NCBI GenBank assembly: GCA_017987115.1
Contig: JAGNUG010000002.1
Span: forward strand, 1 to 64,000
DNA from: Flavobacteriales bacterium
GTDB taxonomy: Bacteria > Bacteroidota > Bacteroidia > Flavobacteriales_F > PHOS-HE28
Length of the DNA stretch: 64,000 nucleotides
Reading direction: 5' to 3'
The stretch's first letter is position 1; every line of letters starts with the position of its first letter. Positions 1 through 64,000 of the stretch are shown here, in pieces. A program made the translations under genes and the position numbers. The notes beneath the pieces are model-generated. The model was not told the origin of the DNA, did no database searches, and saw only the letters and a program-made list of their open reading frames with translations.

Positions 1-276
1 ACCCACGGAGTACAGATCCGTTAGTTCCTGCTCTTGCGCAGGGGTCAACGCAAGTGTGCCGTAACGTTCTCCTTGTGGCCAAGGCTGCGGTGTTTGAGCA
101 GGAATAGTGGAATAAGGGAAAAAGTCACGGTCATCGATCTCCGGAGAACTACGTCCGATCAAATAGGTATAGCGCAAACCACGGATCAGATGGTCATTGC
201 CAGTTGCATAGGCAAGAACGATCAGTGCGCCAATGACAATAGCGATCCAAAGAAAGAAACGAAGCAAAATGCGCAT
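1..276 (-). CDS. Serine hydrolase-like protein, N-terminal part (runs off the left edge)
   Basis: Only the first 92 codons are inside the window; the rest lies beyond base 1. The ATG at 276-274 opens a frame without stops to the edge. The protein begins with a short basic start and one hydrophobic segment (about residues 5-24), so it is probably membrane-anchored or exported. Next comes a tract reading LIRGLRYTYLIGRSSPEIDD. From memory this resembles the N-terminus of Bacteroidota class C beta-lactamase-like serine hydrolases, which have a similar membrane anchor and an xRGxRxxYLxGxxxxxIDD stretch before the catalytic domain. The catalytic SxxK motif is not in the window, so the family call is inference. 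Confidence 0.5.
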   Translation of the reverse strand, partial: MRILLRFFLWIAIVIGALIVLAYATGNDHLIRGLRYTYLIGRSSPEIDDRDFFPYSTIPAQTPQPWPQGERYGTLALTPAQEQELTDLYSVG

Positions 277-316
277 GTGTTGGTGGTTGCCGCCGAAGGT
301 AATGTGTTGGCGTCGT

Positions 317-1024
317 TCAGCCGGTTACCAACTCCACGTCAAACAGATCCGCCAATTCCAATTTCAAGCGACCCTTAACGGCTTCGATATCCAACAGACC
401 GCCTAGTTCTTTCGCCATGCACGTAACGCCTTTATCGGCAATGCCGCACGGAACTATGTTCTCGTAGTAGCTCAGGTCCGTGTTCACATTGAACGCAAAG
501 CCATGCATGGTCACCCAACGACTGGCGCGAATCCCTAATGCGCAGATCTTGCGCGCTTTGAGCGGGTCTTCCCAGTCCAACCAAACTCCCGTGAGACCCT
601 CAATTCGTCCCGCTTTGATCGAGTATGCTTCCAACGTACCGATCACCGCTTCTTCCAAGGTGCGCAGAAAGCGATGAATATCCGTGAAATGATGGTCCAT
701 GTCGAAGATCGGATACCCAACGATCTGCCCAGGTCCATGATAAGTGATGTCTCCGCCACGATCTATGGGGAAGAACTCTACTCCCTTTTCGCGCAAGCCG
801 GTTTCGTTCAAGAGTAAGTGACTCTGCTTACCGCTTTTCCCTAGCGTGTAAACATGTGGATGCTCGCAAAAGAGCAGATGGTCCTGTGTTGCGCTGTGTT
901 CGCTTTCGAGCAATTTGCGGTTCGCGATCTTACGGTCGATGGTTTCTTGGAACAGGCCCTTTTGAAACGCCCATGCATCCGCGTAAGGGATCAGGCCGAG
1001 GTCTTGGAATTGGACTTTTCGCAT
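317..1024 (-). CDS. lipB: Lipoyl(octanoyl) transferase LipB
   Basis: Transfers octanoyl from octanoyl-ACP to the lipoyl domains of 2-oxoacid dehydrogenases and the glycine cleavage H protein, the first step of endogenous lipoate synthesis in the cytoplasm. At 235 residues the length is normal. The signature RGGDITYHGPGQ begins at residue 89. The catalytic pair is visible as Lys159 in RKICALGI and Cys193 in IVPCGI, with HGFAFN between them. The gene lies just downstream of a small repeat-rich spacer and reads toward the partial hydrolase at 1-276; a 40-base gap separates them. No lipA is seen nearby. Confidence 0.96.
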   Translation of the reverse strand: MRKVQFQDLGLIPYADAWAFQKGLFQETIDRKIANRKLLESEHSATQDHLLFCEHPHVYTLGKSGKQSHLLLNETGLREKGVEFFPIDRGGDITYHGPGQIVGYPIFDMDHHFTDIHRFLRTLEEAVIGTLEAYSIKAGRIEGLTGVWLDWEDPLKARKICALGIRASRWVTMHGFAFNVNTDLSYYENIVPCGIADKGVTCMAKELGGLLDIEAVKGRLKLELADLFDVELVTG

Positions 1025-1208
1025 TTTGGATGATTCAACGCAGAGGGCAGAGTCGCAAAGGTCGCAGAGTTTTCGAATGAACAGGGGGCAGAGGAGCGCG
1101 TAGCGCCAGAGTGCATTATTGGACGCTCCCGTTTGTATGCACCATCACTCTTCTTTGAGCTCGTTTACTGCAGGCTGTCATAGTTGCTGACCAAGCAGGT
1201 GAGTTCAG

Positions 1209-1285
1209 AAAGTTGGCTCAGCGTCTCAATGGCCGAAGGCCGCCTTATTCTTGGCGTACTCTACGCCTCTAATCTCTGCGTTGAG
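1209..1285. repeat. Intergenic repeat, copy 1 (flanks the GxxExxY gene)
   Basis: This copy and the one at 1695-1773 share AAGTTG-n-CTCAGCG, then CAATGGCC-n-AAGGCC (an internal palindrome) and the end CTCTGCGTTGAG. They lie in the same orientation on both sides of the GxxExxY gene. A related motif in the opposite orientation (AACGCAGAG, GTCGCAGAG) lies at about 1034-1075. The other bases between 1025 and 1291 show no coding potential. Confidence 0.7.
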
Positions 1286-1291
1286 CAATTT

Positions 1292-1678
1292 TCACTCCTC
1301 TTGTAGACCGTTCACCACACGCTCCACTCCATGCTTCAGAAGTCGTTGCCCGAAGTTGATGACCAAGCCAAGTTTACAGTTGGCGAGCTTTAGGTAGGTC
1401 AGCGTTTGAGCTATATGGCTGTCATGGATGCTTTCTACGGCTTTCACCTCGACCACTATACGCCCGTCGACGATGATATCCAGACGCAAAGTTGTTCCAA
1501 GGTCTTTCCCTCGGAAGTGGATCGGAACAGGAACTTGTTGTTCAACGCGTAGGCCTTTTTCACGAAGCACTTGGACCAAACACAATTCATAGACACCTTC
1601 CAGCAATCCAGGTCCAAGTTCACGGTGCACCTCGATCGCTGCGCCGATGATGCTTCCACTAAGTTCCTTATAGGTCAT
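1292..1678 (-). CDS. GxxExxY family protein
   Basis: This 128-residue protein carries the family signature as GLLEGVYE near residues 24-31, preceded by the typical IIGAAIEVHRELGPG. The middle has LRLDIIVDGRIVVEVKAV, which looks like the beta-strand core of a PD-(D/E)xK nuclease fold (D...ExK). The family is widespread and its function is not established; a nuclease role is inference from this motif. The gene stands alone between two copies of the same intergenic repeat, as if it moved as a small unit. A second ORF inside it in another frame is a shadow. Confidence 0.85.
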   Translation of the reverse strand: MTYKELSGSIIGAAIEVHRELGPGLLEGVYELCLVQVLREKGLRVEQQVPVPIHFRGKDLGTTLRLDIIVDGRIVVEVKAVESIHDSHIAQTLTYLKLANCKLGLVINFGQRLLKHGVERVVNGLQEE

Positions 1679-1694
1679 AGTGTTGTCGGTTCAC

Positions 1695-1773
1695 AAAGTT
1701 GACTCAGCGCCGCAATGGCCTAAGGCCATTTATACTTCCCTGCGTTCGCTGCGCCTTAAACCTCTGCGTTGAG
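1695..1773. repeat. Intergenic repeat, copy 2 (flanks the GxxExxY gene)
   Basis: Second copy of the element described at 1209-1285, with the same order of blocks: AAGTTGACTCAGCG, CAATGGCCTAAGGCC and CTCTGCGTTGAG. It lies between the GxxExxY start and the end of the isomerase gene. Confidence 0.7.
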
Positions 1774-1778
1774 CTTCT

Positions 1779-2765
1779 CTACTTCACCTCCGCCAACTTC
1801 CCCTTCAGCATATTGATCACTGCGATCTCGCTCGGGTCAACATCTTTTTTCTGCGCCCAGTATAAGCTCACCCAATCGCCGAGGTTGATCAGATACAGCT
1901 GACGTGCGAATGATGTGTCGCCCTTGCTCCAGACCTCGAAGATGTTCGGTGTGTATTTCTCAAAGATGCTTTTGTTGATCTCCATGCGCATCTGCGTCCG
2001 TTCATGGTCTTCTTTGTGTCGGAAGATGACAACACCCAAACTTTTATCGCCACCGGCCCATCCGACCAGCTCGTTGTGGTTCATTTCCGGAATGGCGTGG
2101 TGCCAACACAGTTCTTTGCTGTTCTCGTTCACTTGTTGACGGAACCGGATGCTCACGGCCTCGGTATTTGCTTCGCTGTATATCACCAAGCGCTTGCCTA
2201 CTAATTTTTCAGTGAGATCCATAGCTGCTTTTTGGATGTGTGCTTTATCATCCTGCAACATGTTCGCAGCGGTGTTGATAGCACCTTCGAAACCATCGCC
2301 ACAGATCCCAAAATGACGCAACAAGAAGAACTGTTGGACCAATGAATACGCCAACATGGTGCGTGGTGGGTTGCCACCGGGAATAACGATATGGTCCAAG
2401 CCTTTCGCTTTGGCCATCTCCAACATGGTACCGCCACTGGTCACCACACATACGCGGGCACCTTTGTTCAGGGCTTGTTCCATGGCGGCCAAGGTCTCTT
2501 CGGTATTGCCGCTATAACTGCAAGCGATCACCAAACTCTTATGGTTCACATAACCCGGCAGGTAATAGTTGCTATACACTTCGATCGGGCATTTTGCTTC
2601 CTTGCTCAACAATTGAGCTGCAATACGACCGCCAATTCCGCTGCCACCTAAGCCGGTAACAACCACATTGGAATATGGCCCTCCGGGTGCTTTGAGCTGG
2701 GCTTTACGGCCGATCTCAAGGGCCTCTTTCAATTGCTTAGGAAATGCGTCGATCAAGTTTTGCAT
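1779..2765 (-). CDS. Bifunctional phosphoglucose/phosphomannose isomerase
   Basis: Interconverts fructose-6-phosphate with glucose-6-phosphate and mannose-6-phosphate in the cytoplasm, feeding glycolysis and sugar-nucleotide synthesis. The 328-residue protein has two SIS domains. The first has NVVVTGLGGSGIGGRIAAQL near residues 35-55 and the conserved ACSYSGNTEET serine/threonine loop around residue 80. The C-terminal half has PEMNHNELVGW, which carries the catalytic-type Glu and His of this PGI/PMI subfamily. I chose the ATG at 2765 because the protein then starts MQNLIDAFPKQL, as relatives do; the longer frame adds a low-complexity basic leader. It is not the classical large Pgi. Confidence 0.9.
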   Translation of the reverse strand: MQNLIDAFPKQLKEALEIGRKAQLKAPGGPYSNVVVTGLGGSGIGGRIAAQLLSKEAKCPIEVYSNYYLPGYVNHKSLVIACSYSGNTEETLAAMEQALNKGARVCVVTSGGTMLEMAKAKGLDHIVIPGGNPPRTMLAYSLVQQFFLLRHFGICGDGFEGAINTAANMLQDDKAHIQKAAMDLTEKLVGKRLVIYSEANTEAVSIRFRQQVNENSKELCWHHAIPEMNHNELVGWAGGDKSLGVVIFRHKEDHERTQMRMEINKSIFEKYTPNIFEVWSKGDTSFARQLYLINLGDWVSLYWAQKKDVDPSEIAVINMLKGKLAEVK

Positions 2766-2831
2766 GTGGTGTTTTCGTCTTTTCTCTGGGGTCAAATTTA
2801 CACCCGTCATACGAAGTCAAGCCCGCAATAG

Positions 2832-3131
2832 TTATCGCTTTAGCCTCAGCTTTTGCTCAGGGTGCTGTCTGGTATTGAAAACGCGCACCACATTGATCTG
2901 TTGCAATTTGACGTCGTAAACGATGAAATACGCAAAGCGTTCCATGGGGAACTGACGAATGGTGCCACGAATACCAACACCACCGGAAGTGTTTTGCTGT
3001 AATAAGCCTATCGTATTTTGCAATTCGCTCGGAATTAGCAAGGTAAGTTGCGGTCGAATAGGTTTATGGAACCTCAAGGCCTTGTCAATGTCGGACTTTG
3101 CCTTGGGAGAAAAGGACACGGGTAGGCTCAT
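2832..3131 (-). CDS. RelE/ParE-family toxin
   Basis: Small basic protein (99 residues) with the RelE/ParE plan: an N-terminal FSPKAKSDIDKAL helix, a central GIRGTIRQFPMERFAYFIVYDV strand pair and an end of INVVRVFNTRQHPEQK. RelE members cut mRNA on the ribosome and ParE members poison gyrase; the sequence alone does not tell which. The ATG at 3131-3129 overlaps the stop of the upstream antitoxin (ATGA), so the two are translationally coupled. A longer frame exists to 3173 but would overlap the antitoxin and adds residues unlike the family. Confidence 0.82.
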   Translation of the reverse strand: MSLPVSFSPKAKSDIDKALRFHKPIRPQLTLLIPSELQNTIGLLQQNTSGGVGIRGTIRQFPMERFAYFIVYDVKLQQINVVRVFNTRQHPEQKLRLKR

Positions 3132-3361
3132 TTCCCCATCGACCTCAACGCTTTCGCTTTTACATCTGACCAAGGAATGCTTTTGATCGTTCCATTGCTC
3201 ATCCCCTCGGAGATAGCTATGAACTCTTTTATCTCGGCCTCATTGAACTGTTGCTCGGTCCCAGCGGAAAGAACATGCTCAACCATCGCTAGCGTTTTGG
3301 TGTCAGTAGTATCCAATACACGCTTAGCCAATTCGATGCGCTTATCTTCTTTTTTGCCCAT
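3128..3361 (-). CDS. Antitoxin of the RelE/ParE-type pair
   Basis: A 77-residue acidic-helical protein directly upstream of, and overlapping by four bases with, the RelE/ParE toxin. Antitoxin-first order with ATGA coupling is the usual type II layout. It has no clear DNA-binding domain. The N-terminal half is helical with many charged residues. The C-terminal half (EGMSNGTIKSIPWSDVKAKA) resembles the toxin-wrapping tail of short Bacteroidota antitoxins that carry a WSxVK-like end. The call rests mainly on context. Confidence 0.72.
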   Translation of the reverse strand: MGKKEDKRIELAKRVLDTTDTKTLAMVEHVLSAGTEQQFNEAEIKEFIAISEGMSNGTIKSIPWSDVKAKALRSMGK

Positions 3362-3483
3362 TTTCCCGGTGAGATCTGCATCTCAAAATTAAGCATTCCT
3401 GCCGACTATTGTTTATGGCGTCCATGTAGACTTTGGTTCACTGCATACCGGTATCTTCGCGGCCGCTGAATAAGCAATTCATT

Positions 3484-5001
3484 ATGTCCCAGAACCTTTC
3501 AGATCAAGAAGTGATCCGCCGCGGATCACTTACCAAGCTTCGCGCATTGGGCATTGAGCCGTTCCCTGCAGCTCAATTCCCGGTATCGCATACTGCAGAA
3601 CAAGTAAAAGCCTTGGCTGTGGACGAGGAGGGGGTAGACCTGCTTGTTCTAGCGGGTCGCCTTATGAGCGTTAGGGTAATGGGCAAAGCATCGTTCGCTG
3701 TGTTGCGCGACCATACAGGTGATCAGCAGATCTATGTGAACCGCGATGAGATCTGTCCCGGTGAGGATAAATCGCTCTATAACGACGTATTCAAGAAGCT
3801 TCTTGATCTCGGTGATCTCATCGGTGTGAAAGGGCACATGTTCATCACACAAACGGGTGAGCTCACACTGCGCGTTAAGGAATTGACATTGCTAGCGAAA
3901 TCACTTCGCCCCTTACCTGTTGTAAAGACCGATGAGGATGGCAATGTACATGATGCATTCGGGGACCCGGAGTTGCGATACCGTATGCGGTACGTTGATC
4001 TGATCGTGAACCCGAATGTGCGCGAGACCTTCTTGAAACGGACGCGGATCTTCGATGCGATGCGCAAGGCATTCCAGACGGCGGGTTACATCGAGGTTGA
4101 TACCCCGGTCCTTCAGGCTATTCCAGGCGGCGCAGCAGCGCGTCCTTTCGAGACGCATCATAATGCATTGGATGTTCCATTCTATTTGCGCATTGCGAAC
4201 GAACTTTACTTGAAGCGCTTGATCGTTGGTGGTTTCGAAGGTGTGTTCGAGTTCAGCAGGAACTTCCGGAACGAAGGAATGGACCGGACCCATAACCCCG
4301 AATTCACGGTGATGGAACTGTACGTTGCATACAAAGATTATCGCTGGATGATGGAATACATGGAAGAGGTCTTCGCAAACGTTGCGATTGCCGCGAATGG
4401 TTCCGAGAAGGCCACGTTCCAAGGAAAAGAGATCCAGTTCAAAGCTCCGTTCAAGCGTATTACGATGTGCGGTTCGATCATGGAAAAAACAGGTGTCGAC
4501 CCACTTGAGGCTACTGAAAAAGAGCTCGGTGAGCTGTGTTTGAAACATGGCGTTGAAGTGACCGCAGCTATGGGCAAAGGCAAGTTGATCGACGAGTTGT
4601 TCAGTGAGTTGGTACAACCCGAATTGATCCAACCCACTTTCGTGATGGATTTCCCGTTGGAGATGAGCCCGCTTTGCAAAAAGCATCGGGATGATGATCG
4701 ACTAACGGAGCGTTTCGAGTTGTATATCGGTGGATTCGAAGTGGCCAATGCCTATAGCGAATTGAACGATCCGATCGATCAACGCGAACGCTTTGAGGAA
4801 CAGGTCAAATTGATGGAACGCGGAGATGATGAGGCCATGTTCATCGATCAGGATTTCTTACGCGCTCTGGAATACGGCATGCCACCGACGAGTGGTATCG
4901 GTATCGGAATGGATCGGTTGGTGATGCTCCTAACGGATAATCCAGCGATCCAGGAAGTGCTACTATTCCCACAGATGCGGCCAGAGAAATTTGATCAGTA
5001 G
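3484..5001 (+). CDS. lysS: Lysyl-tRNA synthetase (class II)
   Basis: Charges tRNA-Lys with lysine. The 505-residue protein has an N-terminal OB-fold anticodon-binding domain (about residues 45-150) and a class II catalytic core. Motif 2 is seen as FRNEGMDRTHNPEFT with MELYVAYKDY after it, and motif 3 as GIGIGMDRLVMLLT near the C-terminus. An in-frame upstream start at 3433 would add 17 residues of no family likeness. I prefer the ATG at 3484, which gives MSQNLSDQEVIRRGSLTKLR, as in relatives. The stop is only four bases from the end of the convergent cyclophilin gene. Confidence 0.96.
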   Translation: MSQNLSDQEVIRRGSLTKLRALGIEPFPAAQFPVSHTAEQVKALAVDEEGVDLLVLAGRLMSVRVMGKASFAVLRDHTGDQQIYVNRDEICPGEDKSLYNDVFKKLLDLGDLIGVKGHMFITQTGELTLRVKELTLLAKSLRPLPVVKTDEDGNVHDAFGDPELRYRMRYVDLIVNPNVRETFLKRTRIFDAMRKAFQTAGYIEVDTPVLQAIPGGAAARPFETHHNALDVPFYLRIANELYLKRLIVGGFEGVFEFSRNFRNEGMDRTHNPEFTVMELYVAYKDYRWMMEYMEEVFANVAIAANGSEKATFQGKEIQFKAPFKRITMCGSIMEKTGVDPLEATEKELGELCLKHGVEVTAAMGKGKLIDELFSELVQPELIQPTFVMDFPLEMSPLCKKHRDDDRLTERFELYIGGFEVANAYSELNDPIDQRERFEEQVKLMERGDDEAMFIDQDFLRALEYGMPPTSGIGIGMDRLVMLLTDNPAIQEVLLFPQMRPEKFDQ

Positions 5002-5005
5002 TGCG

Positions 5006-6865
5006 CTACTTCGCTGTTCGTTCGATCGACTCCATTACGTCACCGACCTGTAGTTTCAGTACGACGCTCATTCCGTTCACGACTTCGCCGAAACGGGTAT
5101 AACGACCATCCAAATGTGGCGTTGCACTGTGCGTAATGAAGAACTGACAACTTTCCGTATCGCGACCCGCGGAAGCAAGGCCGAGAGACCCGGTACTGAA
5201 TAAGTTGAGACAGATCTCCGTACGCAATGTCCACGGCATGCCGCCGTATCCATCGCCACGCGGACAACCACCCTGCACCACGAAATTTGGAACCATTCGA
5301 TGGAATGCTTTGCCATTGTAATATCCCGCGGTGACCAATGAGTCGAACGCGAGACAACTTCCAGGAGCTCCATTGACATCCGTAGCAATGATGATCGTTC
5401 CTTTCTTTGTTTTGATCGTGTAGCGCTGGCCTTGTTGCAATTGCTTTAACCGCACGGTGTCGATCGGGTGGTTGAATGCTATCACGGGATGATCAGGAAT
5501 AGGCGCCCCGTCGCGTTTAGCTGCTAATATTCCGATCAACGATCTCGCTTCGAGATCCTGGATGGTCTTCAAAGATCCGAGCGATCCCATTTCAAGGTCA
5601 TTCGGAAAAAGGATTATGAGGTCCCTTGGGTCTACTTGTTGAAGGTCCTCTGCAGCCGCGCTTATCAATCCAGGGTTTCCGCTTTCCATGACCGACCGGA
5701 AGAATGGTGCAGCTTGTTCCACCTGTAGGTCATGTGGGACCGCTCTCGGCCTGTTCATCCGTGCGAGTGTTCGTTCAGCCAAGATCCGGTAGGCGGCATA
5801 GGACATCGCTGGGTGTGCGTTACTGATCATGATCCCGCTCATCGTTGCCTCAATACCGGGTTCTTCATCCGCGGCCATTGCTGTGAACCGGGCAGCTTCA
5901 GCATAAGGCTCACGAATGATCATCCTTCGAATGGAATCGCGAGCCATTCCTCTTGTTGAGTTGTGCGGAAATAATAAAGCGTAGTAATTCAGTCGGGTAA
6001 TAGGATCGAGTCGATCAACCTGGGTTTGGATCTGCAAGAGGATCCTTGGGTCCAGCTGTTCCGCTTTTGCATTAAGCGTTTCCAGTATTGCAGTACGAAA
6101 GGTCAATTCGGGATCAGCGATGTTGCGAGCAAGTTCGTTCAACGTAGTCCCATCATTGGAACTTCCAAGTACGCGTGCAGCATTGACACGCACGGCGACC
6201 GGTTGTTCAACACTTAACAAGGAACGAAGCAATTCATCTTTTCCGGGACCATCCGACTTTGCCAAGCCGCGCACAAGAAGTGCTTTTGCGTCGGTGTCCT
6301 TTTCATGGTTGATCAATTTGAAATAGGTATCGGTGATCCTGTTCAGCTCCTTTGCATCGACCCGGCGAAGCGCATCTGCAACACGTGCACGGTCCTGTCC
6401 AATACTTTTCTCCAAAAGCGATATGAGCTCTTCTGAACTGCGCGAAACCGGCATTCGGTGTACGGCCATGATCAACGCACTGTGATAAGCGCTACGTACA
6501 GTGCTGTCAGTCTCTTGCGCATAATTGGTTTTCAAAGTCGAAACGATTGAACTATCCGCGATGAAACCTATCGCGAATACAGCAGCACTTCGAACAGCCG
6601 CAGTACTATCGCTCAGCGCGTTCATCAAACACGACAATGAGGCACTATCCTGAACCGAAGCAAATGCAAGTCCTGCGGCTTCACGGACCTCGTCATTTCC
6701 ATTGGCCAGTAAAGAACAAAGCGTTTCCGCATCACGGTGTTCCTGTGCGTTAAGTACTGATAGCATGGCACTGTTGCTCCATTTATTCGGAGCATGTTCT
6801 ACAGGGTCGGTCGGTTGTACACAACCGACCAGAACGAGCAGTGGAATAAATACTAGTTGTCGCAT
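5006..6865 (-). CDS. HEAT-repeat lipoprotein with C-terminal cyclophilin domain
   Basis: Predicted envelope lipoprotein of 619 residues. It starts MRQLVFIPLLVLVGC, a lipobox with Cys at about residue 15. Residues 35 to about 430 hold alpha-helical HEAT-like repeats (for example VREAAGLAFASV and VRSAAVFAIGFI). The last 150 residues are a cyclophilin-type peptidyl-prolyl isomerase domain with FHRMVPNFVVQGG, GTIIIATD and FFITHSATPHLDGRYTRFGE. Such a protein probably helps fold exported proteins; that role is inferred. A GTG at 6883 overlaps the stop of the upstream DUF1232-like gene (GTGA) and is an alternative start adding six residues before the same signal peptide. Coupling to the upstream gene is likely either way. 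Confidence 0.85.
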   Translation of the reverse strand: MRQLVFIPLLVLVGCVQPTDPVEHAPNKWSNSAMLSVLNAQEHRDAETLCSLLANGNDEVREAAGLAFASVQDSASLSCLMNALSDSTAAVRSAAVFAIGFIADSSIVSTLKTNYAQETDSTVRSAYHSALIMAVHRMPVSRSSEELISLLEKSIGQDRARVADALRRVDAKELNRITDTYFKLINHEKDTDAKALLVRGLAKSDGPGKDELLRSLLSVEQPVAVRVNAARVLGSSNDGTTLNELARNIADPELTFRTAILETLNAKAEQLDPRILLQIQTQVDRLDPITRLNYYALLFPHNSTRGMARDSIRRMIIREPYAEAARFTAMAADEEPGIEATMSGIMISNAHPAMSYAAYRILAERTLARMNRPRAVPHDLQVEQAAPFFRSVMESGNPGLISAAAEDLQQVDPRDLIILFPNDLEMGSLGSLKTIQDLEARSLIGILAAKRDGAPIPDHPVIAFNHPIDTVRLKQLQQGQRYTIKTKKGTIIIATDVNGAPGSCLAFDSLVTAGYYNGKAFHRMVPNFVVQGGCPRGDGYGGMPWTLRTEICLNLFSTGSLGLASAGRDTESCQFFITHSATPHLDGRYTRFGEVVNGMSVVLKLQVGDVMESIERTAK

Positions 6866-6879
6866 TGTAAGTTCAAAGT

Positions 6880-7098
6880 TCACTGACTTCCGAAGTCAAT
6901 AGTTTTATTTCCGAACAGCTTGGTAAGGTCCCAGCCAAAATAGCGCAATGCGGCAAGTAGGACCATTGTGGCTGTAGCTTCGTCGATATTGCCAATGAGC
7001 GGCAGATTGTCCGGCAAGATCTCAAATACTCCCCAAGTAGGGTTCATTAAGTAGATGAAGGAAAGGATGCCTGCCAACGTAATAAGAATTCTTTTCAT
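6880..7098 (-). CDS. Small DUF1232-like membrane protein
   Basis: A 72-residue protein with two hydrophobic stretches. It has ILPDNLPLIGNIDEATATMV, which matches the DUF1232 (YkvA) pattern of a P(D)xxPxxGxxDD-like core followed by a hydrophobic helix. Its function is unknown. The ATG at 7098 gives MKRILITLAGILSF, a good membrane start; an upstream ATG at 7119 adds seven residues. It sits directly upstream of, and overlaps, the HEAT/cyclophilin lipoprotein gene. It is divergent from the M28 peptidase, with about 60 bases of shared promoter space. Confidence 0.65.
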   Translation of the reverse strand: MKRILITLAGILSFIYLMNPTWGVFEILPDNLPLIGNIDEATATMVLLAALRYFGWDLTKLFGNKTIDFGSQ

Positions 7099-7157
7099 TT
7101 CCTGATCGTGGTGGACCAAAGTAAGAAGGCTTGGCCTCGAGTATCTTAGCCGCAGAA

Positions 7158-8828
7158 ATGAACTATTACCTGATCACGCTTTTTACCTGCCTTGCCGCTC
7201 CATTGATCGTTCATGGCCAACCGGAACCGGATAGCATTGCTATTGCGCACATGCAGACAGATGTTCGCTTTCTTGCAAGTGATGCGCTGGAAGGCCGTGA
7301 GTCCGGTACACCCGGAGAGAAACTGGCCGCTGATCATGTGGTTGAGCAATTCAAGTCCATCGGACTGAAGCCGATGGGTGATGATGGAACGTTCTTGCAA
7401 GCGTTCACATTCAACGGGCAGCCTGAGCTTGGTTCTGCAAATCGGTTGAATATCGGCCGTTCGGTGTTGAAGTTGAACGAACAGTTCTATCCGTTGGCTT
7501 TTTCGGCAAGCGCAGGTGTTCGTGGCAAAGTGATGAAGGTGGGTTATGGCATTGATGCGCCGGACCTGGACCAGAATGATTACGCGAACATCGAAACACA
7601 AGGCCGAATAGTGGCGATCAACATCAGTTCGCCGGATGGGATCCACCCGCACAGCAAATACTTGGCTTATCATGATCTGCACGCACGCGCTGAGAAAGCG
7701 ATCGAGAAAGGCGCGATAGGAGTGTTGTTCTATACCGATGACCCGGATGTTGAAGTGCCATCTGAAGAACTGAATGCAAAGGTCACAGCGTGTAAGGTGC
7801 CTGTCGTTTTTGTAAAAGGTAATCTGCACATCGACCTGATCGTGGACAATAATCCTTGTGTGATCAATACGGACATTCAGCGCCCGCAACTGACCGCATA
7901 CAATGTTGTTGGTCTCTTGGATAATGGTGCAGAACATGTAGCCGTGATGGGTGCGCATTTCGATCATCTTGGTTGGGGCGATGAAGGTTCTTTACATCGC
8001 GGGGAGAAAGCGATCCACAATGGAGCGGATGATAATGCCAGCGGCGTGGCCACGATCATACAACTGGCTCGTGACCTGACGAATATTGAGAATGCGAAAG
8101 CCAATGATGTGTTGTTCATCGCATTCAGTGGAGAAGAAAAGGGTCTATTCGGATCGAACTATTGGACCAAGCACCCAACGGTGCCAATAGAAGAATTGAA
8201 CTATATGATCAACTTGGATATGGTTGGTCGGCTGGATACATCCGGTGTGATCGGCATCAATGGTGTTGGCACTTCGCCAGCATGGGCTGATGTGGATAGT
8301 TTAGCAGCCGGTGATCTGCGGACCAAGACAACGTCAAGTGGTGTCGGACCAAGTGACCATACGAGCTTTTATCTACAAGGTGTCCCTGCGATCCATTTCT
8401 TTACGGGTACTCATGAGGATTATCATAAGCCAAGTGACGATGAGGAAAAGGTCAACTACGAAGGAATGGTCCGCGTGATGCGGTACATCGAAGCACTTGT
8501 CGTGGACCTGAACGATAATGGGAAACTGGAATTCACGAAAACCATAGATACGAACTCAGAGGATGTTCCACGCTTCAAAGTGACACTTGGCGTGGTGCCG
8601 GATTATCTGTTCGATGGAAAAGGAATGCGGATCGATGGTGTTACAGAAGGCAAGCCTGCTTCGAATGCAGGATTGAGGCCGGGTGATGTCGTGATCAAAA
8701 TGGGACCGGTCGATGTGACCGATATGATGAGCTACATGAAAGGACTTAGCGTTTTTAATGCTGGCGATACTGCACCAGTAACAGTGGTGCGTGATGGGAA
8801 GGAGATCGAAACGAGTGTTACGTTCTAA
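7158..8828 (+). CDS. Secreted M28-family zinc peptidase with PA and PDZ domains
   Basis: A 556-residue exported aminopeptidase-like protein. The signal peptide is MNYYLITLFTCLAAPLIVHG. A protease-associated insert follows (about 130-260). The M28 catalytic core shows the zinc ligands in order: AHFDHLGWGD, NGADDNASG, the catalytic pair in FSGEEKGLFG, NLDMVGRLD, and a late SDHTSFY. The C-terminal 100 residues form a PDZ domain (GVTEGKPASNAGLRPGDVVIKM). Relatives trim peptides outside the cytoplasm. The start at 7158 is chosen for the signal peptide. The stop overlaps the gpsA start (TAATG), so the two are coupled. Confidence 0.92.
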   Translation: MNYYLITLFTCLAAPLIVHGQPEPDSIAIAHMQTDVRFLASDALEGRESGTPGEKLAADHVVEQFKSIGLKPMGDDGTFLQAFTFNGQPELGSANRLNIGRSVLKLNEQFYPLAFSASAGVRGKVMKVGYGIDAPDLDQNDYANIETQGRIVAINISSPDGIHPHSKYLAYHDLHARAEKAIEKGAIGVLFYTDDPDVEVPSEELNAKVTACKVPVVFVKGNLHIDLIVDNNPCVINTDIQRPQLTAYNVVGLLDNGAEHVAVMGAHFDHLGWGDEGSLHRGEKAIHNGADDNASGVATIIQLARDLTNIENAKANDVLFIAFSGEEKGLFGSNYWTKHPTVPIEELNYMINLDMVGRLDTSGVIGINGVGTSPAWADVDSLAAGDLRTKTTSSGVGPSDHTSFYLQGVPAIHFFTGTHEDYHKPSDDEEKVNYEGMVRVMRYIEALVVDLNDNGKLEFTKTIDTNSEDVPRFKVTLGVVPDYLFDGKGMRIDGVTEGKPASNAGLRPGDVVIKMGPVDVTDMMSYMKGLSVFNAGDTAPVTVVRDGKEIETSVTF

Positions 8829-9823
8829 TGGCTGAACAGCGTATTGCAGTTATAGGCGCGGGTAGTTGGGGTACAGCCTTGGTGAAATTGCTTTCAGCGA
8901 ATCGGGAGCGTGTTGGTTGGTGGGTTCGGCGGGCTGACACGATAAAACACATCAATGCATTCGGACATAATCCGGATTACATCAGTGCTGCTCAATTCGA
9001 ACCTTCACGATTGGCAATGGATACGGATATCCATGCCGTAGTGCAGAATGCCGATGTGTTGATCATCGCAGTTCCAAGTGCGTTCCTCAAAGCAACAATG
9101 GACCTATTACGACCCGGTGATATAAAGGGCAAGACAGTATACAGTGCGGTCAAGGGTATCGTGCCGGAAACGAATCAGATCGTAGGTCAATTTCTTTTCA
9201 ATGAATTCGATGTTGCTGAGAAGGATTTTGGTGTGATCTGCGGTCCGTGCCATGCGGAAGAAGTTGCCATGGAGCGCTTGAGCTACTTGACGATCGCTTG
9301 TCAGGATCAGGACAAGGCCAAAGCCATGGGCGATGCACTGAACGGGCGTTTCATGAAGACCACGTTGAGTGATGATATCTATGGAACGGAATACGCAGCG
9401 ATCCTGAAGAACGTGATCGCAGTCTGTGCCGGGATAAGCGTGGGTCTTGGGTATGGCGATAATTTTCGTGCGGTCCTGGTGAGCAGGGCCATTCAGGAGA
9501 TCGAACGTTTTGTTGCCGCCGTGCATCCCATTGCGCGTGACATCAATGAACCAGCGTATCTCGGTGACCTGTTGGTAACCGCTTATTCGACCTTCAGCCG
9601 CAACCGCGAGTTCGGCAACATGATCGGCCGAGGATATAGCGTACGGGCTGCCCAAATGGAAATGAACATGGTGGCCGAAGGATACTACGCCGTTAAGTGC
9701 GTGCATGCGATCAATGAAAAATATGGCGTGGACATGCCCATAACCGAAGCGACATATAGGATCCTGTACGAAAAAATGGCGCCCATCATTGAGATGCGAT
9801 TGCTGAGTGATAAACTAGCGTAA
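8828..9823 (+). CDS. gpsA: Glycerol-3-phosphate dehydrogenase [NAD(P)+]
   Basis: Reduces dihydroxyacetone phosphate to sn-glycerol-3-phosphate for phospholipid synthesis. The 331-residue protein has the N-terminal dinucleotide fold (GAGSWGTAL), the SAVKGI segment, ICGPCHAEEVA, and the helical domain with EYAAILKNVIAVCAGI, which contains the catalytic lysine. Near the end, ITEATYRILYE is typical. The gene overlaps both its upstream neighbour (M28 peptidase) and its downstream neighbour by one base, giving a tight three-gene unit. Confidence 0.95.
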   Translation: MAEQRIAVIGAGSWGTALVKLLSANRERVGWWVRRADTIKHINAFGHNPDYISAAQFEPSRLAMDTDIHAVVQNADVLIIAVPSAFLKATMDLLRPGDIKGKTVYSAVKGIVPETNQIVGQFLFNEFDVAEKDFGVICGPCHAEEVAMERLSYLTIACQDQDKAKAMGDALNGRFMKTTLSDDIYGTEYAAILKNVIAVCAGISVGLGYGDNFRAVLVSRAIQEIERFVAAVHPIARDINEPAYLGDLLVTAYSTFSRNREFGNMIGRGYSVRAAQMEMNMVAEGYYAVKCVHAINEKYGVDMPITEATYRILYEKMAPIIEMRLLSDKLA

Positions 9824-10056
9824 TGCCTCTACTTCGCTTCCACTGGGATTTCTTCGGACCGGATGCACAGCCCACCGCAGACCACTTCCTAAAGCACCTC
9901 GATACCTTCTGTGGAAAACACTTGATCAAGGGCTATCGACATTGGACCACCGATCACACCGTGCGTGTAGAAGCTACCTTGGAGTGTGATCAAATACACA
10001 TGCTCTTGATCCGCGATGCATTGAAACCAAAACGTGCGGAACGTGTGCTTGAGTAG
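9823..10056 (+). CDS. Small conserved-looking protein downstream of gpsA
   Basis: A 77-residue protein whose ATG overlaps the gpsA stop (TAATG), which supports real translation. It is rich in His, Trp and Phe (FHWDFFGPDAQPTADHFLKHL) and ends KPKRAERVLE. There is no signal peptide or membrane segment. I do not recognise the family with certainty. The position and codon use look genuine, and a stop-to-stop gap of only six bases separates it from the convergent T9SS protein. Confidence 0.65.
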   Translation: MPLLRFHWDFFGPDAQPTADHFLKHLDTFCGKHLIKGYRHWTTDHTVRVEATLECDQIHMLLIRDALKPKRAERVLE

Positions 10057-10062
10057 ATCGGA

Positions 10063-11661
10063 TCAGCGTATGAAACGCACAGTGCTGCGTTGGTCGCCCT
10101 GAACAAGATCCAAAAAGTACACACCGGCCGTGAGGTCTTTGACATTCTCAATGAACTGTTGTGGCCCACTTGGCACACGTGCACTCAGAACGGCCCTGAC
10201 CAATTTACCTGTGCTGTCCAGAATATTCATTTCCACAACACCGTTCGAGAGCAGATCGACGTTGATCTGAAGTTGAGTTCCGTCGTTGTTCAATGCAACC
10301 GTTACTGACAATGGCTCCTTCTCTTGGTCAATTATTCCGGCATTCACATCGCGCACAAGTAATACTTTGAAAACGCGGGTGCTTGCAGCGCTTTGTGTTC
10401 CGGTATTGATGAAGAATACATTGGCCGCACTGCTTTCTATTCCACCAATGATGTGCCCTGCAAGAACAGTGTCACCAGAGAGTTGATCGAGATCAATAAC
10501 GTTATCGAACATGATCGGGTTATATGGTGTTGGAATGAACTCGGCGCCGGCACCGAGCAGGGCTGGCATAGTACCGATAGCAGCCTCTGACATGGCTCCG
10601 GATGCGTTCCGTTGTATTCTGCTGATCGTGTTTACGAAAGGCACGTTCGTATCATCCAAGAGCTGACCATTCATATCAAAATAGTAGCGCCCGATACCAC
10701 CGAAGAACACCGTTGACATCACATTGTCGTTAGTCGAATACACTGGCATGTGTGCCGTATGATATTGGTTCAATAGTTGCTCAAAGACCGGTGCAACGGT
10801 GTAGCCTGATGAGGTAATATCCACCGTGTTCAGCCATGGGATATTACTGCCATATTGGAACACGCCTGAGAATGCGGTAAAGCCTTGTTCGCCATTTGGA
10901 AAGATCTGTGGTACCAGATTGTAATCACGACGATGTAGTTCAAGTGTATCGATCGTTTCCGTGAACCCGATGATATTCATGCTTGAACCGTCGTCATCAA
11001 TACCGAAACGGCGTATCGCGTTAGTGTATTCTTGAATAAAGCCGGGTCCGTGGTCGGGCCCCATTGGATTATATCGCCCGATGAAGCGCTGGCCGCCTAC
11101 CAAATAGAATTCGTTATTCAGGAGCCCCAAGTAGCCTCCTGTAACGGCCATCCGGTCGTCGGCAGTTTGTCGGAAAAATGCATTCGGTGAAGTTCCGTTC
11201 TTGATCGCGCTGATCGCATTTGGAACGTCCACGGCAGCGAGTTGGCCGTGCGTAATATGGTCATTGGCCGTAGGCGAGAAGCCATATCCACCGATGATGT
11301 AAAGTGTATTTCCACGTTGAAAGAACTCGAGATTGGTGCTTTGGAGTTGTTCGAATAATGCGGTTGGTAGTGACGAGAGATCAGCGCTCCAGACCTCATT
11401 CGTGAACGGGTTCAACACATGCCCCATTGTATTGTTCCCAGAAGCCAGGAACGCGGCGAATGGTTGGCGTTGGTGCAACCCATCCGTTCTTCCACCGATC
11501 AACAGCCACTCACCATTGTGCTGGCCCCAAGCGAAAGAATGAATACCCGGCATATCCGGAATAGTAACTTCTTCCAACACTACATTCCGATCCCCGACAT
11601 GCTGCGAAAAAGCGTTGACGAAGAAGAAGACTACTGAAATTGCGAAGTACCGATGGAACAT
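10063..11661 (-). CDS. Secreted propeller-like protein with T9SS type A sorting domain
   Basis: A 532-residue exported protein. MFHRYFAISVVFFFVNAFSQ is the signal peptide, which sets the start at 11661 rather than at the longer frame at 11748. The middle has Kelch-like blocks (GEWLLIGGRTDGLH, NTLYIIGGYGFSPT, NEFYLVGGQRFIG, STVFFGGIGRYYF), suggesting a beta-propeller. The last 80 residues form a T9SS type A sorting domain: a VEMNILDSTGKLVR strand, then LTAGVYFLDLVQG and a basic end. The protein is expected on the cell surface or secreted. Ligand and role are unknown. It lies downstream of the ALDH gene in the same direction. Confidence 0.8.
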   Translation of the reverse strand: MFHRYFAISVVFFFVNAFSQHVGDRNVVLEEVTIPDMPGIHSFAWGQHNGEWLLIGGRTDGLHQRQPFAAFLASGNNTMGHVLNPFTNEVWSADLSSLPTALFEQLQSTNLEFFQRGNTLYIIGGYGFSPTANDHITHGQLAAVDVPNAISAIKNGTSPNAFFRQTADDRMAVTGGYLGLLNNEFYLVGGQRFIGRYNPMGPDHGPGFIQEYTNAIRRFGIDDDGSSMNIIGFTETIDTLELHRRDYNLVPQIFPNGEQGFTAFSGVFQYGSNIPWLNTVDITSSGYTVAPVFEQLLNQYHTAHMPVYSTNDNVMSTVFFGGIGRYYFDMNGQLLDDTNVPFVNTISRIQRNASGAMSEAAIGTMPALLGAGAEFIPTPYNPIMFDNVIDLDQLSGDTVLAGHIIGGIESSAANVFFINTGTQSAASTRVFKVLLVRDVNAGIIDQEKEPLSVTVALNNDGTQLQINVDLLSNGVVEMNILDSTGKLVRAVLSARVPSGPQQFIENVKDLTAGVYFLDLVQGDQRSTVRFIR

Positions 11662-11732
11662 GGTCACGATTTTGGACAAAGTTCGATCCGGTGTCCGGGA
11701 TTGTATGTGATGTTCGTCACTGAACCGGAGAC

Positions 11733-13133
11733 CTATTTCATCGACCAACGTGCTAATTTCTCCTTCACCTTCGTGTAAGGCGGGTATTGCAACCCGTGAT
11801 CGATCAGTGTACTGGAGTCAACGATGGACTTCCAATGCGAGAAGGTGTCGAAGCCGCACTTGCCATGGTAGCGGCCCATACCGCTTGTCCCAATGCCTCC
11901 AAAGGGCAATTCGCCATTCGCGAAATGAAACAAACAGTTGTTGATGCACCCGCCACCGAAGGCGATCCGCTCAGTGAAGAAAGCAATGCTCTTGGCGTTT
12001 TTGCTGAACACATAGGTGCTCAACGGGAAGGGGTTCTGGTCGACTAGAGCAAGGACTTCCTCCTTTTCACGCCAGGTGATCACCGGGAGGATCGGACCGA
12101 AGATCTCTTCTTGCATTACGCTGTCGTCGTGGGTCACACCGACAACTACTGACGGTGCGATGTAGCGATCAACACTATCGACTTGACCACCTATCACTGT
12201 TCTGCCTTGACCAAGATAGCCGCGTAGTTTTTCGAAACGTGCTGTGTTGATGATGCGCCCGTAGTGCGATGACTTTTGCGGATCATCACCATAGAAGTCG
12301 ATCAATGTTCTTTGAAGGATCTCCAAGAATTCGTCCTTTCGGTCTTCATGGATCAGCACGTGATCGGGAGCAATGCATGTTTGGCCTGCGTTGAAGTACT
12401 TGCCCCAAGCAATGCGTTTGACCGCTGTTTTCAGATCCACGTAACGATCAACGATGGCCGGACTCTTACCGCCGAGCTCAAGCGTTACTGGTATGAGCTG
12501 TGGAGCAGCCATAACCATGATCTTGCGACCAACGGCAGGGCTTCCGGTGAAGAAGATATGGTCGAACCGGAAACCTGCGACCAATTCTGGAACAACGACT
12601 TTACCCTCTCCGTGTACCAAGTATACATGCTTGGGGTCAAATACCTTAGAAATGATCTTTGCTGTAACTATCGCAGTGTGCGGCGCATCTTCGCTCGGTT
12701 TTACCAGGACACAATTTCCCGCGGAAATGGCAGCGATCAACGGTTCCATTACCAATTGAAACGGATAGTTCCAAGGGGCAATGATCAGTACGACACCAAG
12801 CGGCTCTTTCGTTACCGAGCTACTTGCAATTTGAAGTGATAGCGGTGTTGAGACTTGTTCGGAGCGCGTCCATTCCTTCAGGTGATCCAATGTATGCTGC
12901 AACCCTTGATACACCGTGCCGATCTCGCTAGTGTATGCTTCGAATGGAGGTTTATGAAGATCCTTGTGCAATGCAGCAAGCAACTCTTCTTCATGTGATC
13001 GAATGGCGGTTTGCAGATCCTTCAACGCTTTTCTTCGAGTTCCTAAGGACCTTGTTGCGCCACTTTTGAAGTACGATCGTTGATCGGCAAGTTTTTGAAA
13101 CGTCGTTGACTTGTCGAACGCATGACTATTCAT
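11733..13133 (-). CDS. Aldehyde dehydrogenase, ALDH3-like
   Basis: A 466-residue NAD(P)-dependent aldehyde dehydrogenase. IAPWNYPFQL, FFTGSPAVG, LELGGKSPAIVD (Glu219) and FNAGQTCIAPD (Cys253, catalytic) are in order. The end FDTFSHWKSIVD followed by a Pro-Pro-Tyr near the C-terminus fits the class 3/fatty aldehyde branch rather than ALDH1/2. The likely substrate is a medium- or long-chain aldehyde; that is inferred from subfamily. It lies 21 bases downstream of a glycosyltransferase gene in a minus-strand run with uvrC. Confidence 0.92.
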   Translation of the reverse strand: MNSHAFDKSTTFQKLADQRSYFKSGATRSLGTRRKALKDLQTAIRSHEEELLAALHKDLHKPPFEAYTSEIGTVYQGLQHTLDHLKEWTRSEQVSTPLSLQIASSSVTKEPLGVVLIIAPWNYPFQLVMEPLIAAISAGNCVLVKPSEDAPHTAIVTAKIISKVFDPKHVYLVHGEGKVVVPELVAGFRFDHIFFTGSPAVGRKIMVMAAPQLIPVTLELGGKSPAIVDRYVDLKTAVKRIAWGKYFNAGQTCIAPDHVLIHEDRKDEFLEILQRTLIDFYGDDPQKSSHYGRIINTARFEKLRGYLGQGRTVIGGQVDSVDRYIAPSVVVGVTHDDSVMQEEIFGPILPVITWREKEEVLALVDQNPFPLSTYVFSKNAKSIAFFTERIAFGGGCINNCLFHFANGELPFGGIGTSGMGRYHGKCGFDTFSHWKSIVDSSTLIDHGLQYPPYTKVKEKLARWSMK

Positions 13134-13153
13134 GGATACAAAGGTAGCGGTAG

Positions 13154-14155
13154 TTAAGCCGCAAGAATGAAGTCGCTCCCTTCCATCAACCCACGCGAGA
13201 CAAGGAATGCAGCTATCTTATCCCCCGTGCCACGTTGACTGATGAAGGAGATGATCAACGCTTCGCCGGAACCCGGAAGTTCATTGTGCGGGATGAATTG
13301 ATATCCTATCATTTTTCGTTGGCGTACGTCCGTGAACGCAGAGACCGGTACGCCTTCATGTTCCAACATTCGAGCGCGAGCTTTGCACAAAGCACTGGTT
13401 CCCGCAATGATCACCGGTCTGCCGGTCGGGAATTTTCTAGTGTACCAAGCTGCGATCCATTTCGCCTTCGTGGTAAAAAATGCATCCACACTATAGTTGG
13501 AATGTGTTCGGCTTGAACGAGCTGGGTGATCGTTCCATGTAAGCAGTTCATCCGGTAGTTTTGCGACGCGTACACCATGATGCATCCAACGTAACCAGAG
13601 CTCATGGTCTTCGGGTAACGGACCGGTATCATATTCACCGAATTGCTGCACAAGGTCTTTGCGGAACATGACCGATGGGTGCGCAACAGGTGCATCCACG
13701 AAGCGTTTCAAGTAGTGCTGGTGAGGAGATATGATCGCGTTCTGCCATTTCACATACGCTTCCATCCCGCGGTTGTTCTTAACAGTTGAAACGAAATTCG
13801 TTCGTGTTCCAACAACGCCGATCTCCGGATGCGTGTCCAGGAATTCCACTTGTTTCTCAAGTCTTTTGGGCTGTGCAATGTCGTCTGCATCCATGCGTGC
13901 GATGAAGTTCCCTTTCGCGTGTTCTAGACCCGTGTTCAAGGCATGTGCGATACCGATATTTCGTTCATGGATCAACCGGACCCGCTGATCCTTCTTACAC
14001 CATTCATCGGCAATTGACGAGCTCAAATCAGAAGAGCCGTTATCGATCAGGATCAATTCATGTTCGCTGAAGGATTGATCGACGATGCTCTGGATAGCAA
14101 ATTCCAATGTGGAACCGGCATTGTGAAATGGTAGTAGGGTCGAGACTTTCGTCAT
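13154..14155 (-). CDS. Family 2 glycosyltransferase
   Basis: A 333-residue GT-A-fold transferase. The N-terminus reads VSTLLPFHNAGSTLEFAI with LIDNGSSD, and the DxD-type metal site is seen as ARMDADDIAQP near residue 90. The later PEDHELWLRW is the usual acidic ED motif. The last 100 residues form a separate small domain beginning RPVIIAGTSALCKARARML. The acceptor is unknown, but surface polysaccharide or lipid glycosylation is usual. The start codon is two bases from the uvrC stop, so the two are likely co-transcribed. Confidence 0.9.
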   Translation of the reverse strand: MTKVSTLLPFHNAGSTLEFAIQSIVDQSFSEHELILIDNGSSDLSSSIADEWCKKDQRVRLIHERNIGIAHALNTGLEHAKGNFIARMDADDIAQPKRLEKQVEFLDTHPEIGVVGTRTNFVSTVKNNRGMEAYVKWQNAIISPHQHYLKRFVDAPVAHPSVMFRKDLVQQFGEYDTGPLPEDHELWLRWMHHGVRVAKLPDELLTWNDHPARSSRTHSNYSVDAFFTTKAKWIAAWYTRKFPTGRPVIIAGTSALCKARARMLEHEGVPVSAFTDVRQRKMIGYQFIPHNELPGSGEALIISFISQRGTGDKIAAFLVSRGLMEGSDFILAA

Positions 14156-14157
14156 GA

Positions 14158-15957
14158 TCAGACCGTCATCAAACCTTTTAGAACGATCTCGGCTTTTTTC
14201 TTTCCGATCTCCGCGATCACATCCTCGGGCATCGCTTCCTTGACCCCCTTGATGCTGCCGAAACGCGTTAGTAATTTCTGTGCGGTCCCGGCTCCGATCC
14301 CTGCGATCGCCTCCAACCCTGTTTTGATCACTCGCTTGCTGCGCTTGCCGCGATGGTGTGTGATCCCAAAGCGATGAGCTTCATTGCGCATATGCTGGAT
14401 CACGCGCAAACTGCTGCTTCGTTTATCGATGTGCAAGGGGTATGGATCGTGCGGAAAGTAGATCTCCTCCAGTTTTTTTGCGATACCGATCAATGCGATC
14501 TTCTTGCGCAAACCGAGTCGCTCAAGAGCTTTCATGGCAGCACTCAATTGACCTTTGCCGCCGTCGATCACGATCAACTGAGGTAGCGGTCCGGCCTCTT
14601 TGAGCAACCGGGAATAACGGCGCTCAACGGCTTCTTCCATGCTTGCAAAATCATCCGGACCCTCGACCGTTCTGATGTTGAAGTGCCGATAATCCTTCTT
14701 GCTCGGCTTGGCATTCTTGAACACAACACATGCGCTTACAGGGTCGGTGCCTTGCGTATTGCTATTGTCGAAACATTCGATGTGCACGGGCAGTTCACTT
14801 AACCGAAGATCCTGTTTCAATTGCTCAAGTATCCGGTTCGTAGCGGCTTCCGGATCAACAAGCTTTTCCTGCTTGCGTTTGTCCATAAGGAAATAGCGTG
14901 CGTTCCGTTCACTCAACTCCAGCAGTGCCTTTTTATCACCGCGTTGAGGAACGTTGAACGTAATGCCCGGCATTTCAATTTCAGGGTCGAATGGAACGAT
15001 GGCTTCCGGTGAATCGCTATGGAAACGTTCGCGCAATTCAGCGATCGCCATTTGCAAGAGTTCAACGGGCTCTTCCTCCAACTTCGATCTCAGCTCAACT
15101 GTAATTCCGTTGATCACGGCGCCATCGATAATGCGTAAGTAATTCACACACGTACCACCTGCATCAGCAGCTAAGGAGAATACATCCACATCACCGATGT
15201 CCGCATGAACAATGGTGTTCTTGGCTTGGTAGCGCTCAAGTTGTTCAGCTTGTTGCTTGAGTTGTTCGGCGCGTTCAAAGTCCAATGCATCGGCATGGAC
15301 GTTCATCTGCTCACGAAGCATTTGCGCTACTCCTCGCGTACGTCCTTTTACGATCTGCCGGATCACTTTTATATCCTCGTTGTAATCCTCGATCGGTTGT
15401 AGTCCTTCACAGGGACCTTTGCAGTTTCCGATGTGGTATTCCAGGCAACGCTTGTATTTGCCGCGCTCGATGTTCTTTACACTAAGATCATAATTGCAGC
15501 TACGCAACTTGTACATCTTGTTCACCAGCTCAACTACAGTGTGCATTACGCGGCTGCTGGCGTATGGACCGTAGTATTCCGACCCGTCCTTCTCCGGGTT
15601 ACGCATGCCTTCTACGCGCGGGAAACGTTCATTGCGGATACGGATCCAAGGATAACTTTTGTCATCCTTCAGCATGATGTTGTAACGCGGTTGATGTTGT
15701 TTGATCAACGAATTCTCTAGCAATAATGCATCGAACTCCGTGGCAACAACGATCACTTTAACATCAACGATGTTCGCTATGAGTTTGGCGGTCTTACCGG
15801 TCTCATATTTCTGCTTGTTGAAGTAGCTCCCGACCCGATTACGGAGATCCTTCGCCTTGCCGATGTAAATGATCCGCTCGCTGAAGTCGAAGAATTGGTA
15901 CACACCGGGTTGGTGAGGAAGCAATTTCACTTTTTCGCGTATGTCCAATGGTGGCAT
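14158..15957 (-). CDS. uvrC: Excinuclease ABC subunit C
   Basis: Makes both incisions in nucleotide excision repair together with UvrB. The 599-residue protein has the N-terminal GIY-YIG nuclease (PGVYQF, IIYIGKAKDLRNRVGSY), the zinc/iron-type cysteine cluster CLEYHIGNCKGPC near residue 170-180, a UVR domain (ALDFERAEQLKQQAEQL), the RNase H-like C-terminal nuclease (HIECFDNSNTQGTDPV, VIDGGKGQLSAA) and terminal helix-hairpin-helix motifs (LEAIAGIGAGTAQKLL). The length is normal. It is the first gene of a minus-strand run. Confidence 0.97.
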   Translation of the reverse strand: MPPLDIREKVKLLPHQPGVYQFFDFSERIIYIGKAKDLRNRVGSYFNKQKYETGKTAKLIANIVDVKVIVVATEFDALLLENSLIKQHQPRYNIMLKDDKSYPWIRIRNERFPRVEGMRNPEKDGSEYYGPYASSRVMHTVVELVNKMYKLRSCNYDLSVKNIERGKYKRCLEYHIGNCKGPCEGLQPIEDYNEDIKVIRQIVKGRTRGVAQMLREQMNVHADALDFERAEQLKQQAEQLERYQAKNTIVHADIGDVDVFSLAADAGGTCVNYLRIIDGAVINGITVELRSKLEEEPVELLQMAIAELRERFHSDSPEAIVPFDPEIEMPGITFNVPQRGDKKALLELSERNARYFLMDKRKQEKLVDPEAATNRILEQLKQDLRLSELPVHIECFDNSNTQGTDPVSACVVFKNAKPSKKDYRHFNIRTVEGPDDFASMEEAVERRYSRLLKEAGPLPQLIVIDGGKGQLSAAMKALERLGLRKKIALIGIAKKLEEIYFPHDPYPLHIDKRSSSLRVIQHMRNEAHRFGITHHRGKRSKRVIKTGLEAIAGIGAGTAQKLLTRFGSIKGVKEAMPEDVIAEIGKKKAEIVLKGLMTV

Positions 15958-16115
15958 GGTCGAACGGAAGAACAGACGATCGGAGCATCAGACAATTCTT
16001 GCTATGCTGCTAATTATCAGATCAACGACGTACTGAGCGGAACGCAAAGATCGTGCGTTCGGTCGATACCGTATCGTAAGTGAGGATTATCTTGGCCGCC
16101 CTAGTTCCAGAATAC

Positions 16116-17132
16116 ATGCAATTCACCGCACAACAGATCGCCGAACTTTTGCAAGGTTCCGTTGAAGGCGATGCCAACGCTATGGTCTCTTCACTTTCCA
16201 AGATCGAAGAGGGTGGTGCAGGGTCGTTGAGCTTTTTGGCGAACCCGGCTTATACACAATACATCTACAACACAACAGCGTCCGTAGTGATCATCGGCAA
16301 TGACCTTCAACTTGCCGGCCCGGTAAAGACCACGTTGGTGCGTGTGGCTGACGCGCAAGGGGCATTTGCAAAAGTGCTGGAGATGTACAACACCATCAAG
16401 TTGGATAAGAAAGGTGTTTCTCCGCAAGCTGCAATTGCGGACTCGGTTACGATGGGTGCTGATTGCTACGTAGGTGCACTGGCGTTCATCGGGGAGAATG
16501 TCAAGATGGGAAAGAACGTAAAGATCTACCCACAATGTTTTGTAGGGGATAACGTTTCGATCGCGGATAACACAACACTGTTCGCTGGAGTGAAGATCTA
16601 TTCTGATTGTGTGGTCGGTAAGAACTGCATCATTCACAGCGGTACGGTCATCGGTAGCGATGGTTTCCGTTTCGCAACTGGTCCCGGTAGTGGGCAGAAG
16701 ATCCCACAGATCGGAAATGTGGTGATCGAGGATGATGTGGAGATCGGTGCTAACTGCGCGATAGACCGTGCTACATTGGGTTCAACGATCCTGCGTAAAG
16801 GCGTTAAGTTCGATAACCTGATACACATTGCACATAACGTGGAAGTGGGAGAGAATACATACTATGCAGCGGGTGGAGTTGTTGCGGGTAGCACCAAGAT
16901 CGGTAAGAACTGTATGTTCAGCGGACAGGTCGGCATCATAGGCCACCTGCGGATCGCGGATGGTACGATCATTGCCGCACAAAGTGGGATCAGCAAGAAC
17001 ACCAAAGCAGGTGAAAGCTATATGGGTTCACCCGCCTGGGAAGCCAGTAAGTACAGGAAGAGCTATATCCACTTCCGCAACTTGGATAAGCTTGTGGAGC
17101 GGATCGAGCAACTCGAGAAAAAGAACAACTGA
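16116..17132 (+). CDS. lpxD: UDP-3-O-acylglucosamine N-acyltransferase
   Basis: Adds the N-linked acyl chain in lipid A synthesis, so the cell has a lipid A-containing outer membrane. The 338-residue protein has the N-terminal uridine-binding domain (FTAQQIAELLQGSVEGD, then SFLANPAYTQYI) and a long left-handed beta-helix of hexapeptide repeats (about 110-310) with the catalytic His in IHIAHNVEVG. The C-terminal helix reads LDKLVERIEQLEKK. A GTG at 16080 gives 12 extra residues; MQFTAQQIAELL at 16116 fits the family better. It converges on the large haem protein gene, with six bases between stops. Confidence 0.95.
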   Translation: MQFTAQQIAELLQGSVEGDANAMVSSLSKIEEGGAGSLSFLANPAYTQYIYNTTASVVIIGNDLQLAGPVKTTLVRVADAQGAFAKVLEMYNTIKLDKKGVSPQAAIADSVTMGADCYVGALAFIGENVKMGKNVKIYPQCFVGDNVSIADNTTLFAGVKIYSDCVVGKNCIIHSGTVIGSDGFRFATGPGSGQKIPQIGNVVIEDDVEIGANCAIDRATLGSTILRKGVKFDNLIHIAHNVEVGENTYYAAGGVVAGSTKIGKNCMFSGQVGIIGHLRIADGTIIAAQSGISKNTKAGESYMGSPAWEASKYRKSYIHFRNLDKLVERIEQLEKKNN

Positions 17133-17138
17133 TCTTGG

Positions 17139-20100
17139 TTACGGCAATTGCTCTACACGGACAGCAGTTGGCACAACCCCACCGATGTTCTCCAAGATCG
17201 GATCGCGATCATTGAGTGCCCCTGTGTAAAGCACGGTGCCATTCAGGTTAACGTCTTCCGGTACGTATCCGGTCACGCTAGCTGTAGGTACTACACCGCC
17301 AATTTTGGTCAGGATCAGATCCCTATCATTGTTCACTCCGGTATACCGCACGACGCCGTCTTCATTGACATCGCCTGACCAAAGTCTGGTGATCCCGTTT
17401 TTCTCAACGCGTGCATTGGTACCAAATGTCAGTACGGCCGGGTCGCTCAGGTCTATGCGTTGAACTTCGGTTCCATAAGCTCCGGATAACAAAGTCATCA
17501 CGCCAAGGTGATTTCTGTGTTTCACGGCTACGTGATAAGAACCACGCGCAGCCGATGCAAAATGCAACGGACTTTTTCCACTGGACATAACAACGCGTCC
17601 GTCGGAAAGAACAAGCGCCGCAATTGCATCCACAACGATAGTTTGGTTACCAGGGTCCCTCAATTCTACAACGACCCAGTCAACGGGAGCGCTGTTTCCC
17701 GTGCGTGCAAGAAGTGATGGGTCCATGACCTCGCCCATGCCATAGGGGTCAGTAGTGGGTAATAGACCGCTGCTTTTCAGCCCTGCGTTCATGGTGGTTC
17801 CGTTCATTGGGCCATCCAGCATCACTGCAAGATCAAGCTCAACATCGCCATCAACGTAATCGAAGGTACCGTCGCTATCACGATCCACGCCCGCACGGAT
17901 CTTTGTGTTCGGATGAACGATGGTCCAAGTCAATGGGGAACCACCTTGGGCTGATGCTACGAGTTGCGCGTGAGTAACGGTCTGGCTCGCAAAGTCCGAT
18001 TGGTAACTGTCGCTTCCATCATAATAGAACCCACGCTGTTCGCCGGCGTAAATACCTTTTACGATCATCGCATATTCTGTCGGCTTGTCATTGACCAGTG
18101 TTTTCATGAACGTGACTTGTGTGGTACTACCCACGCCACCGTTCAACGTATGTCGCAAGCCCACGGCGGGCATTGCATCCTGACTAGGATGTACGAGGTC
18201 GAAGTTGTGACTTGCCGGACTGTTCACCTGGGTAATTCCGCCGGACCAGCTCAACAACTCCGGTTCGTAATCACCCAGATAACTAGCCGTTCCGGATTGA
18301 TTGAATACTGTTTCCATCACACCATCGGACATCATACCAAAACCACTGGTACACTCGGTGGTGTTGTAGAAAAATCCGTTCTTTCGATAGGTGGAACGAA
18401 GGTCAGGTACCATATCAACGTTGTTCGTCATGTCAACGATCGCAGGACTTCCGGCACCGGAATTCGATCCGTTCCCAGGAAGGTGGCCGCGCCCGGTTCC
18501 TGTCTGATGACAATGCGAGCAATTCACGTTCACTGCAACGAATAACTTCACGCCTGCGGTCGGGATCGTTTGGAAAGTGGTTCCAGTAAAGCGCACTTTA
18601 CCAGGATTCATCCGCTCGGTCGAAGCCGCTACGGATAATTCCGGACGGTACGTTCGATAAGGATTCGGAACATGCCAAGTGGCTGCGAGGAAGTCAGAAA
18701 ATTCCTGCATGCCCGCAGCGTCCATCGGCGAGTCCGCACCTTGTAGATCACTGAATGCACCAGCGAATTCCCCGAAGTCAGACTTGTCTCCACGCCAATG
18801 CAATTTGCCGGATCCGCGGTTGATGATGTCGATCAGGAATTGCGTGGTCTTCAGGCCCTTCATGGGATGGAAAACCTTAGTGCCCGCCGGGTCAACTACG
18901 GTAGTCATGTCACCGGCCGGATTCCCGAGATCCCACGCCAATCGATCCCATTTTCCATCCAAATGGCAGGAGCCACAAGCAATATGTCCGTGTCCTGATC
19001 CTGCATGTGTATCGTATAAATGCTTACGACCGACTTTGATCACGAGCGGGGTAGGGTCGAAGAAACTCGTACGCGCCGTTTCCTTATTCGTTGTAAGGTC
19101 TATGGTAGAAATGGAGCCATCGAACTTGTTCAGCACGAAGCCGCGGTTGTTCACTTCATCCAGAACGATACCAGTCGGTCCTTCACCAACGGTGATCGGA
19201 TCCGGGCTTGTTCGTGATCCTGTGGTATTGATCATGATCACGTTATTCGAACCCATGCCTGTTACGTATGCTTTTGTTCCGTCAGACTTCCACGCAATTC
19301 CACGTGGGTCACCGATCGACTGTTGTCGAAGGTTCGGTGGCGACGTACTCGTGGTATAGTTGATGTGCGGATTCATATCCGCGATCAACGGATTTCCGGC
19401 TGGCATGAAGCGAGCAACATTCACGCGAAGAAATTTTCCGTTCAAGTTCGGCTCAAAGCGGATCTCGTTGGTAGCATCCGTGCCAACCACAAAGACTTCA
19501 CCACTTAATGGATGAACCGCCATGGCCATCAGGATATTTCCGAGATGCGCTTTATAGGTTACCGATCCTGTACTCGGGCTATTCGCGTTGATCATGGCCA
19601 CATCACGGTCCGGCATATCCCAGCCGGCAACACGCGAAACACCAGGAACCGCGCCGGTTACAATGCTCGTCCAATTTCCTCCGTTGGCATCCATCCATTG
19701 TCCGGCAGCGTTCTTCCGCACCACCATACTGTTGGTGCCAGGTGGCAGCGGGTTCGATGGGTTCATCGGTGGGTCGAATGCCATTCCGGAATTCGGAACA
19801 GGAACAATACCCCCGTACGGACCAGCTGGATTCGTAACGTCATTGGGCACGGAAGTACAGCCACCTTGTGGTGAACAGAACCCGTCCGCCATGAAATCAC
19901 TTCCGTTCACAACGGTTGTTTGGTTGCCACTTTCGAAGAATGCCGCATAAACGGTATTGCCATCAGGGCTAACAGCAAGTGCTCGAGGTTGTTCACCCTT
20001 CAAAAGGACCTCTGTAGGCGCAGTATTCAAATTCGCTGGATCGAACACTTGTACGCTTTCACGTTCTGCGCAGGAAACGAACGCACGTTGCGGAGATCCC

Positions 20101-20540
20101 GCAAATACCACATCTGCCGGTTCGTTCTCTGTACCTAAGCTTCGGATCACGGCTTTCTGGGTAAGGTCCACAACACTTACCTCATCACTCACTTGATTCA
20201 CCACCCATACTTCGTTGTTCGTTCGTGCACGCACCGAAACCGGGTCAAGCCCTACCGGTATGGAAGCGATATGGGTCAATCCGCCCGGACTGAATGAATA
20301 TACCTCCAATGAATTGTTGCCAGTGTTCACAGCCAATAGTTTCGTCTTATCAGGAGTCATGTCCAAGGGATGAACATGTGCTGATTCGAAATTGGTGAAG
20401 TCGCTGATAGGCACGGCGCTCTTTGTAACCGTAGGGTCGTTGTCCGATCGCTTAAGCGTTTCGAATGCCGAAAGACCGATCACCAACGAAGCAGAAAATA
20501 AGGTGATCAACGTAGTCCGTCGGGGGAGAATGTTCTTCAT
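17139..20540 (-). CDS. Large exported beta-propeller protein with two haem c motifs and a dockerin-like tail
   Basis: An 1133-residue exported protein. The N-terminus has one hydrophobic segment (TLITLFSASLVIGLSAF). Residues 50-500 hold YVTN-type propeller repeats (for example LLAVNTGNNSLEVYSFSPG and TVYAAFFESG). Two covalent haem sites follow: CGSCH in GHIACGSCHLDGKW and CSHCH in VNVNCSHCHQTGTGRGH, in a region like dihaem peroxidase/MauG relatives. The last 230 residues are a module shared with the protein at 61955-64000. It ends in two copies of a GDVNxDGxxxYTGxxNDRD...IGGVVPT unit and the tail VEQLP. The protein is likely periplasmic or on the surface and could act in electron transfer or oxidation; the substrate is unknown. 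Confidence 0.85.
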   Translation of the reverse strand: MKNILPRRTTLITLFSASLVIGLSAFETLKRSDNDPTVTKSAVPISDFTNFESAHVHPLDMTPDKTKLLAVNTGNNSLEVYSFSPGGLTHIASIPVGLDPVSVRARTNNEVWVVNQVSDEVSVVDLTQKAVIRSLGTENEPADVVFAGSPQRAFVSCAERESVQVFDPANLNTAPTEVLLKGEQPRALAVSPDGNTVYAAFFESGNQTTVVNGSDFMADGFCSPQGGCTSVPNDVTNPAGPYGGIVPVPNSGMAFDPPMNPSNPLPPGTNSMVVRKNAAGQWMDANGGNWTSIVTGAVPGVSRVAGWDMPDRDVAMINANSPSTGSVTYKAHLGNILMAMAVHPLSGEVFVVGTDATNEIRFEPNLNGKFLRVNVARFMPAGNPLIADMNPHINYTTSTSPPNLRQQSIGDPRGIAWKSDGTKAYVTGMGSNNVIMINTTGSRTSPDPITVGEGPTGIVLDEVNNRGFVLNKFDGSISTIDLTTNKETARTSFFDPTPLVIKVGRKHLYDTHAGSGHGHIACGSCHLDGKWDRLAWDLGNPAGDMTTVVDPAGTKVFHPMKGLKTTQFLIDIINRGSGKLHWRGDKSDFGEFAGAFSDLQGADSPMDAAGMQEFSDFLAATWHVPNPYRTYRPELSVAASTERMNPGKVRFTGTTFQTIPTAGVKLFVAVNVNCSHCHQTGTGRGHLPGNGSNSGAGSPAIVDMTNNVDMVPDLRSTYRKNGFFYNTTECTSGFGMMSDGVMETVFNQSGTASYLGDYEPELLSWSGGITQVNSPASHNFDLVHPSQDAMPAVGLRHTLNGGVGSTTQVTFMKTLVNDKPTEYAMIVKGIYAGEQRGFYYDGSDSYQSDFASQTVTHAQLVASAQGGSPLTWTIVHPNTKIRAGVDRDSDGTFDYVDGDVELDLAVMLDGPMNGTTMNAGLKSSGLLPTTDPYGMGEVMDPSLLARTGNSAPVDWVVVELRDPGNQTIVVDAIAALVLSDGRVVMSSGKSPLHFASAARGSYHVAVKHRNHLGVMTLLSGAYGTEVQRIDLSDPAVLTFGTNARVEKNGITRLWSGDVNEDGVVRYTGVNNDRDLILTKIGGVVPTASVTGYVPEDVNLNGTVLYTGALNDRDPILENIGGVVPTAVRVEQLP

Positions 20541-20904
20541 CGAATAATATCCAGCGTTTGATAAGTTCGCCGCCCCAACGCAACATCAACATCCCAGAAT
20601 GGATCACAGTTCTGTTTTGCGGCAATGCAATCTAGTGAATTGTGGCGGAATATGACAAATGCGATTTTTGATCTGTTGAGTTTTTCATGAAGCTGTCGAT
20701 GGTTTCTTGGACATGAATAGTACGTACGCTTTATGTCTCAACTCAGAGACCAGAGGCGCTGAGTTTCGATTTACCGGGCTATTCGAAAAGATATTCTGGA
20801 CATTTGGGTCGTCGTATGCGAGCCAAATGGAATTGTGTGATCTTTGTCGTGCAAGAATGAACAGATCGCCTCGTTGGGTGTTATGCATCCGTTAGCGAAC
20901 AGCC
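20541..20904. other. Divergent intergenic region between the haem protein and the CarH-like regulator
   Basis: These 364 bases separate two divergent genes. Short frames exist on both strands (for example 20685-20888 minus) but have no recognisable features. I see no clear tRNA, terminator or TTTG/TAnnTTTG promoter pair with correct spacing. Promoters for both genes must lie here. Confidence 0.5.
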
Positions 20905-21777
20905 ATGGGCAACTATTCCATAAAAGACCTTGAGAAATTGAGCCGCGTTAAGGCTCACACCATCCGAATATGGGAGAAGCGCTATGCATTGCTTTCGCCC
21001 GATCGCACGGACACGAATATTCGGAGTTATTCCGATGAGGACCTGCGCAAACTGTTGAACATCTCGCTATTGAACAACAACGGGTTCAAGATCTCGAAGG
21101 TGGCGAAGATGAGCGATCTGCAGATCCGAGATGAGGTCTTGGCCATGCAAGAAGATAAGATCGGGGTTACGGATCATGTTGAGAGCCTGATCCTCGCCAT
21201 GACAGAGCTGGATGAGGATAGATTCGAGAAAGTGATGGGTAGTTGTGTCCTTCGGTCTGGATTCGAATCGGCCATGCTGGAGGTTATCCAGCCTTTTTTG
21301 CAACGCGTTGGTGTTTTGTGGCAGATCAATGCGATCAAACCTGGACAGGAACACTTCATCAGCAACCTGATCAGACAGAAAGTCATCGCAGCCATTGATG
21401 GCGTGATCCCAGAAAAACGCGAGGAGCCACTGACCATACTCTTTTTCTTGCCTGAAGGTGAATTACACGAGCTGGGACTTTTGTTCGGTCATTATTTGGC
21501 TCGAAAACTTGGCCATCGGCCTATCTATCTCGGGCAATCCGTTCCGTTCAATGATCTGGCACCGGTAGTGAAGCACAGGCGGCCGGATATCCTTGTTACG
21601 GGCTTCATATCACATCAGAATGTGCAAGAAGTGAATGCCTATTTGAATAAGCTGGATAAGCACTTTTCGGAACTTCGGATATTGTTCTTCCATAATGCTG
21701 GACTCGTCGGTATTAAACCGGTCAAGAACCAGGTCGTAGTGTCGGACCTGGTCGCGTTCAAAAAGGCGATCCTCTAG
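20905..21777 (+). CDS. MerR-family regulator with cobalamin-binding domain (CarH/LitR-like)
   Basis: A likely light- or B12-responsive repressor of the carotenoid genes that follow. The 290-residue protein has an N-terminal MerR helix-turn-helix (YSIKDLEKLSRVKAHTIRIWEKRY, residues 4-27). A four-helix domain follows with the CarH signature Wx9EH: Trp139, then Glu149-His150. The Rossmann-like B12 domain contains GELHELG, an ExHxxG motif with His188 as the candidate lower cobalt ligand. These three features together are the known marks of AdoCbl photoreceptors. Residue 140, just after the Trp, is Gln, where CarH of Thermus has the His that forms the bis-His light adduct, so the photochemistry may differ. 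The gene begins the crt locus and precedes the sigma gene by 179 bases. Confidence 0.9.
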   Translation: MGNYSIKDLEKLSRVKAHTIRIWEKRYALLSPDRTDTNIRSYSDEDLRKLLNISLLNNNGFKISKVAKMSDLQIRDEVLAMQEDKIGVTDHVESLILAMTELDEDRFEKVMGSCVLRSGFESAMLEVIQPFLQRVGVLWQINAIKPGQEHFISNLIRQKVIAAIDGVIPEKREEPLTILFFLPEGELHELGLLFGHYLARKLGHRPIYLGQSVPFNDLAPVVKHRRPDILVTGFISHQNVQEVNAYLNKLDKHFSELRILFFHNAGLVGIKPVKNQVVVSDLVAFKKAIL

Positions 21778-21870
21778 ATCTCTTGTCTTCCTTAGGGAGC
21801 AGATGTTGGTGGTCCATGCGTTGAGCGGGCCGCAGAACGGTTGGTGCTTCAAAATAAATTGTTTATCGTT

Positions 21871-21902
21871 TTGTGATGAATATTGAACAAAATTCACCAC
21901 AA
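21871..21902. promoter_or_regulatory. Inverted repeat, candidate operator before the sigma-crt operon
   Basis: Arms TTGTGATGAAT (21871-21881) and ATTCACCACAA (21892-21902) match at 10 of 11 positions around a 10-base centre. The centre and first base of the right arm contain ATTGAACAAAA (21882-21892), which is also the right arm of the palindrome before the DUF4397 gene. A further TTGTGAT half-site overlaps the -7 region at 21921-21927. The position, just upstream of the candidate -33 element, suits a MerR-type repressor; binding is inference. Confidence 0.6.
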
Positions 21903-21904
21903 GG

Positions 21905-21935
21905 CTTGCAACTTTGTTTTTTGTGATTACTTTTG
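21905..21935 (+). promoter_or_regulatory. Candidate Bacteroidota promoter of the sigma-crtI-crtB operon
   Basis: TACTTTTG at 21928-21935 matches the Bacteroidota -7 consensus TAnnTTTG exactly. CTTG at 21905-21908 stands at the -33 position with a 19-base spacer (consensus TTTG). Transcription would begin about 15 bases before the sigma ATG. Confidence 0.6.
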
Positions 21936-21956
21936 TCTAACGAAAGGACACAAACA

Positions 21957-22454
21957 ATGAACAAAATAGAACCAACATTTGACGAACGTTTGATGTCTCT
22001 CAACGATCGGCTACTCTATTTCGCTCTAAGTCTTACTCGGAACATGGATGATGCGAAAGACCTGATCCAAGAGAGTATGTTGAAAGCGCTATTGAACAAG
22101 GATCAGTACACGACAGGCACGAATATCAAAGCATGGATGTTCACCATTGTTCGTAATACGTTCATCAATGGCGTGAAACGCGATCGACGCGGTCAAATGG
22201 TCATGGAGTCTGCGGCGAGACAAGAATTGCCAGTGGCAAATGGCAGATACCTGCAAGGTCCGATCGGTACTTACAATACCCTTGAGATAGAGGATCGTGT
22301 TGAGCGATTACCCGCTACGATCCGAACGCCATTCACAATGAATTTCAAAGGCTATAAGTACCATGAGATCGCAAACACCATGGGTATTCCGATCGGTACG
22401 GTAAAAAGCCGGATCAATCAAGCGCGCAAACAATTGAGGGTTCAGCTGCAATGA
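21957..22454 (+). CDS. RNA polymerase sigma factor, ECF/sigma-70 family
   Basis: A 165-residue sigma factor. Region 2 is DRLLYFALSLTRNMDDAKDL with AWMFTIVRNTFINGVKR, and region 4 is a helix-turn-helix with YHEIANTMGIPIGTVKSRI. A linker of about 40 residues joins them, and there is no region 3 or 1. It probably directs RNA polymerase to light-induced genes, including its own operon. I use the ATG at 21957; a TTG eight codons earlier overlaps the -7 promoter element and is less likely. The stop overlaps the crtI start (ATGA), which couples their translation. No anti-sigma gene is adjacent, so control may be only transcriptional through the CarH-like protein. Confidence 0.9.
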   Translation: MNKIEPTFDERLMSLNDRLLYFALSLTRNMDDAKDLIQESMLKALLNKDQYTTGTNIKAWMFTIVRNTFINGVKRDRRGQMVMESAARQELPVANGRYLQGPIGTYNTLEIEDRVERLPATIRTPFTMNFKGYKYHEIANTMGIPIGTVKSRINQARKQLRVQLQ

Positions 22455-23926
22455 AGAGCGGTACCATTGTCATAGGAGCGGGATTTGCGGGGTTGTCCGT
22501 TGCGGCATATTTGGCCAGAGCTGGTCGGAAGGTCACTCTATTGGAGAAGCATGACCAAGCGGGTGGAAGGGCCAGAACATTCAGTGCAAAAGGGTTCACA
22601 TTTGACATGGGACCCAGTTGGTATTGGATGCCGGATGTTTTCGAGAAGCACTTCGCACATTTTGATACGCACCCCAGCGAGCACTATGATCTTGTTAGGC
22701 TGGATCCCAGCTACTCCGTCTACTTCGGTGCTGGGGATAGGATGCACGTACCTTCTTCCATGGATGGACTCCGCTCAATGTTCGAGTCGATGGAACCTGG
22801 TAGTAGTAAGGCACTGGATACATTCTTGAGCGAAGCTCGGTTCAAATACGAGACCGGCATGCATGACATGGTGCGCAAGCCGGGGATCTCGTTGACGGAG
22901 TTTGCGGACATGCGCATCGTGAAAGGGCTGATGCGGATGCAGTTGTTCACTTCCTTCAGTAAGCATGTACGGAAATACTTCAAACACCCGAGGTTGATCA
23001 AGCTGATGGAATTCCCGGTTCTCTTTCTAGGGGCTACACCACAAGAAACACCTGCGTTGTATAGCCTGATGAATCATGCTGACATGGCATTAGGTACGTG
23101 GTATCCCATGGGTGGCATGGGAAAAGTTGTAGATGCTATGGTGCAAGTTGCGCAAAAAGAAGGTGTGGAGATCCGCTACAACGAAACGGTCAAGAACATA
23201 GAAGTTGCAGGTGGAAAAGCTGTTCGGGTACATACGGATAAGGGCATGTATGAGTGCAAGGAAGTGATAGGTGGTGCAGATTATCATCATGTGGAACAAC
23301 ATCTTCTCAATGCCCCTGACAGGCGCTACACGGAGCAATACTGGGATCAGCGCACACTGGCTCCTTCCGTTCTTATGTTCTATCTCGGGATAAACAAAAA
23401 ACTATCTGGTCTTGATCACCACACCTTGTTCTTCGACGAGGATCTGGATGTTCACGCGAAGGAGATCTACACCGATCCCAGCTGGCCTACCAAGCCACTT
23501 TTCTATGCTTCATGTTCTTCGATCACCGACCCGTCGGTTGCTCCTGAAGGGATGGAGAATCTGGTCATTCTTATTCCAATTGCTCCGGGCCTTAAAGACG
23601 ATGATCCAACGCGTGAACGCTATTATGATCTCGTTATGGGTCGGCTGGAAAGCCTTACTGGTCAAGGTGTTCGTGAACATGTCATATTCAAACGAAGCTA
23701 TTCCGTGAATGATCTGGTGAATGACATGAACGCATACAAAGGCAACGCCTATGGCCTGGCGAATACACTGAAGCAAACTGCAATTCTACGCCCAAGTATT
23801 CGGAGCAAGAAGGTAAAGAACCTCTATTACACTGGTCAACTCACTGTACCCGGACCTGGTGTTCCACCAGCGCTTATCTCCGGTGAAGTTGTGGCCCGTC
23901 ACATTCTGAATTCCGATCCAAGATGA
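22451..23926 (+). CDS. crtI: Phytoene desaturase CrtI
   Basis: FAD-dependent desaturase that turns phytoene into lycopene at the membrane. The 491-residue protein starts with the dinucleotide fold (GTIVIGAGFAGLSVAAYLAR, Glu at the end of the second strand, then GGRARTF) and DMGPSWYWMPDVFE. It ends with the carotenoid-oxidoreductase signature YYTGQLTVPGPGVPPALISG. Length and both signatures fit bacterial CrtI. Translation is coupled by ATGA overlaps with the sigma gene before and crtB after. Confidence 0.95.
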   Translation: MKSGTIVIGAGFAGLSVAAYLARAGRKVTLLEKHDQAGGRARTFSAKGFTFDMGPSWYWMPDVFEKHFAHFDTHPSEHYDLVRLDPSYSVYFGAGDRMHVPSSMDGLRSMFESMEPGSSKALDTFLSEARFKYETGMHDMVRKPGISLTEFADMRIVKGLMRMQLFTSFSKHVRKYFKHPRLIKLMEFPVLFLGATPQETPALYSLMNHADMALGTWYPMGGMGKVVDAMVQVAQKEGVEIRYNETVKNIEVAGGKAVRVHTDKGMYECKEVIGGADYHHVEQHLLNAPDRRYTEQYWDQRTLAPSVLMFYLGINKKLSGLDHHTLFFDEDLDVHAKEIYTDPSWPTKPLFYASCSSITDPSVAPEGMENLVILIPIAPGLKDDDPTRERYYDLVMGRLESLTGQGVREHVIFKRSYSVNDLVNDMNAYKGNAYGLANTLKQTAILRPSIRSKKVKNLYYTGQLTVPGPGVPPALISGEVVARHILNSDPR

Positions 23927-24765
23927 ATAACAGGTACATATATGATGTTGTGTGCATAGCTGCCAGCCGAAAGACCACAAGGTCGTTCAGCACCTCATTC
24001 TCGTTAGGAGTGCGTTTGCTTGATCGGCGATTCCGGGACCAGATCCACGCCATTTATGGATTCGTTCGTTTCGCGGATGAGATCGTGGATACGTTCCATG
24101 AACATCCTCAGAAGAAATTGTTGGACCGATTCAGAACAGATACCGAACTTGCAATTAAAGAACACATCAGTTTGAACCCGATCCTGCATAGTTTCCAGAA
24201 CGTGGTCCGTCGAGCCGGTATCGAATGGAACTTGATCGATACTTTCTTGGACAGCATGGCGATGGACCTTGAACGTGGAGAGCATGATCGATCATCCTTC
24301 GATCAGTACATCCTAGGAAGCGCAGAGGTGGTAGGGCTTATGTGTTTGCGTGTTTTTTGTGATGGTGATATTGTTCTTTATGAACGACTGAAGCCCTATG
24401 CCATGAGCCTGGGTGCGGCATTCCAAAAAGTGAATTTCTTGAGAGACTTGAAGCAGGATAATCAGGAATTGGGCAGAACCTACTTTCCTGGAACGGATCT
24501 GAACGCTTTGAATGCGGATCAGAAACAACGCATCGAAGATGATATCCGAGCGGACTTTGAACATGCAGCGATCGGTATCCGACAACTTCCGAAAGCTGCG
24601 CGTGTTGGTGTACACCTGGCTTATGTGTATTACCTCTGTCTGTACAAAAAGATCCGCTCCACTCCGGCAAGTGAACTATTTACACGTCGGATAAGTGTTC
24701 GGAAAAGGAGTAAGATCAGACTTCTCGTGGGTGCTGTTGTGCAGGATAAACTCAATTTGATATGA
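23923..24765 (+). CDS. crtB: Phytoene synthase CrtB
   Basis: Condenses two geranylgeranyl diphosphates to phytoene. The 280-residue protein has the typical start (SRKTTRSFSTSFSLGVRLL), the first aspartate-rich motif in YGFVRFADEIVD, and the second in NFLRDLKQDNQELGRTYFP. These hold the Mg-diphosphate in trans-isoprenyl synthases of this family. Both flanking genes overlap it by four bases. GGPP synthase (crtE) is not in the window. Confidence 0.95.
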   Translation: MNNRYIYDVVCIAASRKTTRSFSTSFSLGVRLLDRRFRDQIHAIYGFVRFADEIVDTFHEHPQKKLLDRFRTDTELAIKEHISLNPILHSFQNVVRRAGIEWNLIDTFLDSMAMDLERGEHDRSSFDQYILGSAEVVGLMCLRVFCDGDIVLYERLKPYAMSLGAAFQKVNFLRDLKQDNQELGRTYFPGTDLNALNADQKQRIEDDIRADFEHAAIGIRQLPKAARVGVHLAYVYYLCLYKKIRSTPASELFTRRISVRKRSKIRLLVGAVVQDKLNLI

Positions 24766-25316
24766 TCGGTGAAGAGAAATTGCCGAATGGTCCAGAACAG
24801 GTGATCCTTATCGATCCCGATGATCGCGAACTCGGTCACATGGAAAAACTCGCAGCACATCGTGAAGGGATGTTGCATCGGGCATTCTCGGTTTTTGTTT
24901 TCAATGATCATGGTGAATTATTGCTGCAGCAACGTGCTTCTTCCAAGTACCATTCTGCAGGGCTTTGGACCAATACCTGTTGTGGGCACCCAAGGCCGGG
25001 TGAAACGATCCAGGAGGCAGCGGGCCGAAGACTGTTCGAGGAGATGGGTGTGAAGATCGAGTTGACGCCTGTATTTCATTTCGTGTATCGCGCCGAATTG
25101 GAGAATGGCCTCGTGGAAAATGAATTGGACCATGTGTTGATCGGCCGTTTTTCCAAGGACCCGGATCCTGATCCGAGCGAGGCTTCCGATTGGCGCTGGG
25201 TGCAACGCGAGAGTTTGGCGCGTGAGCTAAAAGAATACCCCAAGTTATTCACAGCGTGGTTCCCATTATGTGTCTGGAATGCATGGGGTCATTCCATGGC
25301 GGTTCTGCCAAAATAA
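24762..25316 (+). CDS. idi: Isopentenyl-diphosphate delta-isomerase, type I
   Basis: Interconverts IPP and DMAPP to supply the carotenoid pathway. The 184-residue Nudix protein has the catalytic Cys in NTCCGHPRPGE, a Nudix-like helix EAAGRRLFEEMGV, the conserved Glu in ENELDHVLIG and the late WRWV. The length matches bacterial type I Idi. It overlaps crtB by four bases (ATGA) and the photolyase by one base (TAATG). Its place inside the crt operon suggests precursor supply is raised together with pigment synthesis. Confidence 0.95.
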   Translation: MIGEEKLPNGPEQVILIDPDDRELGHMEKLAAHREGMLHRAFSVFVFNDHGELLLQQRASSKYHSAGLWTNTCCGHPRPGETIQEAAGRRLFEEMGVKIELTPVFHFVYRAELENGLVENELDHVLIGRFSKDPDPDPSEASDWRWVQRESLARELKEYPKLFTAWFPLCVWNAWGHSMAVLPK

Positions 25317-26629
25317 TGAGCCTGGATGGGCCAATGAATATTTTCTGGTTCCGTCGAGATCTTCGCTTGAACGATAATCACGGACTCTATCGTGCATTGA
25401 AAGATGGCGGTAATGTGCAACCCGTGTTCATCTTCGATACCAACATACTCACGAAACTTGAGGACAAGGATGACCGTCGCGTCACCTTTCTGTTCGACCA
25501 AGTGGCTTCTCTGGACCAACAATTGAGATCGTACGGGTCGTCTTTGATGGTCCTGCACGGGGACCCACTACAGGTGTTCAGGAAGTTGATCAAGGACCAC
25601 GCGATCAAAGAGGTCTATACCAATCATGATCATGAGCCTTATGCGCTTGAACGCGATCAAACCATACACGACTTTTTGGTGGAAAATGGGTCGGCTTTTC
25701 ACACGTTCAAAGACCAAACACTGTTCGAACGCGATGAGGTCCTAAAGAATGACGGAAAACCATACACGGTATTCACGCCTTATTCCAAACAGTGGAAAAT
25801 GCGCATGACTGCTGAAGGTGTACCAGTTCATAAAAGTGAAGATGAACTGGACGGTTTATGGAAAGGGGCTCAACAAAAAATGGTCTCATTGCAACAACTG
25901 GGCTTCGACCGCGCGGTGTATAACGTCGCTTCTACAGAACCCGAACCGTCTTTGTTGAAGGCCTACGCGAAAGACCGTAACACGCCTTCTGTTCAAGGAA
26001 CTTCGCGCATTGGTGTGCACCTTCGTTTTGGAACCGTTTCTGTTCGGGAAATGGTACACCTTGCCGAGGCGAATAGCCAAACATGGTTGAACGAATTGAT
26101 CTGGCGTGAGTTCTTCATGCAGATCCTTTGGCACTTTCCTCATGTTGAACGTAACGCCTTTCGTCCTGCGTATGATGCGATCCAGTGGCGAGATGATGAG
26201 GCTGGATTTGCTAGGTGGTGCGAAGGGCGAACAGGTTATCCGCTAGTGGATGCAGGCATGCGTGAATTGCGTGCTACCGGTTTCATGCATAACCGGGTCC
26301 GCATGGTCGTGGCCAGTTTTCTTTGCAAGCATTTATTGATCGACTGGCGATGGGGTGAGGCGTGGTTCGCGCGGTGGCTTATGGATTATGATCTTTCTTC
26401 CAACAACGGTAATTGGCAATGGGCTGCCGGTTGTGGATGTGATGCTGCTCCTTATTTCCGTGTGTTCAACCCAACCCTGCAATTGGAGCGGTTCGATCCG
26501 AAATGGAAGTATGTCTTGAAATGGGCTCCGGAATATGGTGAGCTAACATTGCCAATGCCGATCGTAGATCATAAAGCAGCCCGGGAAAGAGCCATTTCCG
26601 TGTATAAAACTGCATTGACCACGCGTTAG
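25316..26629 (+). CDS. phr: Deoxyribodipyrimidine photolyase
   Basis: Light-driven repair of cyclobutane pyrimidine dimers, with FAD and an antenna chromophore. The 437-residue protein has the N-terminal alpha/beta antenna domain (IFWFRRDLRLNDNHGLYRAL) and the C-terminal FAD-binding helical domain. Signatures are TGYPLVDAGMRELRATGFMHNR and NGNWQWAAGCGCDAAPYFR, the latter with the Trp and Asp-Ala-Ala-Pro-Tyr of class I CPD enzymes. The ATG at 25316 overlaps the idi stop and gives the normal length; M at 25334 is the alternative. Its place in the operon joins DNA repair and photoprotective pigment under one light-controlled promoter. Confidence 0.93.
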   Translation: MSLDGPMNIFWFRRDLRLNDNHGLYRALKDGGNVQPVFIFDTNILTKLEDKDDRRVTFLFDQVASLDQQLRSYGSSLMVLHGDPLQVFRKLIKDHAIKEVYTNHDHEPYALERDQTIHDFLVENGSAFHTFKDQTLFERDEVLKNDGKPYTVFTPYSKQWKMRMTAEGVPVHKSEDELDGLWKGAQQKMVSLQQLGFDRAVYNVASTEPEPSLLKAYAKDRNTPSVQGTSRIGVHLRFGTVSVREMVHLAEANSQTWLNELIWREFFMQILWHFPHVERNAFRPAYDAIQWRDDEAGFARWCEGRTGYPLVDAGMRELRATGFMHNRVRMVVASFLCKHLLIDWRWGEAWFARWLMDYDLSSNNGNWQWAAGCGCDAAPYFRVFNPTLQLERFDPKWKYVLKWAPEYGELTLPMPIVDHKAARERAISVYKTALTTR

Positions 26630-26680
26630 TTCTTCAAAATTTTTCGTTTTTATATCACTGATGATCAGCGCTTTATTATT

Positions 26681-26716
26681 TTTTGTTCAATTAAATGAAA
26701 CAATGATTGAACAAAA
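26681..26716. promoter_or_regulatory. Perfect 11-base palindrome before the DUF4397 gene, candidate operator
   Basis: TTTTGTTCAAT (26681-26691) and ATTGAACAAAA (26706-26716) are perfect inverted copies 14 bases apart. The right arm is identical to 21882-21892 upstream of the sigma gene. Low GC and no T-run make a terminator unlikely. A weak -33/-7 pair (TTGA at 26707, then TGTTATTG with a 19-base spacer) would overlap the right arm. Confidence 0.55.
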
Positions 26717-26764
26717 TAACATGCTGCTCTGTTATTGATGTACTAACCCTTAAAAACTAAAAAA

Positions 26765-28471
26765 ATGAGAATACCTACTCTTGCCCTCTCCGTGATATTG
26801 GGGGCCTCTATAGCAACAGCGCAAACTGCGCGCGTTCAAGTGATCCATAACAGTGCAGATCTAGCAGCTGCTTCTGTGGATGTCTATTTGGATAATACCC
26901 TTCTGCTGGATGACTTCGAATTCAGAAATGCCTCACCGTTCATTGATGCTCCGGCTGGCGTGACCTTTACGGTTGGAATAGCACTTTCAACAAGTACGAG
27001 CTCGGCAGATGCTATTTTCACACAGGACTTTACGCTTGCTGATGGCGAAACTTACGTCATCGTTGCGGACGGTATCGTAAGTGGGTCAGGATATTCTCCA
27101 GCCACGCCTTTTTCGTTGGAAGTATATGCAATGGGTCGTGAAGCATCTACCGGAGGTTCCATGATGACCGATGTATTGGTTCATCATGGTAGTACCGATG
27201 CACCAACGGTTGACATTTATGAAAGTGCAGTGGTGATTACTACGATCGTAGAGGATGCCCCATACGGTGCTTTCGCCGGATACTTGGAACTGCCAACGGT
27301 GGATTTCACATTGCAAGTAAGGGATGAGTTCAATAGTACGATCGTTGCGGCTTATTCCGCACCACTGGCCGGCTTGAACCTTGGCGGTGCCGCTCTGGTG
27401 GCAATTGCTTCCGGATTTCTTGATCCTATGATGAATAGCAATGGACCTGCGTTCGGTATTTGGGTGGCTCTGCCTAGCGGAGGCCCGTTGGTCGAATTGC
27501 CAGCGGCTGCAATTCCTACTGCCCGCGTGCAAGTGATCCATAACAGTGCCGACCTGGCTGCTGCGCAGGTAGATGTTTGGTTGAATAATACACCGCTTCT
27601 GGACAACTTCGCATTCCGCAACGCCAGCCCATTCGTTGATGCACAAGCAGGTGTGCCGTTCGATGTAAGCATTGCACTTCCTACTTCTTCCGATACTGTT
27701 GGAGCACTCGCACGCTTCACCTATACCTTGGACGCTGATGAAACCTATATCCTCATCGCCAATGGCATTGTAAGTGCTACGGGTTATTCCCCAGCAACTC
27801 CGTTCGACCTATATGTAACAGGAGGAGCACGCGAGACGAGCACATCCCCTGGTAATGTGGATGTACTTGTTTTTCACGGAAGTACGGATGCGCCAATGGT
27901 TGATGTTGTAGAAACATCAGTTCCAGCTGGAACCATCGTTGATGATATAAGTTACGGAGAGTTTGCTGGATACTTGGAGCTGCCTGAGGCGGACTACGTT
28001 CTCAGCGTTGAAGCGATGGGAACATCGGTGGTAAGCTATCAAGCGCCACTTGCATCATTGGCGCTTGCTGGTAATGCGATCACCGTGCTCGCATCCGGAT
28101 TCTTGAACCCAATGGTGAATAGCATGGGTCCTGACTTCGGTCTATGGGTAGCCTTACCAAGTGGTGGGCCACTCGTTCAATTGCCATTGCCGACCGGTGT
28201 TGAGGAGAATGAGATCGTAAGTTCCTTCACTGTATTCCCTAATCCAGCTGTGGATGAAGTGATGTTGGATATGGACCTTCTGTTCGAAGGAGAGGCCACA
28301 TTGTCCATACAGGATGTAACGGGTCGTATCCTACGTGTTAATGATCTGGGCGCGCTCACCAATGGCACTCAGCGCATACGGGTGAACCTTGCTGACCTGA
28401 GCACCGGAGCATACTGGTTGCGTCTACAGAATGCAACTGGTGAGCTGGTGGTACCAGTTCAAAAACAATGA
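26765..28471 (+). CDS. Secreted protein with two DUF4397 domains and a T9SS sorting domain
   Basis: A 568-residue exported protein. The signal peptide is MRIPTLALSVILGASIATAQ. Two similar halves of about 230 residues each begin with ARVQVIHNSADLAAA, contain VDVYLDNT/VDVWLNNT, DVLVHHGSTDAP/DVLVFHGSTDAP and YGAFAGYLELP/YGEFAGYLELP, and end with FGIWVALPSGGPLV/FGLWVALPSGGPLV. This is the DUF4397 pattern of Ig-like surface domains. The last 80 residues are a T9SS type A domain (VFPNPAVDEVMLDM, ISTG-like LSTGAYWLRL). Function is unknown. It sits between the photolyase and the crtZ-crtY genes on the same strand and is preceded by the candidate operator, so it may belong to the light regulon. Confidence 0.88.
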   Translation: MRIPTLALSVILGASIATAQTARVQVIHNSADLAAASVDVYLDNTLLLDDFEFRNASPFIDAPAGVTFTVGIALSTSTSSADAIFTQDFTLADGETYVIVADGIVSGSGYSPATPFSLEVYAMGREASTGGSMMTDVLVHHGSTDAPTVDIYESAVVITTIVEDAPYGAFAGYLELPTVDFTLQVRDEFNSTIVAAYSAPLAGLNLGGAALVAIASGFLDPMMNSNGPAFGIWVALPSGGPLVELPAAAIPTARVQVIHNSADLAAAQVDVWLNNTPLLDNFAFRNASPFVDAQAGVPFDVSIALPTSSDTVGALARFTYTLDADETYILIANGIVSATGYSPATPFDLYVTGGARETSTSPGNVDVLVFHGSTDAPMVDVVETSVPAGTIVDDISYGEFAGYLELPEADYVLSVEAMGTSVVSYQAPLASLALAGNAITVLASGFLNPMVNSMGPDFGLWVALPSGGPLVQLPLPTGVEENEIVSSFTVFPNPAVDEVMLDMDLLFEGEATLSIQDVTGRILRVNDLGALTNGTQRIRVNLADLSTGAYWLRLQNATGELVVPVQKQ

Positions 28472-28488
28472 CCGACGTTGTATAGTTG

Positions 28489-28530
28489 AAATGGCGTGGC
28501 GATCGGGTGGTCGTCACGCCATTTTTATTT
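28489..28530 (+). terminator. Rho-independent terminator after the DUF4397 gene
   Basis: AAATGGCGTG (28489-28498) pairs perfectly with CACGCCATTT (28515-28524), with a 16-base loop. The stem is followed by TTATTT. It lies 18 bases after the DUF4397 stop and just before the SRPBCC gene, so crtZ-crtY probably have their own promoter or depend on read-through. Confidence 0.75.
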
Positions 28531-28544
28531 AACTGAAATATGCG

Positions 28545-29009
28545 ATGAAAGATTTTGTGATCGAACGGCGGATCGTACTTCCCATTTTACAGAAAGAGGC
28601 ATGGGAGTTCTTCTCAACTCCATTGAACCTCGCTCGCATAACCCCGGAAGATATGCGGTTCGAGATCAAGACCAGGGATATTGCTCAGCACGTGTTCAGT
28701 GGAATGCACATTGATTATCGCGTGAGGCCCTTGTTCGGAATACCCTTGGATTGGCGTACGGAGATCCGAGGTGTTGATGCACCTTTCCAGTTCATGGATG
28801 CGCAGGTGAAAGGGCCATTCGCGAAGTGGGAACACGAGCACCGTTTCGTAGGAACTCCATATGGGATAAGGGTCGAGGACAGAGTCGTCTATCGCTTACC
28901 GTTCGGCGCGTTAGGCAGATTCGTGCATACTTTATTCGTAAGAAAACGGATCGAGGCGATCTTCGATCATCGTGAACGAACATTGAAAGCGATCTTTGCA
29001 ACACAATGA
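28545..29009 (+). CDS. SRPBCC-fold protein in the carotenoid locus
   Basis: A 154-residue protein of the START/SRPBCC (polyketide cyclase-like) fold. It begins with the typical FVIERRIVLPILQKEAWEFF, followed by PLNLARITPEDMRFEI, then WEHEHRF and DRVVYRLPFGALGRFVH near the end. Such proteins often lie beside carotenoid genes in Bacteroidota, and a lipid- or carotenoid-binding role is commonly supposed but not shown. The stop overlaps the crtZ start (ATGA), which supports a shared function. Confidence 0.85.
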   Translation: MKDFVIERRIVLPILQKEAWEFFSTPLNLARITPEDMRFEIKTRDIAQHVFSGMHIDYRVRPLFGIPLDWRTEIRGVDAPFQFMDAQVKGPFAKWEHEHRFVGTPYGIRVEDRVVYRLPFGALGRFVHTLFVRKRIEAIFDHRERTLKAIFATQ

Positions 29010-29473
29010 CCTGGTTCTTGAATATCGGAGCGATGATGCTGGCATTCCTGCTGATGGAGTTCATCGCATGGTTCACACATAAGTACGTTATGCATGGTCT
29101 CCTCTGGACGTTGCATCATGATCACCATAAAAAGGATCACGGAAGCGTGTTTGAACGCAATGATGCCTTCTTCTTGATCTTTGCAACACCGGCGATCACA
29201 CTCTTTTTATTCGGTGTGCGGAATGGCATTTCCGATGTGCGCATCTGGATAGCTGCAGGGATCACGCTTTATGGGTTCGCCTATTTTCTTGTCCATGATA
29301 TTTTTATCCATCAACGCACCAAGTGGCTTCGTAATTCGGACAATTGGTATTTCAGAGCGATACGACGAGCACATAAGATGCATCACAAGCATTTAGGAAA
29401 AGAAGATGGCGAATGCTTCGGCATGTTGTTCGTTCCTTTCAAATATTTCAGGAAGACCTCGGTTGAAACCTGA
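29006..29473 (+). CDS. crtZ: Beta-carotene hydroxylase CrtZ (fatty acid hydroxylase superfamily)
   Basis: Adds 3-hydroxyl groups to beta-carotene to give zeaxanthin. The 155-residue integral membrane di-iron enzyme shows the histidine clusters HKYVMH, HHDHH, HDIFIH and HKMHH, with membrane helices between (MMLAFLLMEFIAWF and a pair around residues 50-90). The length matches short bacterial CrtZ. It overlaps the SRPBCC gene before it and shares one base with the lycopene cyclase start after it. Confidence 0.93.
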   Translation: MTWFLNIGAMMLAFLLMEFIAWFTHKYVMHGLLWTLHHDHHKKDHGSVFERNDAFFLIFATPAITLFLFGVRNGISDVRIWIAAGITLYGFAYFLVHDIFIHQRTKWLRNSDNWYFRAIRRAHKMHHKHLGKEDGECFGMLFVPFKYFRKTSVET

Positions 29474-30168
29474 TGGTCATGGAGCGTTTCCTGTATCTTT
29501 TCTTGGACCTTGGTGCGCTTATCATACCTCTCCTGTTCTCATTCCATCCGCGCATCCGATTGGATCTTCATTGGAGAGCATTGTGGCCCGCTATCATTCT
29601 TGTTGCAGCCCTGTTCATAGGTTGGGATGTGATCTTTACACGAATGGGGGTCTGGGGGTTCAACCCCAAGTATTTGATAGGGATCGATCTGTTCGGTCTT
29701 CCGATCGAGGAGTGGCTGTTCTTTATTTGCATCCCTTATGCTTGCGTGTTCACCTACTTTGTTTTCAATGAACTGAGTGCTGATCCATGGTCACCTGGAT
29801 ACGCAAGGACGATCGCGTGGACCATCGTTGTATGTTCCAGTGTGATCGGCATCATGAATTGGGAAAAGTGGTATACGGCGAGCACGTTCTTTGCTTTGGG
29901 TGCGACCTTTGCAGTTGTTCTTATCGCCAATAGCATCAATTTCCTGGGCCGGTTCCTGATCTGTTATGCGGCACTCCTCATCCCCTTCTTCCTGATCAAT
30001 GGCACACTAACAGGGTACTTCACAACGGATCCGGTAGTTTGGTATGACGACACTGAGAACCTAGGCATACGATTAGGTTCCATTCCGATCGAAGATACGT
30101 TCTATGGGATGCTACTGATCCTGCTGAACGTAGTGCTTTTCGAACGCTGGAAGAAACCTGATCAATAA
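29473..30168 (+). CDS. Lycopene beta-cyclase, fused CrtYc-CrtYd type
   Basis: Cyclises both ends of lycopene to beta-carotene. The 231-residue membrane protein has six to seven helices and two repeats of the heterodimeric-type cyclase domain. The first has GFNPKYLIGIDLFGLPIEEW and the second WYDDTENLGIRLGSIPIEDT, each with the conserved PIE(E/D) motif. In Actinobacteria the two halves are separate CrtYc and CrtYd proteins; the fusion is normal in Bacteroidota. Its TGATG junction couples it to crtZ. Its 3-prime end overlaps the convergent ALDH gene by seven bases. Confidence 0.93.
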   Translation: MVMERFLYLFLDLGALIIPLLFSFHPRIRLDLHWRALWPAIILVAALFIGWDVIFTRMGVWGFNPKYLIGIDLFGLPIEEWLFFICIPYACVFTYFVFNELSADPWSPGYARTIAWTIVVCSSVIGIMNWEKWYTASTFFALGATFAVVLIANSINFLGRFLICYAALLIPFFLINGTLTGYFTTDPVVWYDDTENLGIRLGSIPIEDTFYGMLLILLNVVLFERWKKPDQ

Positions 30169-31619
30169 ACGATCAGACGCATTTCCGTCATCTCTTCCAT
30201 CGCGTATTTCAACCCTTCGCGACCGAGTCCGCTGTCCTTTATTCCACCGTATGGCATATTGTCCATCCGGAAACCGGGCACGTTATTCATGATGATACCG
30301 CCGACCTCGAGTTCTTCATGCGCTTGTTTCATGTGCGCGATGCTGTTCGTATAAACGCCAGCTTGTAATCCATACGTGCTATCGTTCACTTTCGCAATAG
30401 CCTCACCGAAGTCCTTGACCGGCTCGATCACCGCGACAGGTCCGAATACTTCAGCGCAATTCACCTTCATAGTTGACTGAACATTGGTGAGCAACGTAGC
30501 CGCATAAACGTTCTTTTCGGTATCTGCTGCCTTCCCTCCAGCAAGCACATGAGCACCGGCGTTCTTGGCTTCATCTACCCAAGAACTGATCCGTTGAAAG
30601 TGCCCGTTGTCAATGATCGGCCCTACGGAAACGCTTCTGTCGCTGGGGTCTCCGGCCTTCAAGTTCCCGTATTCCTTCACCAACAGGTCTCGGAATTCAT
30701 CGTGGACGGACTGGATCACATAGATGCGCTGTGTGCTGATACAGGTTTGTCCCGCATAGAGGTTCGCGCCCATTGCGACAGTTTTAGCCGCAGCGGCGAG
30801 ATCGGTATCGGTATCAATTATTACCGATGCATTACCTCCCAACTCCAGTGCTACTTTCTTCTTGCCACAGATCGCCTTCAAATGCCAGCCTACTTTGTCG
30901 CTTCCTGTAAAACTGAGCATGGCTATGCGTTCGTCCTTCACCAGTTTTTCCGCAACAGGTATTCCACTCAACATTACGCTGAACGCACCTTTGGGCCAGC
31001 CGATCTCCTCCAACATCTTCGCCAATGCAAATGCGCTAAGGGGCGCTTGGGGTGCCGGTTTCAGCACAACCGGACAACCGACGGCCATAGCGGGAGCCAC
31101 TTTGTGCAGCACTAGATTCAATGGGAAGTTGAACGGCGTAATTGCACCGATAACACCGATCGGGAACCGTTTGGTAAAAGCGGTTTTGCCTACCCCTGCT
31201 CCAACGTCCATCGGAATGCTCTCACCTGTAAAGCGAAGGGCCTCCGCGGCAGCGGTCCTTACCGTGTAAATGCACCTGGCGATCTCTCCTTCGGCATATC
31301 CGATCGGTTTACCTCCTTCTTGTACGATCAGTTGAGCAAGTTCCTTTGATCGCTTGCTGATCAATGCAGCTAATGCTTCCAACTTTTCACTCCGTTCTCC
31401 GGCACTCATCCTTCGAAGCACATTGCGACTTGCATAAGCTGCTGCGATCGCTTCTTCCATTTGCGCCTCTGTCGCGTTCGGCATGCGCGCTAGTTCAGTG
31501 CCGTGGTATTTATCGAGTACGGTGTTGAACGTGCCGTCCCCACCTTCGGTCCAGCTGCCATTTATGTAACTGGCTTGGTTGAAAAGGGCGTTGGTCGGTG
31601 CGGTCATTGTGTTGGGCAT
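30162..31619 (-). CDS. NAD(P)-dependent aldehyde dehydrogenase
   Basis: A 485-residue ALDH superfamily enzyme. ITPFNFPLNLV, LSFTGSDKVG, LELGGNASVIID (Glu259) and AGQTCISTQRIY (Cys293, catalytic) are all present, and the end has GGIKDSGLGREG. The branch with NASVIID and PFNFP contains lactaldehyde, succinate-semialdehyde and related dehydrogenases; the substrate is not settled by sequence. It is the last gene of the minus-strand amine cluster, so an amino- or amido-aldehyde made by the aminotransferase at 39051-40364 is a reasonable guess. About 120 bases separate it from the C45 gene, so it may have its own promoter. Confidence 0.9.
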   Translation of the reverse strand: MPNTMTAPTNALFNQASYINGSWTEGGDGTFNTVLDKYHGTELARMPNATEAQMEEAIAAAYASRNVLRRMSAGERSEKLEALAALISKRSKELAQLIVQEGGKPIGYAEGEIARCIYTVRTAAAEALRFTGESIPMDVGAGVGKTAFTKRFPIGVIGAITPFNFPLNLVLHKVAPAMAVGCPVVLKPAPQAPLSAFALAKMLEEIGWPKGAFSVMLSGIPVAEKLVKDERIAMLSFTGSDKVGWHLKAICGKKKVALELGGNASVIIDTDTDLAAAAKTVAMGANLYAGQTCISTQRIYVIQSVHDEFRDLLVKEYGNLKAGDPSDRSVSVGPIIDNGHFQRISSWVDEAKNAGAHVLAGGKAADTEKNVYAATLLTNVQSTMKVNCAEVFGPVAVIEPVKDFGEAIAKVNDSTYGLQAGVYTNSIAHMKQAHEELEVGGIIMNNVPGFRMDNMPYGGIKDSGLGREGLKYAMEEMTEMRLIVY

Positions 31620-31738
31620 GGTGCAAAGTTAATGGTCGTTATTGGCGGCCAAATGGGTTCATGGGATCGGTGGTGATGTAGCACGTTCGAACCGGGTGCA
31701 TTCCACCTTGGGTGCTTAAGGCTTGAATGGCGCTTGGT

Positions 31739-32731
31739 CTACTTCGCCAAGTAGCGCCCCACCGGCCGTAACAAGACCACCTCCACATTCTGCTCCTCGA
31801 ACTTATTGAAGCTGGCTCCAACCTGCTTATCTGGCCAAATGACCTTTACTGTGCCCTTTCCAACATCGTAGACAGCAGTGTACAAGGTTCCGAATCCACG
31901 CAGGAATTGTTGACTGTATAGCGGTGGCTTCAGGAACTGTTTGATCAATCCTGCACGAGATAACTTCGGCTCTGCGAGACATTGTTCCAAGTGATGTTTG
32001 CGTTCGATCGTATGCGTGAACGCAGCGTATTCATCCCACTCTACTTGATGCTGATGATTCGTTGCAACAGCTTGATAGACCACCTGCGCAGGTCGGTCCG
32101 GGTTCATGTAGACCGTGGCATAGTTCCCGGTCTTGTCCAGTACCGTGACATTGTATCCCATGTGTACCGGTATGCGTTTGAGCGCTACACACGCTTCCTC
32201 AACATTTCTGCATGTTTCCAGAACGTAGCGGATCACCAAAGGAATTCCGAAACCGGTACCACTCATTTTTCGTCCACCGAACGCAAGCGACACAGCTAAG
32301 CCGTCGGCATTCATTCCATCCAACAATCCCCACGCACTGTCCTGGATCCCGATCACGGGTCTGCAATATTCCGTGAATCGTAATCTGCCGTCGAAATAAC
32401 GGGGATCGAAATCGTAGTTACGCACCAACGTAGGACTGCCCTTGGTCCAAGCGATCTGGGAACACCCGGCCAAATAAGGCGGCGGGCACCACATACTGAG
32501 GAACCTGCTCGCCACATCGTCGTTGTCTGCAATTCGGCAGAGGCTGTTGTACACCGGTATCAGTTCCGGCATGTGTAGCTCAAGGATCGATCTGCAGGTA
32601 ACAAGGTCCGGCCGGTTCTCTTCTCCTTCACTCAAATACCAGATGCGGAACAGCGGCCACGCATGATCGAAGAACTTCTTGAACCGCTCTCCGGGCCATG
32701 GTTCATGGACGAGTTTTAATTGAATGTACAT
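31739..32731 (-). CDS. C45-family autoproteolytic acyltransferase/hydrolase
   Basis: A 330-residue Ntn-hydrolase of the peptidase C45 family (acyl-CoA:6-aminopenicillanate acyltransferase-like). Autocleavage in this family happens before a Cys that becomes the N-terminal nucleophile. Here Cys90 in LAGCSQIAW, followed by TLVRNYDFDP, fits. Further family blocks are WGLLDGMNADGLAVSLAFGG and a late FGTLYTAVYD. No signal peptide is seen. Members form or break amide bonds between acyl groups and amines. In this cluster it could attach or remove an acyl group on a diamine; that is inference. It lies 99 bases downstream of the ATP-grasp gene. Confidence 0.85.
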   Translation of the reverse strand: MYIQLKLVHEPWPGERFKKFFDHAWPLFRIWYLSEGEENRPDLVTCRSILELHMPELIPVYNSLCRIADNDDVASRFLSMWCPPPYLAGCSQIAWTKGSPTLVRNYDFDPRYFDGRLRFTEYCRPVIGIQDSAWGLLDGMNADGLAVSLAFGGRKMSGTGFGIPLVIRYVLETCRNVEEACVALKRIPVHMGYNVTVLDKTGNYATVYMNPDRPAQVVYQAVATNHQHQVEWDEYAAFTHTIERKHHLEQCLAEPKLSRAGLIKQFLKPPLYSQQFLRGFGTLYTAVYDVGKGTVKVIWPDKQVGASFNKFEEQNVEVVLLRPVGRYLAK

Positions 32732-32745
32732 GGAAGGGGTGAAAG

Positions 32746-32806
32746 GTACAGGGTGTTTGGTAACGGGTACAGCGTACAGAGTTCCTCTTTGTCAGATACC
32801 CTGTAC
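32746..32806. repeat. REP-like palindromic intergenic element
   Basis: GTACAGGGT (32746-32754) pairs with ACCCTGTAC (32798-32806). The segment between holds further GGGTACAGCGTACAG units. The same vocabulary occurs at 38943-38999 in the same gene cluster. Confidence 0.6.
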
Positions 32807-32830
32807 TCAGTAGTCAATACCCATTGCTAG

Positions 32831-34456
32831 TTACATCATTTTGAAACCACCGATCTCCAGCATGTGCATAGCTTCTGCATTTCGAGCGCCAGGCACAACG
32901 CTCTTGTATTCGTTCTTCATGGCGTTCAGCCATTTCTTGGAACGTTCGAGCAACTCGAAGTCGTCGGTCATCATCCGTCCGCGCATCACCAAGATCCCGA
33001 TATCTGCACCTTCATACAACCAATCACCGACCCGTGTTATGCGCAGAAAGAACGCTTCGTTCTCCAGCTCTACATAACGGCGGTGCGTGTCCATGCGCCA
33101 GAAGTAAACACTGCCATCAGCGCGCATGCGCCAGATGCCACTGCGCGGAGCTTCCGTAACACGACGGATATCGTCCTGTGTGTGTTTGATCACCATTTGA
33201 CCCCAACTATCGATGTTCTCTTCTCTTGCCCACCGACGGTTCAGCGCGTTCACGTTCAGTTTGAATGGTTTGTCCATGTACTCCATCATGTGGAACAGGT
33301 GCAAGGGTGCATCACTCATGGCGAATACCGCGTGATTGGTGATGCTGCTAGCACCAGTGATCCGAGGATTCAACTCTCCCAAGTAGATCGCACCATTGTC
33401 CGTATCGATCAGGAAGTCGAGTTCAAAATACCCCCTGTATCCTTCTTTGATCAGTTGATCACCGAACAGTCGAGCATACTTACGTGCCTTGCGCCGGATC
33501 GAAGGAGTGAACACGTCAGCGAAGATCTCATTCCCACACCAACCTCCTTTGTAAGGAGTAAGTTCCTTGAAGCCGACAAGCTCCGTCATCAATGGTGCAA
33601 CAACGGTACCGTTGCGCGTAACGCATGCTTCCATGGCAGCGCCACGGCAATTGATCCGCTTCATCACTTTGCACTCCTTCTCTGCTTCGATCTCCTTTGC
33701 GTACTTCTTGTAGTCGGCCTCGTTCTTTACAAAGAAGGTAGTGTGTCCACTGTCACCGAATGGTGTTTGGATCACCAGGTCCGTGCCCAATTTCGCACTG
33801 ACCTTGTTCAGGTGTGCGTAGTTCTTTATGTTGCTTAGTACGTACGGCACACAAGGAACGCCCGCTTTTTCAGCAATGCGGTTCGTGTTCACTTTGTTGT
33901 CCATGAAGGTGCGCATCTTGGCACTGGGGAACATGACCTCCAAGCCTAACTTCTTCGCAAGCTTCTCCGTCTTTTCATCGAACATCAGGAACATCACTTT
34001 GCCCGCTTTGCCCTTCACTTTACGTGAGTCGATGTAATCGCGCACTTCACTGTGCGTGAGCAAATAGTTGTTGATGTCCTCAATGCTCTGGAACTCCTCA
34101 TGCGGTTCTTCATTCATTGGGCTCATCAAGTTCGGGTGCAGGCCGTCAAAGCACTCGATGTAGGTAATGAACTTGAAGCCCTTCACCCATTCATCCGCTC
34201 CCAACAGGTTGAAGTTGGTGGCGCTGATGAAATAGATCGGGGTCTCATTGCTGTAGAAAAAGCGACGGATATCACTAACGCCATTGATCGTTGGTATGGC
34301 TTTGCGCGCGGGTTTCTTGCGTGTGGCCTTTCGAACTACTTTACGTGCAGCCACTTTTTTCACGGCCTTTGCAGGCTTAGCGGCAGCGGTGCGTTTCGAA
34401 GCGACGGTCTTCTTCTTTGTAGCGCTTTTCTTTTTGATCGTGGTTTTCTTACTCAT
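32831..34456 (-). CDS. ATP-grasp ligase with Lys/Ala-rich N-terminal tail
   Basis: A 541-residue protein. The first 50 residues are a histone H1-like basic tail (KKK, AAAKPAKAVKK, KPARK blocks). The rest is an ATP-grasp fold: GTDLVIQTPFGDSGHTTFF (the glycine loop region), a CKVMKRINCRGAAMEAC strand, and YRGYFELDFLIDTDNG then YLGELNPRITGASS, which hold the Mg-ATP ligands. ATP-grasp enzymes join a carboxylate to an amine or thiol via acyl phosphate; similar sequences are often labelled biotin carboxylase, but no biotin-carrier partner is near. Its ATG lies two bases after the decarboxylase stop, so the two are made together. An amide-forming ligase for the decarboxylase product is my preferred reading. 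Confidence 0.82.
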   Translation of the reverse strand: MSKKTTIKKKSATKKKTVASKRTAAAKPAKAVKKVAARKVVRKATRKKPARKAIPTINGVSDIRRFFYSNETPIYFISATNFNLLGADEWVKGFKFITYIECFDGLHPNLMSPMNEEPHEEFQSIEDINNYLLTHSEVRDYIDSRKVKGKAGKVMFLMFDEKTEKLAKKLGLEVMFPSAKMRTFMDNKVNTNRIAEKAGVPCVPYVLSNIKNYAHLNKVSAKLGTDLVIQTPFGDSGHTTFFVKNEADYKKYAKEIEAEKECKVMKRINCRGAAMEACVTRNGTVVAPLMTELVGFKELTPYKGGWCGNEIFADVFTPSIRRKARKYARLFGDQLIKEGYRGYFELDFLIDTDNGAIYLGELNPRITGASSITNHAVFAMSDAPLHLFHMMEYMDKPFKLNVNALNRRWAREENIDSWGQMVIKHTQDDIRRVTEAPRSGIWRMRADGSVYFWRMDTHRRYVELENEAFFLRITRVGDWLYEGADIGILVMRGRMMTDDFELLERSKKWLNAMKNEYKSVVPGARNAEAMHMLEIGGFKMM

Positions 34457-34458
34457 GC

Positions 34459-37206
34459 TTATTTCGTCTTTTTCGTTGTTTTGCTCGACCCATTGCCCAT
34501 ACTGGTCGCTATGCGCATGCCGCCCAAAGCCGTTCCGGTCTTCTGTCTTCCAAGGGCTGCATCCGTGAATACACGTAGTCCCAATTCCGGCCTGTAACCG
34601 TGGATCTCTTTCACGTCGATCGCAAGTAGGAAGTCGATGATCTCATGGTTGATGACCTGGCCCGGAACGAGCACTGGGAACCCAGGAGGGTAGGGGATCA
34701 CGAACGAGGCGGATACCAATTCCTGTCCGGCCTCCATCATGGAAAGGCAATCGTGCAATTTGAAATGGACGCATCGCTCTTCTTTGTAGCTCAAGAAGTA
34801 TGCTGCTCGTAGGTCGCCGCCAGGTACGCCGGGTACAGCAAGAAAGGAATTGTGGAAATGACTGAAATCCGGCAATGGTGGAACCTGCTCCACTAATGAG
34901 CGGATGGTACTTAAGTGTAAGCGTTTTTCCGCATGGTCCATTCCTGCATTACGCGTTTCGAGATCGTCCGCGATCTCCAACAACACCTTGGTCAGGTAGG
35001 CAAGTGAACCTCGTGTGGTGCCGATATTGGTCATGAACAACACGCTGTTCCTGCTCGTCTTGTTCACTTGGATCGCATACTTGTCCATCAAGTATTTGTT
35101 CTTGAACGTATCCCCATCTATGCCCGTATGGCCAGTGAACAAGTTGATCTTCGTGGGGTCCAATGCGAACTCATCCTCGGCCCATGCTTTCTCGATATCG
35201 TTCCATCCGCTTTCGCGTGCATAATATCCTTCGATGCCACTTTCCCGATGTTCTTTCGGTATTAGTTCTTCAATGGTGATGATGTCGAACCACTTCAGCA
35301 ATTTCGGATTCTCGCGTATCGTACGTCGCAACATCATGCCGAGTTCGATCGCTTTCTCAACCAGTTCGTATCCTTCGAATTGGACTTGCCTGCGCCCTAT
35401 ATCCAAGCTTCCCAAGATCTGATAGTTGGCACTGGTGCTCGTGTGCGTCATATACGCTTCATGGAAAGCGGCTTCGCTCTTGCGCTTGAAATCCTCATCC
35501 CAAATATGGATCATGCTGCCCTGCCGCATGGAACTCAAGGTCTTGTGGGTACTCTGTGTCGCATACACGCGGATCCGCACTTTCGCTGGATCGGGCATGC
35601 GCGGGTATTCTCCTTGCTTTAGCGAGGCGATGTGCTTTTCGTAGGTTTTCTTGTACTCTTCGGTCCTGTACTTCTTGTGCAACTTATCCGCAACGTACAT
35701 CGCTGTTCGCTGGCGCATGACGGAACTGAACCGAGCGAATGCGAACCATGCTTCGTCCCATAGGAAGATCATGTCCGGTTTCAGCGCAAGCACTTGTTCC
35801 ATCACACGCTCTACGTTGTATACCACACCATCGAACGTGCTGTTGGTGAGCAGCACCATTTTCGCTTTATCCAATCGGTCGGCATCCTTCAGCGTGATCA
35901 GCTTTTGTCGGATATGCTCCAACGGAACGGCACCGTACATGCTGTATTTCGGCAATGGATAACTGTGCAGATAAACCGGATACGAACCGCTTAGCACCAT
36001 GCCATAGTGATGGCTCTTGTGACAATCGCGATCGATCAATACGACATCACCGGGTTCGACCAAGGCCTGCACAACGATCTTATTGGAACTGCTGGTTCCA
36101 TTGGTCGCAAAGAAGGTATGCTGGGATCCGAACGCGTCGCGTGCAAGTTCCTGTGCCTTCTTCAAAGGTCCCGTAGGTTGGAGTAATGAATCAAGTCCGC
36201 CGGTGGTTGCACTTGTTTCAGCGAGGAACAGATTACGACCGTAGAACTCACCAAAGTCCTTTATCCAACGGCTCTTGAAAACGCTGTTCCCACGCGAGAT
36301 CGGCATGGCATGGAACACGCCCATTGGTCTTTTGCTGTACTCTTTAAGCGCCGTGAAGAATGGCGTTTCATAACGCTCACGGATCCCTCTTAGGATGGTA
36401 AGGTGCATTTCCTGAAGGTCCTCGCTGCGATAGAAAATGCGTCTGAAGTTCTTGAGCGTGCTTTCAAGTAAGCCGTTGATCGGCGTATCCGTTACGTAGT
36501 ACCGATCCACTTCCGGACGGAAGTCACGCATGATGCTTCCAAGTTTTGGGCCTAGGTCGCTTTTGTTGATGGTGCTAAGGTCCAGTGCATCGAAAGCACG
36601 TAGAAAAGGACGCAGGATCCCTAGCGCACTCGTACTCGGAAAGGGCACACCGTAACGCACCACGCACGCTTGGATGTTGTGATTGAACAAAAGGGCGATC
36701 AGCGCATCCTGTACGGTGCGGACCACGATCACGTCATAGGTGAATTGATCGCTCTGGTCCCGGCATTTGCGCAGTTTGTACTTCAGCGCATGCTCCTCTT
36801 CTTCATCGATCTCATCCACAAAAAGGACCTCGAAGTAATTCTGTTTGTGCCGATCGTGCTCTTTATCCTGTTCTTCAGGACCGCTCAGGGAATCCTCATT
36901 GTACAAGGGGTCATTCCGAAAGGACCCGCTTACCAGATCACGAACAATATGCGCCACTGCTACTTGGAGCGTATGCCATTGCTTGGTGTCGACCAGTTCG
37001 AGCAGCGAATGGATGCGTTCAATGCCAGGGAATGCCCAATATGGTTCAATGGTAAGCAATTCATTCAGCGCCTCCTGCACGATGCTGCTTTTGCCGCGCC
37101 CTTCATCCAACGCAATGGCCTCCATCTTCAATTTGTTCCACGTGAACGAGCGAAGTCGAGCAGCGTTGAAGTGTTGGCGTGTTTTGATGGACTGAGGCTT
37201 TTTCAT
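34459..37206 (-). CDS. Orn/Lys/Arg decarboxylase-family PLP enzyme, long form
   Basis: A 915-residue fold-type I decarboxylase. Residues 1-290 are a large N-terminal region with a helical part and an acidic segment (EEQDKEHDRHKQ). The PLP domain begins near 295: GSQHTFFATNGTSSSNK, DCHKSHHYG (ring-stacking His), FLWDEAWFAF (Asp484 at the pyridine nitrogen) and STHKTLSSMRQG with Lys555 as the Schiff-base lysine. The C-terminal domain has IPYPPGFPVLVPGQ, the usual wing-domain motif. It ends in a basic tail (SSKTTKKTK). It decarboxylates arginine, lysine or ornithine; sequence cannot choose among them. It is followed at once by the ATP-grasp gene, so the diamine or agmatine is probably its substrate. 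Confidence 0.9.
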   Translation of the reverse strand: MKKPQSIKTRQHFNAARLRSFTWNKLKMEAIALDEGRGKSSIVQEALNELLTIEPYWAFPGIERIHSLLELVDTKQWHTLQVAVAHIVRDLVSGSFRNDPLYNEDSLSGPEEQDKEHDRHKQNYFEVLFVDEIDEEEEHALKYKLRKCRDQSDQFTYDVIVVRTVQDALIALLFNHNIQACVVRYGVPFPSTSALGILRPFLRAFDALDLSTINKSDLGPKLGSIMRDFRPEVDRYYVTDTPINGLLESTLKNFRRIFYRSEDLQEMHLTILRGIRERYETPFFTALKEYSKRPMGVFHAMPISRGNSVFKSRWIKDFGEFYGRNLFLAETSATTGGLDSLLQPTGPLKKAQELARDAFGSQHTFFATNGTSSSNKIVVQALVEPGDVVLIDRDCHKSHHYGMVLSGSYPVYLHSYPLPKYSMYGAVPLEHIRQKLITLKDADRLDKAKMVLLTNSTFDGVVYNVERVMEQVLALKPDMIFLWDEAWFAFARFSSVMRQRTAMYVADKLHKKYRTEEYKKTYEKHIASLKQGEYPRMPDPAKVRIRVYATQSTHKTLSSMRQGSMIHIWDEDFKRKSEAAFHEAYMTHTSTSANYQILGSLDIGRRQVQFEGYELVEKAIELGMMLRRTIRENPKLLKWFDIITIEELIPKEHRESGIEGYYARESGWNDIEKAWAEDEFALDPTKINLFTGHTGIDGDTFKNKYLMDKYAIQVNKTSRNSVLFMTNIGTTRGSLAYLTKVLLEIADDLETRNAGMDHAEKRLHLSTIRSLVEQVPPLPDFSHFHNSFLAVPGVPGGDLRAAYFLSYKEERCVHFKLHDCLSMMEAGQELVSASFVIPYPPGFPVLVPGQVINHEIIDFLLAIDVKEIHGYRPELGLRVFTDAALGRQKTGTALGGMRIATSMGNGSSKTTKKTK

Positions 37207-37387
37207 GGCACTGAAATGTAGTTCGTTTTCCTAAAAGATAACGATGATGGGTCCGCCAAAGCCACTGCGACCTTGGTTGGCAGCAGACCACATGCGATCA
37301 TACAGAGCCGGGATGAACATCCGTTCTGTACGTGCTCCATCACACGACTTCGTCATTGAGCATAACGACGAAGATATGTGGTCGGGA

Positions 37388-37909
37388 TCACCGCTTTTTT
37401 GCGGCAGCTGTTTTTTTCGCAGCCGCGCCCTTCACCTTGGCCGCACTCGGTTTTGCGGCTATCGCTTTGGTAGCTGCTTTTACCTGTTTGTTCTCCGGGC
37501 CACGTCTTGGTGGACCTTCATGCAAGGCCAACCGGTTCCCTTCGCTATCGATGAACAATGCGAAGGATCCAGCGTTCTCGCTGATCATGGTGCGTGGCAT
37601 GATCACCCTTCCGCCCGCTAGTTCAACACGGCCCAGAATGCTGTCGAGGTCGTCGCCGGCGTTCAGGTAGATCAATACCCCTGTGGCATTCGGCACACAG
37701 CCGGGGCCAGCGACCAATGCACCACCGATCCCTTTATCCGCTGGGAAGTACGCCATGGCATAATCCGTGGAGGTGTTGATCTCCATCTCGATGCTGTAGA
37801 TCGCATTGTAGAAAGCGGCAGCGCGGTGGATGTTGTAGACCGGTATTTCGAACCAACTGATGAAATCCTTGATCTTCTGGTGGCTCTTGCTTGATATTGT
37901 ACTTCCCAT
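37388..37909 (-). CDS. VOC-family (glyoxalase/bleomycin resistance-like) protein with Lys/Ala tail
   Basis: A 173-residue protein with one VOC domain. It has ISWFEIPVYNIHRAAAFYNA at the start, GVLIYLNAGDDLDSILGRVE and GSFALFIDSEGNRLALHEG at the end, the last with the metal-type Glu. The final 40 residues are a basic Ala/Lys tail (KAATKAIAAKPSAAK, AAAKKTAAAKKR). A longer frame to 38068 overlaps the nitrilase gene and adds a basic leader; I use the ATG at 37909 because the domain then starts normally. The substrate is unknown. It lies between the nitrilase and decarboxylase genes of the amine cluster. About 180 bases without a gene follow it, holding a CTTCGTC/GACGAAG hairpin near 37351-37377 with no T-run. 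Confidence 0.78.
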   Translation of the reverse strand: MGSTISSKSHQKIKDFISWFEIPVYNIHRAAAFYNAIYSIEMEINTSTDYAMAYFPADKGIGGALVAGPGCVPNATGVLIYLNAGDDLDSILGRVELAGGRVIMPRTMISENAGSFALFIDSEGNRLALHEGPPRRGPENKQVKAATKAIAAKPSAAKVKGAAAKKTAAAKKR

Positions 37910-37964
37910 GTGGTTCGCCTTGGCGTTTTTTAGTAGGTCTCCAGTTGCACGGATGGACCGGTTC

Positions 37965-38924
37965 TCAATTTTCGGGTGCTTCCGAAGTTGGTCTGAAAGC
38001 CGTCTCGACAGTTGTGACCGACGGATCGTGTACGATACGCGCTTCATCGCGCATTTGTAACTCTCCAAGTTCCTGCACGCGTGTCGGTTTGATCAATTGA
38101 CCGAGGCTTTCAAGGTACGGAAATTTTTGACCCTTCTCATAAATGGAGTATTCGACCGGGTTGTCTCGGAAACTTTTCAATGGTTGTCCAAGGCGCAGAA
38201 CACCCAATTCACGGCTCCTCCGCACCTTGTCCAGATTGATCTCTATCGGGAAATATTCTTCGTTGTTCTGGGCTTGATAGATCACTTTTCCATCAGGGCC
38301 ACAGACTATGCTGCGGCCACTACCTCCCGTATCCAAACCGTTCACATCGAAGAAATAGCACTGGTTGGTAGCCGCCGTTGCACGCGCAATGCTCAGCTCA
38401 ATATCCCTGTCAATGGTCCCGGTCAGTGTAGGATGAAGGATCACTTCAGCACCCATAACGGCCAATGTTCTTGATGTTTCCGGGAACCACATGTCATAAC
38501 AAATGCTTACACCGAATCGGCCGACCTTCGGCACGTCGAACAAGCAGAACTCTTCTCCCGGCGTAACTCCAACTTCGTACGGATAGAACGGATACATCTT
38601 CCGATAACGCCCGACCACGCTACCCTCGGGGTCGATCACGGTTGCAGTGTTATAGATCTTGCCATCCTTTTTCTCGAAGATGCTACCGGGCAATAACCAG
38701 ACGCCATGTTTGGCCGCCAAAGCACACATTTCCTGCTCGAAAGCACCGGGTACCTCCTGCGCGTTATGCGTGAGCGGACCGTATGCGCAGAGCTCGCTGA
38801 ACACCACCATCTCCACCCAGGGATAGATGTTCATCAGAATGTCCATTTTGATCTTCATGGCCTCCACATTGCTGTAGGAAGCACTAACGCGCATTTGGAC
38901 TCCGGCTATGGAAAACGGTTTCAT
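37965..38924 (-). CDS. Nitrilase-superfamily carbon-nitrogen hydrolase
   Basis: A 319-residue hydrolase with the complete catalytic set: Glu44 in VVFSELCAYG, Lys109 in RYRKMYPF and Cys142 in VSICYDMWFPE. The protein has no signal peptide. Members hydrolyse amides, carbamoyl-amines or nitriles. CYDMWFPE and the long C-terminal tail fit the amidase/N-carbamoyl hydrolase branches better than true nitrilases, but I cannot fix the substrate. Between the aminotransferase and the decarboxylase genes, a role in releasing ammonia or an acyl group from an amine intermediate is likely. Confidence 0.88.
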   Translation of the reverse strand: MKPFSIAGVQMRVSASYSNVEAMKIKMDILMNIYPWVEMVVFSELCAYGPLTHNAQEVPGAFEQEMCALAAKHGVWLLPGSIFEKKDGKIYNTATVIDPEGSVVGRYRKMYPFYPYEVGVTPGEEFCLFDVPKVGRFGVSICYDMWFPETSRTLAVMGAEVILHPTLTGTIDRDIELSIARATAATNQCYFFDVNGLDTGGSGRSIVCGPDGKVIYQAQNNEEYFPIEINLDKVRRSRELGVLRLGQPLKSFRDNPVEYSIYEKGQKFPYLESLGQLIKPTRVQELGELQMRDEARIVHDPSVTTVETAFRPTSEAPEN

Positions 38925-38942
38925 TTTTGGTCTCGGGTATTT

Positions 38943-38999
38943 GGTACAGGGTACAGGGTGCGTTTTACTCAGTACCCTGTACCCGGTACGCTGTACTCT
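38943..38999. repeat. REP-like palindromic intergenic element
   Basis: GGTACAGGGTAC (38943-38954) and GTACCCTGTACC (38972-38983) are perfect 12-base inverted arms. They are followed by GGTACGCTGTACTC. Related to the element at 32746-32806. It lies between the nitrilase and aminotransferase genes and could form a stable hairpin in their shared transcript. Confidence 0.65.
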
Positions 39000-39050
39000 T
39001 TACAATTCTACAACTCAGCGTTCATCACTTCTTGTTCGTCCGGTGATCAC

Positions 39051-40364
39051 TTATCGCGCAACGATCCTATCCAACTCCTCCTCCATGATATCAAGCCCCT
39101 TGTTCAATAGCTCATCACTGATCACAAGCGGACAGAGAATGCGGATGATGTTCTTTTCAGTACCTGCGTTGATCACCACCAGATCGCGTTTTGCGCAGGC
39201 CAACATCAGGGCAGTGCAGGTATCGGCATCGGGTTGCAAGGGGTCATTATTTTTCACGAACTCCATGGCCATCATGGCACCGAGTCCGCGAACGTCACCG
39301 ATGCATGAATATGTTGCCTTCATCGTCTCGAAGCGTTTGCGGATCAACTCACCCACATGGTTGCCTTTCGTGTTGATGTCGATCTCCTCCATGTACTTCA
39401 GTGTCGCCAATGCAGCAGCGCAACTGATCGGGTTGCCGATGTACGTGCCGCCGATGCTGCTGGGGCCGGCCTTGTCCATCACTTCCGCCTTGCCCATGAC
39501 AGCTGCTATCGGCATGCCACTTCCCAAGCTCTTCGCCCATGTGCTCAGGTCCGGTGTTACGCCGAATTGTTCGTATGCGCTCCACGCTCCTGTTCTGCCG
39601 AATCCACTTTGGATCTCGTCGAAGATCAAGAGGATCCCGTGCTTATCGCAAAAGGCACGCAAGCCTTTCAAATACGCCGATGGTGCCACGTTGAATCCGC
39701 CTTCGCCCTGCACCACTTCCAGGATGATGGCCGCCAAATTCTCAGGAGCAACAGTGTTGTGCGTGAGTTCTTCCAGCCGGTACAGTTCGGCTTTTACGAA
39801 TTCGGCTTCGCTGCGCCCTGCACCGTACCGATAGAAATTCGGGTACTGAGTGCGGTAAACTTCCGGAGCGAAGGGTCCGCAATCCGGCTTATAGCCCACC
39901 TTGCTGGTCAAGGTCATGGCCATCATGGTGCGACCGTGGAACGCGTCGGTGAAGCACAATACGCCTTGACGTTTGGTGGCTTGCCGCGCGATCTTTATGG
40001 CGTTCTCTACGGCTTCGGCACCCGTGGTAACGAGCAGTGTTTTTGTTGGCCCACCATGCGGTAACAATGTGTTCAGCTTTTCGCACAATGCGATGTAAGG
40101 CTCGTAACTGGCCACGTTGAAACTGACGTGCAGGAATTTCGCAGCTTGTTCCTGGATCGCTTTTACAACGGGTGGGGGACAGTGCCCTGCGTTCACCACA
40201 CCGATGCCACCAGCGAAGTCGATCAGTTCCCTGCCATCCACATCCGTGATCATGGCTCCACTGGCTTTCGCTGCTGTGGCGTGGTTGAACATGCCAACTC
40301 CTGTTGGAACAGCATTCAAACGGCGGTTGATCAGTTCCTGGCTTTTGGTCAATTGAGTGGTCAT
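39051..40364 (-). CDS. Class III aminotransferase, GabT-like
   Basis: A 437-residue PLP enzyme that closely follows the 4-aminobutyrate transaminase pattern from end to end: FAGGIGVVNAGH, KTLLVTTGAEAVENAIKIAR, FTDAFHGRT, VQGEGGF, LLIFDEIQSGFGRTG (Asp249 at the PLP nitrogen), STWAKSLGSG (Lys278, Schiff base), GGTYIGNPISCAAAL and the late IGDVRGLGAMMAMEF. It moves an omega-amino group to 2-oxoglutarate. GABA is the classical substrate, but ornithine-, lysine- and N-acyl-diamine-type substrates occur in the same class. It heads the minus-strand amine cluster. The 259 bases upstream (40365-40623) hold no gene I can support. Confidence 0.88.
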   Translation of the reverse strand: MTTQLTKSQELINRRLNAVPTGVGMFNHATAAKASGAMITDVDGRELIDFAGGIGVVNAGHCPPPVVKAIQEQAAKFLHVSFNVASYEPYIALCEKLNTLLPHGGPTKTLLVTTGAEAVENAIKIARQATKRQGVLCFTDAFHGRTMMAMTLTSKVGYKPDCGPFAPEVYRTQYPNFYRYGAGRSEAEFVKAELYRLEELTHNTVAPENLAAIILEVVQGEGGFNVAPSAYLKGLRAFCDKHGILLIFDEIQSGFGRTGAWSAYEQFGVTPDLSTWAKSLGSGMPIAAVMGKAEVMDKAGPSSIGGTYIGNPISCAAALATLKYMEEIDINTKGNHVGELIRKRFETMKATYSCIGDVRGLGAMMAMEFVKNNDPLQPDADTCTALMLACAKRDLVVINAGTEKNIIRILCPLVISDELLNKGLDIMEEELDRIVAR

Positions 40365-40623
40365 TGTTATGCTTGTTGTGGTTGCAAAGTTCTCCTAAAC
40401 GCCCGTACGAACACCCGCGGCACCAAGATTCTTTGGGAAGATTGCTAACAAATGCAACACTAGTGCAAGCGGACGCCGTGGTCTGAAACTATCACTGGTG
40501 CGATTTCGCGGTTGTTCCGTCACCCTGTTTTTCACGGAAGACGGGATCTATCCGAGAGCCCAACTAACGCGTAAGAGTAAGGCACTCACATATGTAAGGC
40601 TCAACACTTGTCCATGCAGCGAC

Positions 40624-40917
40624 CTACTGTTCCTGAACGGGTGTTTGTCGCTCTTCCTCCACCATCACATACTGCCACCGAATATCCAACGCCGAAGCAT
40701 CCACCGTATCCAACATGGTTTGTGTTATGCGGATAGGATAAAGCGAAGCACTTGCCGGGTTGGCGATGACCTTTTGCCAATCCTCTACAGATAGGGTTGC
40801 AGGCCTTTGCTGCATTAGCAACTGAACGGTAAGTGGCTTTAATGGCTCCTTGGGACTTTGCGCCGCAACCGAAGAAGCCAACAGCAACGCAGCAAGTATG
40901 ATCAGGTAGCGTATCAT
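40624..40917 (-). CDS. Small secreted protein, array copy 1 (full-length C-terminus)
   Basis: A 97-residue exported protein of unknown function. MIRYLIILAALLLASSVAAQ is the signal peptide. The mature part has PLTVQLLMQQRPATLSVEDW, PASASLYPIRITQTMLDT and DIRWQYVMVEEE. It ends RQTPVQEQ, unlike copies 2 and 3, whose ends change at VMVEE. The ATG overlaps the stop of the propeller gene before it (ATGA). The same pair occurs three times in tandem. I do not recognise the family. Confidence 0.8.
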   Translation of the reverse strand: MIRYLIILAALLLASSVAAQSPKEPLKPLTVQLLMQQRPATLSVEDWQKVIANPASASLYPIRITQTMLDTVDASALDIRWQYVMVEEERQTPVQEQ

Positions 40918-42419
40918 TCTTGCATAATTATTCGAGTGGTGAGTTTCTCATTGCCCCATTGCAAACGACAGTGATACATACCAGCCGGTTGCTCCGCTAA
41001 TTGCACGGCATGCACGGTGCTCCATTGCGGTATGCGGTGTTCGTAAACGACTTTGCCATGTGCATCAAGAACGGTTAAAACACCAACTGTTGAATGTGCC
41101 GGATAGCTGGCTTGGAAATTACCCGTTGTTGGGTTGGGGAACACCTGTAGTTCTCCTTGGGCTCGTTGTTCTGCCACGCCCACGTTAATACCCAAGCTAT
41201 CACACACACTGCCATCTATTGGGCCTAAGTGGTAGTTGGGGTGGTTGGGGAGGGAGTTCCAGAACCACCGTACGAGTTCAACACCATGTTGCTCAAAATT
41301 GCAGGCCAAGCCTGGTTGGTCCGGGTCATGGATCACATGCAAGTGGAATGTGGAATTGCCTGTGCTCAAATAGATCTTTCCATCCGGGGCCAATTGTGCA
41401 AGATCGAACGCTGTCGCGAACGGCTCAAATGGCGAGAAGAACTCATCCCACGTACCCAGATGGACCATGGATGCTTCGATGTCCGCAGCGTCGGTATCGT
41501 ACTGGTACATATCCACTACGGACGATGCATAGAGGAAACGACTGTTCGGTGAAAACGCCACGCCTCCATTGGTATTCGTATCATCTATGGGAATGAATAC
41601 CGGGTCGGAGAATAGCCCGGTACACCGATCGAAGTCAAAGATCTCCAGATCATCCACCCCCCAGTAATACGCGAATTTGGTCCCATCCGGAGAAAAACAA
41701 ACCTGACCAACATCAGCAGGACGCACAATACCAATGGCCTGTGTGCCATCCACACTTGCTCCTTCCGGAGTAACCAGTATTCTATAATAGATATTGGAAT
41801 TTAATTTATGACAGAAGACCCACCAATCACGGCCGTTAGCATGGCGCACCGCTGTGATCTTACCTACGTTCAATGCATCGGTGATCATTATTTCATTCTT
41901 GGAAACCGCTTCGCCCAGCCCCCCATCACCGGCCATATCAATGGTGGTGAGGTAGAGATATCCGGCCGCTGAATTGGGGCCGTCATCGATCGTACCATGA
42001 AAAAGAAAGTAGGTGTTCGTAGCCTCACTGAACTGCTGAACCGGACGAGGCAATAGCAATACTGCTTGATTAGCAAATATCCCATCCGGATAGAGGTCCG
42101 TATAAAACCCAGGGCTAAGCCCTGAACCATTCAACAACGTATCACTTATGGAGTTGCCTAAAAAACATCCGTTCGACGATAGGAGCAAATTTCCATTGGC
42201 TCCTGTAATATTCGCATTGGCACGGTAATAATCGATCACACGATTGCCATAATCCACCTCCCTGCTCCCGTTCTGGAATTCGATATCCACACCACCATAA
42301 GGTGTACCTGCCCAACTCGCGTAACCACCTAACCAGAGATTATTAACTCCCTGCGCAACTACCTGCTGCATGCCAAATGCATGCAGCAGGGTTGTCGCGA
42401 TCAGGAGGTTCTTCTTCAT
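40914..42419 (-). CDS. T9SS-sorted propeller-like surface protein, array copy 1
   Basis: A 501-residue exported protein. The signal peptide is MKKNLLIATTLLHAFGMQQVVAQ. The body has propeller-like strands (GKITAVRHANGRDWWVFCHK, VCFSPDGTKFAYYWGVDDLE, GGVAFSPNSRFLYAS, LAPDGKIYLSTGNSTFHLHV). The last 80 residues are a T9SS type A domain (VFPNPTTGNFQASYPAHSTV, QLAEQPAGMYHCRLQWG). It is the most diverged copy at its N-terminus and the last in transcription order. The stop overlaps the small-protein gene. Confidence 0.88.
   Translation of the reverse strand: MKKNLLIATTLLHAFGMQQVVAQGVNNLWLGGYASWAGTPYGGVDIEFQNGSREVDYGNRVIDYYRANANITGANGNLLLSSNGCFLGNSISDTLLNGSGLSPGFYTDLYPDGIFANQAVLLLPRPVQQFSEATNTYFLFHGTIDDGPNSAAGYLYLTTIDMAGDGGLGEAVSKNEIMITDALNVGKITAVRHANGRDWWVFCHKLNSNIYYRILVTPEGASVDGTQAIGIVRPADVGQVCFSPDGTKFAYYWGVDDLEIFDFDRCTGLFSDPVFIPIDDTNTNGGVAFSPNSRFLYASSVVDMYQYDTDAADIEASMVHLGTWDEFFSPFEPFATAFDLAQLAPDGKIYLSTGNSTFHLHVIHDPDQPGLACNFEQHGVELVRWFWNSLPNHPNYHLGPIDGSVCDSLGINVGVAEQRAQGELQVFPNPTTGNFQASYPAHSTVGVLTVLDAHGKVVYEHRIPQWSTVHAVQLAEQPAGMYHCRLQWGNEKLTTRIIMQE
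42362..42390. repeat. Hairpin in the signal-peptide codons, array copy 1
   Basis: CCTGCTGCATGC (42362-42373) pairs with GCATGCAGCAGG (42379-42390) around a 5-base loop, inside codons for the signal peptide of the copy-1 propeller gene. Copies 2 and 3 have 13-base arms at the same place. Confidence 0.6.
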
Positions 42420-42420
42420 A

Positions 42421-42492
42421 TCAATGCGTAATGCTCAGCTTGCCTTCGCCAAGCTGGCTTTCCGCGCTACGCACAAGGTAGTGATACATGCC
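42421..42492 (-). pseudogene. Sorting-domain tail fragment at the array junction (copy 2 to copy 1)
   Basis: Encodes GMYHYLVRSAESQLGEGKLS and then ITH and a stop, identical to the last 23 codons of the truncated gene at 46108-46335. It starts in frame directly after the stop codon of the copy-2 small gene and ends just before the copy-1 propeller start. It marks where a duplicated unit was joined. Confidence 0.8.
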
Positions 42493-42780
42493 CTATTTCC
42501 GCTTCAACGAACCACGCTCCTCCACCATCACATACTGCCACCGAATATCCAACGCTGTTGCATCCACCGTATCCAACATAGCTTGCGTAATACGAATAGG
42601 ATAAAGCGAAGCACTAGCCGGGTTGGCAATGACCTTTTGCCAATCTTCTACAGATAGGGTTGCTGGTTTTTGCTGCATGAGTAATTGCAACGTTAGAGGC
42701 TTCAGCGGTTCTTTTGGGCTTTGTGCTATTAACGCCGAAGCGAATAGGAACCCAGCAAGTATGATCAGGTAGCGCATCAT
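42493..42780 (-). CDS. Small secreted protein, array copy 2 (altered C-terminus)
   Basis: A 95-residue homologue of the 40624-40917 protein with signal peptide MMRYLIILAGFLFASALIAQ. The sequence is nearly the same up to VMVEE, then ends RGSLKRK, where copy 1 has ERQTPVQEQ. The changed end coincides with the duplication junction. The start is set at 42780, where the ATG overlaps the propeller stop (ATGA), as in copies 1 and 3; a longer frame to 42888 is in the propeller gene. Confidence 0.78.
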   Translation of the reverse strand: MMRYLIILAGFLFASALIAQSPKEPLKPLTLQLLMQQKPATLSVEDWQKVIANPASASLYPIRITQAMLDTVDATALDIRWQYVMVEERGSLKRK

Positions 42781-44270
42781 TCTTGAACTACTATTCGTGT
42801 TGTACGTTTCTCGCTTCCCCACTCCAACCGGCAGTGGTACATACCGGCCGCTTGCTCCGGTAACTGCACGGCATGCACGGTGCTCCATTGCGGTATGCGG
42901 TGTTGGTATACCACTTTGCCATTTGCATCAAGAACGGTTAAAACACCAACCGTTGAATGTGCTGGAAACGTGACTTGGAAGTTACCCGTTGTTGGGTTGG
43001 GGAACACCTGTAGTTCTCCTTGGGGTTGTTGTTCTGCCACGCCCACATTTATACCCAAGCTATCACACACGCTACCATCTATTGGGCCTAAGTGGTAGTT
43101 GGGGTGGTTGGGTAAGGAGTTGCTGAACCACCGATCCAGCTCCACACCATGTTGCTCCAAGTTGCACGCCAAGCCGGGTTGGTCCGGGTCATGGATCACA
43201 TGCAAGTGGAAGGTGGAATTGCCCGTGCTGACGTAGATCTTGCCATCAGGGGCAAGTTGGGCAATGTTGAACGCTGTAGCGAACGGCTCAAAGGGAGAAT
43301 AGAATCCATCCCAAGTACCGATCAGGATCATTGATGCCGGTATGTCCGCAGCATCTGTATCGTATTGGTAAAAATCTGACCTGGAAGGGACATATAGATA
43401 CCTACTATCCGGTGAAAATGCTACTCCGCCGCCACCATTCAAATCTTCAATGGGGATGAAGACAGGGTCAGAGAATAACCCTGCACACCTGTCGAAATTG
43501 AAAACTTCCAGATCCTCCACTCCCCAATAATAGGCGAACTTGGTGCCATCCGGAGAAAAACAGACTTGACCGTTATCGCCCGGACGCACGATGCCGATGG
43601 CCTGCGTACCATCTACACTTATACCGTCCGGGGTAACTAAGAGGCGATAGAAAGTATTTGTATTCGCTTTATGGCAAAAAACCCACCAGTCCCGCCCATT
43701 AGCATGGCGCACCGCTGTGATCTTGCCCACGTTCAAAGCATCTTCAACCACTATTTCATTCTTTGTTACTGCTTCTCCTAATCCTCCGTCCCCATTCATA
43801 TCAATGGTGGTTACATATAAATACTCAGCGGTAAAATTTACTTGGTCATCTAAGGTTCCGTGAAAAAGAAAATATATGTTCGTCGACCCAGGTTGTGGTA
43901 TTATCAGAACAGGTTGCGTTAAATAGATTCCTTCGGGCAACTGGTCAGTATATGAACCGGGGCTTAGTCCCGTTCCATTTAACAAAGTATCGCCTAAGGC
44001 GTTTCCCAAAAAGCATCCATTGGTGGAAATTGAAATCGTGCCATCAACGTTGGAAATATTAGTGTTGCTTCGAAAAAACCCTATCGATCGGTCCGCATAG
44101 CTAACCTCACGGCTACCACTCTGGAATTTAATATCAACACCGCCATTCGGAGGACCTGCCCAACTTGAATACCCCCCTAACCAGTAATTGTTCACTCCTT
44201 GTGCGATTACCTGCTGCATGCCCATGGCATGCAGCAGGTAGATCGCGATCAGGAGGTTCTTCAAGTTCAT
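42777..44270 (-). CDS. T9SS-sorted propeller-like surface protein, array copy 2
   Basis: A 497-residue homologue of copies 1 and 3, with signal peptide MNLKNLLIAIYLLHAMGMQQ. The C-terminal T9SS domain has VFPNPTTGNFQVTFPAHSTV and ends TTRIVVQE. The first 58 residues are the same as in copy 3, and the DNA is identical over about 190 bases there. Residues 60-130 then diverge strongly before the central and C-terminal parts become similar again. This mosaic pattern suggests gene conversion at the ends and diversification in the middle. Confidence 0.88.
   Translation of the reverse strand: MNLKNLLIAIYLLHAMGMQQVIAQGVNNYWLGGYSSWAGPPNGGVDIKFQSGSREVSYADRSIGFFRSNTNISNVDGTISISTNGCFLGNALGDTLLNGTGLSPGSYTDQLPEGIYLTQPVLIIPQPGSTNIYFLFHGTLDDQVNFTAEYLYVTTIDMNGDGGLGEAVTKNEIVVEDALNVGKITAVRHANGRDWWVFCHKANTNTFYRLLVTPDGISVDGTQAIGIVRPGDNGQVCFSPDGTKFAYYWGVEDLEVFNFDRCAGLFSDPVFIPIEDLNGGGGVAFSPDSRYLYVPSRSDFYQYDTDAADIPASMILIGTWDGFYSPFEPFATAFNIAQLAPDGKIYVSTGNSTFHLHVIHDPDQPGLACNLEQHGVELDRWFSNSLPNHPNYHLGPIDGSVCDSLGINVGVAEQQPQGELQVFPNPTTGNFQVTFPAHSTVGVLTVLDANGKVVYQHRIPQWSTVHAVQLPEQAAGMYHCRLEWGSEKRTTRIVVQE
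44210..44238. repeat. Hairpin in the signal-peptide codons, array copy 2
   Basis: CCTGCTGCATGCC (44210-44222) and GGCATGCAGCAGG (44226-44238) are perfect 13-base arms with a 3-base loop, 32 bases into the coding sequence of the copy-2 propeller gene. Confidence 0.65.
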
Positions 44271-44271
44271 A

Positions 44272-44328
44272 TCAATGCGTGATGCTCAGCTGGCTTTCCG
44301 CGCTACGCACAAGGTAGTGATACATACC
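44272..44328 (-). pseudogene. Sorting-domain tail fragment at the array junction (copy 3 to copy 2)
   Basis: Encodes GMYHYLVRSAESQLSITH and a stop. It is the same tail as at 42421-42492 but with an in-frame 15-base deletion (GEGKL or equivalent removed). It directly follows the stop of the copy-3 small gene. Confidence 0.8.
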
Positions 44329-44616
44329 CTATTTCCGCTCCAACGAACCACGCTCCTCCACCATCACATACTGCCAACGTATATCAAGCTCTTTGGCATC
44401 CAAGGTATCCAACATAGCTTGCGTAATACGAATAGGATAAAGCGAAGCACTTGCCGGGTTAGCAATAACTTTTTGCCAATCTTCAACCGAAAGGGTTGAT
44501 GGCTTTTGTTGCATGAGCAATTGCAAAGTAAGCGGCTTTATTGGCTCCTTGGGAGTTTGTGCAACTAGCACAGAAGCGAACAGAAACGCAGCAAATATGA
44601 TCAAGTAGCGCATCAT
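44329..44616 (-). CDS. Small secreted protein, array copy 3 (altered C-terminus)
   Basis: A 95-residue homologue of the other two small proteins, with signal peptide MMRYLIIFAAFLFASVLVAQ. The mature part includes PLTLQLLMQQKPSTLSVEDW and ELDIRWQYVMVEE, and ends RGSLERK at the junction. It overlaps the copy-3 propeller stop by four bases. Function is unknown; the persistent pairing with the propeller gene suggests the two act together. Confidence 0.78.
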   Translation of the reverse strand: MMRYLIIFAAFLFASVLVAQTPKEPIKPLTLQLLMQQKPSTLSVEDWQKVIANPASASLYPIRITQAMLDTLDAKELDIRWQYVMVEERGSLERK

Positions 44617-46106
44617 TCTTGAACTACTATTCGTGTGGTTTGTTTTTCATTGCCCCACGCCAACCGGCAGTGGTACATACCCGGTGCTTGCTCCGCTAAT
44701 TGCACGGCATGCACCGTGCTCCATTGTGGTATGCGTTGTTCGTAAACCACCTTGCCATTCGCATCTAGAACATGCAGAACGCCAACTGTTGCATGTGCCG
44801 GATAGGTTACTTGGAAATTACCGTTTGTAGGGTTGGGGAATGCCTGCACATCTATTATGTTTTGCGTTTCTGCCACGCCCACATTAATACCCAAGCTATC
44901 ACACACGCTACCATCTATTGGGCCTAAGTGGTAGTTGGGGTGGTTGGGGAGGGAGTTGCTGAACCACCGATCCAGCTCAACACCATGTTGCTCCAAGTTG
45001 CACGCCAAGCCGGGTTGGTCCGGGTCATGGATCACGTGCAGGTGGAACGTGGAATTGCCGGTGCTGATGTAGATCTTGCCATCAGGAGCAAGTTGCGCTA
45101 TATCGAAGGCGGTTGCGAACGGCTCAAAGGGTGAGTAGAACCCATCCCAAGTACCTAGATGTACCATGGATGCCGGGATGTCAGCAGCATCAGTATCAAA
45201 TTGGTAGAAATCGTTCAATGAAGGCACATAGAGAAACCGACTGTTCGGAGAAAACGCAACACCACCACCGCCATTCATATCCTCGATCGGGATAAAGACC
45301 GGGTCCGAGAATAGACCCGTACACCGATCGAAATTGAAGATCTCAAGATCATGTACGGCCCAGTAATACGCAAACTTGGTCCCATCCGGGGAAAAACAGA
45401 CTTGACCCACATCTGCCGGACGAACAATGCCAATTGCCTGTGTACCATCCACACTTACCCCGTCTGGCGTAACTAACAGCCGATAGAAAATATTAGTGTT
45501 GATCTTATGGCAGAATACCCACCAATCCCGCCCATTGGCATGCCGGACAGCCGTTATCTTACCCACGTTCAAATCTTCGTCAATTAGCGATACGTTTTTA
45601 GTTATTGCTTCACCTAACCCTCCATCGCTATTGATATCAATAGTGGTTAGGTAGAGGTGCTCTGCGTTTGAATTAGGTCCATCATCTATTGTTCCATGTA
45701 ATAGAAAATAAATGTTAGTACTTTCTGGCTTCTGCAGGAGCAAAACCGGCTGAGTGAGAAATATTCCTTCTGGATATAGGTCCGTATAAAATCCTGGACT
45801 AAGACCAGAACCATTTAACAATGAGTCACCGGTGGCGTTCGCTACATAACAGGCATTCGTCGAAAGTAATATAGCCCCTGAAGCATCAGAGATATTGGTA
45901 TTGCTGCGACGAAAGTCAATCAAACGTTCTTCATAGCTAACCTCACGGCTACCACTCTGGAATTTAATATCAACACCGCCATTCGGAGGACCTGCCCAAC
46001 TTGAATACCCCCCTAACCAGTAATTGTTCACTCCTTGTGCGATTACCTGCTGCATGCCCATGGCATGCAGCAGGTAGATCGCGATCAGGAGGTTCTTCAA
46101 GTTCAT
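44613..46106 (-). CDS. T9SS-sorted propeller-like surface protein, array copy 3
   Basis: A 497-residue homologue, first in transcription order. It has the same signal peptide as copy 2 and the same propeller-like blocks (VCFSPDGTKFAYYWAVHDLE, GGGGVAFSPNSRFLYVP). The T9SS domain is VQAFPNPTNGNFQVTYPAHA with an end of TTRIVVQE. The start ATG at 46106 is followed downstream by the 13-base hairpin at 46046-46074. The ligand is unknown. All three copies have an intact reading frame, so selection for more product or for variants is plausible. Confidence 0.88.
   Translation of the reverse strand: MNLKNLLIAIYLLHAMGMQQVIAQGVNNYWLGGYSSWAGPPNGGVDIKFQSGSREVSYEERLIDFRRSNTNISDASGAILLSTNACYVANATGDSLLNGSGLSPGFYTDLYPEGIFLTQPVLLLQKPESTNIYFLLHGTIDDGPNSNAEHLYLTTIDINSDGGLGEAITKNVSLIDEDLNVGKITAVRHANGRDWWVFCHKINTNIFYRLLVTPDGVSVDGTQAIGIVRPADVGQVCFSPDGTKFAYYWAVHDLEIFNFDRCTGLFSDPVFIPIEDMNGGGGVAFSPNSRFLYVPSLNDFYQFDTDAADIPASMVHLGTWDGFYSPFEPFATAFDIAQLAPDGKIYISTGNSTFHLHVIHDPDQPGLACNLEQHGVELDRWFSNSLPNHPNYHLGPIDGSVCDSLGINVGVAETQNIIDVQAFPNPTNGNFQVTYPAHATVGVLHVLDANGKVVYEQRIPQWSTVHAVQLAEQAPGMYHCRLAWGNEKQTTRIVVQE
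46046..46074. repeat. Hairpin in the signal-peptide codons, array copy 3
   Basis: CCTGCTGCATGCC (46046-46058) and GGCATGCAGCAGG (46062-46074) form perfect 13-base arms with a 3-base loop at the same distance from the start codon as in copy 2. Confidence 0.65.
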
Positions 46107-46107
46107 A

Positions 46108-46335
46108 TCAATGCGTGATGCTCAGCTTGCCTTCGCCAAGCTGGCTTTCTGCGCTACGCACAAGGTAATGATACATGCCCGGTGCTAATGTGGTCGTACC
46201 GAAAGCAAACTGCTTTTGTTCGGCCGGTATGCGCAGGGTCATTACCTCTGCCCCTACACTGTTGTAGAACACCAACCAACCGGATGTTTCCAATGGGGTT
46301 GTCAAGACCAAGGTAGCCATTTCGTTCGCCGGGTT
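46108..46335 (-). pseudogene. C-terminal remnant of a T9SS-sorted gene cut by RAYT element A
   Basis: The frame encodes NPANEMATLVLTTPLETSGW and continues through GWLVFYNSVGAEVM and LAPGMYHYLVRSAESQLGEG to a stop. This is a nearly complete T9SS type A sorting domain without any protein before it. Upstream, the frame runs into the GGTTTAAACC edge of the transposase element at 46332. The missing N-terminal part is not found beyond the element. Its last 23 codons are the source of the two tail fragments in the array. Confidence 0.8.
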
Positions 46336-46374
46336 TAAACCTCTGCAGGGTCTCTCGCAGAGGACCCTGCAGTT

Positions 46375-46947
46375 TCAACGCACAAGGTACCCGTATTCTT
46401 GGTACGGTGTTAACGGCACTCCCCGGGCCTCTCCCCGAACATAGAACGCAAAACTTGAATGCGGATATTCCACCGCATCTTCTGCCAACCTCCAGCGCTT
46501 GCTCACCGGGTTTGCATGCATGTAGTGTAGTTTCTGTATGATCATCTTACCATCGAAACATTCAACCAAATCGGTTGATGTGGCGAAGACGCGGTGTTTC
46601 TGGCCGCGTGCACTATCTGATGGTCGCACCCCTTCTCTTAGCGGATCAAGGAGTTTGGAATTTCCTTGTTCTTCTAAGCGTTGTATGATCTCGTATGCCA
46701 AGAACCGCTTGCCATTACCCAACATGGAATTGATCTTACCGCCTTCAGGAACCCGGATAAGGAAGTGGGCATGGTTAGGCATTATCGCATAGCCGAAGAA
46801 GCGATATCCTTTCTTCTGCGCGATGTGCATCCAATTGTAAATGCAGTCATATGCATTGGTTTCGTGGATCAACGAATGCCAGCGGAAGCATGTGAACGTG
46901 GCGAAAAACACCGCACCATCTTTGCTTTTCATCTGGCGCACGGTCAT
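46375..46947 (-). CDS. REP-associated tyrosine transposase (Y1/HUH type), copy A
   Basis: A 190-residue single-strand transposase-like protein of the IS200/IS605-related RAYT group. The HUH motif is YAIMPNHAHFLIRV near residue 55-68, with the metal-binding HxH. The candidate catalytic Tyr is in KLHYMHANPV, followed by the W(R)xAEDxxxYPHSSF block typical of RAYTs. It differs from copy B by one residue (Pro in GVPLTPYQEYG, Leu in copy B). RAYTs are thought to mobilise REP hairpins, which are present on both sides here. Confidence 0.88.
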   Translation of the reverse strand: MTVRQMKSKDGAVFFATFTCFRWHSLIHETNAYDCIYNWMHIAQKKGYRFFGYAIMPNHAHFLIRVPEGGKINSMLGNGKRFLAYEIIQRLEEQGNSKLLDPLREGVRPSDSARGQKHRVFATSTDLVECFDGKMIIQKLHYMHANPVSKRWRLAEDAVEYPHSSFAFYVRGEARGVPLTPYQEYGYLVR

Positions 46948-46981
46948 GGAACGAAATTACGGTAGTACGTGCTTGGAGGCC

Positions 46982-47157
46982 GCAGGGTCGCCGAGACGGA
47001 AGACCCTGCGGAGGTTTAGGCTGCAGGGTCGCCGAGACGGAAGACCCTGCAGAGGTTTAGAAATTACGGTAGTACGTGCTTCGAGGCCGCAGGGTCGCCG
47101 AGACGGAAGACCCGGCGGAGGTTTAGGTTGCAGGGTCGCCGAGACGGAAGACCCCGC
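46982..47157. repeat. REP hairpin cluster of RAYT element A (four copies)
   Basis: Four copies of the 28-base hairpin GCAGGGTC-G-CCGAGACGG-AA-GACCCTGC start at 46982, 47023, 47089 and 47130. The outer stem has 8 pairs and the inner CCG/CGG stem 3. The third and fourth copies have small changes in the 3-prime arm. AGGTTTAG lies between them. The first copy and its leader (ATTACGGTAGTACGTGCTT) are repeated at the third. The remaining bases to 47250 hold nothing I recognise. Confidence 0.85.
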
Positions 47158-47249
47158 AGAGGTTTAGAGGTTTAAACCGTAAACCTATCTTCGGACTTCA
47201 ACTCAAAACTGTAAACTTATTTTAGGACGGGTCAGCGCTTGGTGGGCGT

Positions 47250-49388
47250 TTAGTTCTTGACCACTTTGATTGCTGTACCGTATTCCGGTATTAGAACCGT
47301 GTAGAGCCCAGGTGCCAATCCGCGCATCACTATGGAATGCCCTTTTTGCCAGCGCCCTTGTAACATATCGCGTCCTTGTGCATCCAATATGCGATAGGCC
47401 CCATTGGGCACATCTCCCAATTCCAAGTACAACGCATCCTCCACAGGATTCGGCCAACTGCGCATGGATGCATTGATCCGCTCCGAAATGTGCTGAATGG
47501 TACCGACCAATAATTCCGCTGTGTTTGTTCGTATTGGTGGGTTGAAATCGAAATAGATATCCGCTGCATTGTTGATGTACTCCCCGGCCGTAGGCACACC
47601 GTTGGGTCGCATGCGGAAGCTGACAAACCCTTGACTGCCCAACGGGTCGGATGCACTATCCGGGAGCATGATCAATGGAAGATCGAAGCGTATAACGCGT
47701 TCATCCACCCACTGCACCGTGAATGGGTGTGAGCCGCCCAACACATGTAACGAAATGGGATCCAACGCTGCCTGGATCGTATCCAACAAGTAAACATTGA
47801 TCGCTTCCGCATTCCCGGTATTCTGGAAGCGGATCGTGTAATCCACATATTCATCCATATCCGAATAATAGGAGTGCGGATCAGACTGGGAACTGGTGCG
47901 CGCCAGTTTATCATTAGGATCATAAGCACCTAAAATGGGGCTCGTAATGCTATGGATATCGTTCAAAGGATCTTCATCCGGCACGTCATTGGTGAGCGCT
48001 AATGTCTGCTCAATGAAGGTGCCGATCAACAACGGATCCGGGGCCGTTTCCATCACCACATTCACTTCCCATTGTTCGAAAGGAGCAAGTACAGGAATAG
48101 TCCACGAAAGGGTGGCCGGGGCCACATTACTTGGTACTACCGAAGCACTCACGAACGTTTGCACTGCGGCATGGACATAGGTCGCGCTAAGGTCAGTGAA
48201 CATGTACGGGCCGTTGTTGGAGACGCGTAACCAAATGTTGGTCGGAAACCCTGGCCTTAATGGACCACAACTCACCTGTGCGGATGCATCGGGACCGAAC
48301 AGCGGATCCAACGCCACGTCGACCATCGCAGTAGGCTCAAGCTCGGTGAGTGTAAATGCATTGGCTGTTGAGCTGCATGGTTGGTCATAGTCGTCCATGA
48401 TCGTTTCCAATGTATGGTCGCCGAATAGGACATGCCTAACGTAATTGCCTTGTGCATCGGTAAGGAACAGGTCTTCACTTGGCATGATACGGCACGTAGC
48501 GAATGGAATTCCGGGCTCGCCTGGATCCTGAACGCAGTTATTGTCCATATCTGCATAGACCGTTCCGGATACCGTTCCGCATTCCTCCACGTACTCCGGA
48601 ATAGTTCGGAATAGCACAAGTGTATCGATACATCCTGTGCTATTGCCTCCCACAAAAATGGGAACTTCGCCAGGAGGAAGTCCCGTGATTTTATGATAGG
48701 GGCTATTACCATATTCCGAGTCCGTGTAAACCCATGAATGGAACATGGTCACCGGCCGATCAAAAAGCAGCTCGATACTACCCGTAATACCCAATGGACA
48801 GCTCGGTGTCATGGTTTCTCCAATGATCTGAGGAAGTGGTACATCGGTAACATCGTCAAGGGATAGAACGGATGAACAACCGTACGCATCGGTAATGGTG
48901 ATCGTATAGAGCGTGCTCGAACAGAACCCTTGGAAACGGAGACTTTGTAGAACGTAACTCCACGTCGGGCCAGGTGGGTCGATAGCGACCGAATAAGGAG
49001 TAGCCCCCCCTAAGGCTTGGGCTGAAATAATGAAATTTGCCGAACAGGGTTCCGCACAAGAAAAAAGCGGTGTAACGGGTCCGCTTGGCGTTAATAAACC
49101 CGGTACTTCACTCACGCTATAACTAACCGTGATCGTTGCACCCAATGCATCCGTGATCAATACTTCATAATCGCCTGGCGTCAATCCATTCGCGAAAGGC
49201 GTTCCTTGACCCGATCCCGGTTCAGGAGACCACTGGAAGGTATAAGGTTCTTCACCTCCCCATGCCAAGCATCCTAAATGACCAGTGGGATTGCCACAGG
49301 TGGATGGTGTGTACTCGTACATGGATGCCTCTATGGCATATGCTCCTGAGGAGATCGAAAAGACTAGAATGAATAGGGCTGTGCGCAT
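47250..49388 (-). CDS. Large T9SS-sorted surface protein with PKD/SprB-like and DUF7619-like domains
   Basis: A 712-residue exported protein. MRTALFILVFSISSGAYAIE is the signal peptide and sets the start at 49388. Residues 30-100 hold a SprB-type repeat (LGCLAWGGEEPYTFQWSPEP, LTPGDYEVLITDALG). Next come a Cna/SdrD-like part (GTVYADMDNNCVQDPGEPGI) and a long domain with YDPNDK, DYTIRFQNTGNAEAINVYLL and YINNAADIYFDFNPPIRTN, common in Bacteroidota before the sorting domain. The end is a T9SS type A domain (MRSWPNPVEDALYLELGDVP, GLAPGLYTVLI). It is probably an adhesin-like surface protein; the partner is unknown. Confidence 0.85.
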   Translation of the reverse strand: MRTALFILVFSISSGAYAIEASMYEYTPSTCGNPTGHLGCLAWGGEEPYTFQWSPEPGSGQGTPFANGLTPGDYEVLITDALGATITVSYSVSEVPGLLTPSGPVTPLFSCAEPCSANFIISAQALGGATPYSVAIDPPGPTWSYVLQSLRFQGFCSSTLYTITITDAYGCSSVLSLDDVTDVPLPQIIGETMTPSCPLGITGSIELLFDRPVTMFHSWVYTDSEYGNSPYHKITGLPPGEVPIFVGGNSTGCIDTLVLFRTIPEYVEECGTVSGTVYADMDNNCVQDPGEPGIPFATCRIMPSEDLFLTDAQGNYVRHVLFGDHTLETIMDDYDQPCSSTANAFTLTELEPTAMVDVALDPLFGPDASAQVSCGPLRPGFPTNIWLRVSNNGPYMFTDLSATYVHAAVQTFVSASVVPSNVAPATLSWTIPVLAPFEQWEVNVVMETAPDPLLIGTFIEQTLALTNDVPDEDPLNDIHSITSPILGAYDPNDKLARTSSQSDPHSYYSDMDEYVDYTIRFQNTGNAEAINVYLLDTIQAALDPISLHVLGGSHPFTVQWVDERVIRFDLPLIMLPDSASDPLGSQGFVSFRMRPNGVPTAGEYINNAADIYFDFNPPIRTNTAELLVGTIQHISERINASMRSWPNPVEDALYLELGDVPNGAYRILDAQGRDMLQGRWQKGHSIVMRGLAPGLYTVLIPEYGTAIKVVKN

Positions 49389-49509
49389 TTTATGGGCATT
49401 ATGAACATTAGTAGAGACACTGTAGTAAGCACGACGCTCCAACGCAAGATAACGCTGTCTGTCCAAGTCAATATTTGTGGACTGAATTAGGAAACCCTAA
49501 CCCACCCCT

Positions 49510-49536
49510 GGGTCTTCCGCCGTATGGCGGAGACCC
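49510..49536. repeat. REP variant hairpin left of element B
   Basis: GGGTCTTCCGCC and GGCGGAGACCC pair across a GTAT loop with one bulged T. The GGGTCTTCCG arm is the reverse complement of the CGGAAGACCC arm of the main REP hairpins, so this is a related element in the opposite orientation. Confidence 0.6.
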
Positions 49537-49593
49537 CGCGATCTGGCAAGGTTTTAAACCTCTGCAGGGTCTCTCGCAGAGGACCCTGCAGTT

Positions 49594-50166
49594 TCAACGC
49601 ACAAGGTACCCGTATTCTTGGTACGGTGTTAACAGCACTCCCCGGGCCTCTCCCCGAACATAGAACGCAAAACTTGAATGCGGATATTCCACCGCATCTT
49701 CTGCCAACCTCCAGCGCTTGCTCACCGGGTTTGCATGCATGTAGTGTAGTTTCTGTATGATCATCTTACCATCGAAACATTCAACCAAATCGGTTGATGT
49801 GGCGAAGACGCGGTGTTTCTGGCCGCGTGCACTATCTGATGGTCGCACCCCTTCTCTTAGCGGATCAAGGAGTTTGGAATTTCCTTGTTCTTCTAAGCGT
49901 TGTATGATCTCGTATGCCAAGAACCGCTTGCCATTACCCAACATGGAATTGATCTTACCGCCTTCAGGAACCCGGATAAGGAAGTGGGCATGGTTAGGCA
50001 TTATCGCATAGCCGAAGAAGCGATATCCTTTCTTCTGCGCGATGTGCATCCAATTGTAAATGCAGTCATATGCATTGGTTTCGTGGATCAACGAATGCCA
50101 GCGGAAGCATGTGAACGTGGCGAAAAACACCGCACCATCTTTGCTTTTCATCTGGCGCACGGTCAT
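49594..50166 (-). CDS. REP-associated tyrosine transposase (Y1/HUH type), copy B
   Basis: Same 190-residue RAYT protein as 46375-46947, with all motifs (PNHAHFL, LHYMHANPV) intact. It has a single Pro-to-Leu change near residue 180, due to a G/A difference on the plus strand at 49631 against 46412. Two intact copies within 3.2 kb suggest recent copying or a segmental duplication. Activity cannot be judged from sequence. Confidence 0.88.
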   Translation of the reverse strand: MTVRQMKSKDGAVFFATFTCFRWHSLIHETNAYDCIYNWMHIAQKKGYRFFGYAIMPNHAHFLIRVPEGGKINSMLGNGKRFLAYEIIQRLEEQGNSKLLDPLREGVRPSDSARGQKHRVFATSTDLVECFDGKMIIQKLHYMHANPVSKRWRLAEDAVEYPHSSFAFYVRGEARGVLLTPYQEYGYLVR

Positions 50167-50200
50167 GGAACGAAATTACGGTAGTACGTGCTTGGAGGCC

Positions 50201-50320
50201 GCAGGGTCGCCGAGACGGAAGACCCTGCAGAGGTTTTAAGGTTTTAAGGCTGCAGGGTCGCCGAGACGGAAGACCCTGCAGAGGTTTAGGCTGCAGGGTC
50301 GCCGAGACGGAAGACCCTGC
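50201..50320. repeat. REP hairpin cluster of RAYT element B (three copies)
   Basis: Three copies of the GCAGGGTC...GACCCTGC hairpin begin at 50201, 50252 and 50293, separated by AGAGGTTTTAAGG-type linkers. Confidence 0.85.
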
Positions 50321-50396
50321 AGAGGTTTATTGGCATACGATCCTGCGATCTGCAGTCGCGCCAACTGACCGGCAAACAGCCAACTGAACACCACCT

Positions 50397-53009
50397 TCAA
50401 TCCAACCGGTGCGCCAGCGTCACCGTCTTCTTGAATTTCTCCACGTTACCGGCAAGGTCATAGACTTCCAGCACTACGATGTAAGGTCCCATGCGGGCCA
50501 AGGATCCACCATCCATGATCCCATCCCATGAGATGGCGCCTTGGGTGCCGAGCTGTAGGTTCTCCATCAGCTTTTTTGCTTCGCGCCCTGCAATGTCGTA
50601 CACGATCATGTTCCCCACAAAACCGGGCTCGTTGAAGGTGTAGGCGATGGTGAGCACATCCTGGTAGCCATCGTTGTCCGGACTGAAGATCGCGGGCTCT
50701 ATCGTGAGCTCGCCGCTTGGGTCCGCAGTTTCCGAGTACTGCGAATTGCGGTATCCGGGCGTTGCTCTACCGGCTACATCGGATGCCGTCTGCCAGTTGC
50801 TGTTATCGCTGGTCGGTCGGTCCGGATCCACGCGTTCCAAACTGTATCCTTCGGGGTTGTTCACCAATTCGAAGTGCAGGTCGTCCGTATAGTTGAAGCG
50901 ATCCAACGCACTGCCATCCGGGGCTAACAGAACGACCGAGCCCTCGCCGTTGTTGTAGCTCGGCAATGCATTCTCCACGAAACGTTCGGTGCGGCTTTGG
51001 GGGTACACGGAGGCGATGTTCGCGGAGTTCGTTGTGATCACCACGTATTCGCCGGGTAACAAAAGCAACGCACTGTTGATTACCGTTGGACTAGCGACCT
51101 CACCGCCGGTAACGTTGGCCATTTGCATTCCGGCAAGGGTCAATGTTTTTTGCGATCGGTTATAGAGCTCTATGAAATCACTGCCGTCAACAACGGGGTC
51201 ATACAACACTTCGTTGATCACGACATCGCCGCTGTCTACCGGTTCGGGTAACGCAAAATTCACCGTGTTGTTCGCACCGATCAGGTTGCCCGGACAATCC
51301 GATGCATCTTCTACGACAAGGGTGTAGACGATGCCCTCTTGCAGCGGTTGAAGCAGTTCCACGGTAGCACCATTGGTGACGTTCGGGAACACATCTCCGG
51401 TGGCGATAACGGGTGTAATGAAGTAGTTGGCACCGACCAAGCTGCTTGCATCCATGGCTTCATTGAAGACAACGATGAGCGTAGTGGGGGAGAGCACTTG
51501 CACGTTCAGCAGGCTTGGTGGCTGTGTGTCGGGGATGATCGCGTAGATCGAATTTTCTGTACCTGGCGTACCACCTGCGGCTGCATTGCTCGCACGCCAA
51601 TTACTCGCACCGCTGCACGGTGATGTCGGGTCGATCTGTTCCAACGACCAGCCGCCATCGTCCTTTACACCATCCTGGTACCAGCTCAAGGCATAGGTGA
51701 CAGCATCGATGGTGGTGAGCGTATTGTCGGTGAGCACGAGCGCATCGCCTTCGTTATTCAACGCGGGCAGGCTGGTGGTGCCGATCTTGTTCGGTACGGT
51801 GGCATACACAGGCAGGTTCGCTGCGGCGATCAGCAATACATACTCACCGGGTAGCAAGGTGTAGGCAGGCAAGGTTACCGGTGTGCCGCCGTCGCTGAAG
51901 GTCCAGCCATCCAGATCGAAGGTCTTGTTGGTTGTTGCGTTATACAGTTCGATGAATTCCACTTCGGGCATCCCGACAGGCGGGCTCGGATCCGCGAAGA
52001 TCTCGTTGATGACCACATCGCGGTAGGCCGGTTGTTCCGGTACGGAATAGGTGAACGGGAACTGCGTGCTCGGCATGGCGTTCCCAACAAGGTCCTCTAC
52101 ATCCTGCGTGATCAAGGTGTAGCTGGAGCCATTGGTCAATGCACTTGTTAGCGTTAAGTGTACACGCGTGAATTCGACGGCATCGCGCAGGGCAGTAGTT
52201 GCCGTAATGAAGGGTTGCACCTCATAGTTTACGGCCGTGTTCGCCGTGGTCAGCTCCACCGGTTCATCAAAGATCACATCGATGTTGAGGGGATCAACAA
52301 TTTCCACCGCTACGATGTTCGGTGGGTCCAGGTCCACGGGTATAACGCCTACAACGAAGTCATCGAAGAAGTGCCCATTCACCGCATCGGCCAACGTGCT
52401 CTGCACGATCGATAAACCGAAATGCGTTCCGATCAGTACATCCGCATCGGTGATCGGACCAACGCTGGTGAAGGTCCCTGTGTTCCCATCATCGAAGAAC
52501 AGGCTCCATTCACTGGTCATGGTGCGCTCAACGCGGATCTTGAACGGATTGCTGCTGCTGCTGTTCACGATACCGGCCGGACTTACCAGAATGGACGTAT
52601 TCACCCCGGCAACGCGTTTGAATAATTCGATCACATCCGCAGTGCCGCCCATCCGCACGAACCATCCGTTCATCGCAACGCTCAGATCGGCATTGTCGCT
52701 GATCAGATACATGTCTACATAATTGGCTCCGCTGGTGGCGAATCGAAGGTCCGCGAACCATTCCCACCGCGCATTGCTGGTGATGGGGCTCGGGGTGCTC
52801 AGGTAGTAGCTGCTCGCACCCGGACTGTTGCTGCGTAACCGCATGTTGCCGCCATCGTCCGCCACAACGAATACGGTATTCGAACCATTCCACATCGGGT
52901 TGGTGGTGTAGTCACCATCGGTGAAGTCGTCTGTAACTTGTCCAACGGTGTTGGCAGCGACCGCGAAGGTGATGAAGAGGATAAAAAGAAGGCGCAAGGC
53001 GTGATGCAT
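50397..53009 (-). CDS. Secreted lamin-tail-domain protein with Ig-like domains and gliding-type C-terminus
   Basis: An 870-residue exported protein with signal peptide MHHALRLLFILFITFAVAAN. A concanavalin-like N-terminal region (about 25-215) precedes alternating SbsA Ig-like domains (PPNIVAVEIVDPLNIDVIF, PPSLLNVQVLSPTTLIVVF) and two lamin-tail domains (VVINEIFADPSPPVGMPEVE, VVINEVLYDPVVDGSDFIEL). The C-terminus (AIFSPDNDGYQDVLTIAYTF, YDIAGREAKKL, GPYIVVLEVYDLAGN) resembles the FlgD-like/type B end of T9SS cargo rather than type A. Lamin-tail proteins of Bacteroidota are often with nucleases or on the cell surface; the role here is unknown. It is divergent from asd. Confidence 0.85.
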   Translation of the reverse strand: MHHALRLLFILFITFAVAANTVGQVTDDFTDGDYTTNPMWNGSNTVFVVADDGGNMRLRSNSPGASSYYLSTPSPITSNARWEWFADLRFATSGANYVDMYLISDNADLSVAMNGWFVRMGGTADVIELFKRVAGVNTSILVSPAGIVNSSSSNPFKIRVERTMTSEWSLFFDDGNTGTFTSVGPITDADVLIGTHFGLSIVQSTLADAVNGHFFDDFVVGVIPVDLDPPNIVAVEIVDPLNIDVIFDEPVELTTANTAVNYEVQPFITATTALRDAVEFTRVHLTLTSALTNGSSYTLITQDVEDLVGNAMPSTQFPFTYSVPEQPAYRDVVINEIFADPSPPVGMPEVEFIELYNATTNKTFDLDGWTFSDGGTPVTLPAYTLLPGEYVLLIAAANLPVYATVPNKIGTTSLPALNNEGDALVLTDNTLTTIDAVTYALSWYQDGVKDDGGWSLEQIDPTSPCSGASNWRASNAAAGGTPGTENSIYAIIPDTQPPSLLNVQVLSPTTLIVVFNEAMDASSLVGANYFITPVIATGDVFPNVTNGATVELLQPLQEGIVYTLVVEDASDCPGNLIGANNTVNFALPEPVDSGDVVINEVLYDPVVDGSDFIELYNRSQKTLTLAGMQMANVTGGEVASPTVINSALLLLPGEYVVITTNSANIASVYPQSRTERFVENALPSYNNGEGSVVLLAPDGSALDRFNYTDDLHFELVNNPEGYSLERVDPDRPTSDNSNWQTASDVAGRATPGYRNSQYSETADPSGELTIEPAIFSPDNDGYQDVLTIAYTFNEPGFVGNMIVYDIAGREAKKLMENLQLGTQGAISWDGIMDGGSLARMGPYIVVLEVYDLAGNVEKFKKTVTLAHRLD

Positions 53010-53070
53010 CTGTTCGAATAGAATCGGAAAGGTAGTACTTTCGAGCGCCTTACCTCGTTATGACCAAAGA

Positions 53071-54078
53071 ATGAAAGTTGCTGTTGTTGGCGCCACCGGA
53101 ATGGTTGGTGAAATGATGTTGAAGGTGCTACAGGAGCGCAAGTTCCCATTCACTGAATTTCTGCCTGTCGCAAGTGAACGCTCCGTGGGTACTTCGATCC
53201 ACTTCAATGGTACCAACCATACTGTGCTTAGCATGGAGCAAGCCGTTGCCCTGAAGCCGGATATTGCTCTATTCTCTGCGGGTGGTGCTGCTTCGCTGGA
53301 GTGGGCACCACGGTTCGCTGAGGTTGGTTGTGTGGTGATCGATAATAGCAGTACGTGGCGCATGGACGCCAGTAAAAAACTGATCGTACCTGAGATCAAT
53401 GGTCACCTGCTTACTGCGGATGACCGCATCATCGCCAATCCGAATTGCAGCACGATCCAGATGGTGATGACCTTGGCGCCATTGCATAAAGCGTACGGGG
53501 TGGAGCGCGTGATCGTATCCACCTACCAATCCGTAAGTGGTACGGGCGTGAAAGCGGTGCAGCAGCTTACCAATGAACGCAACGGTGTGCCCGGTGAAAT
53601 GGCGTACCCCTACCGCATAGAAGGGAACGTGATCCCGCGGTGCGATGTGTTCACGGAGAACGGCTACACCAAGGAGGAAATGAAATTGGTGAATGAAGCG
53701 CAGAAGATCCTGGATCGGAACATCCGCGTTACCGCAACCGCTGTGCGCGTGCCGGTGACCGGTGGGCATAGCGAAGCCGTGAATGTGGAATTCGCGAAGG
53801 AGTTCGAGACAGCGGAGGTTATCCGGTTATTGGAACAGACAGCGGGCATTACCGTTCAGAATGACCCGGGGCAGGACCTGTATCCGATGCCCATGCACGC
53901 CAGTGGAAAGGACGATGTTTTTGTGGGCCGCATCCGTCGGGATGAAACACAGCCACGCACGCTGAACCTCTGGATCGTTTCGGATAACCTGCGGAAGGGA
54001 GCTGCGACCAATGCGGTGCAGATCGCTGAATTATTGGTGAAGGAAGGGTTGGTGAAAACAGTTGTTAGTAGCGTTTGA
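53071..54078 (+). CDS. asd: Aspartate-semialdehyde dehydrogenase
   Basis: Reduces aspartyl phosphate to aspartate semialdehyde for lysine/diaminopimelate, threonine and methionine synthesis. The 335-residue protein starts MKVAVVGATGMVGEMMLKVL. It has the active-site Cys126 in IANPNCSTIQMV, the STYQSVSGTG loop, and the catalytic His in VPVTGGHSEAVNVEF. The length is typical. The last bases (from 54064), including its stop codon, are the start of a 97-base direct repeat found again at 55706. Confidence 0.96.
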   Translation: MKVAVVGATGMVGEMMLKVLQERKFPFTEFLPVASERSVGTSIHFNGTNHTVLSMEQAVALKPDIALFSAGGAASLEWAPRFAEVGCVVIDNSSTWRMDASKKLIVPEINGHLLTADDRIIANPNCSTIQMVMTLAPLHKAYGVERVIVSTYQSVSGTGVKAVQQLTNERNGVPGEMAYPYRIEGNVIPRCDVFTENGYTKEEMKLVNEAQKILDRNIRVTATAVRVPVTGGHSEAVNVEFAKEFETAEVIRLLEQTAGITVQNDPGQDLYPMPMHASGKDDVFVGRIRRDETQPRTLNLWIVSDNLRKGAATNAVQIAELLVKEGLVKTVVSSV

Positions 54079-54160
54079 ACCGTGCGCATAATTTGTGCAT
54101 CGGATCAGTGTTGGTCTTTTCAAATTACCCGTTAAAATGAACAGGTTGTTGAATGCACTT
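54064..54160. repeat. 97-base direct repeat, left copy
   Basis: Matches 55706-55802 at about 81 of 97 positions by hand alignment. It includes the asd stop, the block CCGTGCGCATAATTTGTGCA and a start codon (54137) with GTTGAATGCACTT after it. The right copy is the upstream region and first codons of the barrel-like protein gene; here the frame after MNRLLNALE is unrelated and ends at 54322, so this is a broken gene start. The bases from 54161 to 54271 hold only a GGGTC-rich, REP-like stretch near 54186-54240. Confidence 0.75.
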
Positions 54161-54271
54161 GAATCTCGGAAGGCTTTCCTTTTTGCAGACCCTGAAGCAC
54201 CCGCAGTTCGAAGGGTCCAGAAGCGAAGACCCAGCGAGGGTATAAGATCCGAAGTTCAATGGAAGATCTTG

Positions 54272-54386
54272 ACAGCTAACGCTCTAGTGTGCTTTACATG
54301 CCGTAATAGCGCAATAGATTGAACTCTAAGCACCAACCAAGTCCAGAAATAAACGCAACTGTTGTTACAAGCTACTAGTTAGCGGC
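54272..54386. other. attC-like site 1 (left edge of a cassette array)
   Basis: AGCTAAC at 54274 and GTTAGCGGC at 54378-54386 form the outer arms (GCTAAC/GTTAGC perfect). Inside them CTAGTGTGCTTTAC and GTTACAAGCTACTAG are imperfect inverted arms. The 9-mer GTTAGCGGC recurs exactly at 55003 at the end of site 2, 625 bases later. The layout resembles integron recombination sites; site 1 is the most degenerate. Confidence 0.5.
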
Positions 54387-54396
54387 CAACGTAGTA

Positions 54397-54861
54397 ATGA
54401 AAAGCAGAAAGCTCATGAAGAAAAATTGCGCTGGCGCGGTTTTAGTGATTCTGACAGGCTGTTATTTTGGTGCGAACGAGTCTGGAGGCCGAATTATTGA
54501 CAACTTTCATCTAATCGGATGGGATGAAAGAGATTGGCAGATTGTATACAGTGAAGACAACAAAATATATCATCCTGAAAAAATTATAATAGGACATGAT
54601 GTTTTTGCTGTTGGCAATAACGATGATTTCATAATTGTTAAACAGCATCCTTGTGATAATCCCGTACCTCACCTTGCAGACTTTGATACCCTGCGTCCTG
54701 ACAAAGAGGTCACGAACTACTACATAATAGACATTCGACATGGTAGCCAATCATATAAGCTCCATAAGTTCGCCGACCAGGAAGAATTTGATGAAGAACG
54801 AAGAAAACTTGGAGTTCCGATGGAATTGACCTATAAATTCTACGATGCTAAACTAGATTGA
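54397..54861 (+). CDS. Hypothetical lipoprotein, DUF3997-like, in cassette 1
   Basis: A 154-residue protein with an N-terminal lipobox-like signal (GAVLVILTGCYFG, Cys near residue 27). The start could be M1 or M7 (MKKNCAGAV). The mature part has IGHDVFAVGNNDDFIIVKQH and VTNYYIIDI, a pattern I associate with DUF3997-type lipoproteins of unknown function. The gene is AT-richer than the neighbours and starts 11 bases after attC-like site 1 and ends 24 bases before site 2, the one-gene-per-cassette layout. Confidence 0.7.
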   Translation: MKSRKLMKKNCAGAVLVILTGCYFGANESGGRIIDNFHLIGWDERDWQIVYSEDNKIYHPEKIIIGHDVFAVGNNDDFIIVKQHPCDNPVPHLADFDTLRPDKEVTNYYIIDIRHGSQSYKLHKFADQEEFDEERRKLGVPMELTYKFYDAKLD

Positions 54862-54884
54862 AGTGAAGGTGATTAATAGCGCCG

Positions 54885-55011
54885 GCCGCTAACATGCTCT
54901 TGCCGCAAGCCGCCCTCGTCCCGGTGACAACTCCCGTTGAAGCGATGAACACTTCGTCCAGGAACAAGATCACGAAAGGCGGCCTGCGGCAAGCGCAGGC
55001 CCGTTAGCGGC
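54885..55011. other. attC-like site 2 between the two cassette genes
   Basis: Outer arms GCCGCTAAC (54885-54893) and GTTAGCGGC (55003-55011) are perfect. Inner arms CTTGCCGCAAGCCGCC (54899-54914) and GGCGGCCTGCGGCAAG (54978-54993) match at 15 of 16, with unequal spacers and a 63-base centre. The total of 127 bases is within the attC size range, and the G/TT crossover trinucleotide is present. Confidence 0.7.
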
Positions 55012-55023
55012 AAGCATAAGACA

Positions 55024-55572
55024 ATGACGCAATACACATACATATCATCGATTGACTATATTAACAACTTGACATTTGACTATGTTGAGACGTATTCATT
55101 TCAACGAGGAAGTGAATTTGAGGAAAACAATAAGACAAGTCGACCAGAATATGATAAGTTAAAGGTTAGAAAAGAAAAGCGTAACGATTTGACAGCCCTT
55201 GAAGAAAAACGATTTTTGGAACTACACGACCTTTTTGGGTTCACTCAATATTTAATCAACGACAAAGGACAATTTCATCATTCCAGCACAAAGACACACA
55301 CTTTTAAATCGACAGACCCGAAAATCGATAAACTGAAAAACATTTTGCGGACTGAAATCAAAGATATACCAGCTTGGATGTGCGCGCCAATGTATCGTGA
55401 CGCATTAGTTTTTTATGACAAATCGAACCATATTGTATCGACCTTGAATGTTTGCTTAAGTTGTGAATATATGGAAATCAAAATGTTTAGTCACATAAAT
55501 GGAGACAATAAAACTTACGACTTGTTGAGACAATATTTTATTGACCTTGGACATAAAATTGAAGACAGATAA
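55024..55572 (+). CDS. Hypothetical protein in cassette 2
   Basis: A 182-residue soluble protein, AT-rich in codon use, that starts MTQYTYISSIDYINNLTFDY. It has a charged middle (KLKVRKEKRNDLTALEEKRF) and a C-terminal part VSTLNVCLSCEYMEIKMFSH. There is no signal peptide. I do not recognise the family. It begins 12 bases after attC-like site 2 and ends just before site 3, as a cassette gene would. Base composition differs clearly from asd and lspA nearby, in keeping with transfer. Confidence 0.65.
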   Translation: MTQYTYISSIDYINNLTFDYVETYSFQRGSEFEENNKTSRPEYDKLKVRKEKRNDLTALEEKRFLELHDLFGFTQYLINDKGQFHHSSTKTHTFKSTDPKIDKLKNILRTEIKDIPAWMCAPMYRDALVFYDKSNHIVSTLNVCLSCEYMEIKMFSHINGDNKTYDLLRQYFIDLGHKIEDR

Positions 55573-55580
55573 ATGCCAGC

Positions 55581-55708
55581 AGGTAACAGCACATTTGCAA
55601 TAGGCGGGGTTTTGTACTCCGCAGACAGTTTTGTGGTAGAAGAAAGTTTTGTGCTCCGCATACACATTTGTGCTGAAAAGCCCGCCCATCACAAATCTGC
55701 CAACCGTT
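55581..55708. other. attC-like site 3 (right edge of the cassette array)
   Basis: Inner arms ATTTGCAATAGGCGGG (55593-55608) and CCCGCCCATCACAAAT (55681-55696) match at 13 of 16. Outer sequences GGTAAC (55582-55587) and GTTCC (55706-55710) are weaker. The GTT at 55706 is exactly where the right copy of the 97-base direct repeat begins. Confidence 0.55.
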
Positions 55709-55802
55709 CCAAGCGTTTGATCCGTGCGCATAATTTGTGCAACGGATCATCGTTGTTCTTTTCTTAATACCAATTAACATGAACACGATGTTGAATGCAC
55801 TT
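55706..55802. repeat. 97-base direct repeat, right copy
   Basis: Right partner of 54064-54160. It includes a hairpin TGATCCGTGCGCA/TGTGC-A-ACGGATCA (55719-55750) and the first codons of the gene at 55779. Confidence 0.75.
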
Positions 55803-56723
55803 ACGCGCGTTGTACTTGTTGCTGCGCTACTCGTTGCAGTTGTTCCTTGTGCAAAAGGGCAAACGAATGCAACGGATCAGGCGCCATTGATAACTACGGT
55901 GTATTTCCCGGTCGGGATATTCGCAGGCGGCACTCCCTTGATGACCACAACGGATTGGCGTAACCTGATGCCGGGATCCGAACTACTCCAACGCGATCTA
56001 TCATGGGATACCGGTGACCAAAGCAACTATGGTTTTGCTCGCGGTGGTCCTGGGTATAGGGGAGCCATGCCTGATGCGTCTCCGATCCTCGAAGTGGCAA
56101 TGGGTTTGGATCTGGGCAGGAAGAAGGGGGCCGATGCACGGTTCGAAAAGGAACTTCGGCTCGGAGTTACTTACTTGGCCAATGGATACCTGGGCCGGAC
56201 GTGGTATCGCTCTTCCACAGGACCTTATGATACGCTTACCTCCAATTTGAATGGGCAGGAGTCCTATGTGGATACGACCTGGAACGAGCAGTATTCGGCG
56301 GACTACCGGTTTACGCGGATCGGATTGAACGCTGCTTATGTCGTGCGGAAACGAACGCCGGGTAAGTTGTCGTGGTACGTTGGTTTCGGTGGTATGGTGG
56401 GGACAACATTGAATGCTTCGGCTACCGTCAGCCATCAAGTGTATACATCGGTCACCCGATCGTATGTGGATTATCCGGAATTGGATACATCACTTGATAA
56501 TGATGGATTCGAAGAGCACCATGTTGCCTCTGCTATGTGGGGTGCAGCCTACGCACTTGCCGGTCTCGATCTCCGCTTAGGGAAAAAACATCCGTTCTGG
56601 AGCAGCATTCACCTGTTCAACGAACTGCGGCCCACGGTCCTGTTCAATAAAGTGCCCGGTTCTCAAATGGCCACCACCGGCGCGTTCCAGAACGTGTTCG
56701 GGTTGCGCCTTGATCTCAGGTGA
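55779..56723 (+). CDS. Outer membrane beta-barrel-like protein
   Basis: A 314-residue exported protein with signal peptide MNTMLNALTRVVLVAALLVA ending AKGQ. The rest has alternating hydrophobic/polar strands with Gly and aromatic residues (LEVAMGLDLGRKKG, LRLGVTYLANGYLGRTWYRS, IGLNAAYVVRKRTPGKLSWY) and ends in a strand FQNVFGLRLDLR, as barrel proteins do. Family and role are unknown. The upstream 90 bases are one arm of the direct repeat shared with the 3-prime end of asd, so its promoter region has been duplicated. Confidence 0.72.
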   Translation: MNTMLNALTRVVLVAALLVAVVPCAKGQTNATDQAPLITTVYFPVGIFAGGTPLMTTTDWRNLMPGSELLQRDLSWDTGDQSNYGFARGGPGYRGAMPDASPILEVAMGLDLGRKKGADARFEKELRLGVTYLANGYLGRTWYRSSTGPYDTLTSNLNGQESYVDTTWNEQYSADYRFTRIGLNAAYVVRKRTPGKLSWYVGFGGMVGTTLNASATVSHQVYTSVTRSYVDYPELDTSLDNDGFEEHHVASAMWGAAYALAGLDLRLGKKHPFWSSIHLFNELRPTVLFNKVPGSQMATTGAFQNVFGLRLDLR

Positions 56724-56737
56724 TCAAGAGGTCTGCC

Positions 56738-57391
56738 TTAAGCTGTTGAAGCCTCCGTTGGTGTTCCGGAAGGCTCGGGTTCTGCCGGCATGGTGTCCTC
56801 TTCCTTCGCTTTGCGTTGCATGAGAATGAACAGCACCACACCAACGGTGATCGCAGCATCCGCAACATTGAATACCGGTTCGAAGAACTCGAACGACCGG
56901 CCGCCCCACAACGGGAACCACTGCGGGAAATGACCTTGCCAGAGCGGGAAGTAGAACATGTCCACCACAGAGCCGTGGAACAAACTTCCATAGCCTCCCT
57001 CAGGAGGAAATAGAACAGCCTTCTGGTACGGCGTGCTTTGACTGAAGATCATGCCGTAGAACGTGCTGTCGATGATGTTGCCCAACGCTCCGGCAAAGAT
57101 CAACGCGACACTGATCAATAGGCCGGTCTTAGCGCCCTGTTTGCTCATTCGCCAAAGGCTGTAGCCGATCGCGATAACGGCTACGATCCGGAACAAGGTG
57201 AGCAGCAGCTTTCCACGCTCTCCGCCGAAGACCATGCCAAAGGCCATGCCCGGATTCTCAATGAAATGCAGATAACCCTTGGTGCCAAGTATGGAGACCG
57301 AACTCTCGTAGAAGAAGTTCAATTTCACCCACACCTTCAATGCCTGATCGGCCAAAAGCACAAGTAGGATTACGGCGATCGAACGCTTCAA
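56738..57391 (-). CDS. lspA: Lipoprotein signal peptidase
   Basis: Cleaves signal peptides of prolipoproteins in the inner membrane. The 217-residue protein has four hydrophobic segments. The catalytic aspartates are Asp144 in SVVDMFYF and Asp178 in FNVADAAI, with the ENPGMAFGM and AGALGNIID blocks before them. A C-terminal tail (EEDTMPAEPEPSGTPTEAST) is acidic and dispensable-looking. It follows the DksA-like gene by 24 bases, and ileS before that; this three-gene order is usual in Bacteroidota. Confidence 0.95.
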   Translation of the reverse strand: MKRSIAVILLVLLADQALKVWVKLNFFYESSVSILGTKGYLHFIENPGMAFGMVFGGERGKLLLTLFRIVAVIAIGYSLWRMSKQGAKTGLLISVALIFAGALGNIIDSTFYGMIFSQSTPYQKAVLFPPEGGYGSLFHGSVVDMFYFPLWQGHFPQWFPLWGGRSFEFFEPVFNVADAAITVGVVLFILMQRKAKEEDTMPAEPEPSGTPTEASTA

Positions 57392-57415
57392 GACCTCCTA
57401 GGAATAATTACCGGA

Positions 57416-58336
57416 TCAGTTGCTCATCTGCTGCTTCGCCTCAATGCTCAACGTAGCATGTGGCACAAGACGCAAACGCTCCTTGCTGATAAGGCGACCG
57501 GTTACGCGGCAAAGACCATAGGTCTTGTTGCGGATCCGGAGCAATGCATCTTCCAAGTGCTTGATGAACTTCTCTTGACGACCCGCCAACTGCGACGTTT
57601 CCTCACGACTCAATGTTTCACTGCCGTCCTCGATCATCTTGAACGAAGGGCTTGTGTCATCCGTGCCATTGTTGTCGTTGTTCGCCAAGGTCTGTTTCAG
57701 CAGATCATAGTCCTTCCGGGCCTCGTCCAACTTCTTGTTGATGAGCGTACGGAACTCCGTCAGTTCATCATCACTGTAACGCAATTTCGAAGGATGCTCC
57801 AATGTGGAGACCTGCTTTTTCACAACAGGTGCGGGCATCGGACGATTCGGTGCAACACGCTGTGTTACCAACGGTTTTGTTGGTACTTTTATCTTTATCT
57901 CCTTCACTTTCGGTGCACGTTTTCGGGTCGTTTTTGCTGCTTTCGGGGCAGCTTTTTCCGGTGCAGCTTTCGGTGCTGCTTTTGGTGCAGCGGGTTTTTC
58001 CTTCGCTGCAGGTGTTGCTTTCTTTACCACTGGTTTCTTTGCTACTGGCTTGGCTACCTTTTTGGCTACCACCGCCTTCTTTGTTTTCGTCGGAGCTGCT
58101 TTTTTCTTGACCGCTGGCTTCACCACTTTCTTCGCTTTGGCAGCTACTTTCTTAGCAGGAGCTTTCTTGGCAACCACGTTCTTCACCGGCTTCTTTGCCA
58201 CGGCCTTTTTCTTGGGCGCAGGTTTTGCCTTGGCCGCTTTCTTAGGGGCTGGTTTCGATGCCTTCTTAGGAGCAACTTTAGCGGCTTTCTTCTTAGCTGG
58301 TTTTACAGCTTTTTTGGCAGCGGTTTTCTTGGCCAT
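57416..58336 (-). CDS. TraR/DksA-family protein with a long Lys/Ala N-terminal tail
   Basis: A 306-residue protein. Residues 1 to about 175 are a histone H1-like low-complexity tract of AKK, PAKK and APKK units. The last 120 residues are a DksA-like coiled-coil (SDDELTEFRTLINKKLDEAR, LAGRQEKFIKHLEDALLRI) and a C-terminal finger. The finger has only one Cys (YGLCRVTGRLISKERLRLVP), so zinc is probably not bound by four cysteines. DksA relatives act in the RNA polymerase secondary channel; the basic tail should bind DNA or RNA. The start at 58336 (MAKKTAAKKAVK) is preferred over the longer frame. It lies 50 bases downstream of ileS. Confidence 0.85.
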   Translation of the reverse strand: MAKKTAAKKAVKPAKKKAAKVAPKKASKPAPKKAAKAKPAPKKKAVAKKPVKNVVAKKAPAKKVAAKAKKVVKPAVKKKAAPTKTKKAVVAKKVAKPVAKKPVVKKATPAAKEKPAAPKAAPKAAPEKAAPKAAKTTRKRAPKVKEIKIKVPTKPLVTQRVAPNRPMPAPVVKKQVSTLEHPSKLRYSDDELTEFRTLINKKLDEARKDYDLLKQTLANNDNNGTDDTSPSFKMIEDGSETLSREETSQLAGRQEKFIKHLEDALLRIRNKTYGLCRVTGRLISKERLRLVPHATLSIEAKQQMSN

Positions 58337-58386
58337 GGCGCAAAGGTCTTGAATTTGAGCCGCGAATATAGCGATTATTGGGGCTG

Positions 58387-61300
58387 TTACGACGTTTTCG
58401 CTACGCTCAGCTGGCAACTCAGGGTCTCGTTCAATTCCACGGTATGCGTAGCCGAGCCGCCATTCGATAACTGTGTTACCAGCAGCTCGTTGCTCTTGGT
58501 AAGGGCAAGTGTTTCGGCCAGAATATGCGCAGCGTGGGCCTCAATGGCATGCTCAAACTGCTGGTCTCCATTGCGTTGGATGTGGAGCAGTATCCGGTCC
58601 GTAACCTCCAGGCCGGTTTCCTTACGCAAGGTCTGGACCTTACTGATGAGCTCGCGGGCTATGCCTTCCTGTATCAGGCTGTCGCTTAGGGTTATATCCA
58701 GCGCGACCGTTACTTTTCCCTCGCTGGCCACACTGAGTCCCGGTACCGTTTCAGCCGTGATCTCCACATCATCCAGGGTCACTTCAACATCCTCACCATC
58801 AATTGGCAAGGTGATGTTTCCCTGTTCTTCCAATAACGCGATACCTGCTTGGTCCAACCCATTGATCGCGCCGGCCACAGCTTTCATGAGCTTACCCATG
58901 CGCGCACCGAGCTTTTTGAAGTCCGGTTTTATCTTCTTGACCAGTTTGCTTTCACTGGGGTCCAACAACACCAATTCCTTCACGTTGACTTCATTGAGGA
59001 CCAGTTTTTTGATGGCCTCCAACCGGTTCCGCATGGTATCATCCAACACGGGTACCATCATTTTCTGGAGCGGTTGGCGCACACGATGGCCCTCCAGTTT
59101 CCTGATGCTCAATACCAATGACGTCAACTGTTGCGCCAGTTTCGTACGCGCTTCCAGTTCGGTATCGATCAACGCCGCTTGAACGGTCGGCCAATCGCTC
59201 AAATGCACACTGGTTCCGGTCAGGTCGCGGTACAACCGATCGCTGAAGAACGGTGCGATCGGTGCGCTCAACATAGCGATGACCTCCAGGCATTGGTGCA
59301 AGGTCTGATAAGCCGCTAGTTTATCGGCACCGAGTTCGCCTTTCCAGAACCGTCTCCGGTTCAAGCGCACATACCAGTTGCTCAGGTCTTCGATCACAAA
59401 ATCCTGGATAGCCCGTGCAGCAATGGTCGGTTCATACGCGGTGTAGTTCGTGTCCGCGATGGTGATCAAGGAATTCAACCGGGATAGCAACCAACGGTCC
59501 ATCTCGCTGCGTTCCGCCATGGGCACTGGCGCTGCAGTGCTGTCGAACCCATCGATGTTCGCGTAGAGCGCAAAGAAATTGTACGTGTTGAAGAGCGCCC
59601 TGAAGAATTTGCGCTGCACTTCTTTGATCCCATCGGCATCGAACTTGAGGTTGTCCCAAGGTGATGCGTTGCTGATCATGTACCACCGCACGGCATCCGC
59701 GCCGAACTCATCCAAGGTCTTGAACGGGTCCACGGCATTGCCAAGGCGCTTGCTCATTTTCTGACCGTTCTTATCCAGAACAAGGCCATTGCTTACCACG
59801 GCTTTATAGGCGACGCTATCAAAACAGAGCGTTGATATGGCGTGCAGGGTATAGAACCAACCGCGCGTTTGATCCACTCCTTCCGCGATGAATTCGGCGG
59901 GGAATCGTTCGTTCAAGAGCTCCTTGTTCTCGAAGGGATAGTGCAGCTGCGCATACGGCATGCTGCCACTATCGAACCACACATCGATCAGGTCCGTTTC
60001 CCGTTGCATCGGCTTGCCGCCGGGGCTTAGTAGAATAATGTCATCCACGAATGGACGGTGCAGATCGGCTTTGGCATAGTTCGCATCGCTCATGTCCGCA
60101 ACATCAAAACCTGCGTAAGGGTCCGCTTTCATGAGCCCTGCTTTTACACTGCGTGTGATCTCTTTTTTCAACTGTTCCAAAGAGCCGATACAGAGTTCCT
60201 CGTCACCATCGGCAGTGCGCCAGATCGGTAGCGGAACGCCCCAATAACGACTTCGGGACAGGTTCCAATCCTGCAAGTTCTCCAACCAATTCCCGAACCG
60301 TCCGGTGCCGGTGCTTTCCGGTTTCCAGTTGATGGTCTTGTTGAGTTCGATCAACCGATCCTTCTTCGCTGTGGTGCGCACGAACCAACTGTCCAGCGGG
60401 TAGTAGAGGATCGGCTTGTCCGTTCGCCAGCAATGCGGATAGTTGTGTTCGTACTTCTCCACTTTGAACGCGCGGCCCATTTCCTTCAGCTTGATGCTGA
60501 GTTCCACGTCAACGCTTTTATCCGGTGAAGTGCCAGCAGGGTAGTATTCGTTCTTCACGTATTTGCCTGCGAACTCGCCCATGTCCTTGGTGAACTTGCC
60601 TTGCAGGTCTACCAGGGTCAGCGATCCAATGCCGTGCTCTTTGGCAACGCGCATGTCGTCCGCGCCAAAGCTTGGTGCAGTGTGTACGATACCCGTACCG
60701 TCTTCCGTGGTCACGAAATTTCCGCCGATCACCTTGAACGCGTCCCCACCTTCCGGCGTGCCGTACTGAAAGAGTTGCTCGTAACGGATGCCTTCCAGTT
60801 GGTGACCAAAGAATTCGCCATCAATGGTCCACGGGATGTTCTTTCCATCCTTCTTGTAGTCATCAAAAGAGGCATCCTTTCCCTTCTCACTGAAATACGC
60901 CGATACCCGCGACTTCGCCAATACCATGGTCTGTGGCGCATGGGTATAGGGGTTGAAACTGAAGATCCGGACATAGTCCAACTTAGGACCAACAGTAAGA
61001 GCCGTGTTGCTCGGAAGCGTCCAAGGCGTTGTGGTCCAAGCCAGAATGAAAACCTCGCCCTGCAGTTCGGCAGGCAAGCTCCTGCTTTCTTTGAAGAGGA
61101 ATTCGGATGCATGATCTTGCTGCACTTTGAACATGGCCACCGCACTGGTATCCTTTACGGCTTTGTACGTTCCGGGTTGGTTCAGTTCATGTGAACTTAG
61201 TCCGGTACCTGCAGCGGGGCTGTACGGTTGTATCGTATACCCCTTGTACAACAAGTCCTGATCATAGAGCTCCTTCAGCAAATGCCAAACGCTTTCGATG

Positions 61301-61770
61301 TATTTGGTCTGATACGTTACATACGGATGCTCCAGATCGAGCCAAAAACCGATGCGCCGCGTCATGTCGTTCCAGACATCGGTGTAGCGCATCACTGCTT
61401 TTTTGCACGCCGCATTGTAGTCCGCAATGCTGATGCTCTTACCAATATCCTCTTTGGTAATACCCAGTTCCTTTTCAACGCCCAATTCGATCGGTAGGCC
61501 GTGTGTATCCCAACCTGCTTTGCGATGGACCAGCTTGCCTTTCTGGGTCTGGTACCGGCAGAAAATATCCTTGATGGCACGTGCCATTACGTGGTGAATT
61601 CCTGGAAGCCCGTTAGCGCTTGGTGGGCCTTCGTAGAACACGAACGGAGGTGCGTCCTTCCGCAACTCAAGGCTTTGCCCGAAAGTGTCCTCGGTATCCC
61701 ATTGCTTCAATATTTCATCAGCAAGTTTTGGAAGATCGAGTTCGTCGTAGTGCGCGAATTGTTTGGACAT
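58387..61770 (-). CDS. ileS: Isoleucyl-tRNA synthetase
   Basis: Charges tRNA-Ile and edits misactivated valine. The 1127-residue class I enzyme has the HIGH region as GPPSANGLPGIHHVMARA near residue 45, a CP1 editing domain (FILAWTTTPWTLPSN, GTGIVHTAPSFGADD) and KMSKR in DKNGQKMSKRLGNAVDP. The anticodon-binding domain follows. The longer length and GIHH variant fit the eukaryotic-like/type 2 IleS found in many Bacteroidota, often linked with mupirocin resistance; that resistance is family knowledge, not seen here. The start at 61770 gives MSKQFAHYDELDLPKLADEI. Confidence 0.96.
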   Translation of the reverse strand: MSKQFAHYDELDLPKLADEILKQWDTEDTFGQSLELRKDAPPFVFYEGPPSANGLPGIHHVMARAIKDIFCRYQTQKGKLVHRKAGWDTHGLPIELGVEKELGITKEDIGKSISIADYNAACKKAVMRYTDVWNDMTRRIGFWLDLEHPYVTYQTKYIESVWHLLKELYDQDLLYKGYTIQPYSPAAGTGLSSHELNQPGTYKAVKDTSAVAMFKVQQDHASEFLFKESRSLPAELQGEVFILAWTTTPWTLPSNTALTVGPKLDYVRIFSFNPYTHAPQTMVLAKSRVSAYFSEKGKDASFDDYKKDGKNIPWTIDGEFFGHQLEGIRYEQLFQYGTPEGGDAFKVIGGNFVTTEDGTGIVHTAPSFGADDMRVAKEHGIGSLTLVDLQGKFTKDMGEFAGKYVKNEYYPAGTSPDKSVDVELSIKLKEMGRAFKVEKYEHNYPHCWRTDKPILYYPLDSWFVRTTAKKDRLIELNKTINWKPESTGTGRFGNWLENLQDWNLSRSRYWGVPLPIWRTADGDEELCIGSLEQLKKEITRSVKAGLMKADPYAGFDVADMSDANYAKADLHRPFVDDIILLSPGGKPMQRETDLIDVWFDSGSMPYAQLHYPFENKELLNERFPAEFIAEGVDQTRGWFYTLHAISTLCFDSVAYKAVVSNGLVLDKNGQKMSKRLGNAVDPFKTLDEFGADAVRWYMISNASPWDNLKFDADGIKEVQRKFFRALFNTYNFFALYANIDGFDSTAAPVPMAERSEMDRWLLSRLNSLITIADTNYTAYEPTIAARAIQDFVIEDLSNWYVRLNRRRFWKGELGADKLAAYQTLHQCLEVIAMLSAPIAPFFSDRLYRDLTGTSVHLSDWPTVQAALIDTELEARTKLAQQLTSLVLSIRKLEGHRVRQPLQKMMVPVLDDTMRNRLEAIKKLVLNEVNVKELVLLDPSESKLVKKIKPDFKKLGARMGKLMKAVAGAINGLDQAGIALLEEQGNITLPIDGEDVEVTLDDVEITAETVPGLSVASEGKVTVALDITLSDSLIQEGIARELISKVQTLRKETGLEVTDRILLHIQRNGDQQFEHAIEAHAAHILAETLALTKSNELLVTQLSNGGSATHTVELNETLSCQLSVAKTS

Positions 61771-61954
61771 GCCGGACTTTTGAAGGTCGGCAAAGGTAAC
61801 TAACATGCCTGTCTGATCACCGAGGGCATGATCGTGCTGAGTTGGGCAGGAAGAATATACGAGCTGCCCGGGATCGCTACGGTAGCACGGTCCAATTGGT
61901 GTTCGTTCCGTTCGCTCCTAACGTACCGGGAACTCTACATATCCACCATGCCGA

Positions 61955-64000
61955 TCACGGGAGTTGCTCCAAGCGCATGTTGGTCGGCACTACGCCACCA
62001 ATGTTCTGTAGGATCAGATCACGGTCGTTGTTCGTGCCCGTATAGCGGACCACACCATCCAGATCAAGGTCTTCGGATAGGTAGCCAGGGACAGTTGCGG
62101 TCGGTACTACGCCTCCAATGAGGGACAGTATCCGGTCGCGATCATTCGCTGTGCCCGTATAGCGGATCAAGCCATCCCCGTTCACATCACCGGTCCACAA
62201 TGCTTTTGCACCATTTGTCATGGTCGCCAAGGGTTCTGTGCCATAGACTGCTGTGGCTGGGTTCGTAAGGTCAACTACCACTGCGCCAGTACTGAGATCA
62301 ACGGTGGTCGCGGTCATAACTCCCAAATGGTTGCGGTGCCGTACCGCGACATACCGGGAACCCGTTGAGCTTGGGACCATCAACGGTCCACCTTGCGGGT
62401 CGATCACGGTGCCATCATCCAGGACCAACGCTGCAAATGTTTGAAGTACCGTGGTCGGTGTTTGGGGATCGCGCAGCTCTACTAATAGCCAATCGATCAC
62501 TTTGCGTTCGGTGTTGGCCGATAAGGTGTGTGCGTATACGGAAGCGTTGTTTCCCGTGTGCATTGCCAGACCGGGGTATGGGTCGTCCGCTGGTACCAAT
62601 CCTGTGTTGCGGAGTGCATCGGACATGGCGCCATTCTCGTATGGTCCTTGTAAGAACACCTTGATGTAAAGCGGCGTACGTTCTTGCGCATAGGTCACCG
62701 GGTCCACGGTCATGATCCATTCCGTGAGCACGTTCATGTATGTATTGTGTACGATCTCTTTACCTATGGGAGGCATTGAGTTGGCAACACCATTTGGTCG
62801 GGAGTCGCGCATCCAGATCTCAGAACCGAGCGTATCTCCTGGAGCCACTACGAATTGCCCCATGGGCGAATTCATCCCGATGGTCGGTTCATTCACGATG
62901 CCCTTTTGGGCAAGTGGTGTTGCATATCGCGCATCGAATGCACCATCCACGCCATTTGGCCTGTGGCAAGAGGAGCAGTTGGCATCGAGGTATGACATTA
63001 CGCGATCTTCCGCGCTTGCGGTGATGTCATCCAGAGGTTTTGCACGACGGAGTTCATCCACATCCGGTATTGCTTGGTCGAATATGCCCAAATGGCTCAA
63101 GGTCACCAGTTGATTGGCAGTTGCACCTGTGGAAGGGTAGAACACATCACCATTGAGTTGATGGGTCTTAAGGCCAAGCGCAAATCCAGAGGCGGTCGTA
63201 TGGCAGGTCATGCATTGCTGGCGGCTCGGGAAATTCCAGGTCTGTTCGTAGGTGCCACCGCCGGCAAGGGTTATCGTGTACTCACCGATCTCTTCGCCAT
63301 CGATCAGAAAGGCTTCCGTTCCAGCCGCGTTCCAACGGTAGGTAAGTCCATACGCTTCCCCGTTGTTCTTGTAGATCATGAAGCGGGTTTCAAGGCGCGC
63401 CGTTAGGGAGGGGTTATTTTCGTTCAAGGGCAATTCAAAGTGCTTGATCATTACCGTCCCTGCAGGAAAGGTCCAGTGATCATCCGGGTCGAATCCAATA
63501 CGCTCGCTGGGTGAGTCATGGAACCCATCATTCGGTATGACCATCCAGCGTTTTTTCTCTGCTCGGTCGCTCCAAAGTGGACTGTTCACCGTAAATGGAA
63601 TGATGCCGGGTGCGGTCTCCAAAGTGGCCATGTTGGTGAATACACCTAGATCCGATAGCTGTTCCGGTGGGGAAGGCACACCGTGTTGCACACGCACCAG
63701 TTTGTGGATCTTACCGCCATCAAGGTTGGTTCCATAAAGGTCCAGGATGTACAATGTTCCATCGGATGCTAAGGAGAAGGAAGAGATCCCGTCCTTGCTG
63801 CCCGTTCCCTCTGCGGGCACGTTCAGCAGGAATTGAACGTTCTGCGCAGTGCCAAATGGAGAAAGCTCCAAGGTGTGAATGTTCTGCGTTTCATGGTCGG
63901 AGAAAATGTACTTACCATCCAATTCGGGATACTTATCACCGCGTATGACATAACCACCGATCACGCACTGGCCAAAGCTGCGCGGGTAAGAGTATACCGG
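61955..64000 (-). CDS. PQQ-type sugar dehydrogenase/dihaem cytochrome surface protein, C-terminal part
   Basis: Runs off the right edge; the frame is open from 64000 down to the stop at 61955. The visible N-terminal end (VIGGYVIRGDKYPELDGKYI) is the end of a soluble glucose dehydrogenase-like propeller. Next comes an SO_2930-type dihaem cytochrome region with LSDLGVFTNMATLETAPGII, CMTCH and CSSCH haem sites. The last 230 residues are the shared module (VDW/IDW LLVELRDP, YVAVRHRNHLGVMT, two GDVNGDG/EDLDLDG YTGTxNDRD repeats, end RLEQLP). An exported oxidoreductase that passes electrons through its own haems is likely. Confidence 0.85.
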   Translation of the reverse strand, partial: PVYSYPRSFGQCVIGGYVIRGDKYPELDGKYIFSDHETQNIHTLELSPFGTAQNVQFLLNVPAEGTGSKDGISSFSLASDGTLYILDLYGTNLDGGKIHKLVRVQHGVPSPPEQLSDLGVFTNMATLETAPGIIPFTVNSPLWSDRAEKKRWMVIPNDGFHDSPSERIGFDPDDHWTFPAGTVMIKHFELPLNENNPSLTARLETRFMIYKNNGEAYGLTYRWNAAGTEAFLIDGEEIGEYTITLAGGGTYEQTWNFPSRQQCMTCHTTASGFALGLKTHQLNGDVFYPSTGATANQLVTLSHLGIFDQAIPDVDELRRAKPLDDITASAEDRVMSYLDANCSSCHRPNGVDGAFDARYATPLAQKGIVNEPTIGMNSPMGQFVVAPGDTLGSEIWMRDSRPNGVANSMPPIGKEIVHNTYMNVLTEWIMTVDPVTYAQERTPLYIKVFLQGPYENGAMSDALRNTGLVPADDPYPGLAMHTGNNASVYAHTLSANTERKVIDWLLVELRDPQTPTTVLQTFAALVLDDGTVIDPQGGPLMVPSSTGSRYVAVRHRNHLGVMTATTVDLSTGAVVVDLTNPATAVYGTEPLATMTNGAKALWTGDVNGDGLIRYTGTANDRDRILSLIGGVVPTATVPGYLSEDLDLDGVVRYTGTNNDRDLILQNIGGVVPTNMRLEQLP

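What the first reader, a model, noticed from the sequence alone, without database searches (positions are those of the whole stretch)
54272..55708. Integron-like cassette pair without an integrase
Three attC-like inverted repeats (115-128 bases) bracket two single genes in the same direction. Site 2 has perfect 9-base outer arms ending in GTTAGCGGC and 15/16 inner arms. GTTAGCGGC is repeated 625 bases earlier at site 1, giving cassettes of about 625 and 703 bases. Both genes are AT-rich and unlike their neighbours. No integrase is in the window. This fits a cluster of attC sites lacking an integrase, little described in Bacteroidota.
Basis: partly seen in the sequence, partly recalled or inferred. 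Interest (0 to 1): 0.65.

Follow-up and report, generated by a model that had tools for sequence, protein, structure and literature searches.

The report
Decayed Bacteroidota integron, non-canonical integrase family
Two small mobile genes in this bacterium sit in the remains of a gene-capture machine that works like an integron; relatives carry it with a recombinase unlike the known integron integrase, in about half of the Bacteroidia genomes sampled, sometimes with antibiotic-resistance-type genes.

Summary
The cassettes are real, and the integron reading is right but incomplete. Sites 2 and 3 are attC sites: a covariance model built only from other genomes' sites (15 of 16 stem pairs with compensatory changes) finds both in the 64-kb window (88.5 and 75.7 bits) and nothing else convincing. 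Site 1 is not an attC. It is an attI, 77% identical to a relative's attI, and is preceded by a relic of the last 11 codons of an integrase (KIRSSMEDLDS*). The locus is a decayed integron: integrase relic, attI, cassette (625 bp), attC, cassette (703 bp), attC. In relatives such an attI follows an intact tyrosine recombinase of about 370-450 aa. It is not a TIGR02249 IntI: it lacks the IntI catalytic-domain insertion and carries an N-terminal DUF5710-like domain. Homologues occur in 213 of 396 Bacteroidia genomes, against 2 of 396 with canonical IntI; attC-like sites occur in 284. Of 58 listed sites within 30 kb of such a gene, 57 lie downstream on the same strand. Cassettes' 5' R boxes match their own 3' R boxes. 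Integrons sharing integrase and attI carry different first cassettes, diverging exactly after G^TT. Cargo elsewhere includes AadS-, OXA- and Lnu(H)-type genes. Recombinase activity is inferred, not shown.

The parts
54070..54160 (+). first copy of a 91-bp direct repeat (3' end of the asd gene plus start of the outer-membrane-protein-like gene), truncated; the second copy is at 55712-55802
   Evidence: 86% identical direct repeat; the duplication brackets the whole insert; its origin was not resolved
54244..54279 (+). relic of the 3' end of the integrase gene (KIRSSMEDLDS*)
   Evidence: matches KIRSPLEDLD at the end of the family (80% over 10 aa, weak alone, E 0.025), directly followed by attI as in intact relatives
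   Evidence: 77% identical to the G022 attI over 97 nt (E 3e-17); 74% over 138 nt including the integrase end (E 2e-22); no attC model match
54379..55003 (+). cassette 1 (625 bp), with its own R' GTTAGCGGC and R'' GCCGCTAAC
   Evidence: boundaries at G^TT; own R'/R'' complementary 9/9
54397..54861 (+). cassette 1 gene, 154 aa, DUF3997 lipoprotein-like
   Evidence: PF13162, 29.4 bits against cutoff 25; no NCBIfam or PADLOC match
   Evidence: covariance model R1 88.5 bits, E 1.5e-20 over 284 kb; fold z -5.6; 14 further DNA-similar copies in the genome
55004..55706 (+). cassette 2 (703 bp)
   Evidence: G^TT boundaries; own R' GTTAGCGGC against rc of R'' GTTACCTGC, 7 of 9
55024..55572 (+). cassette 2 gene, 182 aa, function unknown
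   Evidence: no credible family match
   Evidence: covariance model R1 75.7 bits, E 3e-17

Best explanation
The window holds a decayed integron of a Bacteroidota type whose integrase is a tyrosine recombinase distinct from IntI. In working copies the integrase gene is transcribed towards an attI site about 30-110 bp past its stop codon. The enzyme would join circular cassettes (one or a few genes plus an attC hairpin site, used as single-stranded bottom strand) to attI by crossing over between G and TT, giving arrays in one orientation. In this window the integrase is reduced to its last 11 codons, leaving attI, two cassettes and two attC sites. Shown by sequence: attI, attC, cassette boundaries, G^TT junctions, and linkage of attC arrays to this recombinase. 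Inferred: that this recombinase is the enzyme, and that it uses folded single strands.
For: The attC model R1, built from 17 sites of five other genomes, has 16 stem pairs, 15 with changes on both sides; covariation 0.776 against 0.200 shuffled and at most 0.14 slid. It finds both window sites and no match in 50 kb of E. coli or in a class 1 integron. Cassettes' own R'/R'' match in >= 6 of 7 variable bases for 12 of 20 unselected pairs, permuted mean 2.45 of 7, p <= 1e-4. attI follows the recombinase in many relatives; the window's attI and relic match them. Natural experiments: G024/G022 share gene (898/900 bp) and 109 bp after it, then diverge exactly after CTAG^TT; G075/G292 likewise (900/900, 117 bp, AAG^TT); G130 and G158 carry the same 1,059-bp cassette (97.6%) at different attI sites, the match starting exactly at G^TT. 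Linkage: 57 of 58 listed attC-like sites within 30 kb of the gene are downstream on the same strand (30 of 31 contigs, p 2e-17; 25 of 26 without training genomes). Co-occurrence over 396 genomes: odds ratio 9.0, p 5e-19. Assemblies end < 300 bp downstream of the gene in 17 of 84 cases, mostly 90-160 bp, against 1 of 66 upstream. Catalytic R, K, H-x-x-R, H and Y are conserved. IntI: 0 of 45 in the genus, 2 of 396 in the class.
Against: No biochemistry. G000 itself has no intact gene of this family, although it is only about 96% complete. Of 213 genomes with the recombinase, 21 lack model hits, and 92 genomes have hits without it, so other integrases or decay must also occur. The relic is only 11 codons and not significant alone. 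Some homologues at E <= 1e-50 match only the catalytic core and may serve other elements. The strict array walk succeeded in only 9 of 19 inspected loci. The IntI catalytic-domain insertion, called essential for integron function (PMC8138268), is absent here.
Confidence: 0.87

Rival explanations
1. The cassettes are ordinary integron cassettes moved by a canonical IntI acting in trans or since lost; the recombinase next to attI is a passenger.
For: attC-like sites exist in 92 genomes without the recombinase; some genomes have canonical IntI; clusters lacking IntI are common elsewhere (PMC8618304).
Against: IntI over cut-off in 0 of 45 genus genomes and 2 of 396 of the class, while the closest attC-like site lies downstream of the other recombinase on its strand in 30 of 31 contigs; the IntI-bearing loci checked (L088, L089) carry no model R1 sites.
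Confidence: 0.06
2. The window pair is a free cluster of attC sites made by off-target insertion of cassettes (attG type).
For: No intact integrase at the locus; cassette insertion outside integrons is known.
Against: The left boundary is a full-length attI homologue preceded by what looks like the end of the integrase gene, as in intact platforms.
Confidence: 0.05
3. The hairpins are another repeat (REP/MITE or IS200-like ends, for example of the Y1 transposase gene at 49594-50166) and not recombination sites.
For: A Y1_Tnp-like gene and palindromic repeats lie 4-5 kb away.
Against: R box identity follows the cassette rather than the hairpin; G^TT junctions; one strand and one direction from the recombinase; the palindromes next to the Y1 gene are of different sequence.
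Confidence: 0.02

Closest known systems
Chromosomal (sedentary) integrons with IntI, attI and attC
   Same: integrase gene next to attI, arrays of mostly single-gene cassettes in one direction, attC with R and L boxes and an asymmetric spacer, crossover at G^TT, cassettes of mostly unknown function
   Different: the integrase is below the TIGR02249 cut-off (211.7 against 265 bits), lacks the IntI catalytic-domain insertion, has an N-terminal DUF5710-like extension and forms a separate clade; R boxes vary beyond GTTRRRY
Treponema integrons (PMC3607928)
   Different: Treponema uses canonical IntI
CALIN (clusters of attC sites lacking an integron integrase; PMC9024848, PMC8618304)
   Same: the window locus would be scored so: attC sites and no intact IntI
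   Different: attI and an integrase relic are present, and relatives keep a non-IntI integrase
'Integron-like' tyrosine recombinase subgroup of Smyshlyaev et al. 2021 (PMC8138268)
   Different: they call the insertion essential for integron function; no attI or attC arrays are described for members lacking it in the passages read
attI-type gene cassettes (PMC12901181)
   Same: G000 carries many attI copies inside its arrays
   Different: seen here in Bacteroidota arrays, not class 1 integrons

Membership tests
Integron (system) | attC sites with paired R and L boxes, conserved as structure | tested here: met
Integron (system) | attI beside the integrase gene as entry point | tested here: met
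   in the window only the integrase relic remains
Integron (system) | cassettes of one or few genes, each with its own attC, boundaries at G^TT, exchangeable between arrays | tested here: met
Integron (system) | integrase-catalysed excision and insertion of circular cassettes | not testable with these tools
   needs an experiment; assembly breaks at attI are indirect
IntI integron integrase (TIGR02249) | score over the curated cut-off | tested here: not met
   211.7, 186 and 212.3 bits against 265
IntI integron integrase (TIGR02249) | IntI-specific insertion in the catalytic domain | tested here: not met
   absent in nine family members, present in IntI1 and the G172 IntI; gap in the IntI4 structure alignment
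IntI integron integrase (TIGR02249) | clade membership with IntI | tested here: not met
   separate branch, 96/88 support; only three IntI rows, bootstrap not fully settled
XerC/XerD | clade membership or score over XerC/XerD cut-offs | tested here: not met
CALIN | two or more attC without neighbouring IntI | tested here: met
   but attI and an integrase relic show it is a decayed platform

The most novel reading that the evidence does not exclude
A lineage of integrons, widespread in Bacteroidota and separate from IntI, recombines cassettes with an integrase that lacks the insertion IntI uses to recognise folded attC and relies on another feature, perhaps its N-terminal domain. It would be the main gene-capture system of the class and a vehicle for resistance genes, overlooked because searches look for IntI.
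Probability: 0.6. Interest if true: 0.95.

Novelty: new variant of a known kind. Interest (0 to 1): 0.9.

Why it matters
Integrons are taken to be rare in Bacteroidota: IntegronFinder 2.0 reported only In0 earlier and then a complete one in Salinibacter (PMC9024848). Here about half of the sampled Bacteroidia genomes carry a homologue of this integrase and about 70% carry attC-like sites, with cassettes for AadS, class D beta-lactamase-like, Lnu(H)-like and restriction-enzyme proteins in other species. If active, a large cassette pool has been hidden from IntI-based searches, and the view that the IntI insertion is needed to recombine attC becomes directly testable with a natural family that lacks it.

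Tried and rejected
Rfam scan of the window: no match. A consensus scan for RYYYAAC/GTTRRRY found nothing because R boxes here are not GTTRRRY. The 315-aa recombinase 5.5 kb from a G023 site was taken at first for a candidate integrase but is XerC. The 435-aa recombinase next to single sites in G037 and G041 is a cassette gene with lost catalytic residues, not the integrase. Exact 37-nt site pattern in viral contigs: none. I did not submit structure prediction, because the proteins of interest come from genome-search loci outside that tool's stated scope. Ten literature searches found no description of this system, but preprints and most subscription papers are not held. The array walk with strict criteria misses short attC (Rufibacter), which I read by eye. 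A six-frame comparison of the window cassette proteins with other loci returned nothing, but its input files held invalid rows, so I do not count it as a negative.

Full report
Observation. The two cassettes are there. The R boxes of site 2 are perfect over 9 nt and its inner arms pair 18/20; the bottom strand folds far better than shuffles (z -5.6). Cutting between G and TT gives cassettes of 625 bp (54379-55003) and 703 bp (55004-55706), GC-poor against their surroundings. The genome (3.73 Mb, 202 contigs, about 96% complete) has 14 more copies of site 2 at 83-94% identity, on contigs C17, C133, C46 and C51, so the window is one of several loci.

Are the sites attC? I built a covariance model from 17 sites of five other genomes (G023 and G002 of the same genus; G071, G158 and G130 of other families). 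RNAalifold gives one 16-pair stem, 15 pairs with changes on both sides; covariation is 0.776 against 0.200 in shuffles and at most 0.14 when slid. The model finds the window sites at 54884-55012 (88.5 bits) and 55578-55715 (75.7 bits) and no other convincing place in the window; 50 kb of E. coli and a class 1 integron give no match. It does not match site 1.

Cassette logic. In an integron the bases after the crossover travel with the next cassette, so a cassette's 5' R' should pair with its own 3' R'', not with the R'' of the site it lies in. With sites chosen without regard to R boxes, 12 of 20 consecutive pairs agree at 6 or 7 of 7 variable bases against 1 of 20 within the same site; permuted mean 2.45 of 7, p <= 1e-4. 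Several of the others span a skipped site. This is the signature of circular cassettes joined at G^TT.

The integrase. No genome of the genus has IntI over the TIGR02249 cut-off; the search works, finding 2 of 396 in the class. In G023, G037 and G040 another tyrosine recombinase lies upstream of the sites in the same orientation. It is found in 26 of 44 genus genomes, with a region ending in G^TT and a cassette start about 100 bp after its stop, and in 213 of 396 Bacteroidia genomes (118 of 199 genera) at E <= 1e-50. Downstream of it lie arrays in other families, for example seven cassettes in a row with 7/7 R box matches in the single-contig genome G336, and six in G071. Named plasmids carry it too: Rufibacter tibetensis plasmid 1 has an array readable by eye, and Chryseobacterium sp. 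SNU WT5 has a mini-cassette repeated twice.

Natural experiments. G024 and G022 share the gene (898 of 900 bp) and 109 bp after it, then differ at once after CTAG^TT. G075 and G292 do the same (900 of 900; 117 bp; AACAAG^TT). G032 and G034 are alike apart from one base before the junction. G130 and G158 carry the same 1,059-bp cassette (97.6%) behind unrelated attI sequences, the match starting exactly at G^TT.

Genome-scale tests. Of the listed attC-like sites within 30 kb of such a gene, 57 of 58 are downstream and on the same strand; by contig 30 of 31, and 25 of 26 without the training genomes (the site lists are cut at the best matches). Across 396 genomes the gene and attC-like sites co-occur (both 192, gene only 21, sites only 92, neither 91; odds ratio 9.0, p 5e-19). 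Sites are in 284 of 396 Bacteroidia genomes and also in other classes of the phylum. Assemblies end within 300 bp downstream of the gene in 17 of 84 cases against 1 of 66 upstream, as expected if what follows attI varies or repeats.

What the integrase is. Catalytic residues are intact. TIGR02249 matches in two stretches with a gap at the IntI-specific insertion; the alignment with IntI1 and a Bacteroidia IntI shows that insertion missing in all nine members. IntI4 is the best solved relative. Pfam adds an N-terminal DUF5710-like stretch. In the tree it branches apart from IntI, XerC and XerD (96/88; only three IntI rows, bootstrap not fully settled). So it works like an integron integrase but is not a member of IntI as defined.

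The window. The attI core of G022 is 77% identical to 54284-54380 and 82-91% to ten other places on C17 and C51; three of these eleven (window, C17, C51) are preceded by the last codons of the integrase and nothing more. The genome has no intact gene of the family. The window is therefore a dead or orphan platform. A 91-bp duplication of the asd end and the outer-membrane-protein gene start brackets it; how that arose is open.

Cargo. Window genes: a DUF3997-like lipoprotein and an unknown. Elsewhere: AadS (511 bits, cut-off 450), an OXA-1327-like class D beta-lactamase and an Lnu(H)-like protein (both below their allele-family cut-offs), and a type II restriction enzyme.

Limits. No experiment; IntegronFinder was not run; 21 genomes have the gene without model hits and 92 the reverse; some homologues match only the catalytic core; prior description cannot be excluded because preprints are not held.

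Noticed in passing
L018 (G000:C133) 2000-7450, L016 (C17) and L020 (C51): attI-like copies are multiplied inside the arrays (8 on C17, 2 on C51, plus another 80-bp type on C133), many starting right after an attC G^TT, as if attI itself had become a mini-cassette.
   Followed up: partly
L047:8730-10037(+) (G037) and L048:9881-11185(-) (G041): Cassette genes directly followed by an attC-like site encode a tyrosine recombinase with lost catalytic residues fused to a C-terminal domain with an RNxCGH (HEPN-like) motif; could be a regulator, inhibitor or toxin.
   Followed up: partly
L156 (G071) 7718-10791, L158 (G158) 1602-2369, L148 (G130) 11991-12758: AadS, OXA-type class D beta-lactamase-like and Lnu(H)-like genes are cassettes of these arrays; the Lnu(H)-like cassette occurs at two different attI sites.
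   Followed up: partly
window 49594-50340: Y1 (IS200/RAYT-like) transposase gene next to tandem palindromic repeats CTGCAGGGTCGCCGAGACGGAAGACCCTGCAGAGG, probably REP-like and unrelated to the cassettes.
   Followed up: no
window 54070-54160 and 55712-55802: 91-bp duplication (asd 3' end plus outer-membrane-protein gene start, 86% identical) brackets the whole integron remnant.
   Followed up: no
L018 (C133) 1-430: Tandem repeats GGGTATACCATACTACTATAG and a lysine-rich coding repeat (AAAATGAAAAAGACAAAGGAACTTGCCGCAAGTACAAAGGAG) at the contig end.
   Followed up: no
L246 (Chryseobacterium sp. SNU WT5 plasmid): A geneless mini-cassette occurs twice in one array and a group II intron lies within the array.
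   Followed up: no
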